A stretch of 64,000 nt of DNA, taken from NCBI RefSeq assembly GCF_014645555.1, contig NZ_BMLY01000011.1, positions 1 to 64,000 of the forward strand. Reading direction: 5' to 3'. The position numbers were made by a program, and so were the translations under genes. Origin of the DNA: Silvimonas amylolytica (GTDB taxonomy: Bacteria; Pseudomonadota; Gammaproteobacteria; Burkholderiales; Chitinibacteraceae). Within the stretch, counting starts at the first letter, position 1. Each line of letters opens with the position of its first letter. The notes beneath the pieces are model-generated. The model did no database searches. It was not told the DNA's origin and worked only from the letters and a program-made list of their open reading frames with translations. Below are positions 1-64,000 of this stretch, one piece after another.

Positions 1-442
1 TTATGAAACACCGGCTGAACGATTCCAACAGGCTGTTGCATCGACCGGTTGAATCCACAGCCGACAGCGGCCAACCTGGCACATTGGCCTCAACGACTGC
101 TTTGGCCGACGAGCTGCCCATTGGTGGTTGGGGCTGGTGGCAAATCGGCCTGAGGGGGCTTTCCGACCTTTTAGCTGCTATGTCCGCTTGCAATTGCTGA
201 ACAGCCCCTCCGCTGAGGAGTTGGTCCTTTTAAAAAGGGCTGAGGCAATTCAATCCTGGGTTAGTGTCCATCAAGCCCGGACCTGACCATGGCTGCGACT
301 TCTCACTGGATCACGGTTAACTCTCAAGGCCTATAATCCTTATTCGTCTTCCGGGTAAGACTCTTTGGCCGAAAGTTTCTAGCGAGTGAGTGTCTTGGAT
401 TCAAGTAATAGTAACCATCGAAGCCTTGGTAGTTGCCCGCCG
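1..442. other. Gene-poor stretch, no supported gene
   Basis: No convincing gene is visible. A 65-codon open frame at 3-200 has low-complexity content and resembles no family I recognise. Together with the remnants at 1.36-1.75 kb this looks like decayed accessory DNA. The DUF3885-like gene that follows could start as early as the GTG at 386. Confidence 0.5.
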
Positions 443-1063
443 ATGAGATACCAGAAAACGATTGATGGTCTGGTTGAGTCCGGCCCCTACAGGCACGCCC
501 TGTTCTACCATTTTCCCGGAGGACTTCGATTCGAACTTTCTGAGGGAGGCGAACCGCTGCAGCAGGTGTTGGTGGCGCTGCAAAAGGCGACTGTCATCTG
601 CCAGGACGTGTTCGAAGGCGAGAGCCAGATTCTCGTGCACCTGCAAAAATTCGTTTCTGCTTCCGGGTTTGAGCTTCGCAACGTCATACGCGAACTTAAG
701 ACCGCGGGGGTTCCAGTTCCCAAAGAGAGAGAAATCTGGAAGACGCTTCCAGAGGAAAACGAGGACGATTGTTCTCCCGCTTCAGGACGGTGGGTGAACT
801 GTGCTTTTGAGGCCCCCCTATCCATATTGCAGAACCTGCTCTGGTGTGCACTAACTTCGGATTTCCCTTCAGTCAGACCCAATCCAAATTGCTGCGTGTA
901 TCTCGTTCATGCGAATGCACAAATAGTGATCCACCCTTACGACGATCGAGGCATGGATGTCATTTGCCGGACGCCGATAAAGCTGAAAACCCTGTACGAA
1001 AAGCATCACCATTGGCTGCTTGATTTCGACAAAGATGCCATGGCTCAGACATTCAAAACATAA
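443..1063 (+). CDS. DUF3885-like hypothetical protein
   Basis: Cytoplasmic protein of about 206 residues. The C-terminal third contains a YDDRGMDVI block followed by a YEKHHHWLLDFD stretch. As I recall DUF3885 proteins, this matches their conserved end, and the early FYHFPGGLRFEL segment also fits. No biochemical role is established for that family, and members are often stand-alone or sit in polymorphic-toxin immunity neighbourhoods. The start is uncertain: the ATG at 443 gives the family-like N-terminus, while a GTG at 386 would add 19 residues, and neither has a good ribosome binding site. It has no operon partners and is flanked by decayed sequence, so horizontal acquisition is possible. 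Seen: the ORF and motifs. Inferred: the family assignment. Confidence 0.6.
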   Translation: MRYQKTIDGLVESGPYRHALFYHFPGGLRFELSEGGEPLQQVLVALQKATVICQDVFEGESQILVHLQKFVSASGFELRNVIRELKTAGVPVPKEREIWKTLPEENEDDCSPASGRWVNCAFEAPLSILQNLLWCALTSDFPSVRPNPNCCVYLVHANAQIVIHPYDDRGMDVICRTPIKLKTLYEKHHHWLLDFDKDAMAQTFKT

Positions 1064-1358
1064 ACATGAAAAGGCCTAAAGTCAGGCTCTGTTGTGTAGA
1101 CGTGGGAAGGTGAAGGGCAACTGTTCGGCCAAAGCAGACAAAGCAACTGCAGCCATTTATGTCGCATGATGCGTAAAAAGCAGACGTAAAGTCTAATGTC
1201 TGCCACTCACCCATGCTGCCCACTTTGGGGAAATCATTCCGGTCCAAATCTCGGGCTGCCCCAGGTAAAGAAGGCAAACCGACCCATGCCCCGGAATCCA
1301 GATTTGCATGGAAAAAATCCAGAACTAAGTAGGCAACTACAGCAAAGCTTTCGATTCG
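1064..1358. other. Intergenic stretch without recognisable gene
   Basis: I see no open frame with protein-like composition on either strand, and no clear terminator. The sequence lies between the DUF3885-like gene and two truncated gene remnants. Confidence 0.45.
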
Positions 1359-1556
1359 TTAGGAACCACAGAACTTTACTTCCATGTCGCCCACCTCAAG
1401 ATAGATGGCATGCTCCACATCCCACTGCGGTGAAATATAAATCCGCCCTTCGTACAGGAAGCGGTCTGACACTTCTTCACGGCCAGCCACCACCACCGGC
1501 TCGTGGACCACCGATGGATTGGTCGCAAACAGGTTGAAGACGAACCCATCCTCGAT
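1359..1556 (-). pseudogene. C-terminal remnant of an unidentified protein
   Basis: On the minus strand an open frame of about 65 codons has no start codon at its upstream edge, where a TGA lies at 1557-1559, and ends at a TAA at 1359-1361. Its translation is protein-like: GFVFNLFATNPSVV, then REEVSDRFLYEGRIYI, then DVEHAIYLEVGDMEVKFCGS. I do not recognise the family. It overlaps the remnant read on the opposite strand, so the true junction probably lies near 1540, with each fragment real on one side only. The best interpretation is a gene truncated at its 5' end by rearrangement. A chance open frame cannot be excluded. Confidence 0.4.
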
Positions 1557-1748
1557 TCACCGGAGCTGGGGCCGGTGGCAGATGTGCAGACCATCTACCA
1601 GGCGGTCAAACAAATGCGTCTGTTTCCCTTTGGGAGGGCAGGCATTTTGCTGATCGCGTTGCCTGTAGCAGTACCCTTTTTTCTTGTTTGCTTGACCCCG
1701 TTTCCGCTCAAGGTAGTACTTGCCAAGTTGATGGGCGCATTGCTGTGA
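1503..1748 (+). pseudogene. C-terminal remnant of an integral membrane protein
   Basis: The frame encodes PILDSPELGPVADVQTIYQ, a basic loop and a hydrophobic tail (ILLIALPVAVPFFLVCL) ending in LAKLMGALL. This resembles the C-terminus of a multi-pass hypothetical membrane protein family that I recall from Burkholderiales. Intact members are several hundred residues long, and here only about 75-80 remain. In-frame upstream there is a TGA at 1467-1469 and no transmembrane region, so the gene is 5'-truncated. It points away from the minus-strand remnant next to it, as if two broken genes had been joined. Confidence 0.45.
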
Positions 1749-2097
1749 CGGGGTTTTGGTTGTGCGGGATTATGAAATCTTCAGGCAAAGTATAGGGGCG
1801 GCCCTATCTAGGCTGCGGCTTTGTCTCAGTTCCCCCGCAGTGCTGAAGAACAGAACCCCCTCCTGTAACACGCGAAAACCATACCGGCTCTTGTAGCTTC
1901 CCGCACGTTTCGCTTTCGCTGAGATCTGGAGAATTGTAAAAAAACTGGCAGTTTTGTCCATCACTTCCTAATTTAAACCCGTTGGCGAATGTAATAAATC
2001 TGCCATCGCTCTGCCCGCTCAGAATATAAAAAACAAACTATTCCCCCGCTGGTCACCGCACCAGTTCCGTAATTGGTTTTTTATCCAGGACTCAATA
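1749..2097. other. Intergenic region upstream of the alkylsulfatase
   Basis: No supported gene. A 64-codon minus-strand frame at 1770-1964 has no recognisable content. The last 100 bases are more AT-rich and presumably hold the promoter of the alkylsulfatase gene at 2098. Confidence 0.4.
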
Positions 2098-4068
2098 ATG
2101 GAACGCTCCACTTTTTGTCGAACTGTCATCGCCTCCGCACTTTTGCTTGCCCTGGGACACGCTTGGGCGGAAGGGCCCAAACCAGCAACCAGCTTCACCA
2201 AGGCCGAGAACCAGAAGTTGCTGGACTATCTGCCGTTTGATAACAAACAGGATTTTGACGACGTCAAACGCGGCTTCATCGCCGATTTGCCCTCCCCCGT
2301 GATCAAAGGTGCCAAGGGCAATACGGTGATTGATCTCTCGCAGTTCGATTTCCTCAAGCAACAAGGCCCGGCACCAGATACGGTGAACCCGAGCCTGTGG
2401 CGGCAAGAGCAACTGCTGTCTGTGCGCGGCTTGTTCAAGGTCGTCGATGGCGTTTATCAGGTACGCAATATCGACCTGGCCAACATCAGCTTTATCCGCG
2501 GCAAAACCGGCTGGATCGTGATTGATCCGCTGACTTCGGTTGAAACGGCCAAGGCCGCACTGGATCTGATCAACGCCAAGGTAGAAAACCTGCCCGTGAC
2601 GGGCGTGATCTTCACCCACAGCCACGTGGACCACTTCGCCGGGATTCGTGGCGTGGTGAAGGAAGAAGACGTCCGGGCAGGCAAAGTACCGGTCGTGGCG
2701 CCGGAAGGCTTCATGGAAGAGTCGGTGAGTGAGAACGTATTTGCCGGCAATGTGATGAGCCGCCGCGCCTCGTACATGTACGGCAACTTGCTGCCGAAGA
2801 ACCCACAAGGCGCAGTGGGTGCCGGTCTGGGCCTGACCACGGCAGCAGGGACCATTACGCTGTTTGAACCCAGCAAGTTGATCGAAAAAACCGGCGAGAA
2901 AATGACCATCGACGGCGTGGACGTCGTGTTCCAGATGGCCCCCGGCACAGAAGCCCCGGCAGAAATGCTGTTCTACTTCCCGCAGTTCAAGCTGATTGAT
3001 CTGGCGGAAGATGCTACCCATACGCTGCATAACCTGCTGACCATGCGCGGCGCCAAGGTGCGTGATGCATCCAAGTGGGGCAAGACGCTCGATACCACGC
3101 TGGACATGTGGGGCAAGGATGCCGTGGTTTCCATGGGCAGCCATCACTGGCCACAGTGGGGTAATGATCGCGTGGTCAAGCATCTGGAAGACCAGCGCGA
3201 TCTGTACAAATACATTAACGATCAAGTCCTGCGCATGGCCAACGAAGGCCTGACCATGCACGAGATTGCCGATCAGTTTGTCCTGCCGGATGGCCTGGCC
3301 AAAGAGTTCTACAACCGTGGTTACTACGGCGATCTGAAGCACAACGTGCGTTCCACGTACCAGTTCTATCAAGGCTGGTGGGACGGTAATCCGGCCAATC
3401 TGAACCCGCTGCCACCGGTTGAGGAATCGAAGAAGTACGTGGAAATGATTGGTGTGGACAAGATGATGTCCACCGCCAAAGCGGCCTTTGACAAGGGCGA
3501 TTATCGCTGGTCAGCTACCGTGACCAACAAGATCGTATTTGCCCAGCCTGACAACCAGGCGGCCAAAAACCTGGAAGCCGACGCCCTCGAGCAACTCGGG
3601 TATCAGGCCGAATCCGGCCCGGCACGTGACTTCTATCTGTCGGGTGCACAGGAACTGCGTAACGGCATCCAGAAAGCGGCCACCCCCAACACCAGTTCAC
3701 CCGACATTATCCGTGGCATGACCACAGAAATGTTCCTCGACTTCCTGGGCGTGCACTTCAACGGGCCCAAACTGGGCAATCACACTTATCACTTCAACCT
3801 GATCTTCCCGGATACCAAAGAGAAGTTCACGCTTTATGCAGAGAATGGCGTACTGGGTTACGGCAAAGACAAGCAGTACCCCAGCGGGGCCGATGCCACC
3901 ATTACCCTGAATCGCAGCACGCTGGACAAGATCGCCCTGGGGCAACTGAAGCTGGGCAATCTGTCTGAAACCGGGGAGGTGAAGTTTGATGGCGACAAGG
4001 CCAAGTTCAATGAACTGGTGACCTACTTCGACAAGTTCGATTTCTGGTTCCCGATCGCTGCGCCTTGA
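2098..4068 (+). CDS. Linear primary-alkylsulfatase (SdsA1/YjcS family)
   Basis: Predicted periplasmic Zn-dependent alkylsulfatase that hydrolyses primary alkyl sulfates such as SDS to the alcohol and sulfate. Residues 1-24 are a signal peptide ending in HAWA. A metallo-beta-lactamase domain follows, with the metal signature THSHVDHFAGIRG near residue 180 and further ligands in the SHHWPQWGN and EMLFYFP regions. After it come the alkylsulfatase dimerisation domain and a C-terminal SCP2-like domain (about 530-656). The total of 656 residues is the usual family length. It is a single-gene unit followed by a strong terminator. Physiological substrates may be natural sulfate esters used for sulfur or carbon. 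The family assignment is firm. The exact substrate is inferred. Confidence 0.93.
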   Translation: MERSTFCRTVIASALLLALGHAWAEGPKPATSFTKAENQKLLDYLPFDNKQDFDDVKRGFIADLPSPVIKGAKGNTVIDLSQFDFLKQQGPAPDTVNPSLWRQEQLLSVRGLFKVVDGVYQVRNIDLANISFIRGKTGWIVIDPLTSVETAKAALDLINAKVENLPVTGVIFTHSHVDHFAGIRGVVKEEDVRAGKVPVVAPEGFMEESVSENVFAGNVMSRRASYMYGNLLPKNPQGAVGAGLGLTTAAGTITLFEPSKLIEKTGEKMTIDGVDVVFQMAPGTEAPAEMLFYFPQFKLIDLAEDATHTLHNLLTMRGAKVRDASKWGKTLDTTLDMWGKDAVVSMGSHHWPQWGNDRVVKHLEDQRDLYKYINDQVLRMANEGLTMHEIADQFVLPDGLAKEFYNRGYYGDLKHNVRSTYQFYQGWWDGNPANLNPLPPVEESKKYVEMIGVDKMMSTAKAAFDKGDYRWSATVTNKIVFAQPDNQAAKNLEADALEQLGYQAESGPARDFYLSGAQELRNGIQKAATPNTSSPDIIRGMTTEMFLDFLGVHFNGPKLGNHTYHFNLIFPDTKEKFTLYAENGVLGYGKDKQYPSGADATITLNRSTLDKIALGQLKLGNLSETGEVKFDGDKAKFNELVTYFDKFDFWFPIAAP

Positions 4069-4090
4069 TTTGTCGTTATCCATTAGCTGA

Positions 4091-4114
4091 CCGGTGGGGC
4101 CGTGGCCTCACCGG
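4091..4114 (+). other. Hairpin after alkylsulfatase
   Basis: An 11-bp stem (CCGGTGGGGCC with GGCCTCACCGG, one G-T pair) lies 23 nt past the stop codon. There is no T-run after it, so it is probably an mRNA-stabilising or pause hairpin rather than the terminator itself. Confidence 0.4.
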
Positions 4115-4195
4115 CACTGGCATATCTCTTGAATCTAGCGTTTTCTTTTCCTAGGCTCAAATCGTACATCTCATCGGCTCTTGAGCACCTTTTCC

Positions 4196-4226
4196 CCGTC
4201 CTCCCTCCACGTGGACGGTTTTTTTT
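4196..4226 (+). terminator. Rho-independent terminator of the alkylsulfatase gene
   Basis: A CCGTCC/GGACGG stem with an 11-nt loop is followed directly by eight T residues. Confidence 0.8.
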
Positions 4227-4742
4227 GCCTGTTCCAGACCCGTCTTTGGACTCCAACGAATGAGGCTCATGCCACGCAAAGCATTATAAAAAAGACCGCT
4301 CATGTGGGGGGTCAAATACGATACGGAATAACCTACGAGTTTCCGCAAGAGGCCGCTATGCGTCGAATTGCGGCCCCTGAACCGTTGAAGTATGAACGAC
4401 CGATTTGGCCGATTTGCCGCCAATCCCGAGCAAACTGCAGGCAGGTCATTGGTCAAAGCGGACTGTCAGGACTGTCACATGAGTAACCATGAAAATCCGC
4501 TTACGCTACAAAGCGGACCTTTTAGGCATCGGGCTGAAGTGTTTGCTCGGGCTGAATTTGGGGGAGGTCGATGGAATGAAGGTGCGTAGGCTGATCGCAT
4601 TTGATCTGTTGTAAAAAGCCGAGCCAGCTGTTTATGCCTGGTTTGCGCGTCTGATTTTGCCCCTGCCTATACTCATCTGGCATGCCCCGCCCTCTGGGCA
4701 GATCTCAAGCCGGGGTGGCAGAGCAATGATGAGGGGCCGACC
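4227..4742. other. Gene-poor stretch upstream of the phosphorelay operon
   Basis: Short open frames occur on both strands, but none looks like a protein family. One (4392-4589) contains a CQDCH string but has no signal peptide or other haem-protein context. The final 100 bases presumably contain the promoter of the hybrid kinase gene. Confidence 0.4.
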
Positions 4743-7700
4743 ATGACCATCCGCACCAAACTGATCGCACTTGTGAGCGTCATCCTTATGCTCATGATGC
4801 TTCAAGGGGTGATCAACATCATCCGTACGTCCAATTTGCGCGCGATTGTTGAAACAACCTACCAGGATCGCGTGCGTAGCTTGGGCGAGCTAGCCCGGGC
4901 TACTCAGATCTACGAACATGACGTTGTTGGGACGCTGTATCGGCTCAATTCAAAAAATACGGATTGGGAAGAAGCGCGAGCACAACTGTTGCGCGCGCGC
5001 GCCGACATTGCGGCGCAGTGGCATGAATATACCGCCAACCACCAGACAACCGAAGAAGCAAAACTGATCGCATTGACCGCAACGCATATGCGCGTGGGTG
5101 AAGCGGCACTGAACCGCCTGGACACTATTTTGCTGGCACGCGATAACGCGGCGTTGAATGAATTTGTGCACCAGCATATGTCCCCGGTGTTCAACGCGGT
5201 GGGTGACGACCTGCAGCAGCTCATCGAGTTGCAGATGCGGGTGTCCTCCACCAATTTTGCGCGGGCACAATTGGCCTACCAAGGCGCGCTGTTGACCACC
5301 GGCGGCGCATTGGCGCTAGCGTTGCTGCTGGCGACAATCACGGCTTTGGGTCTGATCCGGCAGTTGACACGCAAGATCAGCAGTTTGCAGGCGGCAATGC
5401 TGCGGGCTGAAGTGGACAATGATCTGAGCGCGCGCGCGCAGATCAACGGCGATGATGAAATCGACGGCATTGCTCGTGCCTACAACGCCCTGGCCCAACA
5501 GCTTGAAGATCACCAGGCTGTCCGTGAAGGACTGTTCGTACTGGCAGAGAATGCGCAACCCGCAGAAACACTGACCGGGTTTGGCGAACAGTTGCTGAAT
5601 AAACTGGCCCCCATGCTGCATTGTGGCGCCGCTGCCTTCTATGCCCAGGGCAGCGACGATAGCGGGCTCTTGTACCGCGGCGGCTATGGTTTGAATGCTG
5701 CACAAGGTACCGCACACGAAGAGACCGCGCGCGGCCTGTTGGCCCAAGCCCAACAGGCGCATGCGCCCTTTGAAATCGACGACGTCCCGGCGGGCTATCT
5801 GCACGTGATTTCAGCGCTAGGTGGTGCCGAACCGGCCCATATCGTATTGGTGCCGCTGCGTTTAAGCAACGGGCAAACGGCGGTGATCGAACTGGCCTCG
5901 TTCGGCCCCTTCAATGAGCGTGACTGGCGCATTATCCAGACACTGGCGCTGGTTACGGTGCCGCAACTGGAGGTCCTCCTGCGCACACTGCGCGCCAAAG
6001 AACTGGTTGAAAAACTGCAGCAACAGACCGATGAATTGGCTTCATCCCGCCAGCAATTAATGGAATACGCCCGCACACTTGAACACAACAATTCCGAGTT
6101 GGCCGAAAAAACCGAGCGCCTGGAACAACAAGCGAATGAGCTTGAAGAGCAGAAAGAACAGCTGGCCACCACCGAGAACTGGTTTCGCAGCATCCTGGAA
6201 TCCGCGCCAGATGGCATGTTAGTGGTCGGGGAGAACGGCGATATTGCGCTGAGCAACTGGCAGGTTGAGAGCCTGTTTGGCTATGAACGGGGGGGATTGC
6301 AGGGCAGATCAATCGAACAATTGGTGCCGCAGGTAAACCGGGCAGGACATGACAGATCGCGGGCGGGTTTTGTGGCAGAGGGTGGTGCGCGCAGCATGGG
6401 TGGCCGGGGTGTTGTTATCCGTGGTCTGCGCCAGGACGGCAGCGAGTTTGATGCCGATATCAGTCTATCCGTCTTACCCCAGCGGCCCACGGAAGCGCGT
6501 TTTGTGTGTGTGGCGGTGCGCGATATCACCCAACGCAAGGCAGATGAGGCTGCGCGCGCTGAGCTGGAAGAACTCAATCGCGTCATTCTCACGTCGGCAG
6601 GTGTGGGGGTGATTGGGGTCGATGCGCGCAACCGGCTGGTTTTTGTAAACCCCTACGCGCTGGAACTGCTGCAGGGTGCAGAAGAAGAATTGCTCGGGCG
6701 GGGTTTGCCTGAATTTGACGGCGCAATGGCGCAAACAGACGAGGTGGGCCGTTTTGGCCAGACCGATGGACCTTTGGGCGTATTTGGCAGCGGGCAATCG
6801 GGCTTGTTGCGTCGCCGTGACGGCAGTGTGCTGCCAGTGGATTTTGGTATTTCACCCATGCATAAGGTGGGGGAGCTGGATGGTGCGGTGGTCATTTTTC
6901 GGGATGCTACAGACCGGCTCGAGGCTGAGCAGCAGCAACGCAATGCCAAAGAAGCCGCCGAAGTGGCCACGCGCGCCAAGAGTGATTTTCTGGCCAATAT
7001 GAGCCATGAAATCCGCACGCCCATGAACGCCATCATTGGCATGACTCACTTGGCGTTAAAAACCGAGTTGGCCCCGCGCCAGCAAGATTATCTGAGCAAA
7101 ATCCAGTCATCTGGCCAGCACTTGCTTGGGCTCATCAACGGGATCCTGGATTTTTCCAAAATCGAAGCGGGCAAGCTTGCGCTGGAGACGGTGGCGTTCT
7201 CTCTGGATAAGTTACTGGAAGACGTTGGCGCATTTGTGATGGAAAAAGCCGCCGCCAAATCGCTGGAGCTGGTCTTTGATACCGCGTGCGATGTGCCGCA
7301 TCGGTTCACGGGAGATCCCGTGCGCTTGAAGCAGATATTGATCAACCTGCTGAGTAACGCCATCAAGTTTACTGAGCATGGTCAGATCCGCTTGCATGCC
7401 CATGTGGTCGAAGCCCAAGACGATAACACGTTGCTGTATTTCGCGGTCAGCGATACCGGTATCGGCTTGACTGAGGCGCAGCAATCCAGTTTGTTTCAGT
7501 CTTTCTCTCAAGCGGACGTATCCACTACCCGCAAATATGGCGGCACCGGCCTGGGCCTCGCCATCTGCAAGATGCTCGCCGAGCTGATGGGGGGACAAGT
7601 TGGCGTAGAAAGCACACCAGGTAAAGGGAGCACCTTCTGGTTTACCGTCAGTCTGGGCTCAGTCCCGGTAGCAGACCCTGCGGACAACGATGAAATACTG

Positions 7701-9152
7701 CGTGGCCGCCGGGTACTGGTGGTAGACGACAACGACTTGGCGCGCGACGTGGCGGTCAGGCTGCTGGAAGAACTGGGAATGCGCGCGGACTGCGTCGGCT
7801 CTGGCCACGCCGCCGTCTCTAACGCGCTGCAGGCAGACCACGATGGTGCGCCCTATGAGGTGGTGCTGGTTGACTGGCGCATGCCGGGTATGGATGGCTT
7901 TGCGACGGCGCAGGCGATTTTTTCCAGCGTATTGTCATTGACGCCGCACATAGTGCTGGTCACCGCACATGGTGATGAACACACTTACCGGATGCTGGTC
8001 GAGTGCGGATTGGCTGGGCTGCTGCGCAAACCCGTCAGTTTTGGCCATTTGCGCACCTGCCTGAACGGGCTCTTCGGCGGGCGGCCTGCGACGGATCATG
8101 ATGTATTGGATGAGGGCCAGATCGGCGGCCTGGCTGATCCGGAGCGCCTGACCATCTTGCTGGTAGAAGACAACGATCTTAATCAGCAAGTGGCGGTTGA
8201 ACTGCTGGCCGAGGGGGGTATTCAAGTGGATGTGGCCCAGAACGGTGAGATCGCGCTTGGGCAGATGGCTGCGCGCAATTACGACCTTGTGTTGATGGAC
8301 ATGCAGATGCCGGTGATGGATGGCGTGGCGGCCACCCAGGAGTTACGCCGCCTGGGTTACCGTCAACCCATTGTGGCGATGACCGCCAATGCCATGGCGG
8401 CTGATCGGCAACTGTGCCTGGACGCGGGGATGAATGACCACCTGGCCAAACCGATTGATCCTGGGGCGTTATGGCAAGTGCTCCGACGCTGGTTGCCCGT
8501 TGCAGCCAGAACAGAACCCCCGCCAGAGGCCGCCGATACCGCAAAGCTGGACACACCCATGATAACCGGTCTGGACACCACTGACGGTCTATACAGGGTG
8601 CGTGGCAATGCGCGTGTCTATCATGATCTTTTGCGCCGTTTCGCCCAAGGCCAGCGCAATGCAGTGGCGGCAATGCGTGATGCCCAAGTCGCAGGCGACA
8701 CCGCCACGGCAGTGCGGCTGGCTCATACCACCAAAGGCGTAGCGGGCCAGATTGGCGCGCACGAGGTGCAGGCGTTGGCTGAGGCAGCTGAGCTGGCACT
8801 GGTAGCGGCAAACGGTGATGCCATCGCTGCCGCGCTGAACGCACTGGCAGCGTCTTTGGCGCCATTGGTTACGGCCATTGACGCTGCTATGCCAGAGCCG
8901 GTGGTTGCAGTTGCAGACCACCCCCCCCAGCCAGAGCAACTGGCGCCGGTGTGCGCCAGGTTGACCGCGTTGATGGCCGACAATGATGTCGAAGCCCGCG
9001 ACGTGCTTGAACAGTGGGCTGGTCTGCTGCGCGGCGCATTCAATTCGCGGTTTGGCCTGATCGAAAAAGCGTTGTATGCGTTTGATTTCGACGCGGCACT
9101 GGCAGAATTGCACATTGCCATGGCCATGTCAGGAGTAAAGGCGGAGACATGA
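4743..9152 (+). CDS. Hybrid sensor histidine kinase/response regulator with Hpt domain
   Basis: Inner-membrane unorthodox sensor kinase of 1469 residues. In order it has TM1 (about 7-28), a helical periplasmic sensor, TM2 (about 180-205), HAMP, a GAF-like domain (about 265-415), a coiled coil (about 420-475), two PAS domains (about 478-735), a HisKA domain with phosphoacceptor H755 in [11 protein letters not shown], and a HATPase domain with GTGLGLAI. Two receivers follow, with D1044 ([10 protein letters not shown]) and D1186 ([10 protein letters not shown]), then an Hpt domain with H1328 in [10 protein letters not shown]. All His-Asp-Asp-His relay residues are present. The downstream response-regulator gene starts inside its stop codon (ATGA overlap), so translation is coupled and that protein is the likely output partner. 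The ligand is unknown. Confidence 0.93.
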
Positions 9153-10294
9153 CGGATGAACACGGTAAAGCGGTGATTCTTGTGGTGGACGACACGCCCG
9201 ATGTGCTGCATCTGACCACGCAATTGCTCAAACCCAGGTTCCGGATCAAAACGGCCACTACGGGCGAGAAGGGGCTCGAGATTGCTGCGCGCGAGCCTGT
9301 ACCGGATCTGATCCTGCTGGACATCATGATGCCGGGCATTGATGGCTACGACACATGCCTGCAATTGAAGGCGCAAGATGCAACGCGCGATATCCCGGTC
9401 ATCTTTTTTTCTGCGCAGACCGGCCAGATTGATGAAGTGCGCTGTTTTGAAGTGGGCGCGGTGGATTTCATTCCCAAGCCGATCTCACCCGATATCCTGC
9501 AGGCGCGCGTCAACGCCCAACTGGCCCTGAAAACGGTCACCGATCTGCTGCGCGACCAGAACGCGCATCTGGAGCACGAGGTGGCGCGGCGCACGGCAGA
9601 AATGGTGGCCATTCAGGACGTAACCATTACCGCAATGGCCTCGCTGGCAGAAACTCGGGATTCAGAAACCGGCAACCATATCCTGCGCACGCAAAGCTAT
9701 GTAAAGGCTTTGGCCGAAAGCCTGCGGCAGCATCCGCGTTTCGCCGCCATGTTGACCGACCACTATATCGACTTGTTGTTCAAATCGGCGCCACTGCACG
9801 ATATCGGCAAGATCGGCATTCCGGATTTCATTCTGCTCAAGCCTGGCAAACTGACCGTCGAAGAGTTTGAAGTGATGAAAACGCACACCACGCTAGGGCA
9901 CGACGCGCTGGCAAATGCTGAGCGGCTGCTAGGTAGGCCCGTCGAATTTTTTCTGCTGGCCAAAGAGGTAGCGTTGTCCCATCAAGAAAAGTGGGACGGC
10001 AGCGGGTACCCGCAAGCGCTGGTGGGAGATGCCATTCCACTGAGTGCGCGTTTGATGGCAGTGGCCGATGTATACGATGCGCTGATCAGCCGCCGGGTCT
10101 ACAAAGCGCCGATGTCGCACCAAGCGGCGACAGAAATCATCGTGGCCGGCGCAGGCCAACACTTTGACCCGGACATCGTGGCGGCATTTATCACCCTGCA
10201 GGATGAATTCCGGGCCATTGCCGCCCGCTATGCGGACCATGAAAGCGATATTGAGCAGAAGGTGGCCTCGCTCGCCCGCTTCAAACAGACATAA
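9149..10294 (+). CDS. Response regulator with HD-GYP c-di-GMP phosphodiesterase domain
   Basis: A 381-residue RpfG-type regulator. The N-terminal CheY-like receiver has phosphoacceptor D58 in [12 protein letters not shown] short coiled linker leads to an HD-GYP domain with [10 protein letters not shown] (H217, D218) and a C-terminal [11 protein letters not shown] block, both intact, so degradation of cyclic di-GMP is predicted. It overlaps the hybrid kinase by 4 nt and is followed 14 nt later by a third signalling gene. The three form one operon, in which the kinase Hpt domain probably phosphorylates this receiver. Domain calls are firm. The phosphotransfer route is inferred. Confidence 0.93.
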
Positions 10295-10308
10295 CCGGGA
10301 GTGCTCGG

Positions 10309-11868
10309 ATGCGAAAGTTTGGTGAACTGGTGGTGCTTGTGGTGGATGACTTTGAACCCATGCGCAAGGCCACTCTGACGCAATTACGCAGCATGGGCAT
10401 TGAGCGAGTGGTCCAGGCCAAAGACGGTGCTGAGGCTTTGCGCATTCTGAAGCGCCAGACCGTGGATATGATCCTGTCTGACTGGAATATGCCCATCATG
10501 ACCGGGCTGGATTTTCTGATCGCTGTGCGCAAAGACGAAGCACTGAGCCATTTGCCCTTCGTGATGGTTACCGCAGAGACTGAGCGCAAGCGCATCGAAG
10601 AAGCCATTTATGCAGGCGTCAGTGATTTTCTGGTTAAACCATTCACGCCAGAGCGGCTGGAATCCCGGATCGAAAAGGCGCTGGACTGGGTGCCGCGCGC
10701 GCTGCAACCCAAACCGGCCGAAAAACAGTCCGTCCCTAAGCTTGCCCTTGAGCAAAAGGTGGAATTGGGTAAACCGACCTTGCTGGTGGTGGACGACACG
10801 CCAGATAACATGGAGTTGTTGTCCCAACTCTTTAAAGATGAATATCGCGTGCGCGTCGCGCCCAGTGGCGAAAAGGCTTTGGAAATCTGCCACTCTGACG
10901 CTCCGCCAGATCTTGTGCTGCTGGATGTGATGATGCCGGACATGGATGGCTTTGAAGTAGCCCGGCAAATGCGGGAACACCCGGTATCTGAGGTCATTCC
11001 GGTGATTTTTGTGACAGCCATGACGCAGGATGATGCCCGTCTCACCGGGCTGGAATTGGGTGCGATCGACTTTGTGACCAAACCGATTAACCCAGAACAA
11101 CTTACCCTGCGCGTGCGTAATTTCATGCGCTACGTAGAGTTACGCCGTGACTTGCAGGCCAACTACGACGCCATGCTAGAGTCTGCCCGCTTGCGCGAAG
11201 AAGTTGAACACATGACCCGCCACGACATGAAAGGCCCGATTTCCGGCGTGATCAGTCTGACGCAGGGGCTGATGTCTGCCGAGGGGCTGAACGCGCAACA
11301 GAAAGACATCCTAGGGTCGGTGGAAGAATCTGCCTTGCAATTACTCAGCATGATCAACCTCACCTCTGAAATCTACAAAATAGAAACAGACCGCTTTGTG
11401 CTGAACCCAGCGCCGATAGATATCAGCAGCGTGCTGCGCCGCGTGGTGGAAATGTACCGCGCCGTATTCAAAGAAAAACAACTGACGCTCTCTGTCGATA
11501 CCGATATGCCCGTCGGCGAAATGGCGCCCCGGGCATTGGGCGACGAAATGTTCTGCTACTCGGTGTTTCAGAACCTGATCAAGAACGCCTGTGAAGCGGC
11601 ACCAGTAAAAAGCCGGGTTACCGTAGAGCTGTCCCCCGAGGACCCGCTGCGCATCAGCATTACCAATTTAGGCGTAATCCCACAGACCATCCGGCACACG
11701 TTCTTTGAAAAATTCACCACCTTTGGCAAGCAAGGCGGCTCTGGCTTGGGTACTTATTCGGCCAGGCTGCTCACCGAAGCCCAGCATGGCAGGATTGATT
11801 TCGAAGTGTCCGACATTGATGGTACAACCACCATCAATGTGTATTTGTTGCCGGCCAAGGTGAAGTGA
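10309..11868 (+). CDS. Double-receiver sensor histidine kinase
   Basis: A soluble 519-residue protein with no membrane segment. Receiver 1 is CheY-like, with D58 in LSDWNMPIMTG. Receiver 2 (about 155-275) has D206 in LLDVMMPDMDG. A linker helix then leads to a HisKA-type dimerisation domain with H305 in MTRHDMKGPISG and an ATPase domain with N-box NLIKNACEAA and a GGSGLGTYSARLL motif. The usual D-x-G-x-G of the first glycine box is replaced by NLGVIP, a variant seen in other kinases, so activity is plausible but not certain. As the last gene of the phosphorelay operon it could integrate two upstream phosphoryl inputs and return signal to its neighbours. Confidence 0.88.
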   Translation: MRKFGELVVLVVDDFEPMRKATLTQLRSMGIERVVQAKDGAEALRILKRQTVDMILSDWNMPIMTGLDFLIAVRKDEALSHLPFVMVTAETERKRIEEAIYAGVSDFLVKPFTPERLESRIEKALDWVPRALQPKPAEKQSVPKLALEQKVELGKPTLLVVDDTPDNMELLSQLFKDEYRVRVAPSGEKALEICHSDAPPDLVLLDVMMPDMDGFEVARQMREHPVSEVIPVIFVTAMTQDDARLTGLELGAIDFVTKPINPEQLTLRVRNFMRYVELRRDLQANYDAMLESARLREEVEHMTRHDMKGPISGVISLTQGLMSAEGLNAQQKDILGSVEESALQLLSMINLTSEIYKIETDRFVLNPAPIDISSVLRRVVEMYRAVFKEKQLTLSVDTDMPVGEMAPRALGDEMFCYSVFQNLIKNACEAAPVKSRVTVELSPEDPLRISITNLGVIPQTIRHTFFEKFTTFGKQGGSGLGTYSARLLTEAQHGRIDFEVSDIDGTTTINVYLLPAKVK

Positions 11869-11870
11869 AC

Positions 11871-12185
11871 CTAAACGGCGACGCATGCCGAGGCATGAAT
11901 CGCAGCAATGCGCACGACTGGTTCAGCGTCCTTGAGTGCCACAACCACAGTCTTCACCGTCTGTTCGCTGGGGTAGTGTGCGACCTCTTTAAGCGCTGTG
12001 GCACGGCGGATGGGGGGTATGGGCGGGTCCAGCAACAGCACGTTCAGGATATCGGCGGCGCCTATTCCGCCATTGCGCAGGCTGTGCATCATTTCGCCAT
12101 ATTGGTGGAAAATTCTTGGGGCAATCAGGCCTGATTCTGAATTAACCCAGTTTTTGTAGTCACGACATTGTCCGCTTCGCTTCCC
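11871..12185 (-). pseudogene. Remnant of a multihaem cytochrome/HEAT-repeat protein
   Basis: The minus-strand frame reads KNWVNSESGLIAPRIFHQYG, then MMHSLRNGG, then a HEAT-like repeat with PPIRRATALKEVAHYP and VKTVVVALKDAEPVVRIAA before stopping. As I recall them, this resembles the middle of periplasmic multihaem c-type cytochromes fused to HEAT and TPR repeats, in which a similar HYGEALHAGRRG segment leads into HEAT units. The haem-binding N-terminus and the C-terminal repeats are missing, and no start codon with a signal peptide is present. It is therefore a both-ends-truncated remnant, convergent with and almost touching the double-receiver kinase gene. Confidence 0.55.
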
Positions 12186-12448
12186 ATACCAGCCATATGC
12201 GTCGGAGGGACTAAATGGCTGCTCAGGCCGATAAGCAGTCTAGTCACCCCTATCAGCAGCAAATTACGCGTGCATGCCCTTCTATGTGATCACACCCAAC
12301 GAACCCACACCCAAGCTGCAGCACCGCGGACCCTATCGCTGGAGTCAGCGCAGGTTTTCTGCCACCTAATCGGCAACCAATCTATAGGACTGCCAGAGAC
12401 TGAGCTGAGAAGAGTTTCTGACTTCAAAAAATCGTGTTCGACCCAATG

Positions 12449-12474
12449 AAAAAGCCCTCTCTCGAGGGCTTTTT
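12449..12474 (-). terminator. Terminator downstream of glmS
   Basis: A perfect hairpin (AAAGCCCTC with GAGGGCTTT) has A/T runs on both sides, so it can act in either direction. It lies 78 nt past the glmS stop. A 13-nt direct repeat (GAGTTTCTGACTT) occurs on each side, at 12412-12424 and 12495-12507. Confidence 0.8.
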
Positions 12475-12551
12475 CTGCTAATGCAGCATCAAATGAGTTT
12501 CTGACTTTAATAGGTCAAATTGGTGTGATCAACGGACGTTCAAAACCCGCT

Positions 12552-14375
12552 TCATTCCACAGTCACGGATTTGGCCAGGTTACGCGGCTTGTCTACATCG
12601 GTGCCTTTGCGGCAGGCGGTGTGATAGGAAAGCATTTGCAGTGGCAGGGTGAGAACGACCGGGGCGAGCGGGCCGGCGGCGACGGGGAGTGTCAGTACCC
12701 GGTGGCTGCCCGCGTGGGCGGCTTCGCAGCCAGGTTCGGCCAGCAGGAAGACTTTGCCGCTGCGTGCTTGTACTTCGCGCAGGTTAGAGACGACTTTTTC
12801 AAGCAGTTCGTCGTTCACCGCGCAGGCAATCACCGGCATGTCTTCGTCTACCAGCGCCAGCGGGCCGTGTTTGAGTTCACCCGCAGCGTAGCCTTCAGCA
12901 TGGATGTAGGCGATTTCCTTGAGTTTGAGCGCGCCTTCCAGGGCGATCGGAAACAAGGTGTGGCGGCCAAGGAACAGGGCGTTGTGATAGTGCGCCAGTT
13001 CTTGCGCCCAGGCTTCCAGCTTGCTGTCCATGGCCAGCACTTCTTCCACCAGGACAGGCAGGCGGTGCAGTGCCTCGGTGATCTCGGCCAGCTGTGTGGC
13101 ATCCAGTGTGTTACGGCTACGCGCCAGTGCGGCGGCAAAAACGTAGAGTGCGACCAGTTGCGTGGTGAAGGCCTTGGTCGACGCGACGCCGATTTCCAGC
13201 CCAGCCTGGGTCAGGAACAGGAGGTCTGACTCTCGGGTCAGCGTGGAGTGCGGCACATTGCAAATGGCCAGTACTTTGACATCACCCCGTTCCCGGGCAG
13301 AGCGCATGGCAGCCAGCAGGTCGGCGGTTTCTCCGGATTGAGAAATAGCGATGATCAGCGTGCCGTCTTGCTCACGGCCCTTGCGATAGCGGTATTCGCT
13401 GGCGATGTCCACGCTCACGGGCAAGCCGGTCCATTCTTCAATCCAGTAGCGGGCGACCAGGCCGGCATGATAGCTGGACCCACACGCCACAATGCGCACG
13501 GCGGGAGCCGCAGCGAAGAGTTCATCTGCTTGCGGGCCAAACAGTGCGCTCTGGCAACCCAGTTCAATAACACGCTGCAGCGTGTTGGCGATGGCAACAG
13601 GTTGCTCGAAGATCTCTTTTTGCATGTAGTGGCGATAATGGCCCAGATCAGCAGAATCTGCGGCGACATCGACGGTGCGTGCCTGGCGAGTCACGGCCTC
13701 ACCGGCGGCATTGTAGATACGCACTTCATTGCGGCGCAGTTCGGCCAGATCCCCTTCTTCCAGGTAGATCATGCGCTGGGTTACCGGCAGCAATGCCGCG
13801 ATGTCAGAGGCGAAGAACTGTTCCCCGAACCCCAAACCCAACACGAGCGGGCTACCACGGCGAGCGCAAATGATGCGGTCAGGGAAGTCGCGACTGATTA
13901 CGCCAATGGCAAAGGCGCCAGTCAGACGGCCAACCGTGGCTTGTACTGCGGCCAGGAGGTCGTTGGCGCGTTCCAGATAATGATGGACGAGGTGAGCAAT
14001 GACTTCGCTGTCGGTCTCGGACGTAAAACGATAGCCCTGGGCTTGCAGTTCAGTCCGCAAGGCGTTGTGGTTTTCAATGATGCCGTTGTGCACGATCAGT
14101 ACGCTGTCACCGCCCAGATGCGGGTGGGCGTTGAGTTCGGTCGGCGCACCATGCGTCGCCCAGCGAGTGTGTGCCAGACCTGCCAGTGCGGTCTGGCCTT
14201 CTGCTTTGGCAGTCAGATCAGCAACCCGCCCGTTCACGCGGACACGATCAAAATGACCGCTGGAGGACAGCGCCAGGCCACTGGAATCGTAACCCCGGTA
14301 TTCAAGCCGTTGCAGCCCGGCCAACAAGATGGGCACAACATTTCGTTCCGAGATGGCACCAACGATTCCACACAT
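12552..14375 (-). CDS. glmS: Glutamine-fructose-6-phosphate aminotransferase (isomerising)
   Basis: Converts fructose-6-phosphate and glutamine to glucosamine-6-phosphate, the entry step to UDP-GlcNAc for peptidoglycan and LPS. The start is set at MCGIVGAISE (14375) because Cys2 must become the N-terminal nucleophile of the glutaminase domain, and an AGGAAC ribosome binding site precedes it. This gives 607 residues, the family norm. The N-terminal class II amidotransferase domain carries RWATHG and HNG motifs. Two SIS isomerase domains follow (GCGSSYHAG, SQSGETAD), and the C-terminus ends in KSVTVE, the classic GlmS tail. It is transcribed away from the phosphodiesterase gene behind its own leader. 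No glmS ribozyme is visible. Confidence 0.97.
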   Translation of the reverse strand: MCGIVGAISERNVVPILLAGLQRLEYRGYDSSGLALSSSGHFDRVRVNGRVADLTAKAEGQTALAGLAHTRWATHGAPTELNAHPHLGGDSVLIVHNGIIENHNALRTELQAQGYRFTSETDSEVIAHLVHHYLERANDLLAAVQATVGRLTGAFAIGVISRDFPDRIICARRGSPLVLGLGFGEQFFASDIAALLPVTQRMIYLEEGDLAELRRNEVRIYNAAGEAVTRQARTVDVAADSADLGHYRHYMQKEIFEQPVAIANTLQRVIELGCQSALFGPQADELFAAAPAVRIVACGSSYHAGLVARYWIEEWTGLPVSVDIASEYRYRKGREQDGTLIIAISQSGETADLLAAMRSARERGDVKVLAICNVPHSTLTRESDLLFLTQAGLEIGVASTKAFTTQLVALYVFAAALARSRNTLDATQLAEITEALHRLPVLVEEVLAMDSKLEAWAQELAHYHNALFLGRHTLFPIALEGALKLKEIAYIHAEGYAAGELKHGPLALVDEDMPVIACAVNDELLEKVVSNLREVQARSGKVFLLAEPGCEAAHAGSHRVLTLPVAAGPLAPVVLTLPLQMLSYHTACRKGTDVDKPRNLAKSVTVE

Positions 14376-14712
14376 GGGGTAGTTCCTGTATCGCGATTTT
14401 GTTGCCGTGCACCAACACACGGGGAAGCACCGAAATGTACGCATCGGCACTGGTATCGTCGTTACACAAAAACCCTGAAACCACTTAAGGGGTTTGTAGC
14501 GGCGAATGTAACACTACTTTACCGCCCCAAAATACCTTTGAAACCCGCTTTAATACTGGTTTATTCGCGGAAACAACAAAATCTTGCGTGACGAAAAAAC
14601 ACACCATCGGATGATACCTTTTTTCAAAGTGGTATTATCGTCCAGGGCAATTCCAAGCAGCCGATCATCCATTTTTTACCGTCAGGGTGGCCGCCCTGCG
14701 CGCCTGTGCACA
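14376..14712 (-). promoter_or_regulatory. glmS leader/promoter region
   Basis: 337 bases lie between the phosphodiesterase stop codon and the glmS start. There is no gene here. The region is AT-richer than its neighbours and must contain glmS promoter and leader sequence. I could not place -35 and -10 boxes with confidence, and the leader does not look like a ribozyme fold. Confidence 0.4.
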
Positions 14713-15480
14713 TCAAAAGTGAATCACGTCACCCTGCTCAAGTCGCTTGAGCTGCAAATCGGGGCCCGCCTGACCAGTAAGCTCCCGCATGATCAGGTCA
14801 TGATCAAACGGCTTCAAATGGGTAATGCGAATATCCAGGCCGCCCGGTAGCGCTTTGAGCGCCGCCAGTAGCCGTTGCGGCGTGAGGTGACGGGAAGCGC
14901 GGGCCAGTGCGGCTTCATGGTCGGCAAAAGCGGTTTCGATAATCAATGTTTGCAGATTGTCGATAACACTGACGGCCTGCCAGAACGGCGCGTGATCATC
15001 GGTATCGCCAGAAAACACCACGGACGCATTACCGCTATCTATATGGTAGGCGACGGCGGGGACGGTATGCAGTACGGGTAAGGCTGTCAGCGCCAGGCCG
15101 CCCAATGTACATGTATCGCCGCGCTCCATGACTTCGTAGCGCAAGAGGCCGCGATCCGGGTGCGGAATCTGCGTGAAATCAGGCCAGACCTGCCAGTTGA
15201 AGATGTGCCGCTGCAGCGTATCAAGCGCAGACTGGCTCGCGTGGACGGTCACGGGTGTGGTGCGTACCGGCGCAACGGTGTCCAGCAACAACGGCAGGCA
15301 GGCGATATGGTCCAGGTGGGCATGCGTCAGAAATACGTGGTCAATGCGCGCCAGTTCAGCCAGCGACAAATCCGCCAGACCTGTTCCGGCATCAATCACC
15401 ATGTTTTCGCCCAGTCGCAGCGATGTGGTGCGGTTGCCTGCACCGATTCCGCCGCTACACCCCAAAACCTGCAGTTCCAT
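14713..15480 (-). CDS. MBL-fold class II cyclic-nucleotide phosphodiesterase
   Basis: A 255-residue cytoplasmic metallo-beta-lactamase-fold hydrolase. It begins with LQVLGCSGGIG and carries the metal motif THAHLDHIACLPLL near residue 75, plus VFSGDTDDHAPF and a final ITHLKPFDHD. This pattern fits class II 3',5'-cyclic-nucleotide phosphodiesterases (PDEase_II) better than lactonases or RNase Z. The gene lies 119 bp downstream of a class III adenylate cyclase gene on the same strand, which supports a role in removing cAMP. Zn-dependent hydrolysis is certain from the motifs. The cAMP substrate is inferred from family and context. Confidence 0.82.
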   Translation of the reverse strand: MELQVLGCSGGIGAGNRTTSLRLGENMVIDAGTGLADLSLAELARIDHVFLTHAHLDHIACLPLLLDTVAPVRTTPVTVHASQSALDTLQRHIFNWQVWPDFTQIPHPDRGLLRYEVMERGDTCTLGGLALTALPVLHTVPAVAYHIDSGNASVVFSGDTDDHAPFWQAVSVIDNLQTLIIETAFADHEAALARASRHLTPQRLLAALKALPGGLDIRITHLKPFDHDLIMRELTGQAGPDLQLKRLEQGDVIHF

Positions 15481-15599
15481 CCTCTCTCCGCTTGACCGGT
15501 CTGTACCCGGTGGCTGGTCAGCGCCAAGTTTAACCCCGCCTGCCGGCGGCCTGGCACTGTTTATGTATCAAGAATACCCGGGCGTAGTTCCGACCCTTT

Positions 15600-17801
15600 T
15601 TATTTACTTTCAAAGGCATGCACACCATCCCAATGATCTGGCGGTGGACTGGCTTGCATGGTTTCAAGCCGTGTTTGCCAGACGGCATATAATCCGCAGT
15701 CCGCCTGGGTACGCAGAATCTGCAATTGCCGCAACGCCTCGGCCCACTGACGCGCGCGATAGGCTATCAACACGCCAGCAAAGCCATCTGCCTGCGCCTG
15801 TAGCACCGGGTCAGCGACGGCCGATAAAGGCTCATAAAGCGTGACCGCGTCTTCCCGACCCTTGACGCGTACGCGATCCACTTCGCGATAGACAAAACCC
15901 GGCGCGGCATCATGCGTGGCAGCTGACACCAGGACCGGTACCCCGTAGAACTTGGTCAGGCTTTCAATCCGGCTGGATAGATTAACTGCATCACCCATGG
16001 CGGTATAAGTAAGCCGGTAACTTGACCCCATGTCGCCCACTGTGGCTATGCCGGTATGTACGCCCACGCCCACCACAACTTGCGGCCAGTTGCGCATGGC
16101 AAAGCGCTGATTCAGCGGTCGAATGGCAGCCACGATATTGAGCGCAGCCAGCACGGCGTTGTGGGCATGTAATGGGTCCGGAATTGGCGCTCCCCAAAAG
16201 GCCATGACGCAATCGCCGATATATTTGTCGATTGTGCCAGGTTGCCCGCTGCGGATGACTGTCGAAATCTCAGTCAGGAAAGCGTTCATGAACTGGGTCA
16301 GTTCTGCCGGCGGCATGCTTTCACTGATGGAGGTAAACCGGCGGACATCTGTAAACAGGATCGACAGTTCTCGGCTTTGACCGGCCATGGTGTAACGCCC
16401 TGGGTCAGCGCTCATGCGATCAACCAGCTCCGGCACCACATACTGGCCAAATAACTCCCGCAGTTGCGACTGCCGCCGCGTCACAAAGATATAGCCCCAG
16501 GCCATGTTGAGCACGTACAACAACAAGACCAATGTGAGGGTCGACGCAAACGGAAAATCGACGTGTTGCACGCGCCACAGCCAGACATCTCCAGCGGCGA
16601 GCACGGCCAGCAACACCAGCACCAGCAGCGAAGACTGCAACGGCGGGCGGCGGGCCAGCAACCAGACCAGCAAGGGCGTGAGCAGCGCCAGCAAGACCAC
16701 TTCGGCCCCCAGCAGATAACCAGGCCGCGAGGGCAAAGCACCATCGAGCATGGCGGATATCAGATTGGCGTGGATCTCGACCCCCGGGTAGGCCTCGCCC
16801 ACCGGGGTGACGCGCAAGTCATTCAGTCCGGGTGTTGTGGCACCGAGCAAGATAATCCGGTTGGTCAGCGTAGCGGCCGGGATATTGCCGTTCAGGACAT
16901 CAATGGCGGAAAAATAATCAAATGAGCGCGCGGGGCCACGATACGGCACGGTGGCGCGACCATACTGATCCACCGCCAGCCGGGTTTTTCCCACCCGCAG
17001 GGCTTCCAGCTGCGGCACCCCTGCACCTGCTTCAATCACCGGCGAGATCGCAGCGTTGCCCAACGCCTGTTGCACCAGCGCCAGAGATAGCGCCGGGTAA
17101 TACTGGCCGTTAATCTGGACCAGCAGAGGCACGCGGCGGATCACGCCATCTGCATCGACCGTTGGTACAAAATGCCCCCCCGCTGCCGCTGCAGTTTGCA
17201 ATTGGGCCAGGTTGGCCCCGTAATGCATAGCTTGCGGGATTGCGGTCGCAACGGGTGCCAGATCGCCCGCATCCAGCGCCGGTGGCGGCAACACGCCTGC
17301 GGAGACTGCCTTTGGGTCCTGACTGAAATAAAACCCAAGCACGGTATTGCGTTGAGCCAGCGACGTGGCGAATCGGGAATCGGTATCCAGCCGTGGAGCA
17401 ATGCGGTTCAGCGTACTGGCAAACTCCGGGACATCGGACAACTCCCCACTGGCAAGGCGCCGCAGCGTGGCAAGGCCGGTGCTGTCGTCGGTTTCTGCAA
17501 ACACCACATCAAAACCCAATGCTTTGGCGTGATCGCGTACGAACACCTGATCCACCAGCCGGGCCATGACATCGCGGCGCCACGGCCAACGGCCCAGCGC
17601 GGCCAGGCTTTTTTCGTCGATGTCGATGATGGCAACGCGAGGATCCGGGCCGGTGGCTGCCGCCAGGCGCACCCGCGTGTCATACAGATAGGCGTCCAGC
17701 CGGTCTAGCGCCGGCAAGCGCAATGCGTTCAGCGCGTGTGCCGCCAGCAGCACAAAGCAAAGCAGACCCATGACGATCTGCGGCCAGTGTTTTCTTAGCA
17801 A
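15600..17801 (-). CDS. CHASE2-domain class III adenylate cyclase
   Basis: A 733-residue inner-membrane sensor cyclase. An N-terminal membrane anchor is followed by a periplasmic CHASE2 domain (about 30-340), three transmembrane helices (about 350-425), and a class III nucleotide cyclase domain (about 470-640). The catalytic domain has metal aspartates in LFTDVRRFT and IGDCVMAFWG, the purine-selecting lysine in DKYIGD, and TYTAMGDAVNLSSRIE carrying the transition-state Asn and Arg. This combination points to ATP rather than GTP. The start is a TTG at 17801 with a GAGGGT ribosome binding site. An ATG at 17771 is the alternative. It lies downstream of FHA and PP2C genes and upstream of a cyclic-nucleotide phosphodiesterase gene. 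Confidence 0.92.
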   Translation of the reverse strand: MLRKHWPQIVMGLLCFVLLAAHALNALRLPALDRLDAYLYDTRVRLAAATGPDPRVAIIDIDEKSLAALGRWPWRRDVMARLVDQVFVRDHAKALGFDVVFAETDDSTGLATLRRLASGELSDVPEFASTLNRIAPRLDTDSRFATSLAQRNTVLGFYFSQDPKAVSAGVLPPPALDAGDLAPVATAIPQAMHYGANLAQLQTAAAAGGHFVPTVDADGVIRRVPLLVQINGQYYPALSLALVQQALGNAAISPVIEAGAGVPQLEALRVGKTRLAVDQYGRATVPYRGPARSFDYFSAIDVLNGNIPAATLTNRIILLGATTPGLNDLRVTPVGEAYPGVEIHANLISAMLDGALPSRPGYLLGAEVVLLALLTPLLVWLLARRPPLQSSLLVLVLLAVLAAGDVWLWRVQHVDFPFASTLTLVLLLYVLNMAWGYIFVTRRQSQLRELFGQYVVPELVDRMSADPGRYTMAGQSRELSILFTDVRRFTSISESMPPAELTQFMNAFLTEISTVIRSGQPGTIDKYIGDCVMAFWGAPIPDPLHAHNAVLAALNIVAAIRPLNQRFAMRNWPQVVVGVGVHTGIATVGDMGSSYRLTYTAMGDAVNLSSRIESLTKFYGVPVLVSAATHDAAPGFVYREVDRVRVKGREDAVTLYEPLSAVADPVLQAQADGFAGVLIAYRARQWAEALRQLQILRTQADCGLYAVWQTRLETMQASPPPDHWDGVHAFESK

Positions 17802-17934
17802 GCGGCACCCTCGGTTTGGTGGAGCATCCAGACAACAGAGGAATGTACGGGAAGTGGCAGGGCGAAGCCAGCCGCCGTGCGATCAGGTACGGCGCTCGTC
17901 CTGATCGCGGCGCTCACTCCGCGCACTACAACGC

Positions 17935-18570
17935 TTAACGGTAAAAGAACGCCATTTTGACGCCCGCCAGCTCAATCAGGTCTTCTTCCTTGAGTGGATG
18001 CGGCGTCGCGCCGATTTCACGGTTATTGACCAGCGGGCGCTTGGGCCCTTCAACGTGAGAGATAGCGTAACCATCGCTGCGACGGCCAATCGAGGCGACC
18101 TGAAGACCGGCTTTGCCCAGGGTTGTACTGGCTTTGTTCAACTCTACTTCGCGCCCGGCGGCGCTGCCAGTCAGTACGCGAACGACACCAATGCGCGTGC
18201 CTTTCGGGCGGGTGGCACTGGTTGGCGGCACCAGCAGCTGCGTGGCTTCAAAACCATCGGCGGCAGCCGGACGCGGTGCGGCGTTGCTGGTATGAAAAGT
18301 GAAAACGTGTTTGCCAATACGAATCTGGTCACCGTCGTTCAGTTTGCACTGGACAATGCGTTGACCATTGACTGCGGTGCCATTGGTACTGCGCTGGTCT
18401 TCAATGACGTATTCACCCCGCATGCAGCGGATCAGCGCGTGCTCGCCCGAAATCGACAGGTGATCCACCTGGATTTCATTGTGCGGCCGCCGACCAATGC
18501 GCGTGACGTCCGGCTTGAGCTGGAATTCATTGATGTAGTTGCCAGAAAGGCTCAGTATCAATTTGGCCAT
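17935..18570 (-). CDS. FHA-domain protein (two FHA units)
   Basis: A 211-residue cytoplasmic phosphothreonine-binding protein. The first FHA domain (about 5-95) has the core motif set RIGRRPHNEIQ, SISGEHA and RSTNGTAVNG, so it can be expected to bind phosphopeptides. After a proline-rich linker, residues 125-211 form a second, degenerate FHA-like unit (LGKAGLQVASIGRR, VNNREIG) that lacks the full binding motif. It sits 68 bp after the PP2C phosphatase gene on the same strand and before the CHASE2 cyclase gene. This suggests a Ser/Thr-phosphorylation circuit whose kinase is encoded elsewhere. Confidence 0.9.
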   Translation of the reverse strand: MAKLILSLSGNYINEFQLKPDVTRIGRRPHNEIQVDHLSISGEHALIRCMRGEYVIEDQRSTNGTAVNGQRIVQCKLNDGDQIRIGKHVFTFHTSNAAPRPAAADGFEATQLLVPPTSATRPKGTRIGVVRVLTGSAAGREVELNKASTTLGKAGLQVASIGRRSDGYAISHVEGPKRPLVNNREIGATPHPLKEEDLIELAGVKMAFFYR

Positions 18571-18638
18571 CGTCTTTCCCGTAATTCCCTTTCAAGCTTC
18601 TTGTGTTTGTACGTCTGGCCGCGCTGCAATCAAGCGGC

Positions 18639-19487
18639 TCATGCCGACGGTTCCTGGCCGTCTTTATGCAAAAAGTCGTGCAACCATCCGGGCAGCAACT
18701 CACGCCATCCTTCCCCCGGAAGCTGTCGTTTGATATCGACCAGCACGACCGAGATATTGTCCTTGCCTCCAGCATTATTTGCTTCCTGGATCAGATATGC
18801 GGCGGCCATGGGCAGATTGGTGCGCATTGCGGTCAACACATCCACAACGGTCGCGACTGGCACATCATCAGAAAGACCATCCGAACACAGCATGTAAAGG
18901 TCTCCCACCGCGACCGCATGCTGGTGCACTTCTACTTCCACCGTTGGGCCAATTCCCACTGCGCGGGTAATCAGATTGCGGTGCCCAGACTGTTCTGCCT
19001 CGGCTTCCGTGATCAGCCCCAGATCAATCTGCTCTTGCAGGAACGAATGATCATGCGTGATCTGGTTCAGCGTCTCGCCACGTAGCCGATAAAGCCGCGA
19101 GTCACCCACGTGCGCCACAAACAGCCCGCACTCCCGCCACAACGCCACCACGAGCGTTGTACCCATGCCGCGATAATCCGGATTACTGCCTGCCGCAGCA
19201 AAGACCGCAAGATTGGCGTGTTCCACCGCCGCAACCAGCCGCTGAATGAGCTCAGGTGCCTCAGCAGCCTTACCGGTGTGACTGGCTTCAGCGGCGCGCA
19301 AAAACTCGATCGCGCTTTGCACGGCCAGTGCGCTGGCCACCTCACCCGCGTTGTAGCCTCCCATCCCGTCGGCCAGCACGGCAAAGCCATCCCTGGCGTC
19401 CAGGAAAATGGCGTCTTCGTTATGACCACGCATCAGACCGGTGTCGGTATGACCGAGCATGGTCAGCGCGTGTGAAAAATCAGGCAT
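18639..19487 (-). CDS. PP2C-family Ser/Thr protein phosphatase
   Basis: A 282-residue metal-dependent phosphatase (PppA/PstP type). Family motifs are in order: TGLMRGHNEDA, VLADGMGGYNAGEVAS with metal-ligand aspartates, FVAHVGDSRLYRLR, CSDGLSDDV and GGKDNISVVLVD. There is no transmembrane segment, so it is cytosolic. It is the first gene of the minus-strand group with the FHA protein, adenylate cyclase and phosphodiesterase. It would reverse phosphorylation by an unlinked Hanks-type kinase and thereby control FHA binding. The assignment is firm. The target is unknown. Confidence 0.94.
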   Translation of the reverse strand: MPDFSHALTMLGHTDTGLMRGHNEDAIFLDARDGFAVLADGMGGYNAGEVASALAVQSAIEFLRAAEASHTGKAAEAPELIQRLVAAVEHANLAVFAAAGSNPDYRGMGTTLVVALWRECGLFVAHVGDSRLYRLRGETLNQITHDHSFLQEQIDLGLITEAEAEQSGHRNLITRAVGIGPTVEVEVHQHAVAVGDLYMLCSDGLSDDVPVATVVDVLTAMRTNLPMAAAYLIQEANNAGGKDNISVVLVDIKRQLPGEGWRELLPGWLHDFLHKDGQEPSA

Positions 19488-19730
19488 GGGCCGCTCCTGT
19501 GTTACAGACCATCAGCGGGCGACAACGACCGGCCGATCTGGTTTGTGCATGGTGACAGGCGGGTTTTGTGTTTTGGCAGCCCCGCATTCTAGGGGTTCAC
19601 CTGCGCCGGGCCAACCAATTCCGGCCGGGCTGCCAGGAGACGTTGTTTTACTGTCACAGAAAGTGTACTAGCAGCCCAGCGGCAGCTTTCATGAAGACAT
19701 GGCATTTAAACCGGCGCTGCAAACAAAACG

Positions 19731-19757
19731 GGCAACCACTGCAAAGTGGCTGCCCGT
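19731..19757 (-). terminator. Terminator downstream of mtgA
   Basis: A hairpin of ACGGGCA-CCACT with AGTGG-TGCCCGT and a GCAA loop. On the minus strand it is followed by a T-rich tract (TTTTGTTTG). It lies 31 nt past the mtgA stop. Confidence 0.7.
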
Positions 19758-19788
19758 CTGGCGCAGCGTGTGAAATCGATGCCAGTGC

Positions 19789-20490
19789 TCAGGGAATATC
19801 AGCGTAAGGCATGCGGCGCGCAATGATGCTGGTCTTGCGCAATAAACGTCGGTCGTTGCGGTGCGTATCGTAATAGCGCGGATCAGGCACCATGGCCGCA
19901 AGTTTGGCCGCCTGGCTCACCCCCAGATTGGCCGCCCCTGTGCGGTAGTAATAACGCGATGCCGCTTCGGCACCATAAATGCCGTTACCCCATTCGATCA
20001 CGTTAAGGTAAATCTCGAAGATACGACGCTTGTCGAGCATCTGTTCCAGCATGACGGTGATGATGGCTTCTTCCAGCTTGCGCCAGGGCGTACGCCGGCT
20101 CGAGAGAAACAGGTTCTTGGCCAGTTGCTGGCTGATGGTCGAGCCGCCAGCCACAATACGCCCTTTTTTCAGATTCTTTTCCCAGGCCGTCTGAATCCCT
20201 TCCCAGTCAAACCCGTCGTGATCCAGAAATTTGGCGTCCTCAGAAGCCACCAGTGCCCGCTTGAGGTTGGGTGAAATCTGGCTGTATGGCACCCATTTGT
20301 GGCGCAGTTCTGCATCCGGATCCGTTTGCTGTAACCGCGCCAGACCTTCTTCCATAAACGCGGTGTCATCCGGGTTATGGTCTTTCCACCACCATACATG
20401 CCCAAAAATCCACAGGTTCCACACCAGGAACAACAAGAGGATGGCCAGCACGATGCGGCCAAACCACCAGCCAAAAGAATGTTTTTTCAC
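19789..20490 (-). CDS. mtgA: Monofunctional biosynthetic peptidoglycan transglycosylase
   Basis: Inner-membrane glycosyltransferase (GT51) that polymerises lipid II into glycan strands. A single N-terminal membrane helix (GRIVLAILLLFLVWNLWI) is followed by the GT51 domain with ALVASEDAKFLDHDGFDWEGI, containing the catalytic Glu, then the GGSTISQQLAKNLFL and YLNVIEWGNGIYGAE blocks. There is no transpeptidase domain. The start is uncertain. A GTG at 20490 gives a family-like VKKHSFGWW N-terminus, while a GTG at 20556 would add 22 residues, and neither has a strong ribosome binding site. It follows aroE on the same strand, a common betaproteobacterial arrangement. Confidence 0.95.
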   Translation of the reverse strand: MKKHSFGWWFGRIVLAILLLFLVWNLWIFGHVWWWKDHNPDDTAFMEEGLARLQQTDPDAELRHKWVPYSQISPNLKRALVASEDAKFLDHDGFDWEGIQTAWEKNLKKGRIVAGGSTISQQLAKNLFLSSRRTPWRKLEEAIITVMLEQMLDKRRIFEIYLNVIEWGNGIYGAEAASRYYYRTGAANLGVSQAAKLAAMVPDPRYYDTHRNDRRLLRKTSIIARRMPYADIP

Positions 20491-20681
20491 AATGGATTGC
20501 GGCAAGCGCCCGGTAAACAAACAAAGACCGCCCGGCAGGTATACAGGACGGTCCACAAGATTGCCGCAATTTTAGGCGTCTTGCTTACAAGCCGGCAATC
20601 GCGATGTTGTCAGGAAAGGTATCACTGCCACACTCTCATCGCGGGCAGTGTCACGCAATCAGCAGGAGGACGCAGGCAGGA

Positions 20682-21506
20682 TTAACCCGCAAGACCAGCG
20701 CGCATCATGGCCAGCACCGGTTCGACATCCGGGGTGCGGCCAGTCCACAAGCGAAACGCCTCCGCCGCTTGCCCGACCAGCATGCCCAGACCATCTACCC
20801 GCCGGGTTACACCGGCTTCCCGGGCTTGGGCCAGAAAGGCGGTTTCCTCCTTGCCATACATCATGTCATAAGCCAGGGCACCAGGCGCAAATGCGCCCTC
20901 CGGCAGCGGTACGCGCTCGCCCCCCAGGCTGGCAGAGGTGGCGTTGATGATGACATCAAACTCACCCTTGATGCCATCGAACCCGGTGCCGGTCAGTGCA
21001 ACGCCCCCTGCATGCGGTTGCAGCAACCCGGCCAGATCAACGGCTTTGGCAGCAGTACGGTTCGCCACCGTGATAGCGGCTGGTCGGGCACTGGCCAATG
21101 GCAGCAACACACCACGCGCCGCACCACCTGCGCCCAGCACCAGCACACGCTTGTCAGTCAGCGTGGTATGCCGCAATACGTCGGTGACAAGGCCGACACC
21201 ATCCGTGTTATCGCCCAGTAGCGTGCCATCGTCTTGCAGTTTGAGCGTGTTGACGGCCCCCGCCACCGCAGCCCGATCTGTCAGATGGGTTGCCAGTTCG
21301 TATGCCGCTTCCTTGAACGGTACGGTGACGTTGCACCCTTTGCCACCTTCAGCCACAAAACTGCGCACCGTACCGTCAAAGTCTTCTAACGGCGCCAGTA
21401 ACCGCTCGTAGCTAAAATCAGCCAGCGCATACTGCGCCGCAAATGCAGCGTGGATCTGCGGGGACTTGCTGTGGGCAATCGGATTGCCGATGACGACGTA
21501 GCGCAT
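20682..21506 (-). CDS. aroE: Shikimate dehydrogenase (NADP+)
   Basis: Reduces 3-dehydroshikimate to shikimate with NADPH in aromatic amino-acid biosynthesis. The start is set at [16 protein letters not shown] (21506), the usual AroE N-terminus, giving 274 residues. Visible motifs are the substrate-binding [16 protein letters not shown] with the catalytic lysine, NTDGVG, the NADP-binding GAGGAARGV with NRT in the second strand (NADP-type), and a C-terminal [13 protein letters not shown]. It is likely cotranscribed with mtgA downstream. Confidence 0.97.
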
Positions 21507-21564
21507 GGTGTGCAAAACAGCGGTAAAAAAGGAATGCAAAGTGTGGTGCGCGCGACAAAACCGG

Positions 21565-22521
21565 TCAAGCCGCAAGTGTCCGCGCCGGGACAATGCCAGG
21601 TAGTCTGGCCAGTTCATGGGCCAGGTAATCCACCAATAACCGGACGCGCGCCAGGGCTGCGCGTTCCGGCACGATCAACAAATTCAACGGCATGGGCGGC
21701 AGGCTGTAATCGGGCAGGATGACGCGTACACGCCCCGCGGCAAGCAGATCGTCCACGAGCCATACATGCGTGGGCGCAATGCCGCGCCCGGCGGCCAGCG
21801 CTTCGCGTGCTGCCAGACCGTGATCAACCCGCAAACGGCCGCCAACGGGTAGCGCATGACGGGTGCCGTCCGGCCCGGTCAGCATCAACGTATCGCTGCC
21901 AGCGACGTTGATCATCCGGATACCTTCTTGCCCCACCAGTCCGGCAGGCGTTTGTGGATCTCCATGGGCAGTCAGCCAGTCAGGCGCGGCCATTAACTTG
22001 CGCTGGCTGACCCCAACGGTACGCAATTTGAGATTGCTATCGCTTAACACGCCCAGGCGAATGGCGATATCGATGCCCTCTTCGACCAGATCGACGCGCT
22101 CATCGGTCAGGCTCAGATCGATGTGGATGCCTGGGTATTGGTCTTGAAAGGCAAAAATCAGCCGACTGACATGCAATACACCCAGCGCCGCCGTACAGGA
22201 AATACGGATCAGCCCCTCCTGCGCGCCACGCGCGTCGCGGATTTCATCGCTGGCCTGGTCAACCAACCGCAGAATCTGCGTGCAATGCTGGTAGTAACGA
22301 CGGCCTTCATCAGTCAGTGTGACGCTGCGTGTGGTCCGGCTGAGCAACGGCAAGCCAATGGCAGCTTCCAGCTCATGCAAATGACGGGTCACGGTGGATT
22401 GCCCCACACGAAACTCCCGCGCCACCGCAGACAAATTGCCGCGCTCTGCCACACGCACAAACGTGCGCATGCGTTCCAGCGTGATATCGGGTTTGGGTTG
22501 ATCCGGCTTTGATTTATCCAT
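21565..22521 (-). CDS. LysR-family transcriptional regulator
   Basis: A 318-residue regulator. The N-terminal winged helix-turn-helix (about 13-72) has [34 protein letters not shown], and an LTDEG hinge precedes a periplasmic-binding-like effector domain. The start is set at MDKSKPDQ (22521). It belongs to the CrgA/AaeR-like subgroup by its appearance. It is divergent from the flavodoxin-fold oxidoreductase gene, with only 93 bp between the starts, so it probably controls that gene. The inducer is unknown, perhaps a quinone or electrophile. Confidence 0.93.
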
Positions 22522-22541
22522 TTTTTGGCAAAATATTATGC

Positions 22542-22554
22542 ATACAATGCGTAT
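22542..22554. promoter_or_regulatory. Candidate LysR operator between divergent genes
   Basis: An interrupted inverted repeat ATAC-N5-GTAT lies in the 93-bp divergent intergenic region, where a LysR regulator would be expected to bind. It is short, and this single observation cannot rule out chance. Confidence 0.25.
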
Positions 22555-22614
22555 TCCGGATAAGTCTGGCACGCCCTACCATGGTGGTCAATTCGCATGA
22601 ACGGAGCCAACACC

Positions 22615-23403
22615 ATGAAAGTATTGATTGTTTTTGCCCACCCTGAACCGGAATCCCTGAACGCGGCATTACGCGATGTCGCCATCGCATCCTTGCAGGA
22701 AGCCGGCCATGAAGTCCAGGTGTCCGACCTTTACGCCATGAACTGGAAACCTTCAGTCGATCGGGCCGATTTCCCAGCACTCGATCCGGGTGAGCGATTG
22801 AAAGTCGGAGCCGCCTCACACGCCGGATTTGTGCAAGGCGCCCTCACTGCAGACGTCAAGGCAGAGCAGGAAAAACTGCGCTGGGCCGATATGCTGATCC
22901 TGCAGTTCCCGCTGTGGTGGTACACCATGCCTGCCATCTTGAAAGGCTGGGTTGACCGCGTGTACGCCTACGGCTTTGCGTATGGCGTAGGAGAACACAG
23001 TGACCGCTATTGGGGAGAACGATTCGGCGAAGGGACCATGGCCGGCAAACGTGCCATGTTGATCGTTACCGCCGGAGGATGGGCAGAGCATTACAGCGAA
23101 CGCGGGGTCAACGGGCCGATTGATGATCTGTTGTTCCCGATCAATCACGGCATTTTGTATTACCCGGGATACACGGTGCTGCCCCCATTTGTGGGCTACC
23201 GCATCGACCGCTTCAATGACGCGCGTTTTGCCCAGATGGCAGAAGCACTCCGCGAACGAATGCGCAGTATCGACACCACCGCGCCCATTGCTTACCGGCA
23301 ACAGAACGGAGGCGATTATGTGATCCCGACCCTGGAGCTTAAACCAGACCGCGAGGAAGCCGGTACACGGGGCTTTGCATTACACCTCACGCCCGCGGGT
23401 TAA
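22615..23403 (+). CDS. NAD(P)H-dependent flavodoxin-fold oxidoreductase
   Basis: A 262-residue quinone reductase-like flavoprotein (Flavodoxin_2/NQO family). It begins MKVLIVFAHPEPESLNAAL, the FMN/FAD phosphate-binding start. It carries WADMLILQFPLWWYTMPAILKGWVDRVYAYGFAYG and a TAGGWAEHYSERG segment near residue 145. Two-electron reduction of quinones or related electrophiles is the family role. The ATG at 22615 is chosen because the motif begins there. An in-frame ATG at 22597 is less likely. The divergent LysR gene is the likely regulator. Confidence 0.9.
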   Translation: MKVLIVFAHPEPESLNAALRDVAIASLQEAGHEVQVSDLYAMNWKPSVDRADFPALDPGERLKVGAASHAGFVQGALTADVKAEQEKLRWADMLILQFPLWWYTMPAILKGWVDRVYAYGFAYGVGEHSDRYWGERFGEGTMAGKRAMLIVTAGGWAEHYSERGVNGPIDDLLFPINHGILYYPGYTVLPPFVGYRIDRFNDARFAQMAEALRERMRSIDTTAPIAYRQQNGGDYVIPTLELKPDREEAGTRGFALHLTPAG

Positions 23404-23416
23404 CGCAGACCCCAAC

Positions 23417-23451
23417 AAAAAGGCGTGCAGGTTTTCACCTCACGCCTTTTT
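23417..23451. terminator. Bidirectional terminator between convergent genes
   Basis: An AAAAAGGCGTG/CACGCCTTTTT hairpin lies between the oxidoreductase gene (plus) and the rhodanese gene (minus). A-runs and T-runs on both arms let it serve both. Confidence 0.8.
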
Positions 23452-23470
23452 CACGCATCACGCGTTTCGG

Positions 23471-23923
23471 TCAGCCTTGCGTCCAGGGCAATTTGTGGCC
23501 TTTCCAGCCGTTTTTCTGGCCACGATGATGCTGCTCGTCCTTATCCCCCTCAAAACCTTCAAGGATGTTGTAGGCCTCGGAGTACCCGTGCTTTGCAGCC
23601 AATGCAGCGGCTTCATGTGAACGTGCACCGGAACGGCACAAAAACAGCACCACGTTCTGCGGATCAACTTGCGCCTTCAACTGCGTAAGGAACTCCGGGT
23701 TCAAGGTCATATCCGGGTAACGTTTCCATTCAATCAGCAACGCCTCGGGCACGGTGCCGACAAACTGCCATTCCGCATGGGTGCGTACGTCTACGATCTT
23801 TGCGCCTGGCAGCCCCTTCATCAACGCCCAGGCCTCATCAGGTGTCACTGCCCCGGAATACGCCAGGGCTGATTCATCAGCGCGCTGACGGGCTTTTTCG
23901 AGGATGTTGCTCACGGTGCTCAT
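23471..23923 (-). CDS. Rhodanese-like domain protein
   Basis: A 150-residue cytoplasmic single-domain rhodanese. The domain spans about residues 20-130 with VDVRTHAEWQFVGTVP and the active-site loop FLCRSGARSHEAA, whose cysteine would carry the persulfide. No signal peptide is seen. A histidine- and lysine-rich tail (DEQHHRGQKNGWKGHKLPW) follows. The start is set at MSTVSN (23923). An upstream in-frame start would add 10 residues. It is a monocistronic gene divergent from glnA. The sulfur acceptor is unknown. Confidence 0.92.
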   Translation of the reverse strand: MSTVSNILEKARQRADESALAYSGAVTPDEAWALMKGLPGAKIVDVRTHAEWQFVGTVPEALLIEWKRYPDMTLNPEFLTQLKAQVDPQNVVLFLCRSGARSHEAAALAAKHGYSEAYNILEGFEGDKDEQHHRGQKNGWKGHKLPWTQG

Positions 23924-24068
23924 GACGGCATTCCTTTGCATTTCAGTCGACAAGAATCAGCAATTCAGACCGTTTAGCGGCCTTGTACTGCAATTCTAGC
24001 CCTTCTCTTTACGTCATGAACAATTCATAAAGCGGTGCACACCCCGCACTGTTTTGCCCCAAAATAGC

Positions 24069-24109
24069 GCACTAAACTGGTGCGCAAACGTGGTGCATGC
24101 ACCATATCG
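24069..24109 (+). promoter_or_regulatory. NtrC binding sites upstream of glnA
   Basis: GCAC-TAAACTG-GTGC at 24069-24083 matches the NtrC consensus GCAC-N7-GTGC. A second element follows: the palindrome GGTGCATGCACC, running into CATATCG (24093-24109). The 13-mer ATGCACCATATCG at 24097-24109 recurs upstream of ntrB at 29854-29866. The sites lie 70-110 bp upstream of the sigma54 promoter, the usual enhancer position. Confidence 0.75.
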
Positions 24110-24179
24110 GGTTGTATAGGTAAAACCCGCAATACGGCTGATTGTTGTGGCACAATGACTCCCGGCAGGGTAAGTAGCC

Positions 24180-24195
24180 TGGCACAGTTTCTGCT
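24180..24195 (+). promoter_or_regulatory. Sigma54 promoter of glnA
   Basis: TGGCACAGTTTCTGCT has GG and GC separated by exactly 10 nt, as the -24/-12 sigma54 promoter requires. It lies 100 bp upstream of the glnA start, downstream of NtrC-type sites. Confidence 0.8.
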
Positions 24196-24295
24196 TCATT
24201 ACGTTCCGACCCGAGCCGGCAAGGTTTAGTACGCTGAACCGGCAGGCTCGAGACAACACTCATTCAAACTATCTCTTGCACCAAGGAGAGCTCAG

Positions 24296-25705
24296 ATGGC
24301 GGTAGCCGACGTACTCAAGTTGATCAAGGAAAACGACATCAAGTTCGTTGACCTGCGTTTCACCGACACTATTGGTAAAGAACAGCACGTTACCGTGCCG
24401 TCCCACGTCGTTGACGAAGAATGGTTCGAACACGGCCACGCTTTCGACGGTTCCTCCATCACTGGCTGGAAGGGCATTCAAGCTTCTGACATGCTGCTGA
24501 TGCCGGATGCATCTACCGCCAACATCGACCCGTTCTTCGACGAACCGACCGTGTTCATGACATGTGACGTGATCGAACCGGCAACGGGCAAGGGCTATGA
24601 CCGCGATCCGCGTTCGCTGGCCAAGCGCGCTGAAGCCTATCTGAAGGCTTCCGGTATTGGTGACACGGCTTACTTCGGTCCGGAACCTGAATTCTTCATT
24701 TTCGACAACGTCCGCTGGAATGCTGACTTGTCCGGTTCCTTCGTCAAGATCGGTTCCGAAGAAGGTGCATGGGCCACTGGCCAGGAATTCGAAGGCGGCA
24801 ACCTGGGTCACCGTCCACGCCTGAAGGGCGGCTACTTCCCGGTCCCGCCGGTTGACAGCCATCAAGACATCCGCGCCTCCATGGTGCTGGTGCTGGAAGA
24901 ACTGGGCGTGCCGGTTGAAGTGTTCCACCACGAAGTGGCGAACGCTGGCCAGAACGAAATCGGTACCAAGTTCAGCACCCTGACCCAACGCGCTGACTGG
25001 ACCCAGATCCTGAAGTACGTGGTTCACAACGTATCCAACCAATACGGCAAGACCGCAACCTTCATGCCGAAGCCGATCGTTGGCGACAACGGTTCGGGCA
25101 TGCACGTTCACCAGTCCATCTGGAAAGACGGCAAGAACCTGTTTGCAGGTAACGGCTACGCTGGCCTGTCTGAAACCGCCCTGTTCTACATCGGCGGTAT
25201 CATCAAGCACGCTCGCGCACTGAACGCCATTACCAACCCGGGTACCAACTCGTACAAGCGTCTGGTTCCGCACTTCGAAGCACCGGTGAAGCTGGCTTAC
25301 TCCGCCAAGAACCGTTCTGCCTCGATCCGCATTCCGCACGTTGCGTCCGACAAGGCTCGTCGTATCGAAACCCGCTTCCCGGATCCGCTGGCCAACCCGT
25401 ACCTGTGCTTCGCAGCACTGATGATGGCCGGTCTGGATGGTATCCAGAACAAGATCCATCCGGGCGATCCGGCAGACAAGAACCTGTACGATCTGCCGCC
25501 GGAAGAAGACAAGCTGATCCCGACCGTGTGCGCATCCCTGGACGAAGCCCTGGACGCACTGGACAAGGATCGCGAGTTCCTGACCCGTGGCGGCGTGTTC
25601 ACTGATGAGTGGATCGACTCCTACATCGAACTCAAGCAGAACGATGTGAACAAGATCCGTATGTGGACTCACCCGGTCGAATTCGACATGTACTACTCGC
25701 TGTAA
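24296..25705 (+). CDS. glnA: Glutamine synthetase, type I
   Basis: Forms glutamine from glutamate, ammonia and ATP, the main nitrogen-assimilation step. It has 469 residues, typical of the dodecameric GSI-beta form. Motifs are [20 protein letters not shown] (metal Glu), [24 protein letters not shown] and a NLYDLPPEE loop. Tyr398 in that loop is the adenylylation site, so GlnE control is expected. An AAGGAG ribosome binding site precedes the ATG. Upstream NtrC-type sites and a sigma54 promoter indicate activation by phosphorylated NtrC under nitrogen limitation. A terminator follows, and ntrBC lies 4 kb downstream on the same strand. Confidence 0.98.
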
Positions 25706-25743
25706 TGGCGCCGCCTGCTTCGGCAGGCTGTCATTGCAAAAAG

Positions 25744-25777
25744 AAACCCGCTCAGACCTCTGGTCTGGGCGGGTTTT
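25744..25777 (+). terminator. glnA terminator
   Basis: A long stem (AACCCGC-TCAGACC with GGTCTG-GGCGGGTT) is followed by a T-rich tract, about 40 nt after the glnA stop. Confidence 0.8.
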
Positions 25778-25934
25778 GTTTTTTGGCGAGTCGCTGATCG
25801 GCCTGCACTGCACGCAAGTCGGACAATCCGGCACCTGACACTTGAGTGATGAAGCTTTGTGGTATTCACTGAAATTGCTGCGCCGCGTCAGAGACGCACC
25901 CTGTTCATCTTGATCATCAAGAGTGATTTGATCC

Positions 25935-26525
25935 GTGCATGAAGCCCTGGAAGCCCTCAAAGCCGAGCTGGAACAATTTGGCGACGCGAACGACAGCCAG
26001 CAGACAGAACGCGGCCGGCGGATGCTGAATATCACGCGCGATACCGGCGAATTTCTGGCAGCCATGGTGCTGGCCACGGCCGCGCGGCGCATTCTGGAGA
26101 TTGGCACCTCCAACGGCTATTCCACGCTCTGGCTAGCCGAAGCTGCCCATGCCACCGGCGGCCTGGTGACAACGCTGGATCACGCCGAGGACAAAATTGC
26201 CATGGCGAGTGCCAACTTTGCCCGAACCAGCCTCTCGGGCCAGATCAATCTTGTTCATGATGATGCTGGCCGTTATCTGGCCGAAGTACACCCGGCATCA
26301 TGCGATTTATTGTTTCTGGACTCTGACCGACACCAGTACGTGGATTGGTGGCCGCTGTTGAACCGCGCGTTGCGGCCTGGCGGCGTCTTGATTGTGGACA
26401 ACTTCATATCGCATAAAGCCGAAATAGTGGATTTTTACGCCCTCGTTCAAGCCGACGATACTTTCTCAACAAGTATTGTTGCAGTAGGCAAGGGTGAGCT
26501 TTTTGCCGTAAAACACCCGGTTTGA
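25935..26525 (+). CDS. Class I SAM-dependent O-methyltransferase
   Basis: A 196-residue cytoplasmic methyltransferase of the O-methyltransferase/Methyltransf_24 type. The SAM-binding motif I is ILEIGTSNGYSTLWLA. An acidic loop (TTLDHAE) follows, then LLFLDSDRHQYVDWWPLLNRALRPGGVLIVDNFISH, which places the metal-site aspartates as in catechol-type O-methyltransferases. The start is the GTG at 25935. The methyl acceptor cannot be told from sequence. It is a single-gene unit between glnA and the diguanylate cyclase gene. Confidence 0.88.
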   Translation: MHEALEALKAELEQFGDANDSQQTERGRRMLNITRDTGEFLAAMVLATAARRILEIGTSNGYSTLWLAEAAHATGGLVTTLDHAEDKIAMASANFARTSLSGQINLVHDDAGRYLAEVHPASCDLLFLDSDRHQYVDWWPLLNRALRPGGVLIVDNFISHKAEIVDFYALVQADDTFSTSIVAVGKGELFAVKHPV

Positions 26526-26615
26526 AACCGAATAGCAGCACACTATTTCCTTACCAACGAAGAAAGAGTACCCTCGCTGGGCTGTGCGTTGCCCCTATCC
26601 ATTAACCGGTTCTGC

Positions 26616-28127
26616 ATGTTTACATTCCACTCGCCACTTCGCTCCCGTCTGCGTTACTTCCTGCCACTCCTTGTCATTCAAGTATTGAGCGGTTGGTTAA
26701 GTGTGGGCACCGGTGCGCTACCGGGTGAGAGTGTGGCGACCATCTGGTTGCCCAGCGGGGTCGGGGTCGTCGCCTTGCTGGTATTAGGACAGCCCGGTCT
26801 GTTGGGCGTGTGGCTGGCCAGTTTACTGGTGGGCATTCCGGTCACGGCGCAGATCACCGGGTTGGGCATGGCATGGCGCATGGGTCTGGCCGCCGCCGCA
26901 CTGGAAGCACTGCAAGCCTGGCTGGCGATGCGGGCCTGGCGCGTGCATGAAACCCGTCATCACGCCAATTTTCTGCGTCAGCCACAGGATCTGATCTGGT
27001 TCTGGTTCTGGGTTTGCACCGTGCCGGCCCTGGTGACTGCGCCGTTCATGACCTTGCTGCAATGGACATGCCACGCGCTGCCCGACTCAAGCATCACCGG
27101 TGTCGCCCGCCATTTCCTGATGCTGGTTTTGTCCAATATGGCCGGGATATTGCTGGCCACGCCGGTCTACGTGCTCTGGCGCGATCGTGGCCGCTGGGAC
27201 TTGCGCTGCAACGCCTTGCGGCACCTGTGGCCCGTTGCACTGATTGGCCTGATTCTGGCCGGCGCCTTGTTGATCTACCCGCCCGCCCTGGCGCTGTTGT
27301 TGCCTGTACTGCTGGCCACAACGGTACGTTTCCGTCTACCGGGCATGGTGGTTGCGATGCTGGCTACGGCGGTGATCATCTCTGCCGCCACCGTTTTTCA
27401 TATCGGGCCCTTCGTGCACGGAGACCCGTTGATGGTGTTTGTGAATCTGCAATTGTTTCTTTTCTCAACCACCATCATGTTGCAGTACCTTGCGCTGGCG
27501 CAGGAGCTGATCAAACGTCATCGCGTGCAACTGGAGTCTGAAGTTGCCGCCCGTACCGAAGCACTGGCCCAGGCCAACGAACGCCTTAAAGAACTGGCAA
27601 CCACGGACGAACTGACGGGCGCCCCCAACCGCCGGGAATGGCAACGCCGCTGCGCCCAAGCGGTGCTGATGGCTCGTCGCCAGGACACGCCCTTGTCGAT
27701 CCTGCTGCTGGATCTGGATCACTTCAAGATGGTTAACGATACCCACGGCCATCTGGTCGGCGACCTGATGTTGCGCGCCGTGGCCAATACCTGCCGCGAA
27801 ACCCTCCGCGCCAGCGACAGCTTTGGTCGCTGGGGCGGCGAAGAATTTGTGGTCGTCCTGCCCGACACCTCGCTGGCAGATGCAGAGCAAGTTGCTGAAA
27901 AACTCCGCATCGCCATTGCCGCGACGCATGTACCACTGGATGGTGGCTTATATGTCCGTATCACCTCCAGTATGGGCGTCGCGCGCCTGCGCCCCAGCGA
28001 CAACGATCTGGACGACTTGCTGACCCGCGCCGACCATGCGCTCTACCATGCCAAAGAATACGGCCGTAATCGCGTCGTACTGGAAACCGAACTGCCGGCC
28101 AACGACTTGCCGGCAAAGCACGGCTAA
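26616..28127 (+). CDS. MASE1-type membrane diguanylate cyclase
   Basis: Inner-membrane enzyme that makes cyclic di-GMP from two GTP. The N-terminal 300 residues contain about eight hydrophobic helices with the MASE1 sensor pattern (GWLSVGTGALPG, SVATIWLPSGVGVVALL). A short coiled coil leads to the GGDEF domain, with DELTGAPNRREW, LDLDHFKMVNDTHGH and a GGEEF active site. RASD lies five residues before GGEEF and forms the RxxD inhibitory I-site, so product inhibition is expected. The ATG at 26616 is chosen. An upstream TTG at 26589 is possible. The sensed signal is unknown. Confidence 0.93.
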   Translation: MFTFHSPLRSRLRYFLPLLVIQVLSGWLSVGTGALPGESVATIWLPSGVGVVALLVLGQPGLLGVWLASLLVGIPVTAQITGLGMAWRMGLAAAALEALQAWLAMRAWRVHETRHHANFLRQPQDLIWFWFWVCTVPALVTAPFMTLLQWTCHALPDSSITGVARHFLMLVLSNMAGILLATPVYVLWRDRGRWDLRCNALRHLWPVALIGLILAGALLIYPPALALLLPVLLATTVRFRLPGMVVAMLATAVIISAATVFHIGPFVHGDPLMVFVNLQLFLFSTTIMLQYLALAQELIKRHRVQLESEVAARTEALAQANERLKELATTDELTGAPNRREWQRRCAQAVLMARRQDTPLSILLLDLDHFKMVNDTHGHLVGDLMLRAVANTCRETLRASDSFGRWGGEEFVVVLPDTSLADAEQVAEKLRIAIAATHVPLDGGLYVRITSSMGVARLRPSDNDLDDLLTRADHALYHAKEYGRNRVVLETELPANDLPAKHG

Positions 28128-28258
28128 CGAAAGTACATCCCCGGCGTATTGGCCGGGCTGCAAACACAGCCCGGTCAACCTTGATCTGCCTGTCCCTGCG
28201 CAATGTCACTCATCCCGGCTACAATAACCGTCTCATCCGCATAACCCGGCTTTGACCC

Positions 28259-28882
28259 ATGAGCGTGCGCGCAGTTGTTTTTGATTTTGGTGGTGTTCTC
28301 TTTGACTGGAATCCGGAATACCTCTACCGCAAACTGATTCCCGATGCGACCGAGCGCCAGTGGTTCTTGCAGCACGTCTGCAACGGTCACTGGAACCTGC
28401 AGCAAGACGCCGGCCGCACTTTGGCCGATGCCACAGAAGCGCTGATCGCCCAGTACCCGGATCATGCCGAACTCATCCGCGCCTTTTATGGTCGCTGGCC
28501 AGAAACGCTGGCTGGCACCTTGCCCGAAGGCATCAAGCTGATGGAAGACCTGGAAACGGCCAGGATGCCACTCTATGGTCTGACCAACTGGTCAGACGAG
28601 ACCTTCCCCTATGCATGGGAGCACTACCCGTTTTTGCACCGTTTCAAGGACATCGTGGTGTCCGGCCGGCTCAAGATCGTCAAACCGGATGCCGCCATTT
28701 ACCACGAGATGTTCCGTCGTATTGCCAAAGACTTGCCTGATCTGAAACCAGCCGAACTGGTCTTCATTGACGACAACGCAGCCAACGCAGAAGCGGCTCG
28801 TGCGTTAGGCTGGCATGGCATTCATCATGTCAATGCAGCGCAAACCGAAGCCGCCCTGCGTGACCTGGGCCTGTCTTTCTGA
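28259..28882 (+). CDS. HAD-family hydrolase
   Basis: A 207-residue haloacid-dehalogenase superfamily hydrolase. Motif I is VVFDFGGVLFDWNP, motif II is YGLTNWSDET, motif III is the K in LKIVKPDAAIYHEM, and motif IV is VFIDDNAANAEAA. The cap is a small C1-type helical insert, as in YihX-like and 2-haloacid dehalogenase-like proteins. A phosphatase on a small sugar or nucleotide phosphate is more likely than dehalogenation. The substrate is unknown. It is the first of three closely spaced genes with the SelW-like and DUF4124 proteins. Confidence 0.9.
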   Translation: MSVRAVVFDFGGVLFDWNPEYLYRKLIPDATERQWFLQHVCNGHWNLQQDAGRTLADATEALIAQYPDHAELIRAFYGRWPETLAGTLPEGIKLMEDLETARMPLYGLTNWSDETFPYAWEHYPFLHRFKDIVVSGRLKIVKPDAAIYHEMFRRIAKDLPDLKPAELVFIDDNAANAEAARALGWHGIHHVNAAQTEAALRDLGLSF

Positions 28883-28914
28883 TTGACCCATCCGTTTTTG
28901 ACCGGAGCAACACC

Positions 28915-29202
28915 ATGGCAACCGCGACCCCGCGCGTGAGTATTCTTTACTGCACGCAATGCAACTGGCTACTGCGTTCCGCATGGCTGGCACAGGAACT
29001 GCTGTCGACTTTTGCAGACGAACTCGGCGAGGTGGCCTTGCAGCCTGGCACAGGCGGCGTGTTTGTCGTGCATTGTGACGACCAGTTGATCTGGGATCGC
29101 AAAGTGGAAGGTCGTTTTCCCGAAGCCAAAGAATTGAAACAGCGTGTTCGTGACTTGATCGCGCCAGAGCGGCCGCTCGGTCATAGTGATCGCCCGAGCT
29201 GA
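28915..29202 (+). CDS. SelW/Rdx-family thioredoxin-fold protein
   Basis: A 95-residue cytosolic protein of the SelT/SelW/SelH selenoprotein family, in its cysteine form. The redox motif is YCTQCNWLLRS near residue 12 (Cys-x-x-Cys in place of Cys-x-x-Sec), followed by the family core EVALQPGTGGVFVVHCDDQLIWDRK and an FPEAKELKQRVRD helix. A redox or glutathione-linked role is assumed for the family, and its substrate is unknown. The ribosome binding site is in GGAGCAACACC before the ATG. It lies 32 bp after the HAD gene, so cotranscription is likely. Confidence 0.9.
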   Translation: MATATPRVSILYCTQCNWLLRSAWLAQELLSTFADELGEVALQPGTGGVFVVHCDDQLIWDRKVEGRFPEAKELKQRVRDLIAPERPLGHSDRPS

Positions 29203-29228
29203 ACAACGCTGTGTTAAGGTTCCGCCCC

Positions 29229-29714
29229 ATGTCCAGTTTGTCCGTTTTCCGTTTTGCCGCCGTGGCCACGCTTGCGTTGACCGCTGTCTGTGCACATGCC
29301 GACATTTACAAGTCGGTGGATGCCGACGGCCGTGTCACGTTCTCCAACATCCCCATGAAGGGTGCGACCCGGGTCTATACAGACCCGATCCCGATGGGAA
29401 ACAGCAAAGTTCACGGCAAGTCAGGCAGCGGCAACAAGGTCACGGCCCCCAGCCCCGCCGATTTCCCACGCGTCGATGCCGCGACCCAGAAATCCCGCGA
29501 TACCAATCGCCGGCAGATTCTCACCGACGAGCTGGCAACCGAACAGCAAGCATTGACTGACGCCCGCAAGGCGCTCGCCGATGCGCAAGCCAGTACCGAC
29601 GCGCAAACGAATCCACAGAAATACCAGGAGCGCGTTTCACGTCTGCGTGATAACACCACGCTGCACGAGAAAAACGTGGCCGCCCTGCAGCAGGAAATGG
29701 CCCGCGACCGCTAA
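29229..29714 (+). CDS. DUF4124-domain periplasmic protein
   Basis: A 161-residue exported protein. A signal peptide (about residues 1-24, ending AHA) is followed by the DUF4124 motif DIYKSVDADGRVTFSNIP, then a low-complexity linker and a C-terminal coiled coil (LTDELATEQQALTDARKALADA) with alternating charges. The start is set at MSSLSV (29229), with an upstream in-frame start at 29211. The molecular role of the family is unknown. In betaproteobacteria such genes are often found just before ntrB-ntrC, as here. A terminator separates it from ntrB. Confidence 0.88.
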   Translation: MSSLSVFRFAAVATLALTAVCAHADIYKSVDADGRVTFSNIPMKGATRVYTDPIPMGNSKVHGKSGSGNKVTAPSPADFPRVDAATQKSRDTNRRQILTDELATEQQALTDARKALADAQASTDAQTNPQKYQERVSRLRDNTTLHEKNVAALQQEMARDR

Positions 29715-29737
29715 GACGTCTCGTCTGCCCAAGCTCA

Positions 29738-29766
29738 AACGCCCGCCCAAGCGGGTGTTTTGTTTT
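29738..29766 (+). terminator. Terminator after the DUF4124 gene
   Basis: A CGCCCGC/GCGGGTG hairpin with a CCAA loop is followed by TTTTGTTTTG, 25 nt past the stop codon. Confidence 0.75.
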
Positions 29767-29853
29767 GTATCGCCCGGTTTTGATTCCTGCCACGCCCCAT
29801 CCTGTACCACGACCAGCGCCAGCCATAGCCGGGTTAATCCCCATACAAGGGCA

Positions 29854-29893
29854 ATGCACCATATCGAGACCTATAATGCACTCAATCAGTGCA
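29854..29893 (+). promoter_or_regulatory. NtrC operator and -10 box upstream of ntrB
   Basis: TGCACTCAATCAGTGCA (29877-29893) is a symmetric GCAC-N7-GTGC NtrC site. A TATAAT hexamer (29872-29877) abuts it, so bound NtrC would cover a sigma70 promoter, as at the E. coli glnL promoter. The 13-mer ATGCACCATATCG at 29854-29866 repeats the word in the glnA enhancer. No good -35 box is seen. ntrB starts at 30052. Confidence 0.7.
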
Positions 29894-30051
29894 TTGGCCG
29901 GTTCATACGTGCTGAAATGTCCATTTGTGGAGAGTCTTGAGCTGGCCCGCTAATTGCTTATTCATCCCGCATGAAAGAAGCGGCGGGTAGTCACAAGCGA
30001 CCACGCCAGGCTTCGTGCCTGATTGATCCACGATTTCATAGACCGCACCCT

Positions 30052-31149
30052 ATGACCAAAAGCCCTATTCCTGCCATCTTTGCCGGACTGGAATTTCTTG
30101 ATGCGGCGATATTGGCCACGCGCGACGACGGCGCGCTGGTCTATTACAACCCGGCCGCAGCTGATTTTCTGGGCTTGCGCGACGACTGCCTTGGTATGGC
30201 GCTGACCGAGTGTCTGGGCCCGGATAATCCGGTTGCACAGGCACTGGCCAACGCCAGCATCAACAATATCAGCCTGACTGAGCATGAGATGGCGCTCAAC
30301 ACCACGCATGGCGAGGTGTATGTCTCGTTGACTGCCAGCCCCATCGAATGCGATGAGGCCGCAGCCATGGCGGAAATTCGCCAGATTGATCAGCAACGCA
30401 AGATCGCCAACGAGGAACGTCTGCAAGCACAACAGCAGGCCAATCGCGAGTTGATCCGCAACCTGGCGCACGAAATCAAAAACCCGCTGGGTGGTATCCG
30501 CGGCGCGGCACAACTGTTGTCGCGAGAGTTGCATGACCCGCAACTGAAGGAATACACCCAGGTCATCATCGAAGAATCGCAGCGCCTGCAAAGCTTGCTG
30601 GATCGTTTGCTGACGCCGCATCGCTTGCCGCAACTGGCTGAACTGTCGATCCACGAGGTGCTTGAGCGCGTCCGGAGCCTGATGCTGGCAGAGACACCCA
30701 ATGGCCTTGCGATCAAGCGCGACTATGACACCAGCCTGCCCTCGTTGATTGGCGACCGCGAACAACTGATCCAGGCGGTGCTCAACATCATGCGTAACGC
30801 CATTCAGGCCATGGATGGCGTGGGCGAAATCATGCTGCGTACTCGCGTGGCGCGTCAGGTTACGCTGAACCGTCAGCGCTTCCCGATCGCCATCCAGTTG
30901 CAGATTATCGATAACGGACCAGGCATTCCGGAGCATCTGAAAGAAACACTGTTTTACCCGCTGGTGTCCGGCCGGCCAGGCGGCACAGGCATTGGCCTGC
31001 ATCTGGCACACACCTTTATCAATCAGCACCACGGCACGATCGATTTCGACAGCCGTCCCGGTTACACCTGTTTCAACATGCTGCTGCCGCTCAATGGCTG
31101 GCAGGGATTTGACAAGACAACTACAACCAAAGCCACGGAGCATCCATGA
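30052..31149 (+). CDS. glnL: Nitrogen regulation sensor kinase NtrB
   Basis: A soluble histidine kinase/phosphatase that phosphorylates NtrC when nitrogen is limiting and, with PII, dephosphorylates it when nitrogen is ample. The start at MTKSPIPAIFAG (30052) gives 365 residues. Features are an N-terminal PAS domain (about 10-115), a HisKA domain with H140 in NLAHEIKNPLGGIRGAAQLL, an N-box (NIMRNAIQAM), and ATPase glycine boxes DNGPGIPE and GGTGIGLHLAH. It overlaps ntrC by 4 nt (ATGA) and is preceded by a palindromic NtrC site, which suggests autoregulation. Confidence 0.96.
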   Translation: MTKSPIPAIFAGLEFLDAAILATRDDGALVYYNPAAADFLGLRDDCLGMALTECLGPDNPVAQALANASINNISLTEHEMALNTTHGEVYVSLTASPIECDEAAAMAEIRQIDQQRKIANEERLQAQQQANRELIRNLAHEIKNPLGGIRGAAQLLSRELHDPQLKEYTQVIIEESQRLQSLLDRLLTPHRLPQLAELSIHEVLERVRSLMLAETPNGLAIKRDYDTSLPSLIGDREQLIQAVLNIMRNAIQAMDGVGEIMLRTRVARQVTLNRQRFPIAIQLQIIDNGPGIPEHLKETLFYPLVSGRPGGTGIGLHLAHTFINQHHGTIDFDSRPGYTCFNMLLPLNGWQGFDKTTTTKATEHP

Positions 31150-32555
31150 GTACTGTCTGGGTCATCGACGACGATCGTTCCATTCGATGGGTCTTCGAAA
31201 AAGCGCTTGCTCGTGAAAACATCGCACACGCGTCTTTCGCATCCGCTACCGAAGCCCTGGCCCGTCTGGGCCGCGAAGTGCCCGAAGCCATTGTGTGCGA
31301 CATTCGCATGCCTGGCGAATCAGGGCTGACCTTTCTGGAGTTGGTCAAAAAGGATTACCCCGGTCTGCCGGTCATTATCATGACGGCGCATTCCGATCTG
31401 GAGAGTGCCGTCTCGGCCTTCCAGGGCGGCGCATTTGAATATTTGCCCAAACCGTTTGATGTAGACCAGGCCATTGCCCTGATCCAGCGTGCATTGCAAG
31501 AAGGCTCACGCCAGCTGGGTACAGAGGAAGCGCCGGTGTCCAACCCGGATATCCTGGGCCAGGCACCGGCCATGCAAGATGTCTTCCGTGCTATTGGACG
31601 GTTGTCGCAATCCGCAGCAACAGTGCTCATCACGGGCGAATCTGGCGCAGGTAAAGAACTGGTCGCCCGCGCCTTGCATCGTCACAGCCCGCGTTCGGCC
31701 AAGCCCTTCATTGCGATCAATACTGCGGCCATTCCGAAAGACCTGCTGGAATCCGAACTGTTCGGCCACGAACGTGGTTCATTCACCGGTGCCGAAGCAC
31801 GTCGTCAGGGCCGGTTTGAACAGGCCGAAGGCGGCACGCTGTTTCTGGATGAAATCGGCGACATGCCGGCAGATCTGCAAACACGCCTCTTGCGTGTGCT
31901 GTCTGACGGCTATTTTTACCGCGTTGGCGGGCAGGCGCCGATCAAGGCCAATGTGCGCGTGATTGCGGCAACTCACCAAAACCTGGAAGAACGCGTCAAA
32001 CTGGGCGCCTTCCGTGAAGATTTGTTCCACCGCCTCAACGTGATCCGTCTGCGTCTGCCGGCGTTGCGTGAACGCCGTCAGGATATCCCGCTGCTGGCCC
32101 GCCATTTCCTGGCCCGTTCAGCCGCTGAACTGGGTGTGGAATCCAAACGGCTGTCAGAAGACGCCATGGCGGCACTGAGCAATTTCAGCTTCCCAGGCAA
32201 CGTGCGGCAACTGGAAAACCTGTGTCACTGGATCACCGTCATGGCGCCGGGCGCTATCGTCGAAGCAGGCGATCTGCCACCGGAAATTAACGAAAGCCCG
32301 GAAACCGCCGACGGCGCGATGATGGTCGGCAATGGTGATTGGCGTGCGGCGCTGGCCGCTGACATCGGTGGCCGCCTGGCGAAGGGCGAAAGCCGTGTGC
32401 TTGATGAGATCATGCCCGCCTTTGAGCGGACAGTGATCGAAAGAGCACTGGCCCACACTGGCGGCAAACGGATCGAAGCGGCAGAATTGCTGGGATGGGG
32501 GCGCAACACCCTCACCCGCAAAATTCAGGAACTGGGTATGGACGACGAAGTGTAA
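31146..32555 (+). CDS. glnG: Nitrogen regulation response regulator NtrC
   Basis: A 469-residue sigma54-dependent activator. The receiver has D52 in [11 protein letters not shown]. The AAA+ domain has Walker A GESGAGKE, the sigma54-contact loop GAFTGA (seen as [10 protein letters not shown]), Walker [12 protein letters not shown] and an R-finger region. The C-terminal Fis-type helix-turn-helix ends in [21 protein letters not shown]. When phosphorylated by NtrB it activates glnA and other nitrogen genes. Candidate sites lie upstream of both glnA and ntrB in this window. Confidence 0.97.
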
Positions 32556-32638
32556 ACGGTACGTTTTGCGCACCTGCCAGTACGTGGGGCGCGCCGTTTA
32601 CGCGCGACGGGGCGACGCAAGCATGGGCGCCGCCCCGC

Positions 32639-32663
32639 AAAGGCCGGGAGACCGGCCTTTTTT
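32639..32663 (+). terminator. ntrBC terminator
   Basis: An AAAGGCCGG/CCGGCCTTT hairpin is followed by T residues, 84 nt past the ntrC stop. It faces the convergent HAD nucleotidase gene. Confidence 0.8.
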
Positions 32664-32721
32664 GTTCCCCGGACGCATCTTTAGTCCGAAGACCAGGTTG
32701 ACATCTTCTTTGCCATCCTGG

Positions 32722-33384
32722 CTATCTCGCTTGCATTCCCTGCCACCGTAGCGGCAATGCATCCAGCCTGCGCAACAGCACATCTACACTCGCATGTCCC
32801 CGCCGATGCGGGCGTAGCCAGACCGTCTTCATGCCTAACCGTCGCGCCATGCGCAAGTTATCCAGAGAGTCCTCCACCAAAATACACTGCGTCGGCTGCA
32901 ACCGGTATTTCCGCAAAATATGCCGAAAAGCAGCGGGCTGCGGTTTGGGGCTGAACCGGCCATGCTCAATGGCATGAATCCCGACAAATTCGCGCTCAAT
33001 CCCAAGGCCCTTGACCATGGCCTCGGCATAACGGTGCGCACCATTGGTAAACAGGATTTTGCGCCCAGGCAACCGGGCGAGTGTACGGCGCAAACCTGGC
33101 ATGGGATGGAATTGCGAGGTCAATGCTGCCAGCGGATGCGAGGCGGCCAGGAAATCGTGTGGCTTGATCGCATGCGGGTAATGTCGAAGCAAACCGAGCA
33201 GCGTTGCGCCATAGCGCCGCCAGTAGTCGGTGCGCAGTGCTGTCGCGGTCTCCGCATTCACGCCCAGTGTTTGCTCCATATAGCGGTTCATTGCGGCATC
33301 AATCACCGGAAAAGCATGACGACTGGCGTTGTGCAGCGTGTTATCGAGGTCAAACAACCACACGGGATAGCGGTATCCGTTCAT
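32722..33384 (-). CDS. HAD-family pyrimidine 5'-nucleotidase
   Basis: A 220-residue cytoplasmic hydrolase of the SDT1-like pyrimidine 5'-nucleotidase branch. Motif I is WLFDLDNTLHNAS, motif II is ILFTNGAHRYAEAMV, motif III lies in FSPKPQPAAFRHIL, and motif IV is CILVEDSLDNLRMA. An alpha-helical C1 cap with YWRRYGATLLGL is characteristic of this branch. It would dephosphorylate UMP/CMP or related nucleotides. It has a monocistronic arrangement, convergent with ntrC. Confidence 0.9.
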   Translation of the reverse strand: MNGYRYPVWLFDLDNTLHNASRHAFPVIDAAMNRYMEQTLGVNAETATALRTDYWRRYGATLLGLLRHYPHAIKPHDFLAASHPLAALTSQFHPMPGLRRTLARLPGRKILFTNGAHRYAEAMVKGLGIEREFVGIHAIEHGRFSPKPQPAAFRHILRKYRLQPTQCILVEDSLDNLRMARRLGMKTVWLRPHRRGHASVDVLLRRLDALPLRWQGMQAR

Positions 33385-33413
33385 TACATTCCATCACGTT
33401 GAATACGGCCCGC

Positions 33414-33443
33414 AAAAAAAAGCCGGCACACGCCGGCTTTTTT
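33414..33443 (-). terminator. Terminator downstream of the CBS-domain gene
   Basis: An AAGCCGGC/GCCGGCTT hairpin is flanked by an A-run and a T-run. It lies 20 nt past the stop codon of the minus-strand CBS gene. Confidence 0.8.
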
Positions 33444-33462
33444 AAACGGTCCCCGCCGCGGT

Positions 33463-33918
33463 TTATGCCGCCATGGGCGAGGAGCGGCCATGGATATAGT
33501 TTTCCAGTTGTTCGATCTGGAACTCTTGTTCAGCAATGGTTTCACGAACCAGATCACCAATCGACAACAAGCCAATCAATTCATCCTGATCATTCACCAC
33601 CGGCAAGTGACGAATGCGTTTATCGGTCATGATTGCCATGCATTCATCGACCGAGGCATTCGGGGTCACACAGATCAGTTTGGCGGTCATGATTTCAGAG
33701 ACTGGCGTACCCGCCGAGGTTTTGCCCATCAGCACCACTTTACGGGCGTAATCGCGCTCAGAAAAAATGCCTGCCAGTTTGTCCCCCTCCATGACGAGGA
33801 CAGCACCAATGTTCTTGTCGGCCAGAACTTGTAAAGCCTGATATACCGTGGTCTGAGGCGAGACGGTAACGGTACCGTGGATCGTCTTTTCGGCCAGCAG
33901 TTGACGTGCGGTCTTCAT
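33463..33918 (-). CDS. CBS-domain pair protein
   Basis: A 151-residue cytosolic protein made of two tandem CBS domains (about 8-65 and 72-130), with the typical GAVLVMEGDKLAGIFSERDYARKV and IRHLPVVNDQDELIGLLSIGDLVRE blocks. Such stand-alone pairs bind adenine nucleotides and act as regulators. No catalytic domain is present. A short C-terminal helix follows (EQEFQIEQLENYIHG). It is transcribed alone, with its own terminator. The partner is unknown. Confidence 0.92.
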   Translation of the reverse strand: MKTARQLLAEKTIHGTVTVSPQTTVYQALQVLADKNIGAVLVMEGDKLAGIFSERDYARKVVLMGKTSAGTPVSEIMTAKLICVTPNASVDECMAIMTDKRIRHLPVVNDQDELIGLLSIGDLVRETIAEQEFQIEQLENYIHGRSSPMAA

Positions 33919-34004
33919 GTGTAGTTCTCCAGGAACAACAACGAGTGTCCTTTTAATCTAGACCCCGCACGCCAGCTTGCAACCGCCCCAACCAAAACCG
34001 CCGG

Positions 34005-35381
<1,377 letters not shown>

Positions 35382-35702
35382 ATGGATTTGTCCGGCCTGA
35401 ACCTGCCGCAACTGTACAAACTGCAAAAAGACCTTGATGCGGAAATCGTACGTCGCAAAGAAACCGACAAGGTCACCTTGATTAATGAACTGCAGCAACT
35501 GGCAGCTTCCAAGGGTTTCTCGCTGAATGAAGTGCTGGGTCTGGAAGGCAAAAAGGCGGGCAAGAAAGCCGCCGCCACCAGCAAGGCGCAATACCGTAAT
35601 CCGGAAGATGCCAGCCAGACCTGGTCTGGCCGTGGCCGCAAGCCGCAATGGGCACTGAAATGGCTGGGCGAAGGCAAGTCGCTGGAAGACCTGCGCGTTT
35701 GA
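35382..35702 (+). CDS. H-NS family nucleoid-associated protein
   Basis: A 106-residue DNA-binding protein of the betaproteobacterial H-NS type. It has an N-terminal helical oligomerisation region (LPQLYKLQKDLDAEIVRRK), a basic linker (GKKAGKKAAATSKAQ), and a C-terminal DNA-binding domain with YRNPEDASQTWSGRGRKPQW, the AT-hook-like core (RGRKP) of the family. The start is the ATG at 35382, preceded by AGGAG. The silencing of AT-rich, often acquired DNA is the family role. A terminator follows directly. Confidence 0.94.
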   Translation: MDLSGLNLPQLYKLQKDLDAEIVRRKETDKVTLINELQQLAASKGFSLNEVLGLEGKKAGKKAAATSKAQYRNPEDASQTWSGRGRKPQWALKWLGEGKSLEDLRV

Positions 35703-35736
35703 TGTCTGGCGCCACGATCACGTTGGCGCCCAGATT

Positions 35737-35766
35737 AAAAAGGCAGCCCCTGCGGCTGCCTTTTTT
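35737..35766 (+). terminator. Terminator of the H-NS-like gene
   Basis: An AAAAAGGCAGCC/GGCTGCCTTTTTT hairpin lies 35 nt past the stop codon. Confidence 0.85.
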
Positions 35767-35840
35767 ATTGGCCATGGCCCCCAGCGCCAGGGCGAGTGCC
35801 AGTACAATGTATCTCTGTCGAACCCTGTAAAAAAAACGGC

Positions 35841-38003
35841 ATGTCCCATCCTCTGACCGCTTCGCTGAATCCCGAACAACGCGCTGCCGTTGAATTGCCT
35901 CCAGAGCACGCCTTGATCCTGGCAGGCGCCGGTAGCGGCAAGACGCGCGTACTGACCACGCGTATCGCCTGGCTGTTGTCCACCGGTCAGATCAGCCCGG
36001 CTGGTTTACTGGCAGTCACCTTTACCAACAAGGCTGCCAAGGAAATGATGGCGCGAATTACTGCCATGATGCCGCTCAACCCAAGAGGTCTGTGGGTGGG
36101 TACTTTCCATGGTTTGTGTAACCGCATGTTGCGCTTGCACCATCGTGATGCAGGGTTGCCGGCGGGATTTGCCATTCTGGATTCCCAGGATCAGTTGGCA
36201 GCAATCAAACGCGTAATGAAAACACTCAATGTCGATGATGAGCGCTATCCGCCCCGTAGCATTGCGCAATATATCAATGGCAACAAAGAGGCCGGCATCC
36301 GCGCTGAGAAGGCTCAAGCCCGGGATGATTATTCCCGCACGCAACGCATGATTTATGCTGAATATGAATCACAGTGTCGCCGTGAAGGCGTGGTTGATTT
36401 TGCTGAATTGCTACTAGCCTGCTATGAATTACTGGAGCGCAATGCGCCGCTACGCGACCATTATCGCAGCCGTTTCCAGCATATTCTGGTCGATGAATTC
36501 CAGGATACCAACCAGCTTCAATACGCCTGGTTGAAATTGCTGACCGGCCCAAACAGCGCATTATTTGCAGTGGGTGATGATGACCAGTCCATTTATGCCT
36601 TTCGTGGCGCCAGGGTGGGCAACATGCTGGATTTCCAGAAAGATTACCACGTCAAACACGTAATCCGGCTGGAGCAGAATTACCGCTCGCACGGCAATAT
36701 TCTGAACGCGGCCAATGCAGTGATCGAGCACAATCGTGACCGTCTGGGCAAACAATTGTGGACCAGTGACGATGACGGTGAGCCGATTCGCCTTTACGAA
36801 GCCGCGACGGATAGCGAAGAAGCCAACTTCCTGGTCGATGAGATCGCTGCCCAGCAGCGCGATGGCATTGCCGCCGATGAGATCGCCATCCTTTATCGTT
36901 CCAACGCGCAATCGCGGATTATTGAACACGCGCTGGTTGCAGCGGGCTTGCCGTATCGGGTTTATGGCGGTTTGCGGTTTTATGAGCGCCAGGAAATCAA
37001 GCATGCGCTGGCCTATTTGCGCCTGGTTGCCAATCAAGACGATGACAACGCGCTATTACGCGTGATCAACTTTCCCGCGCGCGGGATTGGTAACCGGACC
37101 GTAGAAACACTCACGGATACCGCACGCATTGCCGGTACCAGCCTGTGGCAAGCTGCCTGCAGCGCAGGCAGTGGGCGCAGTGCTGCCGCGGTCGGGCGTT
37201 TTGTGCACATGCTCGACAACATGCACGTGCAAGCGCAAGGCATGGCGCTTCCGGACGTGGTCAACATGATCCTCTCGCTATCCGGGTTATATGAGTATTA
37301 CCAGAACGAGAAAGAAGGCGAGGAGCGGCTTGCCAACCTGAACGAACTGGTCAACGCCGCCGCGGCTTTTGTCACGGAAGATGAGAACGACCTCGTGGCC
37401 TTCCTGGCCAATGCATCTCTGGAAGGCGGGGAGCACGCAGCTGAAGCCGGCGAAGCAGCGGTGCAACTCATGACTATCCACGCCGCCAAGGGTCTGGAAT
37501 TTCACAGTGTCTTTCTGACCGGGCTGGAAGAAGGCCTGTTCCCCCACGACAATAGCCTGGCAGACCCGAAAGGTCTGGAGGAAGAACGACGCCTGATGTA
37601 CGTGGCCATGACGCGCGCACGGCGACGTTTGTATATCTCGCTCTCGCAAAGCCGCATGTTGCATGGGCAGATGCGCTACGCGCCCGCTAGCCGTTTCCTC
37701 AATGAGGTGCCCGCGACACTGCTCAAGTATCTGAACCGGGGATATGCCCCCAATAGCTACGGCAGCAGCAATACCAGCAATACCAGCAACGACTGGTACG
37801 CCCCACCGGCTACCCCGCGCCATGTCGAGACGCCCGCGCACGGTCTGGCCATTGGCATGACTGTACGACACCCCAAGTTCGGGGTTGGAGAGGTGGTTAA
37901 TCATGAGGGTGGTGCCAACGGGAATGTTCAGGTGAACTTCGTCCAGCACGGTACCAAGTGGCTGGCCGTGGCCTACGCCAAACTGGAGCCCATCAAGGCA
38001 TGA
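35841..38003 (+). CDS. uvrD: DNA helicase II (UvrD/Rep superfamily)
   Basis: A 720-residue SF1A 3'-5' DNA helicase used in nucleotide excision and mismatch repair. The start is set at MSHPLTASLNPEQRAAV (35841). Motifs are the Q-motif (LNPEQ), Walker A AGAGSGKTRVLTTRI, motif Ia TFTNKAAKEM, motif II VDEFQDTN, motif III GDDDQSIYAFRGA, motif IV LEQNYRSHGNIL, motif V MTIHAAKGLEFHSVFLTG and motif VI YVAMTRARRRLYIS. The C-terminal Tudor-like domain (HPKFGVGEVV) is present, as in UvrD rather than Rep. Its stop overlaps the start of a TPR/receiver gene. Confidence 0.95.
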   Translation: MSHPLTASLNPEQRAAVELPPEHALILAGAGSGKTRVLTTRIAWLLSTGQISPAGLLAVTFTNKAAKEMMARITAMMPLNPRGLWVGTFHGLCNRMLRLHHRDAGLPAGFAILDSQDQLAAIKRVMKTLNVDDERYPPRSIAQYINGNKEAGIRAEKAQARDDYSRTQRMIYAEYESQCRREGVVDFAELLLACYELLERNAPLRDHYRSRFQHILVDEFQDTNQLQYAWLKLLTGPNSALFAVGDDDQSIYAFRGARVGNMLDFQKDYHVKHVIRLEQNYRSHGNILNAANAVIEHNRDRLGKQLWTSDDDGEPIRLYEAATDSEEANFLVDEIAAQQRDGIAADEIAILYRSNAQSRIIEHALVAAGLPYRVYGGLRFYERQEIKHALAYLRLVANQDDDNALLRVINFPARGIGNRTVETLTDTARIAGTSLWQAACSAGSGRSAAAVGRFVHMLDNMHVQAQGMALPDVVNMILSLSGLYEYYQNEKEGEERLANLNELVNAAAAFVTEDENDLVAFLANASLEGGEHAAEAGEAAVQLMTIHAAKGLEFHSVFLTGLEEGLFPHDNSLADPKGLEEERRLMYVAMTRARRRLYISLSQSRMLHGQMRYAPASRFLNEVPATLLKYLNRGYAPNSYGSSNTSNTSNDWYAPPATPRHVETPAHGLAIGMTVRHPKFGVGEVVNHEGGANGNVQVNFVQHGTKWLAVAYAKLEPIKA

Positions 38004-39664
38004 CGGCGAGCGACGCCACCATCAACGCCCGCGCCCTTGTGATCGACCGGGCGAGCGAAACCCGCGCGGCGCTAGGCATGGCGCTGGCGGAGGCCGGTGT
38101 CGCGACTATTGATTACGCCAACCGCCAGACCACGGCGTTGGGGTTGATCCAGAACCATGATTACGACGTCGTTCTCTGCGAATACGATCTCGGTGGCGGC
38201 ATGGACGGCGTACACCTGTTTGAAGCCTGCCAGCAGCACTATCTGCTCAAGCCATCGTGCATTTTCATGATGGTCACAGGAGAGCGGCGGCAAGCGCAGG
38301 TCATGGGCGCGGCGGAATTGATACCAGACGGTTATCTGCTCAAGCCCTTCTCAACGGGCGACTTCATCGACCGCCTGAATCGGGCCCAACGACGCAAAGC
38401 GCGCTTCCGGACCATTGATACCGCGGTGCGAGCGGGCGACTATCTTGGCGCTGTGACTGCGTGTGATCGTGAAATGGCCCTGCGGCCGGCCAACGAGACC
38501 GAAGATTTTCTGCGCATGAAAACCTTCCTGTTGTTACGGCTAGGTGAACACCAGTCTGCCGTCGAATCCAGTACGGCGGCGCTGGACCTGCGCGAGAGTG
38601 CATGGGCACGGCTGGGTCTGGGCAAAGCCCGCTTTGGCCTGCAAGACCTGGAAGGTGCCCGTGCCTGCTTTGAGGCCGTTAAACGGGATCACGAACTGGC
38701 CATGGAATCCTACGACTGGCTGGCTCGTACGCTCACTGCACAAGGCGAAATGACTGCCGCGCAATCCACGCTGGCAGAAGCCCTGCAACGCTCCCCGCTG
38801 GCAGCAGCAAGACAAACCGCGTTGGGCCGTCTGGCCGAACGCAATGGTGAACTGGACACTGCCGAAAACGCATTGTTGTATGCGCTGAATCTTTCGCGCG
38901 GTTCGTTCTGGCCGGATATCTCGCTGTATTGCGAACTAGGCCGTGTCCAACTGGCGCGCGATGACATCGGCGGTGCCCGGCGTACCATTCAGCGTTTGCG
39001 CCGCGAAGTACCCGCCAGCAATGAATCAGTCGAACCCATTTGTGAATTGATCGAAGCCGCTGTGCTGGAAAAGCTGGATGACCGCAAAGCCTCAGCCGAA
39101 TTGTTCGAGCATGCCTGCGAAACCCTGCGCGAACAGGAAGACCCGCTGCCCGGTGTGCTGATTGAAGCCGCGCGCCAGGCCTATGGCCGCCGCAGGCAGG
39201 AGGCTGGTGCTAACCTGGTTCGGAGCGCGTTGGGCGCCGCATCGGACGATCCGGCGGTACTGGCCAGTGTGGAAAGCCTCTACCACGGGCTGGGCGAACC
39301 TGAAATTGGGCAGCAAATGGTGGCGGAGGTCACACGTGACCTGAGTCAACTCAATAATGACGCCGTCATCGCAGTAAGAAATGGTAATCTCTCTGCGGCT
39401 GCCGATATGTTCATCAGTGCTTTGCATGGCCGCAGCGGCAACGTGCAATTGCTGCTCAATGCCGTCAACACGCTGCTCTCTTGCGTCAATCAGCAAGGCT
39501 GGAACGAGCACTATATGGACATGGCACAACGCTACCTGGCGCGGGTCCGCAAACAAGATCCCACCAATGGCAAAGCCCGCCAGCTGGCGGATGCCATGCG
39601 CCGCACGCGCACCCGGTTCGGGATCGACGCCGGCAGCCAACAACAACCACCCGCCGCTGCATAG
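38000..39664 (+). CDS. TPR protein with atypical CheY-like receiver
   Basis: A 554-residue cytoplasmic protein. The N-terminal receiver-like domain (about 8-130) has DYDVVLCEYDLGGGMDG and the conserved LKPF lysine. The residue at the phosphoacceptor position is Glu61 rather than Asp, with Asp63 two residues later. The rest consists of about nine TPR-like helical repeats (LGLGKARFGLQDLEGARACFEAV and others). It starts inside the uvrD stop codon (ATGA) and is followed 43 bp later by a STAS protein. It may act as a scaffold or pseudo-receiver. No function is established. Confidence 0.85.
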   Translation: MTASDATINARALVIDRASETRAALGMALAEAGVATIDYANRQTTALGLIQNHDYDVVLCEYDLGGGMDGVHLFEACQQHYLLKPSCIFMMVTGERRQAQVMGAAELIPDGYLLKPFSTGDFIDRLNRAQRRKARFRTIDTAVRAGDYLGAVTACDREMALRPANETEDFLRMKTFLLLRLGEHQSAVESSTAALDLRESAWARLGLGKARFGLQDLEGARACFEAVKRDHELAMESYDWLARTLTAQGEMTAAQSTLAEALQRSPLAAARQTALGRLAERNGELDTAENALLYALNLSRGSFWPDISLYCELGRVQLARDDIGGARRTIQRLRREVPASNESVEPICELIEAAVLEKLDDRKASAELFEHACETLREQEDPLPGVLIEAARQAYGRRRQEAGANLVRSALGAASDDPAVLASVESLYHGLGEPEIGQQMVAEVTRDLSQLNNDAVIAVRNGNLSAAADMFISALHGRSGNVQLLLNAVNTLLSCVNQQGWNEHYMDMAQRYLARVRKQDPTNGKARQLADAMRRTRTRFGIDAGSQQQPPAAA

Positions 39665-39707
39665 CGCTGCGTTGTGGTTTATGCCAACGCTGACAAAAGG
39701 AAGCGCC

Positions 39708-40007
39708 GTGCAGGCGATGCTTGAACTGGCACAGCCGGTTGCCCATATCCGGCTGAGCGGGCATTTCACATGGGAAGGTCAGCGCAGTTTTCGACAAGTC
39801 ACTCAGGACATGCTGACGCACAAAGGCGTCGACACGATCCATTTTGACTTGAGCGGTGTTGAAACCATGGACTCCACCGCACTAGGCATGTTGCTCTTGC
39901 TGCACGAACGCGCCAAAGGCCGACCGATTCTGCTGCATGGCATGCGCCCGGATATCCGCACCATGGTGGAGATTGCCAATACCGGCGGCATCTTTGAACT
40001 GCGATAA
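39708..40007 (+). CDS. STAS-domain protein (anti-sigma factor antagonist-like)
   Basis: A 99-residue single STAS domain resembling SpoIIAA/RsbV. The core VDTIHFDLSGVETMDSTALGMLLLLHE contains the conserved serine that partner-switching kinases phosphorylate, within the DST motif. The start is uncertain. The GTG at 39708, preceded by AAGGAAG, is preferred, and an ATG at 39681 would add nine residues. No switch kinase (RsbW type) or PP2C gene is adjacent. The nearest PP2C gene is at 18.6 kb. Together with the preceding TPR/receiver protein this suggests a small partner-switching output. Confidence 0.88.
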   Translation: MQAMLELAQPVAHIRLSGHFTWEGQRSFRQVTQDMLTHKGVDTIHFDLSGVETMDSTALGMLLLLHERAKGRPILLHGMRPDIRTMVEIANTGGIFELR

Positions 40008-40026
40008 GCAAACCTGATTGGTCATC

Positions 40027-40059
40027 AAAAAAAAGGACACTAAAAAGTGTCCTTTTTTT
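40027..40059. terminator. Bidirectional terminator between STAS and kup genes
   Basis: An AAAAGGACAC/GTGTCCTTTT hairpin with a TAAAAA loop and long A and T runs on its flanks. It lies between convergent genes and can end both transcripts. Confidence 0.85.
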
Positions 40060-40117
40060 ACGTGCGCCCTGCACGCCATCAGAGGCAGGGCCAAGCGTTT
40101 TTACCGCTGTGTGGCGG

Positions 40118-42016
40118 TCACAATTCGACCTGCATCCCCATTTCCACCACGCGGTTGGGCGGAATCTTGAAGTAGCTGGTCGCCCGCGTCGCGTTGCGGG
40201 TCATCAAGGAGAACACCTTGCGACGCCACCATGCCATGGCCGGATATTTACCCTCAACGATGGTCTCACGCGACAGGAAGAACGAAGTCTGCATCGGATC
40301 GAACTCCAGTTCCGGTTGCAGTTCTGTCACCTGCCGCAATATGGCCGGGACTGAGGGCTCCTCCTTGAAACCATAGGTGGCGATCACCTGATAGAAGCTC
40401 TCACCCAGCTTGGGCACAACAACTTTCTCGCGTTTGGCTACAAACGGAATATCTGCGGTCCGAATGGTCAGGAATACGACCTTCTCATGCAGTACCTTGT
40501 TGTGCTTGAGGTTATGCAACAACGCATGGGGCACTGAATCGGCGCTGGTAGTCATGAAGATGGCCGTCCCCTCCACGCGCTGTGGTGGCGCGGCTTCCAG
40601 GCTTTCGACGAACCCTTGCAGCGGCAGTTCGCCCTCGCGCAGGCGATCCCCCAGCAGCGTGCGGCCGCGCTTCCACGTGGTCATCAGGGTAAAGATGAAC
40701 AGGCCCATCACCAGTGGTACCCAACCGCCATCGGGCAGTTTGAGCATGTTGGAACTCAGGAAGATCAGATCGACCACCAGAAAACCGATCAGCACGATGC
40801 GGAACAACATCTTGCGCCCGGCATCCAGCGTTTTGCCCAACACATTGAAGGCCAGCAACGTGGTCATCACCATGGTGCCGCACACCGACAAACCATACGC
40901 GGAAGCCAGGTTGTCAGAGGTACGGAACGCCAGCACCAGCAAGATCACCGCGACCATCAGGAACCAGTTGATCTGTGGCACGTAGATCTGGCCAATTTCC
41001 TGGTCGGAAGTATGGTCGATATCCACACGCGGGCAATAGCCCAGTTGCACCGCCTGGTTGGTCATGGAGAACGCGCCAGAGATCACCGCTTGCGAGGCAA
41101 TTACTGTGGCGGCGGCGGCCAGAATCACCAGCGGCGCCAACGCCCATTGCGGCGCCAGCAGGAAGAACGGGTTTTTGATGGCGGCCGGGTTGTGCAGCAG
41201 CAACGCGCCCTGGCCGAAATAACACAGGATCAGCGATGGCAGCACGAGGCTAAACCACGCGATCTTGATCGACTTCTGACCAAAGTGGCCCATATCGGCG
41301 TAAAGGGCTTCGCCACCGGTGACAGACAACACCACCGCGCCCATGATCACAAAGCCACGCAGCGGGTAATCTGCAATGAAGCGCGCACCATTGAGCGGGT
41401 TGATGGCGGCAAAGACTTCCGGGGCATGAAGAATGCTGCGCAGGCCCATCACCGCCAGAGTCAGGAACCAGAACACCATGATCGGCCCGAACAGCTTGCC
41501 CACCTTGCTGGTGCCGTGCCGCTGAATGGCAAACAAGGCGACCAGCACGATGATGGTCAACGGCACGATATATGGATCAAGCGTGTGCGAGATGACGCTG
41601 ATCCCTTCAAAGGCGGACAGCACGGAAATGGCCGGCGTGATAATGCCGTCACCATAAAAGAGCGAAGCCCCGAAGATCCCCAGGCCCATCAACAGCAGGC
41701 CCTTGCGGGAGCGGGGGTCCAGATCGCGCAGGGCCAGCGCCATCAGCGCCAGAATGCCGCCTTCGCCGCGGTTGTCAGCACGCATGATCACGACCACATA
41801 TTTGGCCGATACCACGATCATGATCGCCCAGAAGATCAGCGAAAGAACGCCCAGGATATTTTCCGCGTTGATCGGCAGATTGCCGTGCGCGGTCAGACAG
41901 GTTTTAAGGGTGTACAACGGGCTGGTACCGATATCCCCGTACACCACGCCAATCGCTCCAACGGTCAGCCCGGCAAGTCGGGATGCGGAAGGAGCCTGGC
42001 CATGATTTGCGCCCAT
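40118..42016 (-). CDS. kup: Low-affinity potassium transporter Kup
   Basis: Inner-membrane K+/H+ symporter of the KUP/HAK/KT family, 632 residues. Motifs are GAIGVVYGDIGTSPLYTLK near the N-terminus, FYGDGIITPAISVLSA and TGGEALYADMGHFG. About 12 transmembrane helices occupy residues 12-450. A cytoplasmic C-terminal domain follows, ending in FFLSRET and YFKIPPNRVVEMGMQVEL. It follows the ubiquinone-gene group and ampD on the same strand but has a 92-bp gap and probably its own promoter. Confidence 0.96.
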   Translation of the reverse strand: MGANHGQAPSASRLAGLTVGAIGVVYGDIGTSPLYTLKTCLTAHGNLPINAENILGVLSLIFWAIMIVVSAKYVVVIMRADNRGEGGILALMALALRDLDPRSRKGLLLMGLGIFGASLFYGDGIITPAISVLSAFEGISVISHTLDPYIVPLTIIVLVALFAIQRHGTSKVGKLFGPIMVFWFLTLAVMGLRSILHAPEVFAAINPLNGARFIADYPLRGFVIMGAVVLSVTGGEALYADMGHFGQKSIKIAWFSLVLPSLILCYFGQGALLLHNPAAIKNPFFLLAPQWALAPLVILAAAATVIASQAVISGAFSMTNQAVQLGYCPRVDIDHTSDQEIGQIYVPQINWFLMVAVILLVLAFRTSDNLASAYGLSVCGTMVMTTLLAFNVLGKTLDAGRKMLFRIVLIGFLVVDLIFLSSNMLKLPDGGWVPLVMGLFIFTLMTTWKRGRTLLGDRLREGELPLQGFVESLEAAPPQRVEGTAIFMTTSADSVPHALLHNLKHNKVLHEKVVFLTIRTADIPFVAKREKVVVPKLGESFYQVIATYGFKEEPSVPAILRQVTELQPELEFDPMQTSFFLSRETIVEGKYPAMAWWRRKVFSLMTRNATRATSYFKIPPNRVVEMGMQVEL

Positions 42017-42108
42017 GCTGCAGGAGTCTCTTGATATTTAATCGGGTAAATTATTTATAAAGCAGAAGCGCCGCGATTATAGCCCCGCCTTACAGCTGTA
42101 GCCCCGAA

Positions 42109-42663
42109 CTATCCGGTTACAAGGTGCGGCAACGCAACATAGACCCTGCGCCAGTCAAAGCACGGCCCGGGATCAGTCTTGCGCAGCGGGGCAATGTCGT
42201 TATGTCCCACTATGGCACGCAGCGGGCAAGTTTGCGCCAATGCCTGCGCCAGCGGGATCAGCGCATCGTATTGCGCCTCGGTGAAGGGAATGTGATCGGT
42301 GCCTTCCAGTTCAATACCGACCGAAAAATCATTGCAACGCGCTCGTCCTTGCCAGTCAGACACGCCAGCATGCGCAGCACGCTGCTGCACCGGTACAAAC
42401 TGGACAACCTCGCCATCGCGCCGGATCAGAAAATGGGCTGACACGCGCAGCCCGCCCAGATCAGCAAACAGCGGGTGGTCTGCGGGAATGGTATTCGTGA
42501 AAAGGCGCTCCACCAGATCGCCCCCAAACTCGCCGGGCGGCAGACTGATGTTATGGATCACCAGCAAATCAACAGTGGTGTTCGCAGGACGCGCATCGCC
42601 GTTGGGGCTGGGCACCTTTCGGGCCGGCGCATACCAGCCCGCCACGTCGAACACCGGGTTCAT
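42109..42663 (-). CDS. ampD: 1,6-anhydro-N-acetylmuramyl-L-alanine amidase AmpD
   Basis: A cytosolic Zn amidase that cleaves the peptide from anhydro-muropeptides in cell-wall recycling and so limits AmpC induction where ampR/ampC exist. The start is set at [11 protein letters not shown] (42663), giving 184 residues. Zn ligands are in [21 protein letters not shown] and DPGPCFDW, and other family motifs are [23 protein letters not shown] and [10 protein letters not shown]. Its ATG overlaps the stop codon of ubiB (ATGA), so translation is coupled. Confidence 0.96.
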
Positions 42664-44177
42664 CTGTGCCACCACACACTGGCCACCAATGCGGCCAACA
42701 GCACGGCGATCACACCCAGCAGCCAATTGCGCTTTTTTTGTTCCCACATCAAGCCCTGGTAACCAGTAACCAGCAGTTCCGTGGTGTTCTGGTTAGCCAG
42801 ATCGTTAAGTTTGCGTGGCAGGGTTGGCAACATCGCCGCCCACAGTGGCGCCTCATGTTTGATATTGCGCCACAAACCGCGCCAGCCAATCTGCTCGTTC
42901 ATCCAGCGCTCAAGGAAGGGCTTGGCGGTTTTCCAGAGATCCAGATCCGGATCAAGCTGGCGACCCAACCCTTCAATATTGAGCAGCGTCTTTTGTAACA
43001 GCACAAGTTGAGGCTGGATTTCCACATTGAAACGGCGCGACGTTTCAAACAACCGCAGTAGCACCTGACCAAACGAGATTTGCGAGATCGGTTTGTCGAA
43101 GATCGGTTCGCACACGGTGCGTACGGCCGCTTCCAGTTCTTCGACGCGTGTTTCTTTAGGCACCCATCCCGATTCAATATGCGCAGCAGCGACACGGTGG
43201 TAATCGCGGTTGAAAAACGCCAGGAAGTTGATCGCCAGATACTGCTTGTCGACTTCAGACAGCGTGCCGACAATGCCGAAATCCAGCGCGATATAGCGGT
43301 TGTCGGCGGCAACAAAGATATTGCCAGGATGCATATCTGCGTGGAAAAACCCATCCCGGAAAACCTGGGTGAAGAAAATCTCCACGCCATAAACCGAGAG
43401 TTTTTTCAAATCAATGCCACTGGCGCGCAGTTCATCGACCCGCCCGACCGGAATACCGTCCATCCATTCCAGCGTCAGCACCTGGCGCGCGCACCAGTCG
43501 TAGAACACTTCCGGCACGATCAGCATGTCGGAGCCAAGGAAATTGCGGCGCAATTGCGACGCGTTGCCCGCCTCGATCATCAAATCCAGTTCGTCATGCA
43601 GATATTTGTCAAACTCCGCGACGACTTCTTTGGGGCGCAGGCGTTTGCCGTCAGCAAACAGTCGCTCCACAAGGCCGGCCATAACGCGCAGCAGCCCCAG
43701 ATCACTCTCGATAATCGGCAAAATGCCTGGGCGCAGCACTTTGACCGCCACTTTACGACCATCTGGCAAGGTGGCGCGGTGGACCTGGGCGATCGAGGCA
43801 GAGGCCACCGGATTGCGGTCAAACGAGGCATAAAGTTGCGAAACCGGCTGCTTCAGGCTGCTTTCGATCACCGCAACTGCGACGTCCCCCGGAAACGGCG
43901 GCACGCGGTCTTGCAGGAATGCCAGTTCGTCGGCGATGTCTTCCGGCAAGAGGTCACGGCGGGTCGACAACACCTGGCCAAACTTGACGAAAATCGGGCC
44001 TAACGCTTCCAGGGCAAGGCGCAAGCGTACGGCGCGCGGTTGCTCCAGCTTGCGCCAGAAAAACAGGGTGTTCACCAGCCGGGAAAGGCCATGCACACGC
44101 TCGTGACCGAGCAGGAATTCATCCAGCCCGTACTGGACGACAACACGGGCGATTTTGAGTAGGCGGAATATCCGCAT
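42660..44177 (-). CDS. ubiB: Ubiquinone biosynthesis protein kinase-like UbiB
   Basis: An atypical ADCK/UbiB-family kinase-like ATPase needed for coenzyme Q synthesis, probably by extracting prenyl lipid intermediates from the membrane. The start is set at [13 protein letters not shown] (44177), giving 505 residues. The signature KxGQ motif appears as [16 protein letters not shown]. It is followed by [26 protein letters not shown], the catalytic-loop-like [11 protein letters not shown] and the metal Asp in [10 protein letters not shown]-terminal hydrophobic helix pair ([18 protein letters not shown]) anchors it in the membrane. It lies within the ubiE-ubiJ-ubiB operon. Confidence 0.97.
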
Positions 44178-44225
44178 GAGTATCCAGTTATCCGGTTCCA
44201 GCCACCGGCGCCTGCCGGCCAAAAG

Positions 44226-44786
44226 CTAGAACGATTTGACGGTCAGCCGCTCCAGTCGCGCTTCAAGGCGGGCCAGATCATCACGCAGGGCGTCTACACC
44301 ACTGCAAAACGTGTCGACGTGACGTTTAGTGACCACCAGCGGTGCTTCATCGCGCCAGTATTCGGTGAGTTCAATCAACAAACGCGAGCCAATGGCCCCA
44401 GGAATCCCGCCGATTTTTCCGGCAATCCAGGTAATACGGTTGGCGGCAACATCGCCCACCAGTTGTGACAATTCTTCTGCCATGTCCCAGCGCAGCCTGG
44501 CCAGGGCCTGGCCCACGGCGGCTGCCAATTCTGCATCACCGTTGAGGCCAACCTTTTTACTGGCCGCTTCGCGATCAAACAACCAGGTGGTGAAGAACGC
44601 GGGCGACAGCAAGATGCTGGCTTCAGCCAAACCGCCAGCGGTAGCGAACGTGCCGTCTGGCTGGATGGACAACGTGCCGGACAGGACCGGCAGTACCAGG
44701 CGGATGACCCGGCCCTGATACGGCGCCAGCGCTGCGCGGGCGGCATCGTCATGAGCCAGCATGCGGTTCAGGATTGTGGCAAGCAT
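44226..44786 (-). CDS. ubiJ: Ubiquinone biosynthesis accessory factor UbiJ
   Basis: A 186-residue SCP2-domain protein that binds ubiquinone intermediates in the soluble Ubi complex. Features are an N-terminal helix (MLATILNRMLAHD), a lipid-binding SCP2 fold (VLSGTLSIQPDGTFATAGG), and a C-terminal coiled coil (DALRDDLARLEARLERL). The start at 44786 is preferred because GAGG lies nine bases upstream. An ATG at 44801 is possible. It sits between ubiE and ubiB, the standard order of ubiE-ubiJ-ubiB. Confidence 0.93.
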   Translation of the reverse strand: MLATILNRMLAHDDAARAALAPYQGRVIRLVLPVLSGTLSIQPDGTFATAGGLAEASILLSPAFFTTWLFDREAASKKVGLNGDAELAAAVGQALARLRWDMAEELSQLVGDVAANRITWIAGKIGGIPGAIGSRLLIELTEYWRDEAPLVVTKRHVDTFCSGVDALRDDLARLEARLERLTVKSF

Positions 44787-44855
44787 CAACACAGACCTCA
44801 TCAATCAGGACATGACAACGCCCACTACCAACGGCAGCGGGCGACCAGAATCAAA

Positions 44856-45593
44856 TCAGAGCTTGAAACCCTTGTGCAAGGCGACCACGCCAGCGGACAT
44901 ATTGTGATAGTCCACTTTGCCGAAACCGGCATCGAGCATCATGCCCTTGAGCGTTTCCTGGTCTGGATGCATGCGGATGGATTCGGCCAGATACTGGTAA
45001 GAATCCGCATCATTGGCGACCAGCTTGCCCATAACGGGAAGGAGCTTGAACGAATAGATGTCGTACGCCGGCTTGAGCGGACTCCAGACTTTGGAGAACT
45101 CCAGCACCAGCAAGCGACCGCCCGGCTTCAAAACGCGGTACATCTCTTTGAGCGCTGCGTCTTTGTGGGTCATGTTTCTCAGACCAAACGCCACAGAGAC
45201 GATGTTGAAGTAGTTGTCCGGGAACGGCAGTTTCTCGGCATCACACAGCGCCACTGGCGTGGCAATGCCCGCATCCAGCAAGCGGTCACGACCCACGCCA
45301 AGCATGGAACTATTGATATCGGTGAGCCAGACCTGGCCCGTCTTGCCGACCTTTTTACAAAACGCTTTGGAAAGATCACCCGTACCGCCGGCAATATCCA
45401 GCACCTTGTCACCGGCCTTCGCGCCGCTGGTTTCAATGGTGAAGAACTTCCAGGCGCGATGCAGCCCGGCCGACATCAGGTCGTTCATCACGTCATATTT
45501 CTGGGCGACAGAATGAAAAACCTCGGCCACTTTTTGGGCTTTTTCTGTTTCGTCGACCGTCTTGTAACCAAAGTGCGTGGTGTTATCGCTCAT
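44856..45593 (-). CDS. ubiE: Ubiquinone/menaquinone C-methyltransferase UbiE
   Basis: A SAM-dependent C-methyltransferase of ubiquinone synthesis, and of menaquinone where it is made. It has 245 residues. Motifs are [28 protein letters not shown], the SAM-binding [21 protein letters not shown]-like acidic loop ([16 protein letters not shown]), and the family-specific [25 protein letters not shown]. The C-terminus [15 protein letters not shown] is the conserved UbiE end. It is the first ubiquinone gene of the operon, 23 bp after the DUF971 gene. Confidence 0.97.
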
Positions 45594-45616
45594 AGCGTGC
45601 TCACAGTCTTGTCAAT

Positions 45617-45994
45617 TCATTGCGGGTCGCGGCTGGCACCAGCGGCGGCCAGGTCGTTCAGATAGGTCTGCCAGCGGGTGGCGTGCTCTGCGCCCAACTC
45701 GTACAGATACGCCCAGGAATACAGACCGGAGTCGTGGCCATCGTCAAATACCAGTTTGACCGCATAGTTGCCCACGGGGTCGATGGCGGTGATGGCGACA
45801 TTGCGCTTGCCGACCTGCAATACGCCCTGTCCGGCACCATGGCCCTGAACTTCCGCCGAAGGGCTGAATACCCGCAGGTATTCACACGGCAGAACAAAGC
45901 GCTGGCCATCATCAAATGCCACTTCCAGTTCGCGCGAGGCGCGGTGCAAGCGGATTTCCACCGGGATAGCGCTGGAGGAAGTCAGTCCGGCCAT
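45617..45994 (-). CDS. DUF971-domain protein
   Basis: A 125-residue protein with the DUF971 (GBBH-like) fold: EIRLHRASRELEVAFDDGQRF, LPCEYLRVFSPSAEVQGHG, VAITAIDPVGNYAVKLVFDDGHDSGLYSW and YLYELG. In eukaryotes the domain occurs in gamma-butyrobetaine hydroxylase N-termini and binds Zn, but this protein has no clear Cys set. The start is set at MAGLTSSS (45994), with an AAGGAAC ribosome binding site. Upstream of ubiE is its usual betaproteobacterial position. Its function is unknown, possibly linked to ubiquinone or Fe-S metabolism. Confidence 0.92.
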   Translation of the reverse strand: MAGLTSSSAIPVEIRLHRASRELEVAFDDGQRFVLPCEYLRVFSPSAEVQGHGAGQGVLQVGKRNVAITAIDPVGNYAVKLVFDDGHDSGLYSWAYLYELGAEHATRWQTYLNDLAAAGASRDPQ

Positions 45995-46143
45995 GCCATT
46001 GTTCCTTTTCCTGCCTGTGTGGCAGTGCAACCGTTTCAAAGGCGCAATGATACCGCGTTGCCGCATGGGACGCGATGCAGGCCCGGCATTGATGAAGAAG
46101 AGAGGATGGAACAAGACATACGAGCAGCCTGGAACAGGCCAGC

Positions 46144-47649
46144 TCAGTACACAGCCCCATCCACCGATACCATCGCTTTGTGCTTGCCGCGCGGTAGCAA
46201 AATCGTGGCAACAAGACCACCCCGCGGGTGATTGGCGAGCAACAAATCCCCCCCATGCGCATGAACAATATTTCGCGTAATTCCCAACCCCAATCCCATG
46301 CCGTTGCTATTGGAGGCACGTCCATGTTCCAGCCGTACATAGGGCTGAAACAGCGATGGCAACGCTTCTTCCGGCACACCAGGTCCGTAGTCACGAATCG
46401 TCAGTTCAACTTGTTCTTCGGTTTGCGTCACTAACACTTCGGCGCGGTTGCCATAAAACAGGGCGTTATCCAGCAAGTTACCCACCGCACGTTTCAACGC
46501 CAGAGGACGCGCAAACACGGTCACCGGGCCGCCGGCAAAGGTGGCGTCTTTACCCGCCATTTGTGCGCCATCTACCAGACGTTCAATCAGTTTATCCAGG
46601 CGTATCTGTACCGGGTTTTCGTGGATATCGGTGTCTTTCACGCTTTGCAGCGCGCCTTTCACCATGACGTCCAGATCATCCAGATCTTCGTGAAACTCCG
46701 CCCGGGTCTGGTCATCATCCAGCATTTCCGTGCGCAGTTTCAGACGGGTGATCGGCGTGCGCAGATCATGTGAAATCGAGGTAAACAAACGCTCGCGGTC
46801 TTCCAGGAAACGCTGGGTGCGTTCACGCATGGCGTTAAACGCACGGGCAGTCTTGATGTACTCCCGGCTGCCGGACTCAGGCAGCGGCACGGATGGCATA
46901 CCCTGACCAAACGCATCGGCCGCTTTGGACAGCGCGGCAAAGGGCTTGGTCATCCAGCGCACCACCAACAGGGACAAGAGCAACACGACGCCGACGGTAA
47001 TCAGCAGCAAAACAATCCGGTCATGCGCCAGCGGTTCGTCGCTTTCCATAAAATACGGGTCTGGCATCAGCGTGGCCAGATACAACCAGTTGCCCGGTTC
47101 GATTTCAGCCTGAATCACCAGGATCGGCGCAGGGCGCGGTTTCACGACCAGGGTGTTCTGGACCCAACCATCGGGCAGATCATCCAGGGTGACACCGTCA
47201 TCAGCGACCGGCAAACCATCAGGCCATGCAAAACCGACCTGGAAATCCAGCAACTTGGCGTATTCACGATGCAGTACCGCCACAATGCGGGCACATACGG
47301 CATCAGCCAGGGGCGAGCCTTTGATACGCTGGATCGGGACTTCGTTGTGGTTCACGCTGACAAAAAAGCGCGTGCCCCCCATTTCCCGCAACTGGTCGAT
47401 GAGAATCGGCCGGTAATTGGGAGGCAGGCTGCGGAAAAAACGTAGCGCAGCAGCGGCACTGCCTCCGATGTGTTCACCCGCATCCAGCGCTTCGGTAGAC
47501 ACCTTCTGGCGTACTTCACTCGCCCAGATCAGGTTGCCGACGACCTGGGTAACCAGCACACCCAGCACCATCACCACTGTGAGCCGCCCCAGCAGTGAAG
47601 ACGGAATGACACGCAGATACCAGGGTCTGCGACGGCCGTTCTCAGCCAT
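46144..47649 (-). CDS. EnvZ/GtrS-like sensor histidine kinase
   Basis: Inner-membrane sensor kinase, 501 residues. TM1 (about 20-40) is followed by a periplasmic sensor of about 200 residues, TM2 (about 212-232), HAMP (VRWMTKPFAALSKAADAF), and a HisKA domain with the phosphoacceptor in FTSISHDLRTPITRLKLR. The ATPase has N-box NLLDNALFYG, DYGPGVPEE and MGLGLGITRNIVHAHGG. Its start (MAENGRRRPW, 47649) overlaps the response-regulator stop by 8 nt. Order and partners (a glucose-binding-protein homologue, then an OmpR-type regulator) resemble the Pseudomonas GltR/GtrS glucose-sensing system. That function is inferred. Confidence 0.92.
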   Translation of the reverse strand: MAENGRRRPWYLRVIPSSLLGRLTVVMVLGVLVTQVVGNLIWASEVRQKVSTEALDAGEHIGGSAAAALRFFRSLPPNYRPILIDQLREMGGTRFFVSVNHNEVPIQRIKGSPLADAVCARIVAVLHREYAKLLDFQVGFAWPDGLPVADDGVTLDDLPDGWVQNTLVVKPRPAPILVIQAEIEPGNWLYLATLMPDPYFMESDEPLAHDRIVLLLITVGVVLLLSLLVVRWMTKPFAALSKAADAFGQGMPSVPLPESGSREYIKTARAFNAMRERTQRFLEDRERLFTSISHDLRTPITRLKLRTEMLDDDQTRAEFHEDLDDLDVMVKGALQSVKDTDIHENPVQIRLDKLIERLVDGAQMAGKDATFAGGPVTVFARPLALKRAVGNLLDNALFYGNRAEVLVTQTEEQVELTIRDYGPGVPEEALPSLFQPYVRLEHGRASNSNGMGLGLGITRNIVHAHGGDLLLANHPRGGLVATILLPRGKHKAMVSVDGAVY

Positions 47650-48355
47650 GGCTGACGGCCACTTCGGCAGAGAACACGTACCCCGCGCCACGCACGGTCT
47701 TGATCAGCGCCGGTTGCTTGCCATCATCCAGCAAACGCTGGCGCAAACGGCTGATTTGTACGTCCAGCGAGCGGTCCAGCGGGCCCAGATCCCGGCCACG
47801 GGTTTCTTCGGCCAGTACACTGCGATCCAGAATCTCACCCGGATGTTCGACCAGATACTTCAGCAACTGGAAGTCCAGCCCGGTCAGCTTGACCGTCTCG
47901 CCCGTCGGGTCTGACAAGGTGCGCTCGACGGTATCGAGTGTGAAGCCATTAAAGCGGAAATACCGTGCAGGTGCGCCGTTCTCAACCCCGGCCCGGCGGT
48001 GAATGGCCTTGATCCGCGCCAGCAACTCACGCGGGTTGTACGGCTTGCCCAGGTAGTCGTCTGCGCCCAGTTCCAGCCCAACAATGCGGTCTGTGTCGTC
48101 AGCACTGGCGGTGAGCATGATGACTGGCACACTGGATCGCTTGCGGATATGCCCGCACAGCGCAAAGCCATCGGTATCCGGCAGCATGACGTCCAGAATC
48201 ACCAGCGACAGTTCATCTTTGTAGCGGTCGAACTCGGCCATGAAGCTGGCACCGTCGTGTGCCAGCCGCACTTCATACTGATTTTTTTCCAGGTACGCTT
48301 TCAACAACGCCCGGGTTTTCTGGTCGTCATCAACGACCAGTATCTTGCGAGTCAT
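47642..48355 (-). CDS. OmpR-family response regulator (GltR-like)
   Basis: A 237-residue DNA-binding response regulator. The receiver has VVDDDQKTRALLKAY, the phosphoacceptor in VILDVMLPDTDGFALC, and LTASADD with the conserved K in YLGKPYNP. The C-terminal winged helix ends in SLDVQISRLRQRLLDDGKQPALIKTVRGAGYVF, the OmpR/PhoB pattern. It overlaps the upstream sugar-binding-protein gene by 26 nt and the downstream kinase gene by 8 nt, so all three are translationally coupled. Likely targets are its own operon, the divergent ABC transporter and perhaps the LamB-type porin at 59 kb. Confidence 0.94.
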   Translation of the reverse strand: MTRKILVVDDDQKTRALLKAYLEKNQYEVRLAHDGASFMAEFDRYKDELSLVILDVMLPDTDGFALCGHIRKRSSVPVIMLTASADDTDRIVGLELGADDYLGKPYNPRELLARIKAIHRRAGVENGAPARYFRFNGFTLDTVERTLSDPTGETVKLTGLDFQLLKYLVEHPGEILDRSVLAEETRGRDLGPLDRSLDVQISRLRQRLLDDGKQPALIKTVRGAGYVFSAEVAVSHG

Positions 48356-49616
48356 AACTGTTTCCTTCCAGCGACAAAGCCCGGATTACTGCGGCAAGGC
48401 GCCGTTGCAGTTCCGATGTTGGAATGCGGTCATCCAGAAAATAACGACGGATCAGGCTGACGATGGCGTCTTTGAGCGCTTCATCGGTCGCCATGCGGTG
48501 TACAAGGCTCGGTGCCTGCACCGCCTGACCACGCCCAAATGCCACCCAGGACTGCCGCGCACAGGGGTCCAGGGTAGAAGGGTCAACATCGCGGCGCACC
48601 GGTACAGAGCCCTTGATCTTGTTATAACCCGCCTGCACGGCCGGGGATGCCACCACCTGAGCCAGTTTTTCCTGTGCGCTCTGGTTGGCGTAATCCCCGG
48701 TGAACATGACCAGCGTATCAATACTATATAAGTGCGCGTCCGCCGTCCCCGGCACAGCGGTGCAGCCAAACTGGTCCCCCGGCGTCAGGCCCATGGCTTG
48801 TAACTCGCCTTTGCCCCAATCGCCCATGATCCACATGGCCGCCTTGCCGCGGGCCAGGTCCGCGGCTTCGTCTTGCCATGGGCGCTCCGACAGATTTTGT
48901 GGCATCCAGTGTTTGAGCCGGCGCAAGCGCTCCAGCGCGCGCGTGACGCGCACATCGAACCAGGCGTTGGCGTTGCGGCGAACCAACAGGTCGCGATACA
49001 TGGCCGGCCCGGTTTCAGAGAGCAGCAGCGTCTCAAAGAGGGTGGCGATCTGCCAGGATTCGGTACTTTGCGCCAGCGGCGTGTAGCCTGCGCGGGAGAG
49101 CGCATCAGCGGTGTGCTCAAACTCGGGCCATGTCCGTGGCGCAGCCAGGCCCAACTTTGTGAAGATGGCCTGGTTATAGAACAGCGTGTTGATTCGATGA
49201 ATGCCCAGCGGCGCGGCCACCACATGCCCACGCATACGAATGACGCTAGCCACGGTCGGGAACAGTTTGTCGCTCCAGTTACCGCGGCGGGCCACGTTAT
49301 CGAGTTCCAGCAACAGGCCCAGATCTGCCCATTCTGAAATGGCCGGACCGATCAGTTGCGCGGCATCTGGCGCTTTGCCTGACAAGACACGGCTTTTGAG
49401 CACCTTCATGGCGCCCACGCCAGCACCGCCAGGAATGGCGGCATCTTGCCAGGCCACGCCTTCATCCTGCAGGCGATCAGCCAGATAATCGGCGGCATGA
49501 CGTTCACTGGCGGAGGTCCACCAGTGCAATACATCGACCGTTTCTTGCGCCCGGGCTGGGGCCCCCAGACATAATGCGCCCAGCAGCAGGGTTGATATCC
49601 CGTGCCGCATACGCAT
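48330..49616 (-). CDS. GtsA-like sugar-binding protein encoded with a two-component system
   Basis: A 428-residue exported family-1 solute-binding protein. The signal peptide is MRMRHGISTLLLGALCLGA to ARA, and the mature protein starts QETVDVLHWWTS. Segments such as SRVLSGKAPDAAQLIGPAISEWADLG, VAAPLGIHRINTLFYNQ and WIMGDWGKGELQAMG are characteristic of the Pseudomonas glucose-binding protein GtsA, as I recall it. Yet no permease gene follows. The gene runs with 26-nt overlap into a response regulator. The start is at 49616 with an AGAGGGGGGAG ribosome binding site. It may deliver ligand to the sensor kinase as a periplasmic co-receptor, or supply the divergent transporter. Confidence 0.9.
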   Translation of the reverse strand: MRMRHGISTLLLGALCLGAPARAQETVDVLHWWTSASERHAADYLADRLQDEGVAWQDAAIPGGAGVGAMKVLKSRVLSGKAPDAAQLIGPAISEWADLGLLLELDNVARRGNWSDKLFPTVASVIRMRGHVVAAPLGIHRINTLFYNQAIFTKLGLAAPRTWPEFEHTADALSRAGYTPLAQSTESWQIATLFETLLLSETGPAMYRDLLVRRNANAWFDVRVTRALERLRRLKHWMPQNLSERPWQDEAADLARGKAAMWIMGDWGKGELQAMGLTPGDQFGCTAVPGTADAHLYSIDTLVMFTGDYANQSAQEKLAQVVASPAVQAGYNKIKGSVPVRRDVDPSTLDPCARQSWVAFGRGQAVQAPSLVHRMATDEALKDAIVSLIRRYFLDDRIPTSELQRRLAAVIRALSLEGNSYDSQDTGR

Positions 49617-50001
49617 GCGTCTCCCCCCTCTCCCAAGGATCTTGCTTGTATCCATCAAGCTCGCCCCGTGTTTTTTTCGCCGCAGAATAACGTAACGTAG
49701 CAACCTGTTTTGTAAAGAAAGATTGCGATTACTTGCGGTCTCTATCTGCGCCCTGCGGGTGCATCCCGCCAGGAATCCTTGATTGTTGCAGTCATTGCCC
49801 GTTCAAGGGGTCATTGGAATGTAATGAAAGGTAACATGCCAACCTGACTGATTTGTTATTTTTCACATAATAATCAATATGTTATTTGTTTATTACCAAT
49901 AAACACAAGCAGTTTTTGTGTCACGCAAAGGTGAGTGCTAATTTCCTGGCCATGCCCCCAGCAAAACTTTTAAACAGGGGTAAACCTGAGGAGATCGACC
50001 G
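49617..50001. promoter_or_regulatory. Divergent control region of the sugar module
   Basis: About 385 bp between the divergently read sugar-binding-protein genes. The part from 49800 to 49930 is notably AT-rich and probably holds the transporter promoter. No clear CRP site or regulator inverted repeat could be placed. A GAGGAGA ribosome binding site precedes the transporter gene. Confidence 0.45.
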
Positions 50002-51255
50002 ATGCAAAGCAAGAACATCATGCGTGGCGCCCTGGTGGCTGCGCTGTTGGCTGCAGGCGCTGCCCAAGCCGGCACCCTGACCATCGAAAGCTGGCGTACC
50101 GACGACAAAGGCCTGTGGGAAGAAGTGCTGATCCCGGCTTTCCAGAAGCACTATCCGAACATCCAGATCAAGTTTGCCCCGACCGCCCCGACCGAATACG
50201 ACTCCAGCCTGAATGCACGCCTGACTGGCGGCACCGCCGGTGATCTGATCACCTGCCGTCCGTTCGACAAGTCGCTGGATCTGTACAAGAAAGGTTACCT
50301 GGAAAAACTGAACGGCAAGAAGGGTCTGGAAAACTTCCCGGCATCGGCCAAAGTGGCCTGGGAAACCGACGATGGCAAGGACACCTTCTGCGAACCGATC
50401 GCTTCTGTGATCCATGGTTTCTTGTACAACAAGAAGATTTTCAAGGAACTGGGCCTGACCGAGCCGAAGACCACCGACGACTTCTTCAAGATGCTCGACA
50501 AGGTGAAGGCTTCCGGCAAGTACACCCCGATGGCACTGGGTACCAACGATCAGTGGGAAGCCAGCCAGATCGTTTACACCAGCATTGGTGCGCCGTACTG
50601 GAAGGGTGAAGAAGGTCGCAAGGCGCTGATCGCCGGCAAGGCCAAGTTCACCGATCCGGCATTCGAGCAACCGCTGGAAATCGAAGCCAAGTACGCACCG
50701 TACCTGGCCAAGGGTTACAGCGCTCAAACCTACCCGGATACCCAAAACCTGTTTGCCTCCGGCAAGGCTGCCGTGGTTGCTGCTGGTTCGTGGGACATTG
50801 GTTACTACAACCAGAACGCCGCCGGGTTCGAGCTGGGCGCTTTCCCGCCTCCCGTACCGAAGGCTGGCGACAAGTGCTACATCTCTGACCATACCGATCT
50901 GGGCATGGGCGTGAACAGCAAGTCCAAGAACAAGGACGACGCCTACAAGTTCGTGGAATGGCTCGGTTCGCAAGAGTTTGCTGACCTGTACACCAACAAG
51001 GTCACTGGCTTCTTCAGCCTGTCCAACCATCTGATCGCTGTGAAAGATCCGGTTGCCAAGGAATTCCTCGACTGGCGCAAGACCTGCGGTTCCACCATCC
51101 GTGTGAACGCGCAGATCCTGAACCGTGGCACGCCGAACCTGGAAAACGAACTGTGGAACGTGAACTCGCAAGTCCTCAACGGCAAGCTGTCGCCGAAGGA
51201 TGGCGCTGCGCGTCTGCAGTCCGGTCTGGCCAAGTGGTACAAGCCGGCTCAGTAA
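50002..51255 (+). CDS. CUT1-type ABC transporter sugar-binding protein
   Basis: A 417-residue periplasmic solute-binding protein. The signal peptide ends ALLAAGAAQA, followed by GTLTIESWRTDDKGLWEEVLIPAFQKHYP, a typical family-1 start. Tryptophans and aromatics such as GSWDIGYYNQ and NDQWEAS match sugar-stacking positions. It belongs to the CUT1 oligosaccharide group but differs in sequence from the GtsA-like protein encoded divergently, so the two probably bind different ligands. The sugar is unknown. Lysine and alanine codons look strongly biased (AAG, GCC/GCT), suggesting high expression. A strong terminator follows before the permeases, which would give excess binding protein. Confidence 0.93.
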   Translation: MQSKNIMRGALVAALLAAGAAQAGTLTIESWRTDDKGLWEEVLIPAFQKHYPNIQIKFAPTAPTEYDSSLNARLTGGTAGDLITCRPFDKSLDLYKKGYLEKLNGKKGLENFPASAKVAWETDDGKDTFCEPIASVIHGFLYNKKIFKELGLTEPKTTDDFFKMLDKVKASGKYTPMALGTNDQWEASQIVYTSIGAPYWKGEEGRKALIAGKAKFTDPAFEQPLEIEAKYAPYLAKGYSAQTYPDTQNLFASGKAAVVAAGSWDIGYYNQNAAGFELGAFPPPVPKAGDKCYISDHTDLGMGVNSKSKNKDDAYKFVEWLGSQEFADLYTNKVTGFFSLSNHLIAVKDPVAKEFLDWRKTCGSTIRVNAQILNRGTPNLENELWNVNSQVLNGKLSPKDGAARLQSGLAKWYKPAQ

Positions 51256-51408
51256 TCTGAGTCAGCCATTTGCAGTATTCAGGCGGTCGAGTGGCGGGGT
51301 TCCCATGAATCTCGCCCGACCCGATGCGACGGAGACGTATCGGGTTTGTCGGCGGCCTGGTGTAGTAGTCAGTTGTTCTTCCTCTCCATACCCTCGACTG
51401 TGAGTTAG

Positions 51409-51437
51409 GCCGGCGGTTCGCCGCCGGCGTTTTTTTT
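51409..51437 (+). terminator. Strong terminator between binding-protein and permease genes
   Basis: GCCGGCGG-TTCG-CCGCCGGC is a perfect 8-bp stem with a UUCG-type tetraloop, followed by GTTTTTTTT. It lies 154 nt past the binding-protein stop and inside the transporter operon, so the permeases would depend on read-through or a second promoter. Confidence 0.88.
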
Positions 51438-51494
51438 GGTTGTTTCGCCCGAGGCCATTACGGCGTTCTGGCGCGCATTAGATAAACAAATAAA

Positions 51495-51600
51495 GAATCA
51501 CCGACAAAACACGAGTGCCGCGGCACCCGCCAGGGCGCAGACAGTACCAGTGGTACGGCAAGCCCGGGCAACCAAGGTAATCGTGTTTTGTCGGTGATTC
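51495..51600 (+). repeat. 106-bp structured inverted-repeat element before permease gene
   Basis: A perfect 20-bp inverted repeat, GAATCACCGACAAAACACGA at 51495-51514 with its complement at 51581-51600, encloses 66 nt. The inner part holds three smaller palindromes: GTGCCGCGGCAC (51515-51526), GTACC-AGT-GGTAC (51544-51556) and GCCCGGGC (51562-51569). As RNA it could fold into a multi-branched structure ending 2 nt before the AGGGAG ribosome binding site of the permease at 51616. No target-site duplication is obvious. It could be a mobile miniature element, an mRNA-stabilising structure or a regulatory RNA. Confidence 0.75.
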
Positions 51601-51615
51601 ATAGGGAGCAAGGCC

Positions 51616-52530
51616 ATGAAACGGAAGTTTCCCTGGCATATCGTGGTCTTTCTGGCCCCGGCATTTCTGATTTACCTGGTTTTCAGCGCCTGGCCGCTGA
51701 TCGATACCCTGCGACTGGGGTTCTTCACTACCAATGACAATGGCTCCCAAACCTGGGCCGGTCTTGCCAACTACCATTCCCTGCTGTTCGATCCGCTGTG
51801 GTCAGAAGGCTTCTGGAATGCCATGAAGAACAACTGCAAGTTCTTCCTGGTGCATATGTGCATCCAGAACCCGCTGGGTCTGTTGCTGGCTGCCCTCTTG
51901 TCCATGCGTGGCGTGAAGTTTGCCAAGGGCTATCAGACTGCCATTTTCCTGCCGACTCTGCTCTCAGTGGTGATCATCGGTTTTATCTGGCAATTGATTC
52001 TTTCCCCGCTGTGGGGCGTATCAGAAAAGCTGCTGGGTCTGGTTCATCTGGACAGTTTGTTCCAGCCTTTCCTGGGTCAGGAAGAGACCGCGCTGTATAC
52101 GCTTTCGGCCATGTCAGTCTGGCAGTTTGTTGGCATCCCGATGATGCTGATCTATGCCGCACTGATCGCGATCCCGGATGAAATCATCGAAGCCGCCTAT
52201 GTGGAAGGCGCATCAGCCTGGCGCATTTTCTGGACCATCCGCGTGCCGCTGATTCTGCCAACGCTGGGCCTGACCACCATTCTGACTTTTGTCGGCAACT
52301 TCAACGCGTTTGATTTGATTTACTCGGTCAAGGGCGCGCTGGCTGGCCCCAATTTCAGCACAGACATTCTGGGCACCTACTTCTACCGCGCCTTCTTTGG
52401 CTATCAAAGCCAGATCGGCAGCCCGACCATGGGCGCCGCCGTGGCCACACTGATGTTCCTCGTGATCCTGTTTGGTGTGGGCGTGTATTTCTACTTTATC
52501 CAGCGCAAGCTGCAACGCTTCAGTTTCTAA
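51616..52530 (+). CDS. CUT1-type ABC transporter permease (MalF-like)
   Basis: A 304-residue inner-membrane permease with six predicted helices. The ATPase-contacting EAA loop is EAAYVEGASAWRIFWTIRVPLILP. It starts at the ATG at 51616 with AGGGAG upstream, directly after the structured inverted repeat. The first helix is WHIVVFLAPAFLIYLVF. It pairs with the next permease (gap 16 nt), and the ATPase gene follows. The sugar is unknown. Confidence 0.94.
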   Translation: MKRKFPWHIVVFLAPAFLIYLVFSAWPLIDTLRLGFFTTNDNGSQTWAGLANYHSLLFDPLWSEGFWNAMKNNCKFFLVHMCIQNPLGLLLAALLSMRGVKFAKGYQTAIFLPTLLSVVIIGFIWQLILSPLWGVSEKLLGLVHLDSLFQPFLGQEETALYTLSAMSVWQFVGIPMMLIYAALIAIPDEIIEAAYVEGASAWRIFWTIRVPLILPTLGLTTILTFVGNFNAFDLIYSVKGALAGPNFSTDILGTYFYRAFFGYQSQIGSPTMGAAVATLMFLVILFGVGVYFYFIQRKLQRFSF

Positions 52531-52546
52531 AGGGAGGCACCAGAAG

Positions 52547-53389
52547 ATGTCGCAACATAAAGCTTCCCGTTTCCTCGGCGCCGGTCTGACGCAAGTCATC
52601 CTGGCGGGTTATACGATCCTGGCACTGTTCCCGATCGCGCTGATCATCATCAACTCGTTCAAGAGCCGTGGGGCCATCTTTGATAACCCGCTGGCCCTGC
52701 CGACCAGTGAAACGTTTTCCCTGATCGGTTTCCAGAAAGTACTGAAAGAGTCCCACTTCACGCTGTATTTCGGTAACAGCCTGACAGTGACGATTACCTC
52801 GCTGGTGCTGATTTTACTGTTTGGTGCCATGGCCGCCTGGGCGCTGTCTGAGTACAAATTCAAAGGCAGCCGGATTCTGACGTTGTTCTTTGCCTTCGGC
52901 ATCATGGTGCCGATCCGCCTCGGCACGGTTTCCATCCTGAAGCTGATGGTGAGCCTGAGTCTCGTGAACACGCTGACCGCGCTGATCCTGGTGTACGTAG
53001 CCCAAGGCTTGCCGCTGGCGATCATGATCTTGTCCGAGTTCATGCAGCAGATCCCCAAAGAACTGAAAGAAGCCGCCCGCTGCGATGGCGTGGGCGAGTT
53101 CAAGATCTTCTTCCAGGTGATCCTGCCGTTGATTCGCCCAGCCGTCGCCACCGTTGCCGTGTTCACCATGGTGCCGATCTGGAACGACCTGTGGTTCCCG
53201 CTGATTCTGGCGCCAGGTGACTCTACCCAGACCGTTACGCTGGGCGTGCAGCAGTTTATTGGTCAGTACGTGACCAACTGGAACGCCGTGCTGGCCTCGC
53301 TGACCCTGGCTGTATTGCCGGTGCTGGTGATGTATGTGTTCTTCTCTCGCCAGTTGATCCGCGGTATCACCGCCGGCGCTGTGAAGTAA
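52547..53389 (+). CDS. CUT1-type ABC transporter permease (MalG-like)
   Basis: A 280-residue inner-membrane permease, MalG branch, with six helices. The EAA loop is EAARCDGVGEFKIFFQVILPLIRPA. The start ATG at 52547 has a strong AGGGAGG ribosome binding site. An upstream in-frame start at 52472 would overlap the preceding permease and is unlikely. The C-terminus (FFSRQLIRGITAGAVK) is typical of sugar ABC MalG-type permeases. Confidence 0.94.
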   Translation: MSQHKASRFLGAGLTQVILAGYTILALFPIALIIINSFKSRGAIFDNPLALPTSETFSLIGFQKVLKESHFTLYFGNSLTVTITSLVLILLFGAMAAWALSEYKFKGSRILTLFFAFGIMVPIRLGTVSILKLMVSLSLVNTLTALILVYVAQGLPLAIMILSEFMQQIPKELKEAARCDGVGEFKIFFQVILPLIRPAVATVAVFTMVPIWNDLWFPLILAPGDSTQTVTLGVQQFIGQYVTNWNAVLASLTLAVLPVLVMYVFFSRQLIRGITAGAVK

Positions 53390-53468
53390 AAAGCCAACAA
53401 AACAGAATGAATGACAGCAGCGGCAGCGCGACAAACCCGTGCCGTTGCTGATCAAGGGAGCAAACAAG

Positions 53469-54596
53469 ATGTCTCACGTATCACTGAAAAACCTGACCAA
53501 ATCCTACGACGGCAAAACCAATGTGCTGTCCGGGATCAACCTGGAAATCAATGACGGCGAATTTGTGGTGCTGGTCGGCCCGTCCGGCTGCGGCAAGTCC
53601 ACGTTGTTGCGCATGGTGTGCGGCCTGGAAGAAATCACCGGTGGCGACCTGGAAATCGACCACGCCCGCGTGAACGACCTGCCCCCGGCCCTGCGCGGTA
53701 TCGCCATGGTGTTCCAGAGCTACGCGCTCTATCCGCACATGAGCGTGTACAAGAACATGGCGTTTGGTCTGAAAGTGGCCGGCAAATCCAAAGATGAAGC
53801 CGACACCCGCATCCGCAACGCCGCCAAGATTCTGAAAATTGACCACCTGCTGGAACGCCTGCCGCGCGAACTCTCTGGCGGTCAACGTCAGCGCGTCGCC
53901 ATCGGCCGCGCCATCGTGCGTGAACCGAAACTGTTCTTGTTTGACGAGCCCCTCTCGAACCTGGACGCCGCCCTGCGCGTGCAAACCCGCCTGGAAATCG
54001 CCAAGCTGCACCGCGAACTGGCGGCCACCATTGTTTACGTGACACACGACCAGGTCGAAGCCATGACCCTGGGTGACAAGATTGTGGTCATGCATGATGG
54101 CCTGATCCAGCAAGCGGGTTCACCGCTGGAGTTGTACCAGCAACCCGCCAACCTGTTCGTCGCCACGTTTATTGGCTCGCCCAAGATGAACCTGCTGGAA
54201 GGCGTGGTGGAAAGCGCCGCTGCGGATCATTTGATCGTCACCCTGGCTGGCGGCCAGAACGTGCGCGCGGATGTCGAAGCCAGCACCGCCACCGTGGGCG
54301 ACCGTGTAACCGTGGGCGTCCGCTCGGAACACCTGTGGGAAGACACCAACGGCAGCGAACGCTTCTCCGGCACGGTCAATCTGGTCGAACACCTGGGCGA
54401 ATCCAACTTCCTGTACCTGACGCTTTCCACCGGCCAGGACCTGACCGTGCGCGGCCACGGTGATCGGGAAGTGAAGATCGGTGACGTGATAAATATCTCT
54501 GCCCCCTCTGCCGCATTCCATGTGTTTGACCGTGATGGCAAGGCATTCAAGCGCCTCAAGCCAGGCAACATGGTCGCTGCCAAGCGCGTGAGCTGA
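53469..54596 (+). CDS. Sugar ABC transporter ATP-binding protein (UgpC/MalK family)
   Basis: A 375-residue cytoplasmic ATPase of the CUT1 type. Motifs are Walker A GPSGCGKSTLL, Q-loop VFQSYALYPHMSV, signature LSGGQRQRVAIGRA, Walker B LFLFDEPLSNLD and H-loop VTHDQVEAM. A C-terminal TOBE/OB regulatory domain (about 235-375) with VTVGVRSEHLW is present. The start at MSHVSLKNL (53469) follows AGGGAG. MalK-type ATPases can serve several permeases, so it might also be used by other sugar systems in the cell. Confidence 0.95.
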   Translation: MSHVSLKNLTKSYDGKTNVLSGINLEINDGEFVVLVGPSGCGKSTLLRMVCGLEEITGGDLEIDHARVNDLPPALRGIAMVFQSYALYPHMSVYKNMAFGLKVAGKSKDEADTRIRNAAKILKIDHLLERLPRELSGGQRQRVAIGRAIVREPKLFLFDEPLSNLDAALRVQTRLEIAKLHRELAATIVYVTHDQVEAMTLGDKIVVMHDGLIQQAGSPLELYQQPANLFVATFIGSPKMNLLEGVVESAAADHLIVTLAGGQNVRADVEASTATVGDRVTVGVRSEHLWEDTNGSERFSGTVNLVEHLGESNFLYLTLSTGQDLTVRGHGDREVKIGDVINISAPSAAFHVFDRDGKAFKRLKPGNMVAAKRVS

Positions 54597-54740
54597 GATT
54601 TGAAAGTGTAAGTGGCCTTGCCAGAGGCTGTAGTGAGGAAGACGCCTTGTGTGCTGATGCATGCAGGGCGTTTTTCTTTTTGGAGACTGTGTTGAAAGAC
54701 AAACCCGTTTTAGCGCCTGCGGCGCTTTCTGGTTAGAACC

Positions 54741-54767
54741 GGATTCCGGCTCAAGGCCGGAATGACG
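54741..54767. repeat. REP-like palindrome 1
   Basis: GGATTCCGGC-TCAAG-GCCGGAATGACG is a stem-loop with GGATTCCGG and CCGGAATGACG ends. It is the first of three related units in this intergenic region and the type of extragenic palindrome that recurs across proteobacterial genomes. Confidence 0.6.
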
Positions 54768-54810
54768 AAGTGGTGGCAAGGCCAGTTTCCAATTCCTTGC
54801 CAACGGCACT

Positions 54811-54853
54811 GCTGGATTCCTGCCAGGGGGCCGCCGAGGTCGGGGATGACGAG
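54811..54853. repeat. REP-like palindrome 2 (degenerate)
   Basis: It begins GCTGGATTCCTGCC and ends GGGGATGACGAGG, matching the edges of the unit at 55191 but with a longer, degenerate centre. Confidence 0.45.
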
Positions 54854-54892
54854 GTGGTTGGCAAGAAAAATCATTCTTGAAAACAGAGGGTT

Positions 54893-55070
54893 TGCGGGGT
54901 TGGGGTTGCCTTTCTCCCCCATTAAAGCCAAGCGCCGAAGGAGGGAGGGAGACCTTAGGCTCCCGACTGACTGAGGGCAGCCCGGAGGGCCGCCGGGCTG
55001 GGGTCGCCTTTCTTTGGCGAGACAAAGAAAGTGTCGTGCTCCGGGCACCCCCGGTATGTAAACAACCGCG
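54893..55070. repeat. Intergenic repeat with duplicated GGGGT(T/C)GCCTTTCT word
   Basis: GGGGTTGCCTTTCT near 54900 recurs as GGGGTCGCCTTTCT near 55000. The second copy leads into a hairpin CTTTCTTTG-GCGAGA-CAAAGAAAG (about 55010-55033). This resembles a dispersed intergenic repeat that I recall from betaproteobacterial and xanthomonad genomes. No protein gene is supported here. Confidence 0.45.
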
Positions 55071-55190
55071 CCGCAGGTGCTAACAGGGGTTCAAGGGTTT
55101 AAGACAGCCATGGTGGATTGTCGCCAAGGCTCCGAATCCACCCTACACACCCTGACGCTCTTGCAGCAAAGGCCACCTGCGGGGGCCGGC

Positions 55191-55217
55191 TGGATTCCGG
55201 CTTCCGCCGGAATGACG
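55191..55217. repeat. REP-like palindrome 3
   Basis: TGGATTCCGGC-TTCC-GCCGGAATGACG is a near-perfect stem-loop and the best-preserved copy of the three. Confidence 0.6.
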
Positions 55218-55260
55218 AAGCAGTGGGAGAGCACACGTCCCGCTTCACACCCTACAAACA

Positions 55261-55293
55261 AAAAAACGCCACCTTCAACAGGCAGCGTTTTTT
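55261..55293 (-). terminator. spoT terminator
   Basis: An AAAAAACGC arm pairs with GCGTTTTTT across a partly paired loop. On the minus strand it is followed by T residues, 40 nt past the spoT stop. Confidence 0.65.
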
Positions 55294-55332
55294 GCAGATT
55301 CCCAGAATCTAAAAAGCGGATCCAAAGGCCGC

Positions 55333-57573
55333 TCAGGCCTTCTCCCCACCCCGCATCCGCAAAATCCTGAACACACTGGGCAGCTGTCGCAAAGACCGCA
55401 TTACCCGTGCCAGATGCACCCGGTTCGATACCTGCAGCACAAAGGCAATCTGCATAAACCGGTCGCCTTCATGCTCCGCATTCTGCGTTGCCACCGACAC
55501 AATATTGGCTTCGGCCTCGGCAATCGCAGCGGAAATCTGCGCCAGTGCACCGCGGGTGTTCTCGGTCAACACGCGGATTGGCACATCAAACAGCCGGGTG
55601 GAATCCGGGTCCCATTCCACATCAATGAACTTGTCAGCATCAATGCGACCACGACCGGAAATCTGCGGGCAATCGTGCGTGTGAACCACCAGCCCCTGGT
55701 CTTTCTTCACCAGGCCAATAATGGGGTCACCCGGAATCGGGTTACAGCAGCGCGCAAACTGGATGGCCATGCCTTCTGTGCCGCGGATGGTGACCGACGA
55801 CGTCTTGCGCCCGGCTGCCGCGGCCATCGTACTGTCATCAAGCCATTGACCGGAGATCTGCAACAAACGCTTGGCGACCACCACTGCGAGCCGTTGCCCG
55901 AGACCGATATCAGAAAGCACATCTTCACGCGTGCGCGCACTGCTTTCTTTCAGATACCGCTCCCAGATGTCTTCCGTGATTGGCAAGAACTGCTGGTGCA
56001 GCGTGGCAAAGCCCTGCGCCAGCAAACGCTCACCCAGATGAACTGACTCTTCAAAACGCATGGTCTTGAGAAAGTGGCGAATATGCGAGCGTGCCTTGCC
56101 GGTAGAGACAAACGTCAGCCAGGACGGATTGGGCTTGGCATGCGCGGCAGTCACAATCTCAACCTGATCACCGCTTTTGAGACGCGAGCGCAGTGGCACC
56201 AGTTCGTGATTAACCTTGGCAGCAATACAGCGGTTACCGATATCCGTATGCACGGCATAGGCAAAGTCGACGCAGGTAGCGCCCTGCGGCAGGCTCATGA
56301 TCTTGCCTTTGGGCGTAAAGACGTACACCTGATCCGGAAACAGATCGACCTTGATGTGCTCCAGAAACTCGACCGCATCGCCGGATTCCGCCTGGATTTC
56401 CAGCAAGGACTGCAGCCATTGGTGGGTCTTTTGCTGCACATCAGAGAAGCTTTCATCGCCGCTCTTGTACATCCAGTGGCTGGCCACGCCGGCATCGGCA
56501 ATGCGGTGCATATCCTGGGTGCGGATCTGGATTTCAATCGGCAAGCCATACGGACCAAACAGCGTGGTATGCAGGCTCTGATAGCCGTTGGCCTTGGGGA
56601 TGGCGATGTAATCCTTGAACTTGCCCGGAATAGGTTTGTACAAGGCGTGCAGCGCGCCAATGGCCAGGTAGCAGGTCGGGACGTCTTTGACGATGACCCG
56701 GAAGCCGTAAATATCCAGCACCTCAGAGAACGAGAGACTCTTCTCCTGCATTTTGCGGTAGATGCTATGCAGGTTTTTCTCACGCCCCGTGACCGTCGCC
56801 TCGATATCGCACTCAATCAGCTTGTTCCGGAGCCCATCCAGAATCTTGCCCACGACTTCGCGACGGTTGCCGCGCGCCGCCTTGAGCGCCTTGGACAACA
56901 CCTCATACCGGGTGGGATAGGTGTACTTGAACGAGAGATCGTCCAGTTCCAGGTACACGGCATTGAGCCCCAACCGGTTGGCGATCGGCGCATAGATTTC
57001 CATCGTCTCGCGCGCGATGCGTTTTTGCTTGTCCGGCCGCATCACGCCCATGGTGCGCATGTTATGCAGCCGGTCTGCCAGCTTGATCAGAATGACCCGC
57101 AGATCGCGCGCCATCGCCAGCAACATTTTGCGGAAGTTCTCTGCCTGCGCTTCTTCCTTGCTCTGGAACTCCAGCTTGTCGATCTTGGACATGCCATCAA
57201 CCAGCTCAGCCACATGCCGGCCAAACTTCTCGGTCAGTTCCAGCTTGGTGATGCCACTGTCCTCCATCACGTCGTGCAATAGCGCAGCCGCCAGCGCCTG
57301 GGCATCCAGATGCCAGGAGGTGAGGATGCTGGCTACAGCCAGCGGATGGGAGATATAAGGCTCGCCGCTTTGGCGGCTTTGTCCGCGATGCGCCGCTTCA
57401 GAGAATTTGAAAGCGACCGCAAGGAACACCCGGTCTTCGGGCTTGAGATAGGCAGTGTCTTCGGTCAGAAACCGGTTTGCCGCAGCAATGACCGCTGGCG
57501 CCTTGGCAGCCAGGTCAGGTACGTCAGCAGCAGCAAGCAACGCTTCCATAAGGGGATACTCCACCGCGGCCAT
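55333..57573 (-). CDS. spoT: Bifunctional (p)ppGpp synthetase/hydrolase SpoT
   Basis: Makes and degrades the alarmone (p)ppGpp in response to starvation. The hydrolase HD domain (about 45-200) is intact, with HPLAVASILTSWHLD, LLHDVMEDSG and DRLHNMRTMG. The synthetase domain carries VTGREKNLHSIYRKMQEKSLSF and DIYGFRVIV. TGS, helical, zinc-finger-like (FARCCNPIPGD) and ACT domains follow. The start at MAAVEYPLM (57573) has AGGAAC directly upstream and gives 746 residues. A TTG at 57606 is an alternative. The order gmk-rpoZ-spoT is the classic proteobacterial arrangement, and the intact HD site distinguishes it from RelA. Confidence 0.96.
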   Translation of the reverse strand: MAAVEYPLMEALLAAADVPDLAAKAPAVIAAANRFLTEDTAYLKPEDRVFLAVAFKFSEAAHRGQSRQSGEPYISHPLAVASILTSWHLDAQALAAALLHDVMEDSGITKLELTEKFGRHVAELVDGMSKIDKLEFQSKEEAQAENFRKMLLAMARDLRVILIKLADRLHNMRTMGVMRPDKQKRIARETMEIYAPIANRLGLNAVYLELDDLSFKYTYPTRYEVLSKALKAARGNRREVVGKILDGLRNKLIECDIEATVTGREKNLHSIYRKMQEKSLSFSEVLDIYGFRVIVKDVPTCYLAIGALHALYKPIPGKFKDYIAIPKANGYQSLHTTLFGPYGLPIEIQIRTQDMHRIADAGVASHWMYKSGDESFSDVQQKTHQWLQSLLEIQAESGDAVEFLEHIKVDLFPDQVYVFTPKGKIMSLPQGATCVDFAYAVHTDIGNRCIAAKVNHELVPLRSRLKSGDQVEIVTAAHAKPNPSWLTFVSTGKARSHIRHFLKTMRFEESVHLGERLLAQGFATLHQQFLPITEDIWERYLKESSARTREDVLSDIGLGQRLAVVVAKRLLQISGQWLDDSTMAAAAGRKTSSVTIRGTEGMAIQFARCCNPIPGDPIIGLVKKDQGLVVHTHDCPQISGRGRIDADKFIDVEWDPDSTRLFDVPIRVLTENTRGALAQISAAIAEAEANIVSVATQNAEHEGDRFMQIAFVLQVSNRVHLARVMRSLRQLPSVFRILRMRGGEKA

Positions 57574-57641
57574 CAGTTCCTGATGGCCGTTTCCATATTC
57601 ACTCAAATATAGATGTCAGGTGGGGTGAAACGCAGTGCGGA

Positions 57642-57848
57642 TCAAGAGCGACGATTGAGCATTTCACGGCCAACAAGGCCGGCTGCCATTTCGCGCAGTG
57701 CAAGGACGGTGGGCTTGTCACGGCCCGGGGCGTCCACTTGCGGTGTGGAGCCGTTGGCGATCTGGCGGGCGCGGTAGGCGGCAGCCAGCGTCAGGTCAAA
57801 ACGGTTTTCAATGCGGTTCAGGCAATCTTCAACGGTTACGCGTGCCAT
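57642..57848 (-). CDS. rpoZ: RNA polymerase omega subunit
   Basis: A 68-residue subunit that helps assemble RNA polymerase and forms part of a ppGpp-binding site. It begins [33 protein letters not shown], the conserved omega N-terminus, at 57848. An upstream in-frame start would add 25 non-conserved residues. It ends in [10 protein letters not shown]. It lies between gmk and spoT, all on the minus strand. Confidence 0.96.
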
Positions 57849-57967
57849 ATAAATGGATTCTCCGATCAAACCAGGGCTGGCTCCAGCGATTTGAGCCTGG
57901 CCCCAAAAAACCAAAACGGCCATGACGAGAACCCGTTATGGCCTTGAATTGCATTGATTATAACAGA

Positions 57968-58582
57968 TCAGGCCTTGAGCGAGTTCACCAGTTCAGCATG
58001 ACGTACAGCCTGGCGTTCACCACGCAGACGCTCGGCCCGTACCACGCTGATGATGTCGCGCACTGCATCGTCAATGTGCTCATTGATGATCACATATTGC
58101 GCTTCGCTGACATGGCCCATTTCTTCGCGGGCTTTGGACATACGACGCTGGATGATGTCTTCCGGGTCTTTGCCACGTGCGCGCAGACGTTGTTCCAGCG
58201 TATTGATCGAAGGCGGCAGTACAAATACACCGACCGACTCCGGGAACAGCCTCTTCACCTGCTGAGCGCCTTGCCAGTCGATTTCCAGCAAGATGTCGCG
58301 ACCGTCATCAATGACCGACTCCAGCCATTTTCTGGATGTGCCGTAATAGTTGCCGTAGACCTCGGCCCATTCAACAAACTCGCCAGCCTGGACCATGCCT
58401 TCAAAGGTAGCGCGGTCGACAAAATGGTAATCCTTGCCATTCACTTCACCGGCACGCGGCGTGCGCGATGTAAAAGAGATGGAAAGCTGGATCTGCTGAT
58501 CTGCGGCAAGCAGGGCAGCAACCAGAGTGGTCTTGCCGGCGCCCGACGGGGCGGTGACGACAAAAATGGTGCCTTTAGCCAT
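57968..58582 (-). CDS. gmk: Guanylate kinase
   Basis: Phosphorylates GMP to GDP with ATP. The start at MAKGTIFVVTAPSGAGKTTLVAALL (58582) places the P-loop at residues 12-19 and gives 204 residues. GMP-binding motifs are SFTSRTPRAGEVNGKDYHFV and EFVEWAEVYGNYYGTS, and IDWQGAQQVK follows. It is the first gene of gmk-rpoZ-spoT, linking GTP supply with alarmone metabolism. Confidence 0.97.
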   Translation of the reverse strand: MAKGTIFVVTAPSGAGKTTLVAALLAADQQIQLSISFTSRTPRAGEVNGKDYHFVDRATFEGMVQAGEFVEWAEVYGNYYGTSRKWLESVIDDGRDILLEIDWQGAQQVKRLFPESVGVFVLPPSINTLEQRLRARGKDPEDIIQRRMSKAREEMGHVSEAQYVIINEHIDDAVRDIISVVRAERLRGERQAVRHAELVNSLKA

Positions 58583-59382
58583 TGATATAAAACCTGTGGG
58601 AAAACTTGTCTTGCAGGTTAGCACAAACACAAGTTGCTGTTTACAAGCATCGGCGCAGAAACCCGCCGTGACGCCCGTTCGCAGGCAATTCTGACGCGCC
58701 AGGTCATAACTGCGCATTTTTCATGACACTAAATATACATACCTGCTTCAAGTACCCGTATGGGAAGTTTCAGGTGAAATCGTTTGCATGAATTGTTGCT
58801 ACTGTCCATTTTTTGCAACATTTTTTAACAGGCGGCCAAAACGCCAAAAAAAGTAGCAAAGCACCCTTCGACTACGGGGAACACCTTAAAAATCTGTATG
58901 TTTTTAGGTGTGTCCAGTGTTTTTTTGATCAATTTTGGCCGAATCGCATAAGGACATCTACCTAAGAAGAACACCCGACAGGTGTTCTACTGATTCCTGC
59001 AAAACACGCCCCTGCTTATCGTCAACGCACAGTTTCGGAACAAGCTTACAAGCAGTTGCACGCTTTTGAGCCGATCTGCGGATCACCATTAATACATTAT
59101 TCAAACCTAATAAACACGCGGGTTTGAGTACATGGTGCCGATAGACAGTCCGGAATGAAAGAAGCCCCAAGGCAGTGCCTTGAGGCTTAAAGGGAGGACC
59201 CTTTTCACCATTCAACTTTCCACGGCCGACTGGTGAATCGGGCAAGTAATTACTACGGCGGCAATTATGTAGTCTGCCGCTTTGTGTTCCCGAATGTAGC
59301 AAGCGTCGTGGCAGCGACCCTGGCTATTTTGAGTCCCCGTGCAGACGGGTTTACACACTCGAGCAAAGAGAGAGTACCAAAA
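58583..59382. promoter_or_regulatory. 800-bp hairpin-rich region between gmk and the porin gene
   Basis: No protein gene is supported. Four plus-strand stem-loops are visible. The first (about 58880-58915) is ACACCTTAAAAA with TTTTTAGGTGT, followed by a T-run. The second is AGAACACC with GGTGTTCT (58968-58988). The third is AAGCCCCAAGGC with GCCTTGAGGCTT (about 59161-59188). The fourth is AAAGGG with CCCTTT (about 59190-59206). The sequence 58740-58960 is AT-rich. The region may hold the porin promoter and a long structured leader, or a separate small RNA. Confidence 0.45.
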
Positions 59383-60744
59383 ATGGACTTCAAGTTCCGT
59401 ATTACCCACTTCGCTGCAGCTGCCATGCTGGCTACCGGCGCGATGGCAATTGCTGATGACGCAGCTCCGACTCCGCTGCAAGCTGCAGTAGGCAGCGTAA
59501 CGTCCAACGGCTACTTCCGCGCAGGTTGGGGCGAAGCCGGCAAGGGCGGCAACATGCAATGTTTCGGCGTTGGCTATGCCAAGTTCCGTCTGGGTAACGA
59601 GTGCGATGCCTACGGCGAAATCGGTCTGGACATCCCTGTGTTCAACCAATCCAACGGTGCTGTGTGGACTGCACACACCATGGTTAACACCGACATTCCG
59701 TATTCCGCTGACTACTGGGATACCAAGCTGGCATTTGCCCAGAACTACATCAGCGTTGCTCACTGGGGCGACGGTGCTCTGAAAGATGCAGTGCTGTGGG
59801 CCGGTCTGCGTTACTACGATCGTCCTGACTTGCACATGCTGGATTACAAGTACTTGGTCGGTGACGGCTCGGGTGCTGGTATCGAAAACATCAACCTGGG
59901 TAACGACGTGATGTTCAGCTACGCTTTGATGCGTCCGGCTGACTCCAACGACCTGGGCCGCACCTGGCTGGAAAACCTGTTCAAGGTTTCCAACATCAAG
60001 GCAGGTCCTGGCGCGTTCACGTTTAACGCTGGCCTGACTGGCGCATGGCACTCTGACAACACCACCACGACCAGCAGCTCGCAAGCTGTTGATCCGCTGA
60101 CTGGTGCGATCACCACGACCAGCGTTACCACGACCTCTCCGACTGCTCACACCAGCAATGGTTGGTACCTGTCGGCTCTGTACGATCATCCGCTGGGTGA
60201 CCTGGGCTCCAACCGCATCGGTCTGCAATACGGCCGCGGCGCTAACGCCACCGGTAACTTCAGCTCGATCAACCAGTCCGCCAACACTGACGACAACACC
60301 CTGCAAGTTCTGGATAACTTCACTCTGGAACCGAAGGACAGCAACTGGACCATGATGGGCCACGCTGTATACCGTCAAGACAAGTACTCGTACGATGGCG
60401 CGAGCGACGATACATGGTGGGCAGTTGGTATTCGTCCGCAGTACCACTTCACGGACATCTTCGGTTTCGCAACCGAACTTGGCTATGAATCGTACAAGCC
60501 GGATAGCACCAACGAAACCGAAAACATCACCAAGGTCACGTTTGCTCTGACCGCAGCCGCTGGCAAGGGCGCTTATGCTCGTCCGGAACTGCGCTTGTTC
60601 TACACCTACGCCAAGTGGAACGATGCAGCCCGCAACGACATGAACAACCCGATGAATGCTGTTTCCAGCAAGGGTGTTCATAGCGTCTACGAAGGCAGCA
60701 CCAACGGTAGCTCCTTCGGCGTGCAAGCTGAAGCATGGTGGTAA
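59383..60744 (+). CDS. LamB-type maltoporin family glycoporin
   Basis: A 453-residue outer-membrane sugar-specific beta-barrel porin. The start is at MDFKFRITHFAAAA (59383), with a signal peptide cleaved near AIA-DDAAP. The mature N-terminus has SNGYFRAGWG, NMQCFGVGYAKFRLGNECDAYGEIGLD, the LamB family hallmark, with its two cysteines. Alternating amphipathic strands continue to a C-terminal aromatic residue (QAEAWW) needed for BAM assembly. A Thr/Ser-rich loop (NTTTTSSSQ to TTTSPTAHTS, about 225-260) is probably surface exposed. It is a single gene with a long hairpin-rich leader. It could feed the CUT1 transporter 5 kb upstream. Confidence 0.92.
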   Translation: MDFKFRITHFAAAAMLATGAMAIADDAAPTPLQAAVGSVTSNGYFRAGWGEAGKGGNMQCFGVGYAKFRLGNECDAYGEIGLDIPVFNQSNGAVWTAHTMVNTDIPYSADYWDTKLAFAQNYISVAHWGDGALKDAVLWAGLRYYDRPDLHMLDYKYLVGDGSGAGIENINLGNDVMFSYALMRPADSNDLGRTWLENLFKVSNIKAGPGAFTFNAGLTGAWHSDNTTTTSSSQAVDPLTGAITTTSVTTTSPTAHTSNGWYLSALYDHPLGDLGSNRIGLQYGRGANATGNFSSINQSANTDDNTLQVLDNFTLEPKDSNWTMMGHAVYRQDKYSYDGASDDTWWAVGIRPQYHFTDIFGFATELGYESYKPDSTNETENITKVTFALTAAAGKGAYARPELRLFYTYAKWNDAARNDMNNPMNAVSSKGVHSVYEGSTNGSSFGVQAEAWW

Positions 60745-61485
60745 GAATCTGATGGTGATTGCCGTGTGAACGGTCCGGTCCACGCGGCAATCAATCAATC
60801 GGATGGAGGAGATCTGGCAGCAATGCCAAAGGATGAGACACGAACAACCCGGCTTTCGGGCTTGGTTGTTCGTGCATCACCTTGAAGCTGTAGATACAAC
60901 AGGGGGCAGGTCGCACCCCGCCTGCAAGTCACTATTTAAACCAGAACAGCCGACCATTCTGTTGTACCCCGGAAACGAAAACCAATAACGACAGTAGTGA
61001 TTTGAAAGCTGGTGCAACGATGCACAGGAGTTGTCACGTCCTGTCTGAACGCAACAATTTGCCGTTGCCGTCAGTCTGGAAAGCCAGCCTGCTTTGAAAT
61101 CACGGACTGAGGCGTCCAACGGCGCCGCAGTGTGTGGTCACTGCCTTTCTTGCCAGCGCAGCTTGCGCCGGGGCAGTCTGCCGCGAGGTAGCAGCAAGAG
61201 CACGCTAACTTATATCCCCCCGATCGTCTCCTGGCGGCCGGGGGTTTTTTTTGTCTGTTTTTCTGCCAGCCCTTACGGTGTTGCGCGCCTGTCACTCGTC
61301 CCGGCCGACGAGCCGGAAAGGTCAACACCTTTAACCTGTTTTATCTACAATGCCATTGTTATATGACAGCAGGCATATCCATTGCTTGATCTGCCATTGG
61401 GTCACGCTCATGGTGACCCAACCCACCCGCGCCGGCCACAAGCCATCTCCGCGGATTGATCCATTTTTTCCTACAGGAAAAAAGC
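60745..61485. other. Gene-poor region downstream of the porin gene with strong hairpins
   Basis: No protein gene is supported. Two strong plus-strand hairpins follow the porin stop. One is GATTGCCGTGTG with CACGCGGCAATC (60757-60792). The other is an 11-bp perfect stem CACGAACAACC with GGTTGTTCGTG (60839-60874). Neither has a T-run. A terminator-like hairpin appears only at 61216-61252. The DMT exporter promoter should lie after that. Confidence 0.5.
61216..61252 (+). terminator. Terminator about 470 nt past the porin stop
   Basis: A CCCCCG/CGGGGG stem with a roughly 16-nt loop is followed by eight T residues. It could end a long porin 3' UTR or a separate small transcript from 60.8-61.2 kb. 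Confidence 0.6.
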
Positions 61486-62418
61486 ATGTCTGCCTCCCCG
61501 CATTCCCGGCCGGTTGCACTGGCCACGCTTGCCGCGCTCTTCTGGGCCGGCAATTTTGTCGCCGGGCGTTTCCTGCACGGCCAACTCTCCCCTTTGACCA
61601 TTTCGTTCGGCCGCTGGCTCGTAGCTCTGGCTTGTCTGGCACCGCTGGTGATCCCTCGCTGGCGCACCGTGCTGCCACAATTGCGACCGCATTGGCGTGC
61701 CATTGTGGTGCTTGGCCTGGCCGGAATCGCACTGTGTAACACGCTGATCTATCGGGGCGTAACCCAAACCAGCGCCACCAACGCCGTAATGCTCAGTGCG
61801 TTCATCCCCATGGGCGTCCTGTTGGGAGGGCATCTGTTCTGTGGTTTACGCATGACCATGGCGCAAACACTGGGGACCGCTTTGTCGTTCTGCGGGGTCG
61901 CGTTCATCCTCACCCGTGGCCACCCCGCCTCCCTGTTGCAACTCACACTCAACCCGGGCGATTTGTGGATCCTGGCCGCCGTGGTGTGTTGGGCAGCCTA
62001 CACGCTCAAGCTGCGGCAAATTCCAGCCCATATTGATAAAACAGCGCTACTGTTTGCGGTCATCGGTGCCGGCACGCTGTGCTTGCTGCCTGCAGTGGCA
62101 CTGGAATGGTCATTGCGCGGCCTGCCGCAGATCACGCCCCAAAGCGGGAGCGTATTGTTGTTTTTGGGGGTGTTCCCATCCGTACTGTCCTACCAGTTCT
62201 ACAACATCGCCGTCGCCAGGCTGGGTGGTGCGCGTGCCAGCAGTTTCATGCACCTGATCCCGCCGTGCGGCACGGTCATGTCGTTGCTACTGCTAGGAGA
62301 ACAACTACATTGGTGGCATATCGCCGGGTTAGCCGTGATTCTGGCTGGCGTTGCTACTGCAAATGGTCTGTTCACGGCTCATGGGTTGTCCCGCGCAACG
62401 CCCGCGCCCACGCGCTAA
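61486..62418 (+). CDS. EamA/DMT-family transporter
   Basis: A 310-residue inner-membrane protein of the drug/metabolite transporter superfamily, with ten predicted helices in two EamA repeats (about 8-140 and 150-290). The start at MSASPHSRPVALATLAALFWAGNFVAGRF (61486) follows AGGAAA. Family signatures are LAALFWAGNFVAGR and, in the second half, FLGVFPSVLSYQFYNIAVARLG. Substrates of such exporters range from amino acids to small metabolites and cannot be told here. It is monocistronic and convergent with the AAA ATPase gene. Confidence 0.93.
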   Translation: MSASPHSRPVALATLAALFWAGNFVAGRFLHGQLSPLTISFGRWLVALACLAPLVIPRWRTVLPQLRPHWRAIVVLGLAGIALCNTLIYRGVTQTSATNAVMLSAFIPMGVLLGGHLFCGLRMTMAQTLGTALSFCGVAFILTRGHPASLLQLTLNPGDLWILAAVVCWAAYTLKLRQIPAHIDKTALLFAVIGAGTLCLLPAVALEWSLRGLPQITPQSGSVLLFLGVFPSVLSYQFYNIAVARLGGARASSFMHLIPPCGTVMSLLLLGEQLHWWHIAGLAVILAGVATANGLFTAHGLSRATPAPTR

Positions 62419-62420
62419 GC

Positions 62421-63530
62421 TCAGGACGGATCGGCTACCGATAGTGCAGCGGCCAGGTGTGGATCAATGATCAGATAGCGGCCATCGCTCTCTTGACCTA
62501 ACACGCGGTTGCGCATCAGTTTTTTCAGGCTGCTTTGTACTTGTGAGGTCGTCACCCTGGCCGCTCCCGTTTGGGCGGCCAGGTATTCGCGTAACACCTC
62601 ACCATAAAACTGCCGCGTCCCTTTAGCGACTTCGGTCAGCAACAACCGATCCAGCCGACTCATTTCTTCCCACGACAGCACCGCCACGCGATGACGTTGC
62701 AGGCGTGCCAGTTGCAACTGCAAGGCCTCCGCCGGTGCGCGTTCCGGGTTCAGCACAAGGTCTTCGACCAACGCCCGGAAATAATAGGGAATCCGCTGCA
62801 CCCGGTTAAAGGCATCCAGCATGATGCCTTCATCCACCTGACCCCAGGTAATGCCCTGGTAGGGGCTGGCAAGCTTGCCAAATACGCTGTCGTCCTGGCG
62901 TTTGCTACGGGTCAGTTGTTGATATTGCGCCACCAAATGATGCACAAAACCATCGCCAATATCCGGCAAGGTAAACACGGTGGTCTGTTGTTGCAGCAAA
63001 GGCGGCAAGCCCTGCCCCTGGCCCGCCAGCGTGCTGGATAACACCAGGCGCGCTCGCCCTTGCGTACCGGAAAACGCGCGCAGGATTTCCCGCAGCAACG
63101 CATCACCCCCTGCCAGTTGCAAAACACGGTCGACATCATCCAGGATCAACAGCGACGGTTTTTTCTCTCCCCGTAATTGCGATAACTCCCGCACCAGCCG
63201 CTCAGAGCGCGCCGCACTGGCCGCCGGCGCAGAGCCGGTCAGGCGCGCGAATTGGCGCATCAGCCATTTTTCACCTGCGGCAAAATCAGAGAGCGCCTCT
63301 TCCAGCCGTCGTGTCAGAACCCTTGGCGAGACCGTGGCGCAGCCAAAATAGCGAACACGCCAGCCATTGAGCTCAGCGTGTGGCAGCAAGTCATACTGCA
63401 AGAACTCACTTTTACCCATTTGCCGCGCAGCCAGCAGGGTGACGGTTTGTGCCATCCCGGATTGCAGCGCAGACAGCGCCACTGACGCCAGTGGCTGCCG
63501 GCCAAAATGCCACCCTGGATTCTCTGTCAT
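62421..63530 (-). CDS. Orphan AAA-family ATPase with C-terminal winged helix
   Basis: A 369-residue cytoplasmic P-loop ATPase. The Walker A is LLAARQMGKSEFLQ, an A-R-Q-x-GKS form like that of STAND and archaeal-type ATPases. Walker B is SLLILDDVDRVL, and a sensor region VLSSTLAGQG follows. The C-terminal part (about 265-369) has helical winged-helix content (SQVQSSLKKLMRNRVLGQESDGRYLIIDPHLA) as in Orc/Cdc6-like or transposition-related ATPases. No partner gene is adjacent, and no transmembrane segment is seen. It begins at the ATG at 63530 and converges with the DMT exporter (2 nt between stops). Its function is unknown. Confidence 0.8.
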   Translation of the reverse strand: MTENPGWHFGRQPLASVALSALQSGMAQTVTLLAARQMGKSEFLQYDLLPHAELNGWRVRYFGCATVSPRVLTRRLEEALSDFAAGEKWLMRQFARLTGSAPAASAARSERLVRELSQLRGEKKPSLLILDDVDRVLQLAGGDALLREILRAFSGTQGRARLVLSSTLAGQGQGLPPLLQQQTTVFTLPDIGDGFVHHLVAQYQQLTRSKRQDDSVFGKLASPYQGITWGQVDEGIMLDAFNRVQRIPYYFRALVEDLVLNPERAPAEALQLQLARLQRHRVAVLSWEEMSRLDRLLLTEVAKGTRQFYGEVLREYLAAQTGAARVTTSQVQSSLKKLMRNRVLGQESDGRYLIIDPHLAAALSVADPS

Positions 63531-63811
63531 GGCTTTACTCGCTTATGCATCGATACATAATTATGCATCAAGCTGATATTGAGCATAAATAGACATAATC
63601 ACCAATAAGGCTAACCCTACAGCCTCTCAAATTCACAATATTTTTATTAATAATCAACGAGATAAAAACACATCCCAAAAACCTGCCACGGTGATGCATT
63701 GCCGCACAAACCTTGTGAAACAATTTCAGCACTATCGGTAATTTTCCAATTTCGGGGGTTTATATCGGGGTGGAACATGGATTTACGCATTCACCTACCT
63801 GGATAAACGCA

Positions 63812-64000
63812 ATGCTTAAAGACATTCTGACCGCCGACAGCATCCGGTTTGCTGAAGGTTTTACCGACTGGCGCGACGCCGTACGCGTTTCTTGTGAGCC
63901 ATTACTCGAACTCGGTGCCATTGCTCCTGCGTACATCGACGCCATCATCGAGAACGTGGAGAAGATCGGCCCGTATATCGTGATCTCCCCCGACGTGGCC
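63812..64000 (+). CDS. PTS sugar transporter subunit IIA (UlaC-like), 3' end outside window
   Basis: The first 63 codons are visible, running off the window end: MLKDILTADSIRFAEGFTDW, then AVRVSCEPLLELGAIAPAYIDAII, then IGPYIVISPDVA. This matches the N-terminus of EIIA domains of the ascorbate/mannitol-fructose type, with family helix GAIAPAYIDAIIENVEKIGPYIVISP. The phosphorylated histidine (expected in a P-H-A-R context) would lie just past the end. The start is the ATG at 63812. The sugar and the associated EIIB/EIIC genes cannot be judged from this window. Confidence 0.85.
   Translation, partial: MLKDILTADSIRFAEGFTDWRDAVRVSCEPLLELGAIAPAYIDAIIENVEKIGPYIVISPDVA

Follow-up and report, generated by a model that had tools for sequence, protein, structure and literature searches.

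In Silvimonas amylolytica, a perfect inverted repeat lies between the gene of a solute-binding protein and that of an ABC-transporter permease, and the question raised by this locus is whether the repeat is a mobile element, a regulatory RNA of the permease gene, or neither. The preliminary description of the window (the whole stretch of 64,000 nucleotides analysed, contig NZ_BMLY01000011.1, positions 1 to 64,000) had offered the first two as alternatives. We report that both hold in part. The hairpin is a member of a dispersed family of elements of about 114 nt, and this family has the core of the Correia elements (CREE/NEMIS) on other termini. The comparisons between sister species described below bear on what became of the copy in front of the permease gene.

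Sequence analysis

The covariance model (R1) was built from 18 copies (alignment A1) with the window copy excluded, and one of the 16 pairs was dropped in building. Between 15 and 150 first-look candidates were scored per genome, and all R1 counts are therefore lower bounds. Shuffle and binomial values overstate significance because the copies are related. The permease locus was compared in four Silvimonas species, namely the window genome, S. terrae (G002), G001 and G003. Correia repeat patterns were taken from the accessible text of PMC2649163. The empty-site test was performed on 27 copies (14 from the window genome, without the window copy, and 13 from S. terrae), whose orthologous places were located via a joined query; this gave 47 comparisons with G000, G001 and G002, and places in G003 were left out.

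Structure of the hairpin in the permease leader

The features of the locus are listed in Table 1.

Table 1. Coordinates of the hairpin and its neighbouring features in the window
Feature	Coordinates	Strand	Remarks
Solute-binding protein gene (PF01547), upstream in operon	50002..51255	+	
Terminator-like hairpin with T run, after the binding-protein gene and ahead of the element	51409..51436	+	Four Silvimonas genomes have it, three of them in identical form
Correia-core mobile repeat, degenerate copy	51495..51600	+	Covariance-model R1 match 51507-51587
Outer-stem left arm	51495..51519	+	Exact over its first 20 nt, extending to 25 nt with mismatch; matched by compensatory changes in G001 and G002
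Conserved core GCGCAGACAGTACCAGTGGTACGGCAAGC, with terminal GUAC hairpin 51544-51556	51535..51563	+	Recurs in relatives; 84% over 37 nt to Correia element L375
Outer-stem right arm	51576..51600	+	Pairs with left arm, compensatory changes
Ribosome binding site AGGGAG of permease gene	51603..51608	+	
ABC-transporter permease gene (PF00528)	51616..52530	+	

The arms 51495-51514 and 51581-51600 are exact complements over 20 bp with a 66-nt spacer, and with mismatches tolerated the pairing extends to 25 bp (51495-51519/51576-51600, 92%). At the GC content of the window, 1.3e-5 perfect 20-bp repeats with an offset of at most 150 nt would be expected in 64 kb. Three palindromes can be read inside the element, GTGCCGCGGCAC at 51516-51527, GTACC-agt-GGTAC at 51544-51556 and GCCCGGGC at 51562-51569. 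Only 2 nt separate the right arm from the ribosome binding site, and the permease ATG at 51616 follows 15 nt after the end of the arm. On the 20-bp repeat, its inner palindromes, its distance from the ribosome binding site and the terminator ahead of it, the preliminary description was accurate. It had also envisaged a multi-branched RNA; the predicted fold of 51485-51615 (-60.8 kcal/mol, z -7.7, with none of 200 shuffles as good) is instead one long interrupted hairpin.

The permease protein is 99% identical to its S. terrae counterpart. A scan of 51240-51640 returned no sigma-70-like promoter, and no T run follows the right arm on the plus strand. Both results count against attenuation or termination of transcription ahead of the permease gene, a role to which the terminator-like sites flagged within the element, all on the minus strand, might otherwise point, and which we consider very unlikely.

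Three Silvimonas genomes share without any difference the stretch 51371-51440, which runs before and through the terminator (TTGTTCTTCCTCTCCATACCCTCGACTGTGAGTTAGG, hairpin, T run), and in some other genera it can still be recognised (CTTCCTCT, TCGACTGTG), its unpaired part included. Its Rfam matches were weak and far under the cut-off. Conserved in this way, the stretch might correspond to a small RNA derived from the binding-protein 3' UTR.

A dispersed family of elements

When the window genome was searched by DNA identity, the window copy was found alone as a strong match. Taken by itself as a family test this search was misleading, since R1 then gave at least 16 matches in the same genome at E <=0.1 and at least 10 at E <=1e-8. 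Copies elsewhere, which according to the preliminary description would support a mobile element, were thus numerous once the covariance model was used. At least 40 R1 matches were found in S. terrae. The window copy itself scored 52.5 bits (E 6.9e-11 in the genome search, 1.1e-12 in a separate run). Its middle 29 nt matched at E <=0.01 in 18 of 41 genomes, the window genome included. R1 matches at E <=1e-3 occurred in at least 37 of 61 genomes, comprising the window genome and its relatives. In the order they were found at E <=1e-8 in at least 58 of 300 genomes, again with the window genome included, from 18 families. In the class they were found in at least 6 of 274 genomes, namely the window genome, two others from its order and three from outside that order, each of these three with a single match. 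The lack of a strong second copy in the DNA-identity search would suit a chance or neutral palindrome outside any family; that reading is refuted by the model match, the small number of such repeats expected and the compensatory changes described below, and we give it practically no credence.

The copies share a plan of complementary outer arms, then P2, then GCAGACA-GUAC-loop-GUAC-GGCAAG, and the core of the family reads GCAGACAGTAC-N-GTACGGCAAG. The preliminary description had taken the outer arms to be fixed. They in fact differ in sequence between places yet remain complementary, over a median of 21 bp (range 10-36) and with a median span of 114 nt in 136 copies. In A1, 96.4% of the pair cells were paired, 10 of the 16 pairs changed on both sides, and covariation was 0.470 as compared with at most 0.110 in slid controls; the GUAC helix gives no covariation support because it is invariant in this alignment. 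Covariation on 86 distinct model-fitted rows was 0.225 against at most 0.051 for the slid controls, and the number of pairs changed on both sides in this set was 8, against 9 in one slid control (+2).

No Rfam family was found over the element in the window at E <=1, in 20 loci at the gathering threshold or in 6 loci at E <=0.1. A phage search gave no match with either the family query or a Correia query, and a plasmid search gave 6 records. Two N. gonorrhoeae records, NZ_CP119140.1 and NZ_CP119142.1, are of chromosome size (about 2.17 Mb) yet stand in the plasmid collection. Integron attC sites were considered on account of their box motifs and then set aside. REP/RAYT elements were set apart by their length and core, from description only; they are hairpins of 20-40 nt with a GTAG or CGTC tag, often accompanied by a RAYT gene, according to the accessible text of PMC3733652.

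At L180 (1501-1812), at L239 (1501-1932) and in G015 (C11:56565-56972) the element stands in tandem arrays that repeat about every 106-117 bp. In the variant copies L097, L106, L118 and L119, the left half is swapped for a stretch ending CGGACTTCCTTCGG directly before the core. Two glycine riboswitch aptamers and an SAH riboswitch were seen near one copy in G003 (L093, 1354-1681 and 2544-2608).

Relation to Correia elements

A named element of N. gonorrhoeae that carries the Correia repeat as published, with an exact Correia pattern, gave an R1 score of 57.2 bits, and C. metallidurans CH34 gave one of 82.2 bits. Five genomes of the family f44 gave at least 10, at least 84, at least 57, at least 3 and at least 4 matches at E <=1e-6; the exact published repeat pattern stood at the ends of 6 of the 20 f44 loci inspected, and also at L400. 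The element L375, which has exact Correia ends, matched two N. gonorrhoeae records, one at 98.3% over 92% of the query and the other at 100% over 87%, at no fewer than 40 places in each; the gonococcal stretch scored with R1 belongs to one of these two records. Its match to C. metallidurans (84.9% over 42% of the query) covers the core, with which the window copy also aligns (Table 1). Because R1 matches the gonococcal Correia element and the window copy aligns with the core of L375, the family has a Correia core. The preliminary description knew of no named element with this layout; a named relative exists in the Correia repeat enclosed element of Neisseria. The window copy is not a classical CREE, because its ends differ: they read GAATCACCGACAAAAC, and the 26-bp Correia repeat (TATAG[CT]GGATTAA...) does not stand there.

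In the accessible text of a 2009 account, the 26-bp Correia repeat is described as confined to Neisseria spp. and the mobilizing mechanism of Correia elements is given as undetermined (PMC2649163). No report of the Correia core outside Neisseria was found in the literature searched, in which subscription journals were thinly covered. The same core in 18 families of the order (300-genome sample), with some copies resembling an IS5-family element in their ends and target duplications, brings both the Neisseria-only claim and the question of mobilization within reach of direct test.

Mobility and a possible IS5-family partner

At 18 of the 27 loci of the empty-site test, at least one sister genome had fewer than 80 nt between the aligned flanks. 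Precise junctions were seen at L148, where the element is missing in two sisters and TTA stands on both sides, and at L154, where TCA stands on both sides and the empty site reads TTA. Extra bases are present at many of the other junctions, several flank alignments end 20-86 nt short of the element, and some empty sites may be deletions.

Target duplications were counted in 91 distinct copies with recognisable type-A (GAGC-type) ends, the commonest termini of the family; these copies passed out of 163 given (the 143 copies of the family set and 20 chosen by hand). Identical 3-mers flanked 22 of them (TAA 8, TTA 8, TCA 3, CAA 2, TGA 1), against a permutation mean of 7.1 and a maximum of 17 in 2000, and the remaining 69 carried none. 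TNA targets are a mark of the IS1031-like subgroup of IS5. At the window copy, flanked by AAA and ATA, no target duplication is recognisable.

The genome G041 contains one 866-bp IS5-family element with DUF4096 and DDE_Tnp_1 in two overlapping frames; NCBIfam NF033580 scored over the cut-off for the second frame and reached 108 of 110 bits for the first. The 16-bp ends of this element (GAGCCGCTAACAAAAC), with TTA on both sides, are identical to those of several family copies, such as L184 and L187, and by pattern check the core is absent from it. In B. glumae, a relative whose second frame is 81.5% identical has the ends GAGCCGCTAACACAAC and GAGTCGCTAACACAAG, also with TTA on both sides, and the copy L131 of the window genome starts GAGCCGCTAACACAAC. 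The first transposase frame was found at E 1e-15 in one of 61 genomes (G041) and in none of the four Silvimonas genomes. The DUF4096 family occurred in 3 of 10 genomes searched, and by pattern check its members in G008 and G009 are without the ends.

As in a MITE, the family has many dispersed copies, and orthologous sites that lack the element are seen; ends shared with a transposase-coding element are seen for type-A copies and are not recognisable in the window copy. On the mobile-element reading, the preliminary description is partly upheld by the dispersed copies, by the sister genomes that lack the element at orthologous places, by 3-bp duplications at part of the copies and by the IS5-family element with the same ends.

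The same core is carried on other termini in other genera and families. Of five copies in G297 (L342-L346), all with GAGGGTGTGAAAAA-type ends, four are followed by a similar TAGGGTGGGCGG or CAGGGTGGGCGG sequence, as if they had been inserted into another repeat.

Gene setting and strand bias of the copies

As judged with an in-house hexamer gene caller trained on the window, and not from annotation, 69 of 143 copies have their right end at -16 to +12 nt of the stop codon of an opposite-strand gene. The left end is likewise placed at the stop codon of a same-strand gene in 11, of which 3 show both arrangements, and 15 copies lie inside a called frame. The window copy, directly before a same-strand start, is of a rarer kind.

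Mismatches in the arms were counted without the loci L180, L239 and L212 and without arms shorter than 14 bp, and among the 2719 pairs there were 130 G.T mismatches against 42 A.C, with 156 mismatches of other kinds. G.T exceeded A.C at 22 pair positions and fell below it at 6, and the numbers by setting were 27 to 10 for sense, 48 to 19 for antisense and 55 to 13 for other copies. For g3 alone the difference (18 to 8) was not significant (P 0.08). This excess of G.T over A.C suggests that, as the copies spread, selection acted on the folded form of the plus strand, either RNA or single-stranded DNA; strand-biased mutation may be an alternative source. A broader proposal is that the Correia core is an order-wide structured module on several sets of termini (GAGCSGCTRACAAAACCC, TATAGYGGATTAA, GAGGGTGTGAAAAA, AAGTAACNGTACAAAA and others), that the element spreads only if its plus strand folds, whether RNA or single-stranded DNA, and that the G.T excess is the trace of this need. 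We put this forward as speculative and rather doubtful. If true, the repeat would be a hitch-hiking structure that recruits different transposases and not a plain remnant of one.

Fate of the element at the permease locus

At the orthologous locus the core is lost in S. terrae and decayed in G001, and the outer stem is kept in both; in G003 the left arm is lost, so the stem is dispensable there. Comparison with G001 over 24 arm pairs showed 11 unchanged, 9 changed on both sides and still paired, 3 changed on one side and still paired, 1 that gained pairing and none broken. Against S. terrae, 20 pairs were unchanged, 2 had changed on both sides and 1 on one side with pairing retained, 1 was unpaired in both species and again none was broken. 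Hypergeometric P values for coincident changes in both arms were 9e-5 (G001) and 0.01 (S. terrae). Once the 24 gaps and any pairs already open in the first sequence are excluded, all 15 changed pairs at the permease locus still pair, as compared with 50 of 98 in 15 comparisons at 11 other loci. Because the core has decayed while these pairs kept their pairing, the stem looks selected; to judge by these sequence comparisons, selection probably maintains it in three of the four species for a function in the host. A second orthologous copy, L138 compared with L309, has 10 of 10 changed pairs still paired, with 4 further pairs gapped, and is a candidate for another host-kept stem.

Long quasi-palindromes are prone to template-switch correction, and the matched changes could have arisen in that way in a mobile element that is functionless at the permease locus, one arm being rewritten from the other. 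Such correction is established, and the arms of the dispersed copies, complementary yet different in sequence, agree with it, as do the loss of the stem in G003 and the pairs likewise kept at L138. Under this explanation, however, one would not look for the difference between the permease locus (0 of 15 changed pairs broken) and other orthologous copies, which often lose pairing (48 of 98), and if arms were corrected as DNA, wobble-type G.T mismatches would not be expected to outnumber A.C (130 to 42). We regard a functionless copy as unlikely.

In the last 120 nt before the start at 80 permease loci, the hairpin was found only at the S. terrae locus, and some inverted repeat scoring at least 12 was present at 10 of the 80. 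A general permease-leader element is thereby ruled out. The regulatory RNA suggested in the preliminary description is partly supported: compensatory changes in the outer stem are seen in situ in two sister species and not in the third, and conservation of the hairpin within Silvimonas does not extend to permease orthologues in general.

Proposed role in permease expression

The best explanation as a whole, which we favour with some reserve, is that a Correia-core repeat was inserted before the permease gene and its stem then kept as an RNase III-type leader hairpin setting permease expression. Insertion of a non-autonomous repeat would date back to an ancestor shared by at least three Silvimonas species, with the binding-protein terminator on one side of the target and the ribosome binding site for the permease on the other. 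The core has since decayed (G001) or been deleted (S. terrae), while matched changes kept the outer stem of 20-25 bp. In transcripts reading through from the binding-protein gene, the arms would pair into a long RNA duplex shortly ahead of the ribosome binding site for the permease, and an RNase III-type double-strand nuclease may cut or bind it. The permease message would in this way be parted from the binding-protein message, with its 5' end and stability fixed, and the permease would be made at a set, lower level. Such a role for the window hairpin is likely by analogy with Correia hairpins in mRNA, which RNase III binds and then cuts or protects, as stated in the accessible text of PMC2649163 and PMC2229807. 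A second separating device is not obviously needed, because the terminator already parts the two genes.

The hairpin might also act without being cut: it may stabilise the permease message at its 5' end or insulate it, for instance because the ribosome binding site stays unpaired or because 5'-end-dependent decay is blocked. The stem stops short of the ribosome binding site and leaves it outside, in keeping with such a role, but its 20 to 25 pairs are a sufficient length for RNase III, and we think a stabiliser rather improbable. The permease locus probably also illustrates how a repeat of this kind can live on as a hairpin in host RNA once the core has degenerated.

Comparison with known systems

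The closest system is the CREE, with which the family shares the core, the order of helices, a length near 105 nt and a long inverted-repeat hairpin. In the accessible text of PMC2649163, CREE are likewise mostly intergenic, present in many copies per genome and placed before genes where the hairpin can enter the mRNA. They differ in their 26-bp Correia repeat (TATAGYGGATTAA...), which is missing from the window copy; here the core stands on different termini, the commonest of which, type A, come with TNA-type duplications. The IS5-family element of G041 resembles type-A copies in its 16-bp ends and TTA duplication, and differs from them in its 866 bp, in coding for transposase and in being without the core. 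ERIC/IRU, as described in the accessible text of PMC2229807, is a 127-bp intergenic palindromic mobile repeat with an orientation-dependent effect on mRNA stability; it differs in target duplication and core, as judged by that description and not by sequence. RUP of Streptococcus pneumoniae is, from the same text, a small element having its ends and target site in common with a full-length insertion sequence, the proposed mover being IS630-Spn1 (PMC2229807); the text gives RUP no additional signature of structure or function. The likeness to the type-A copies lies in that partnership, and the difference in the insertion-sequence family, which here is IS5.
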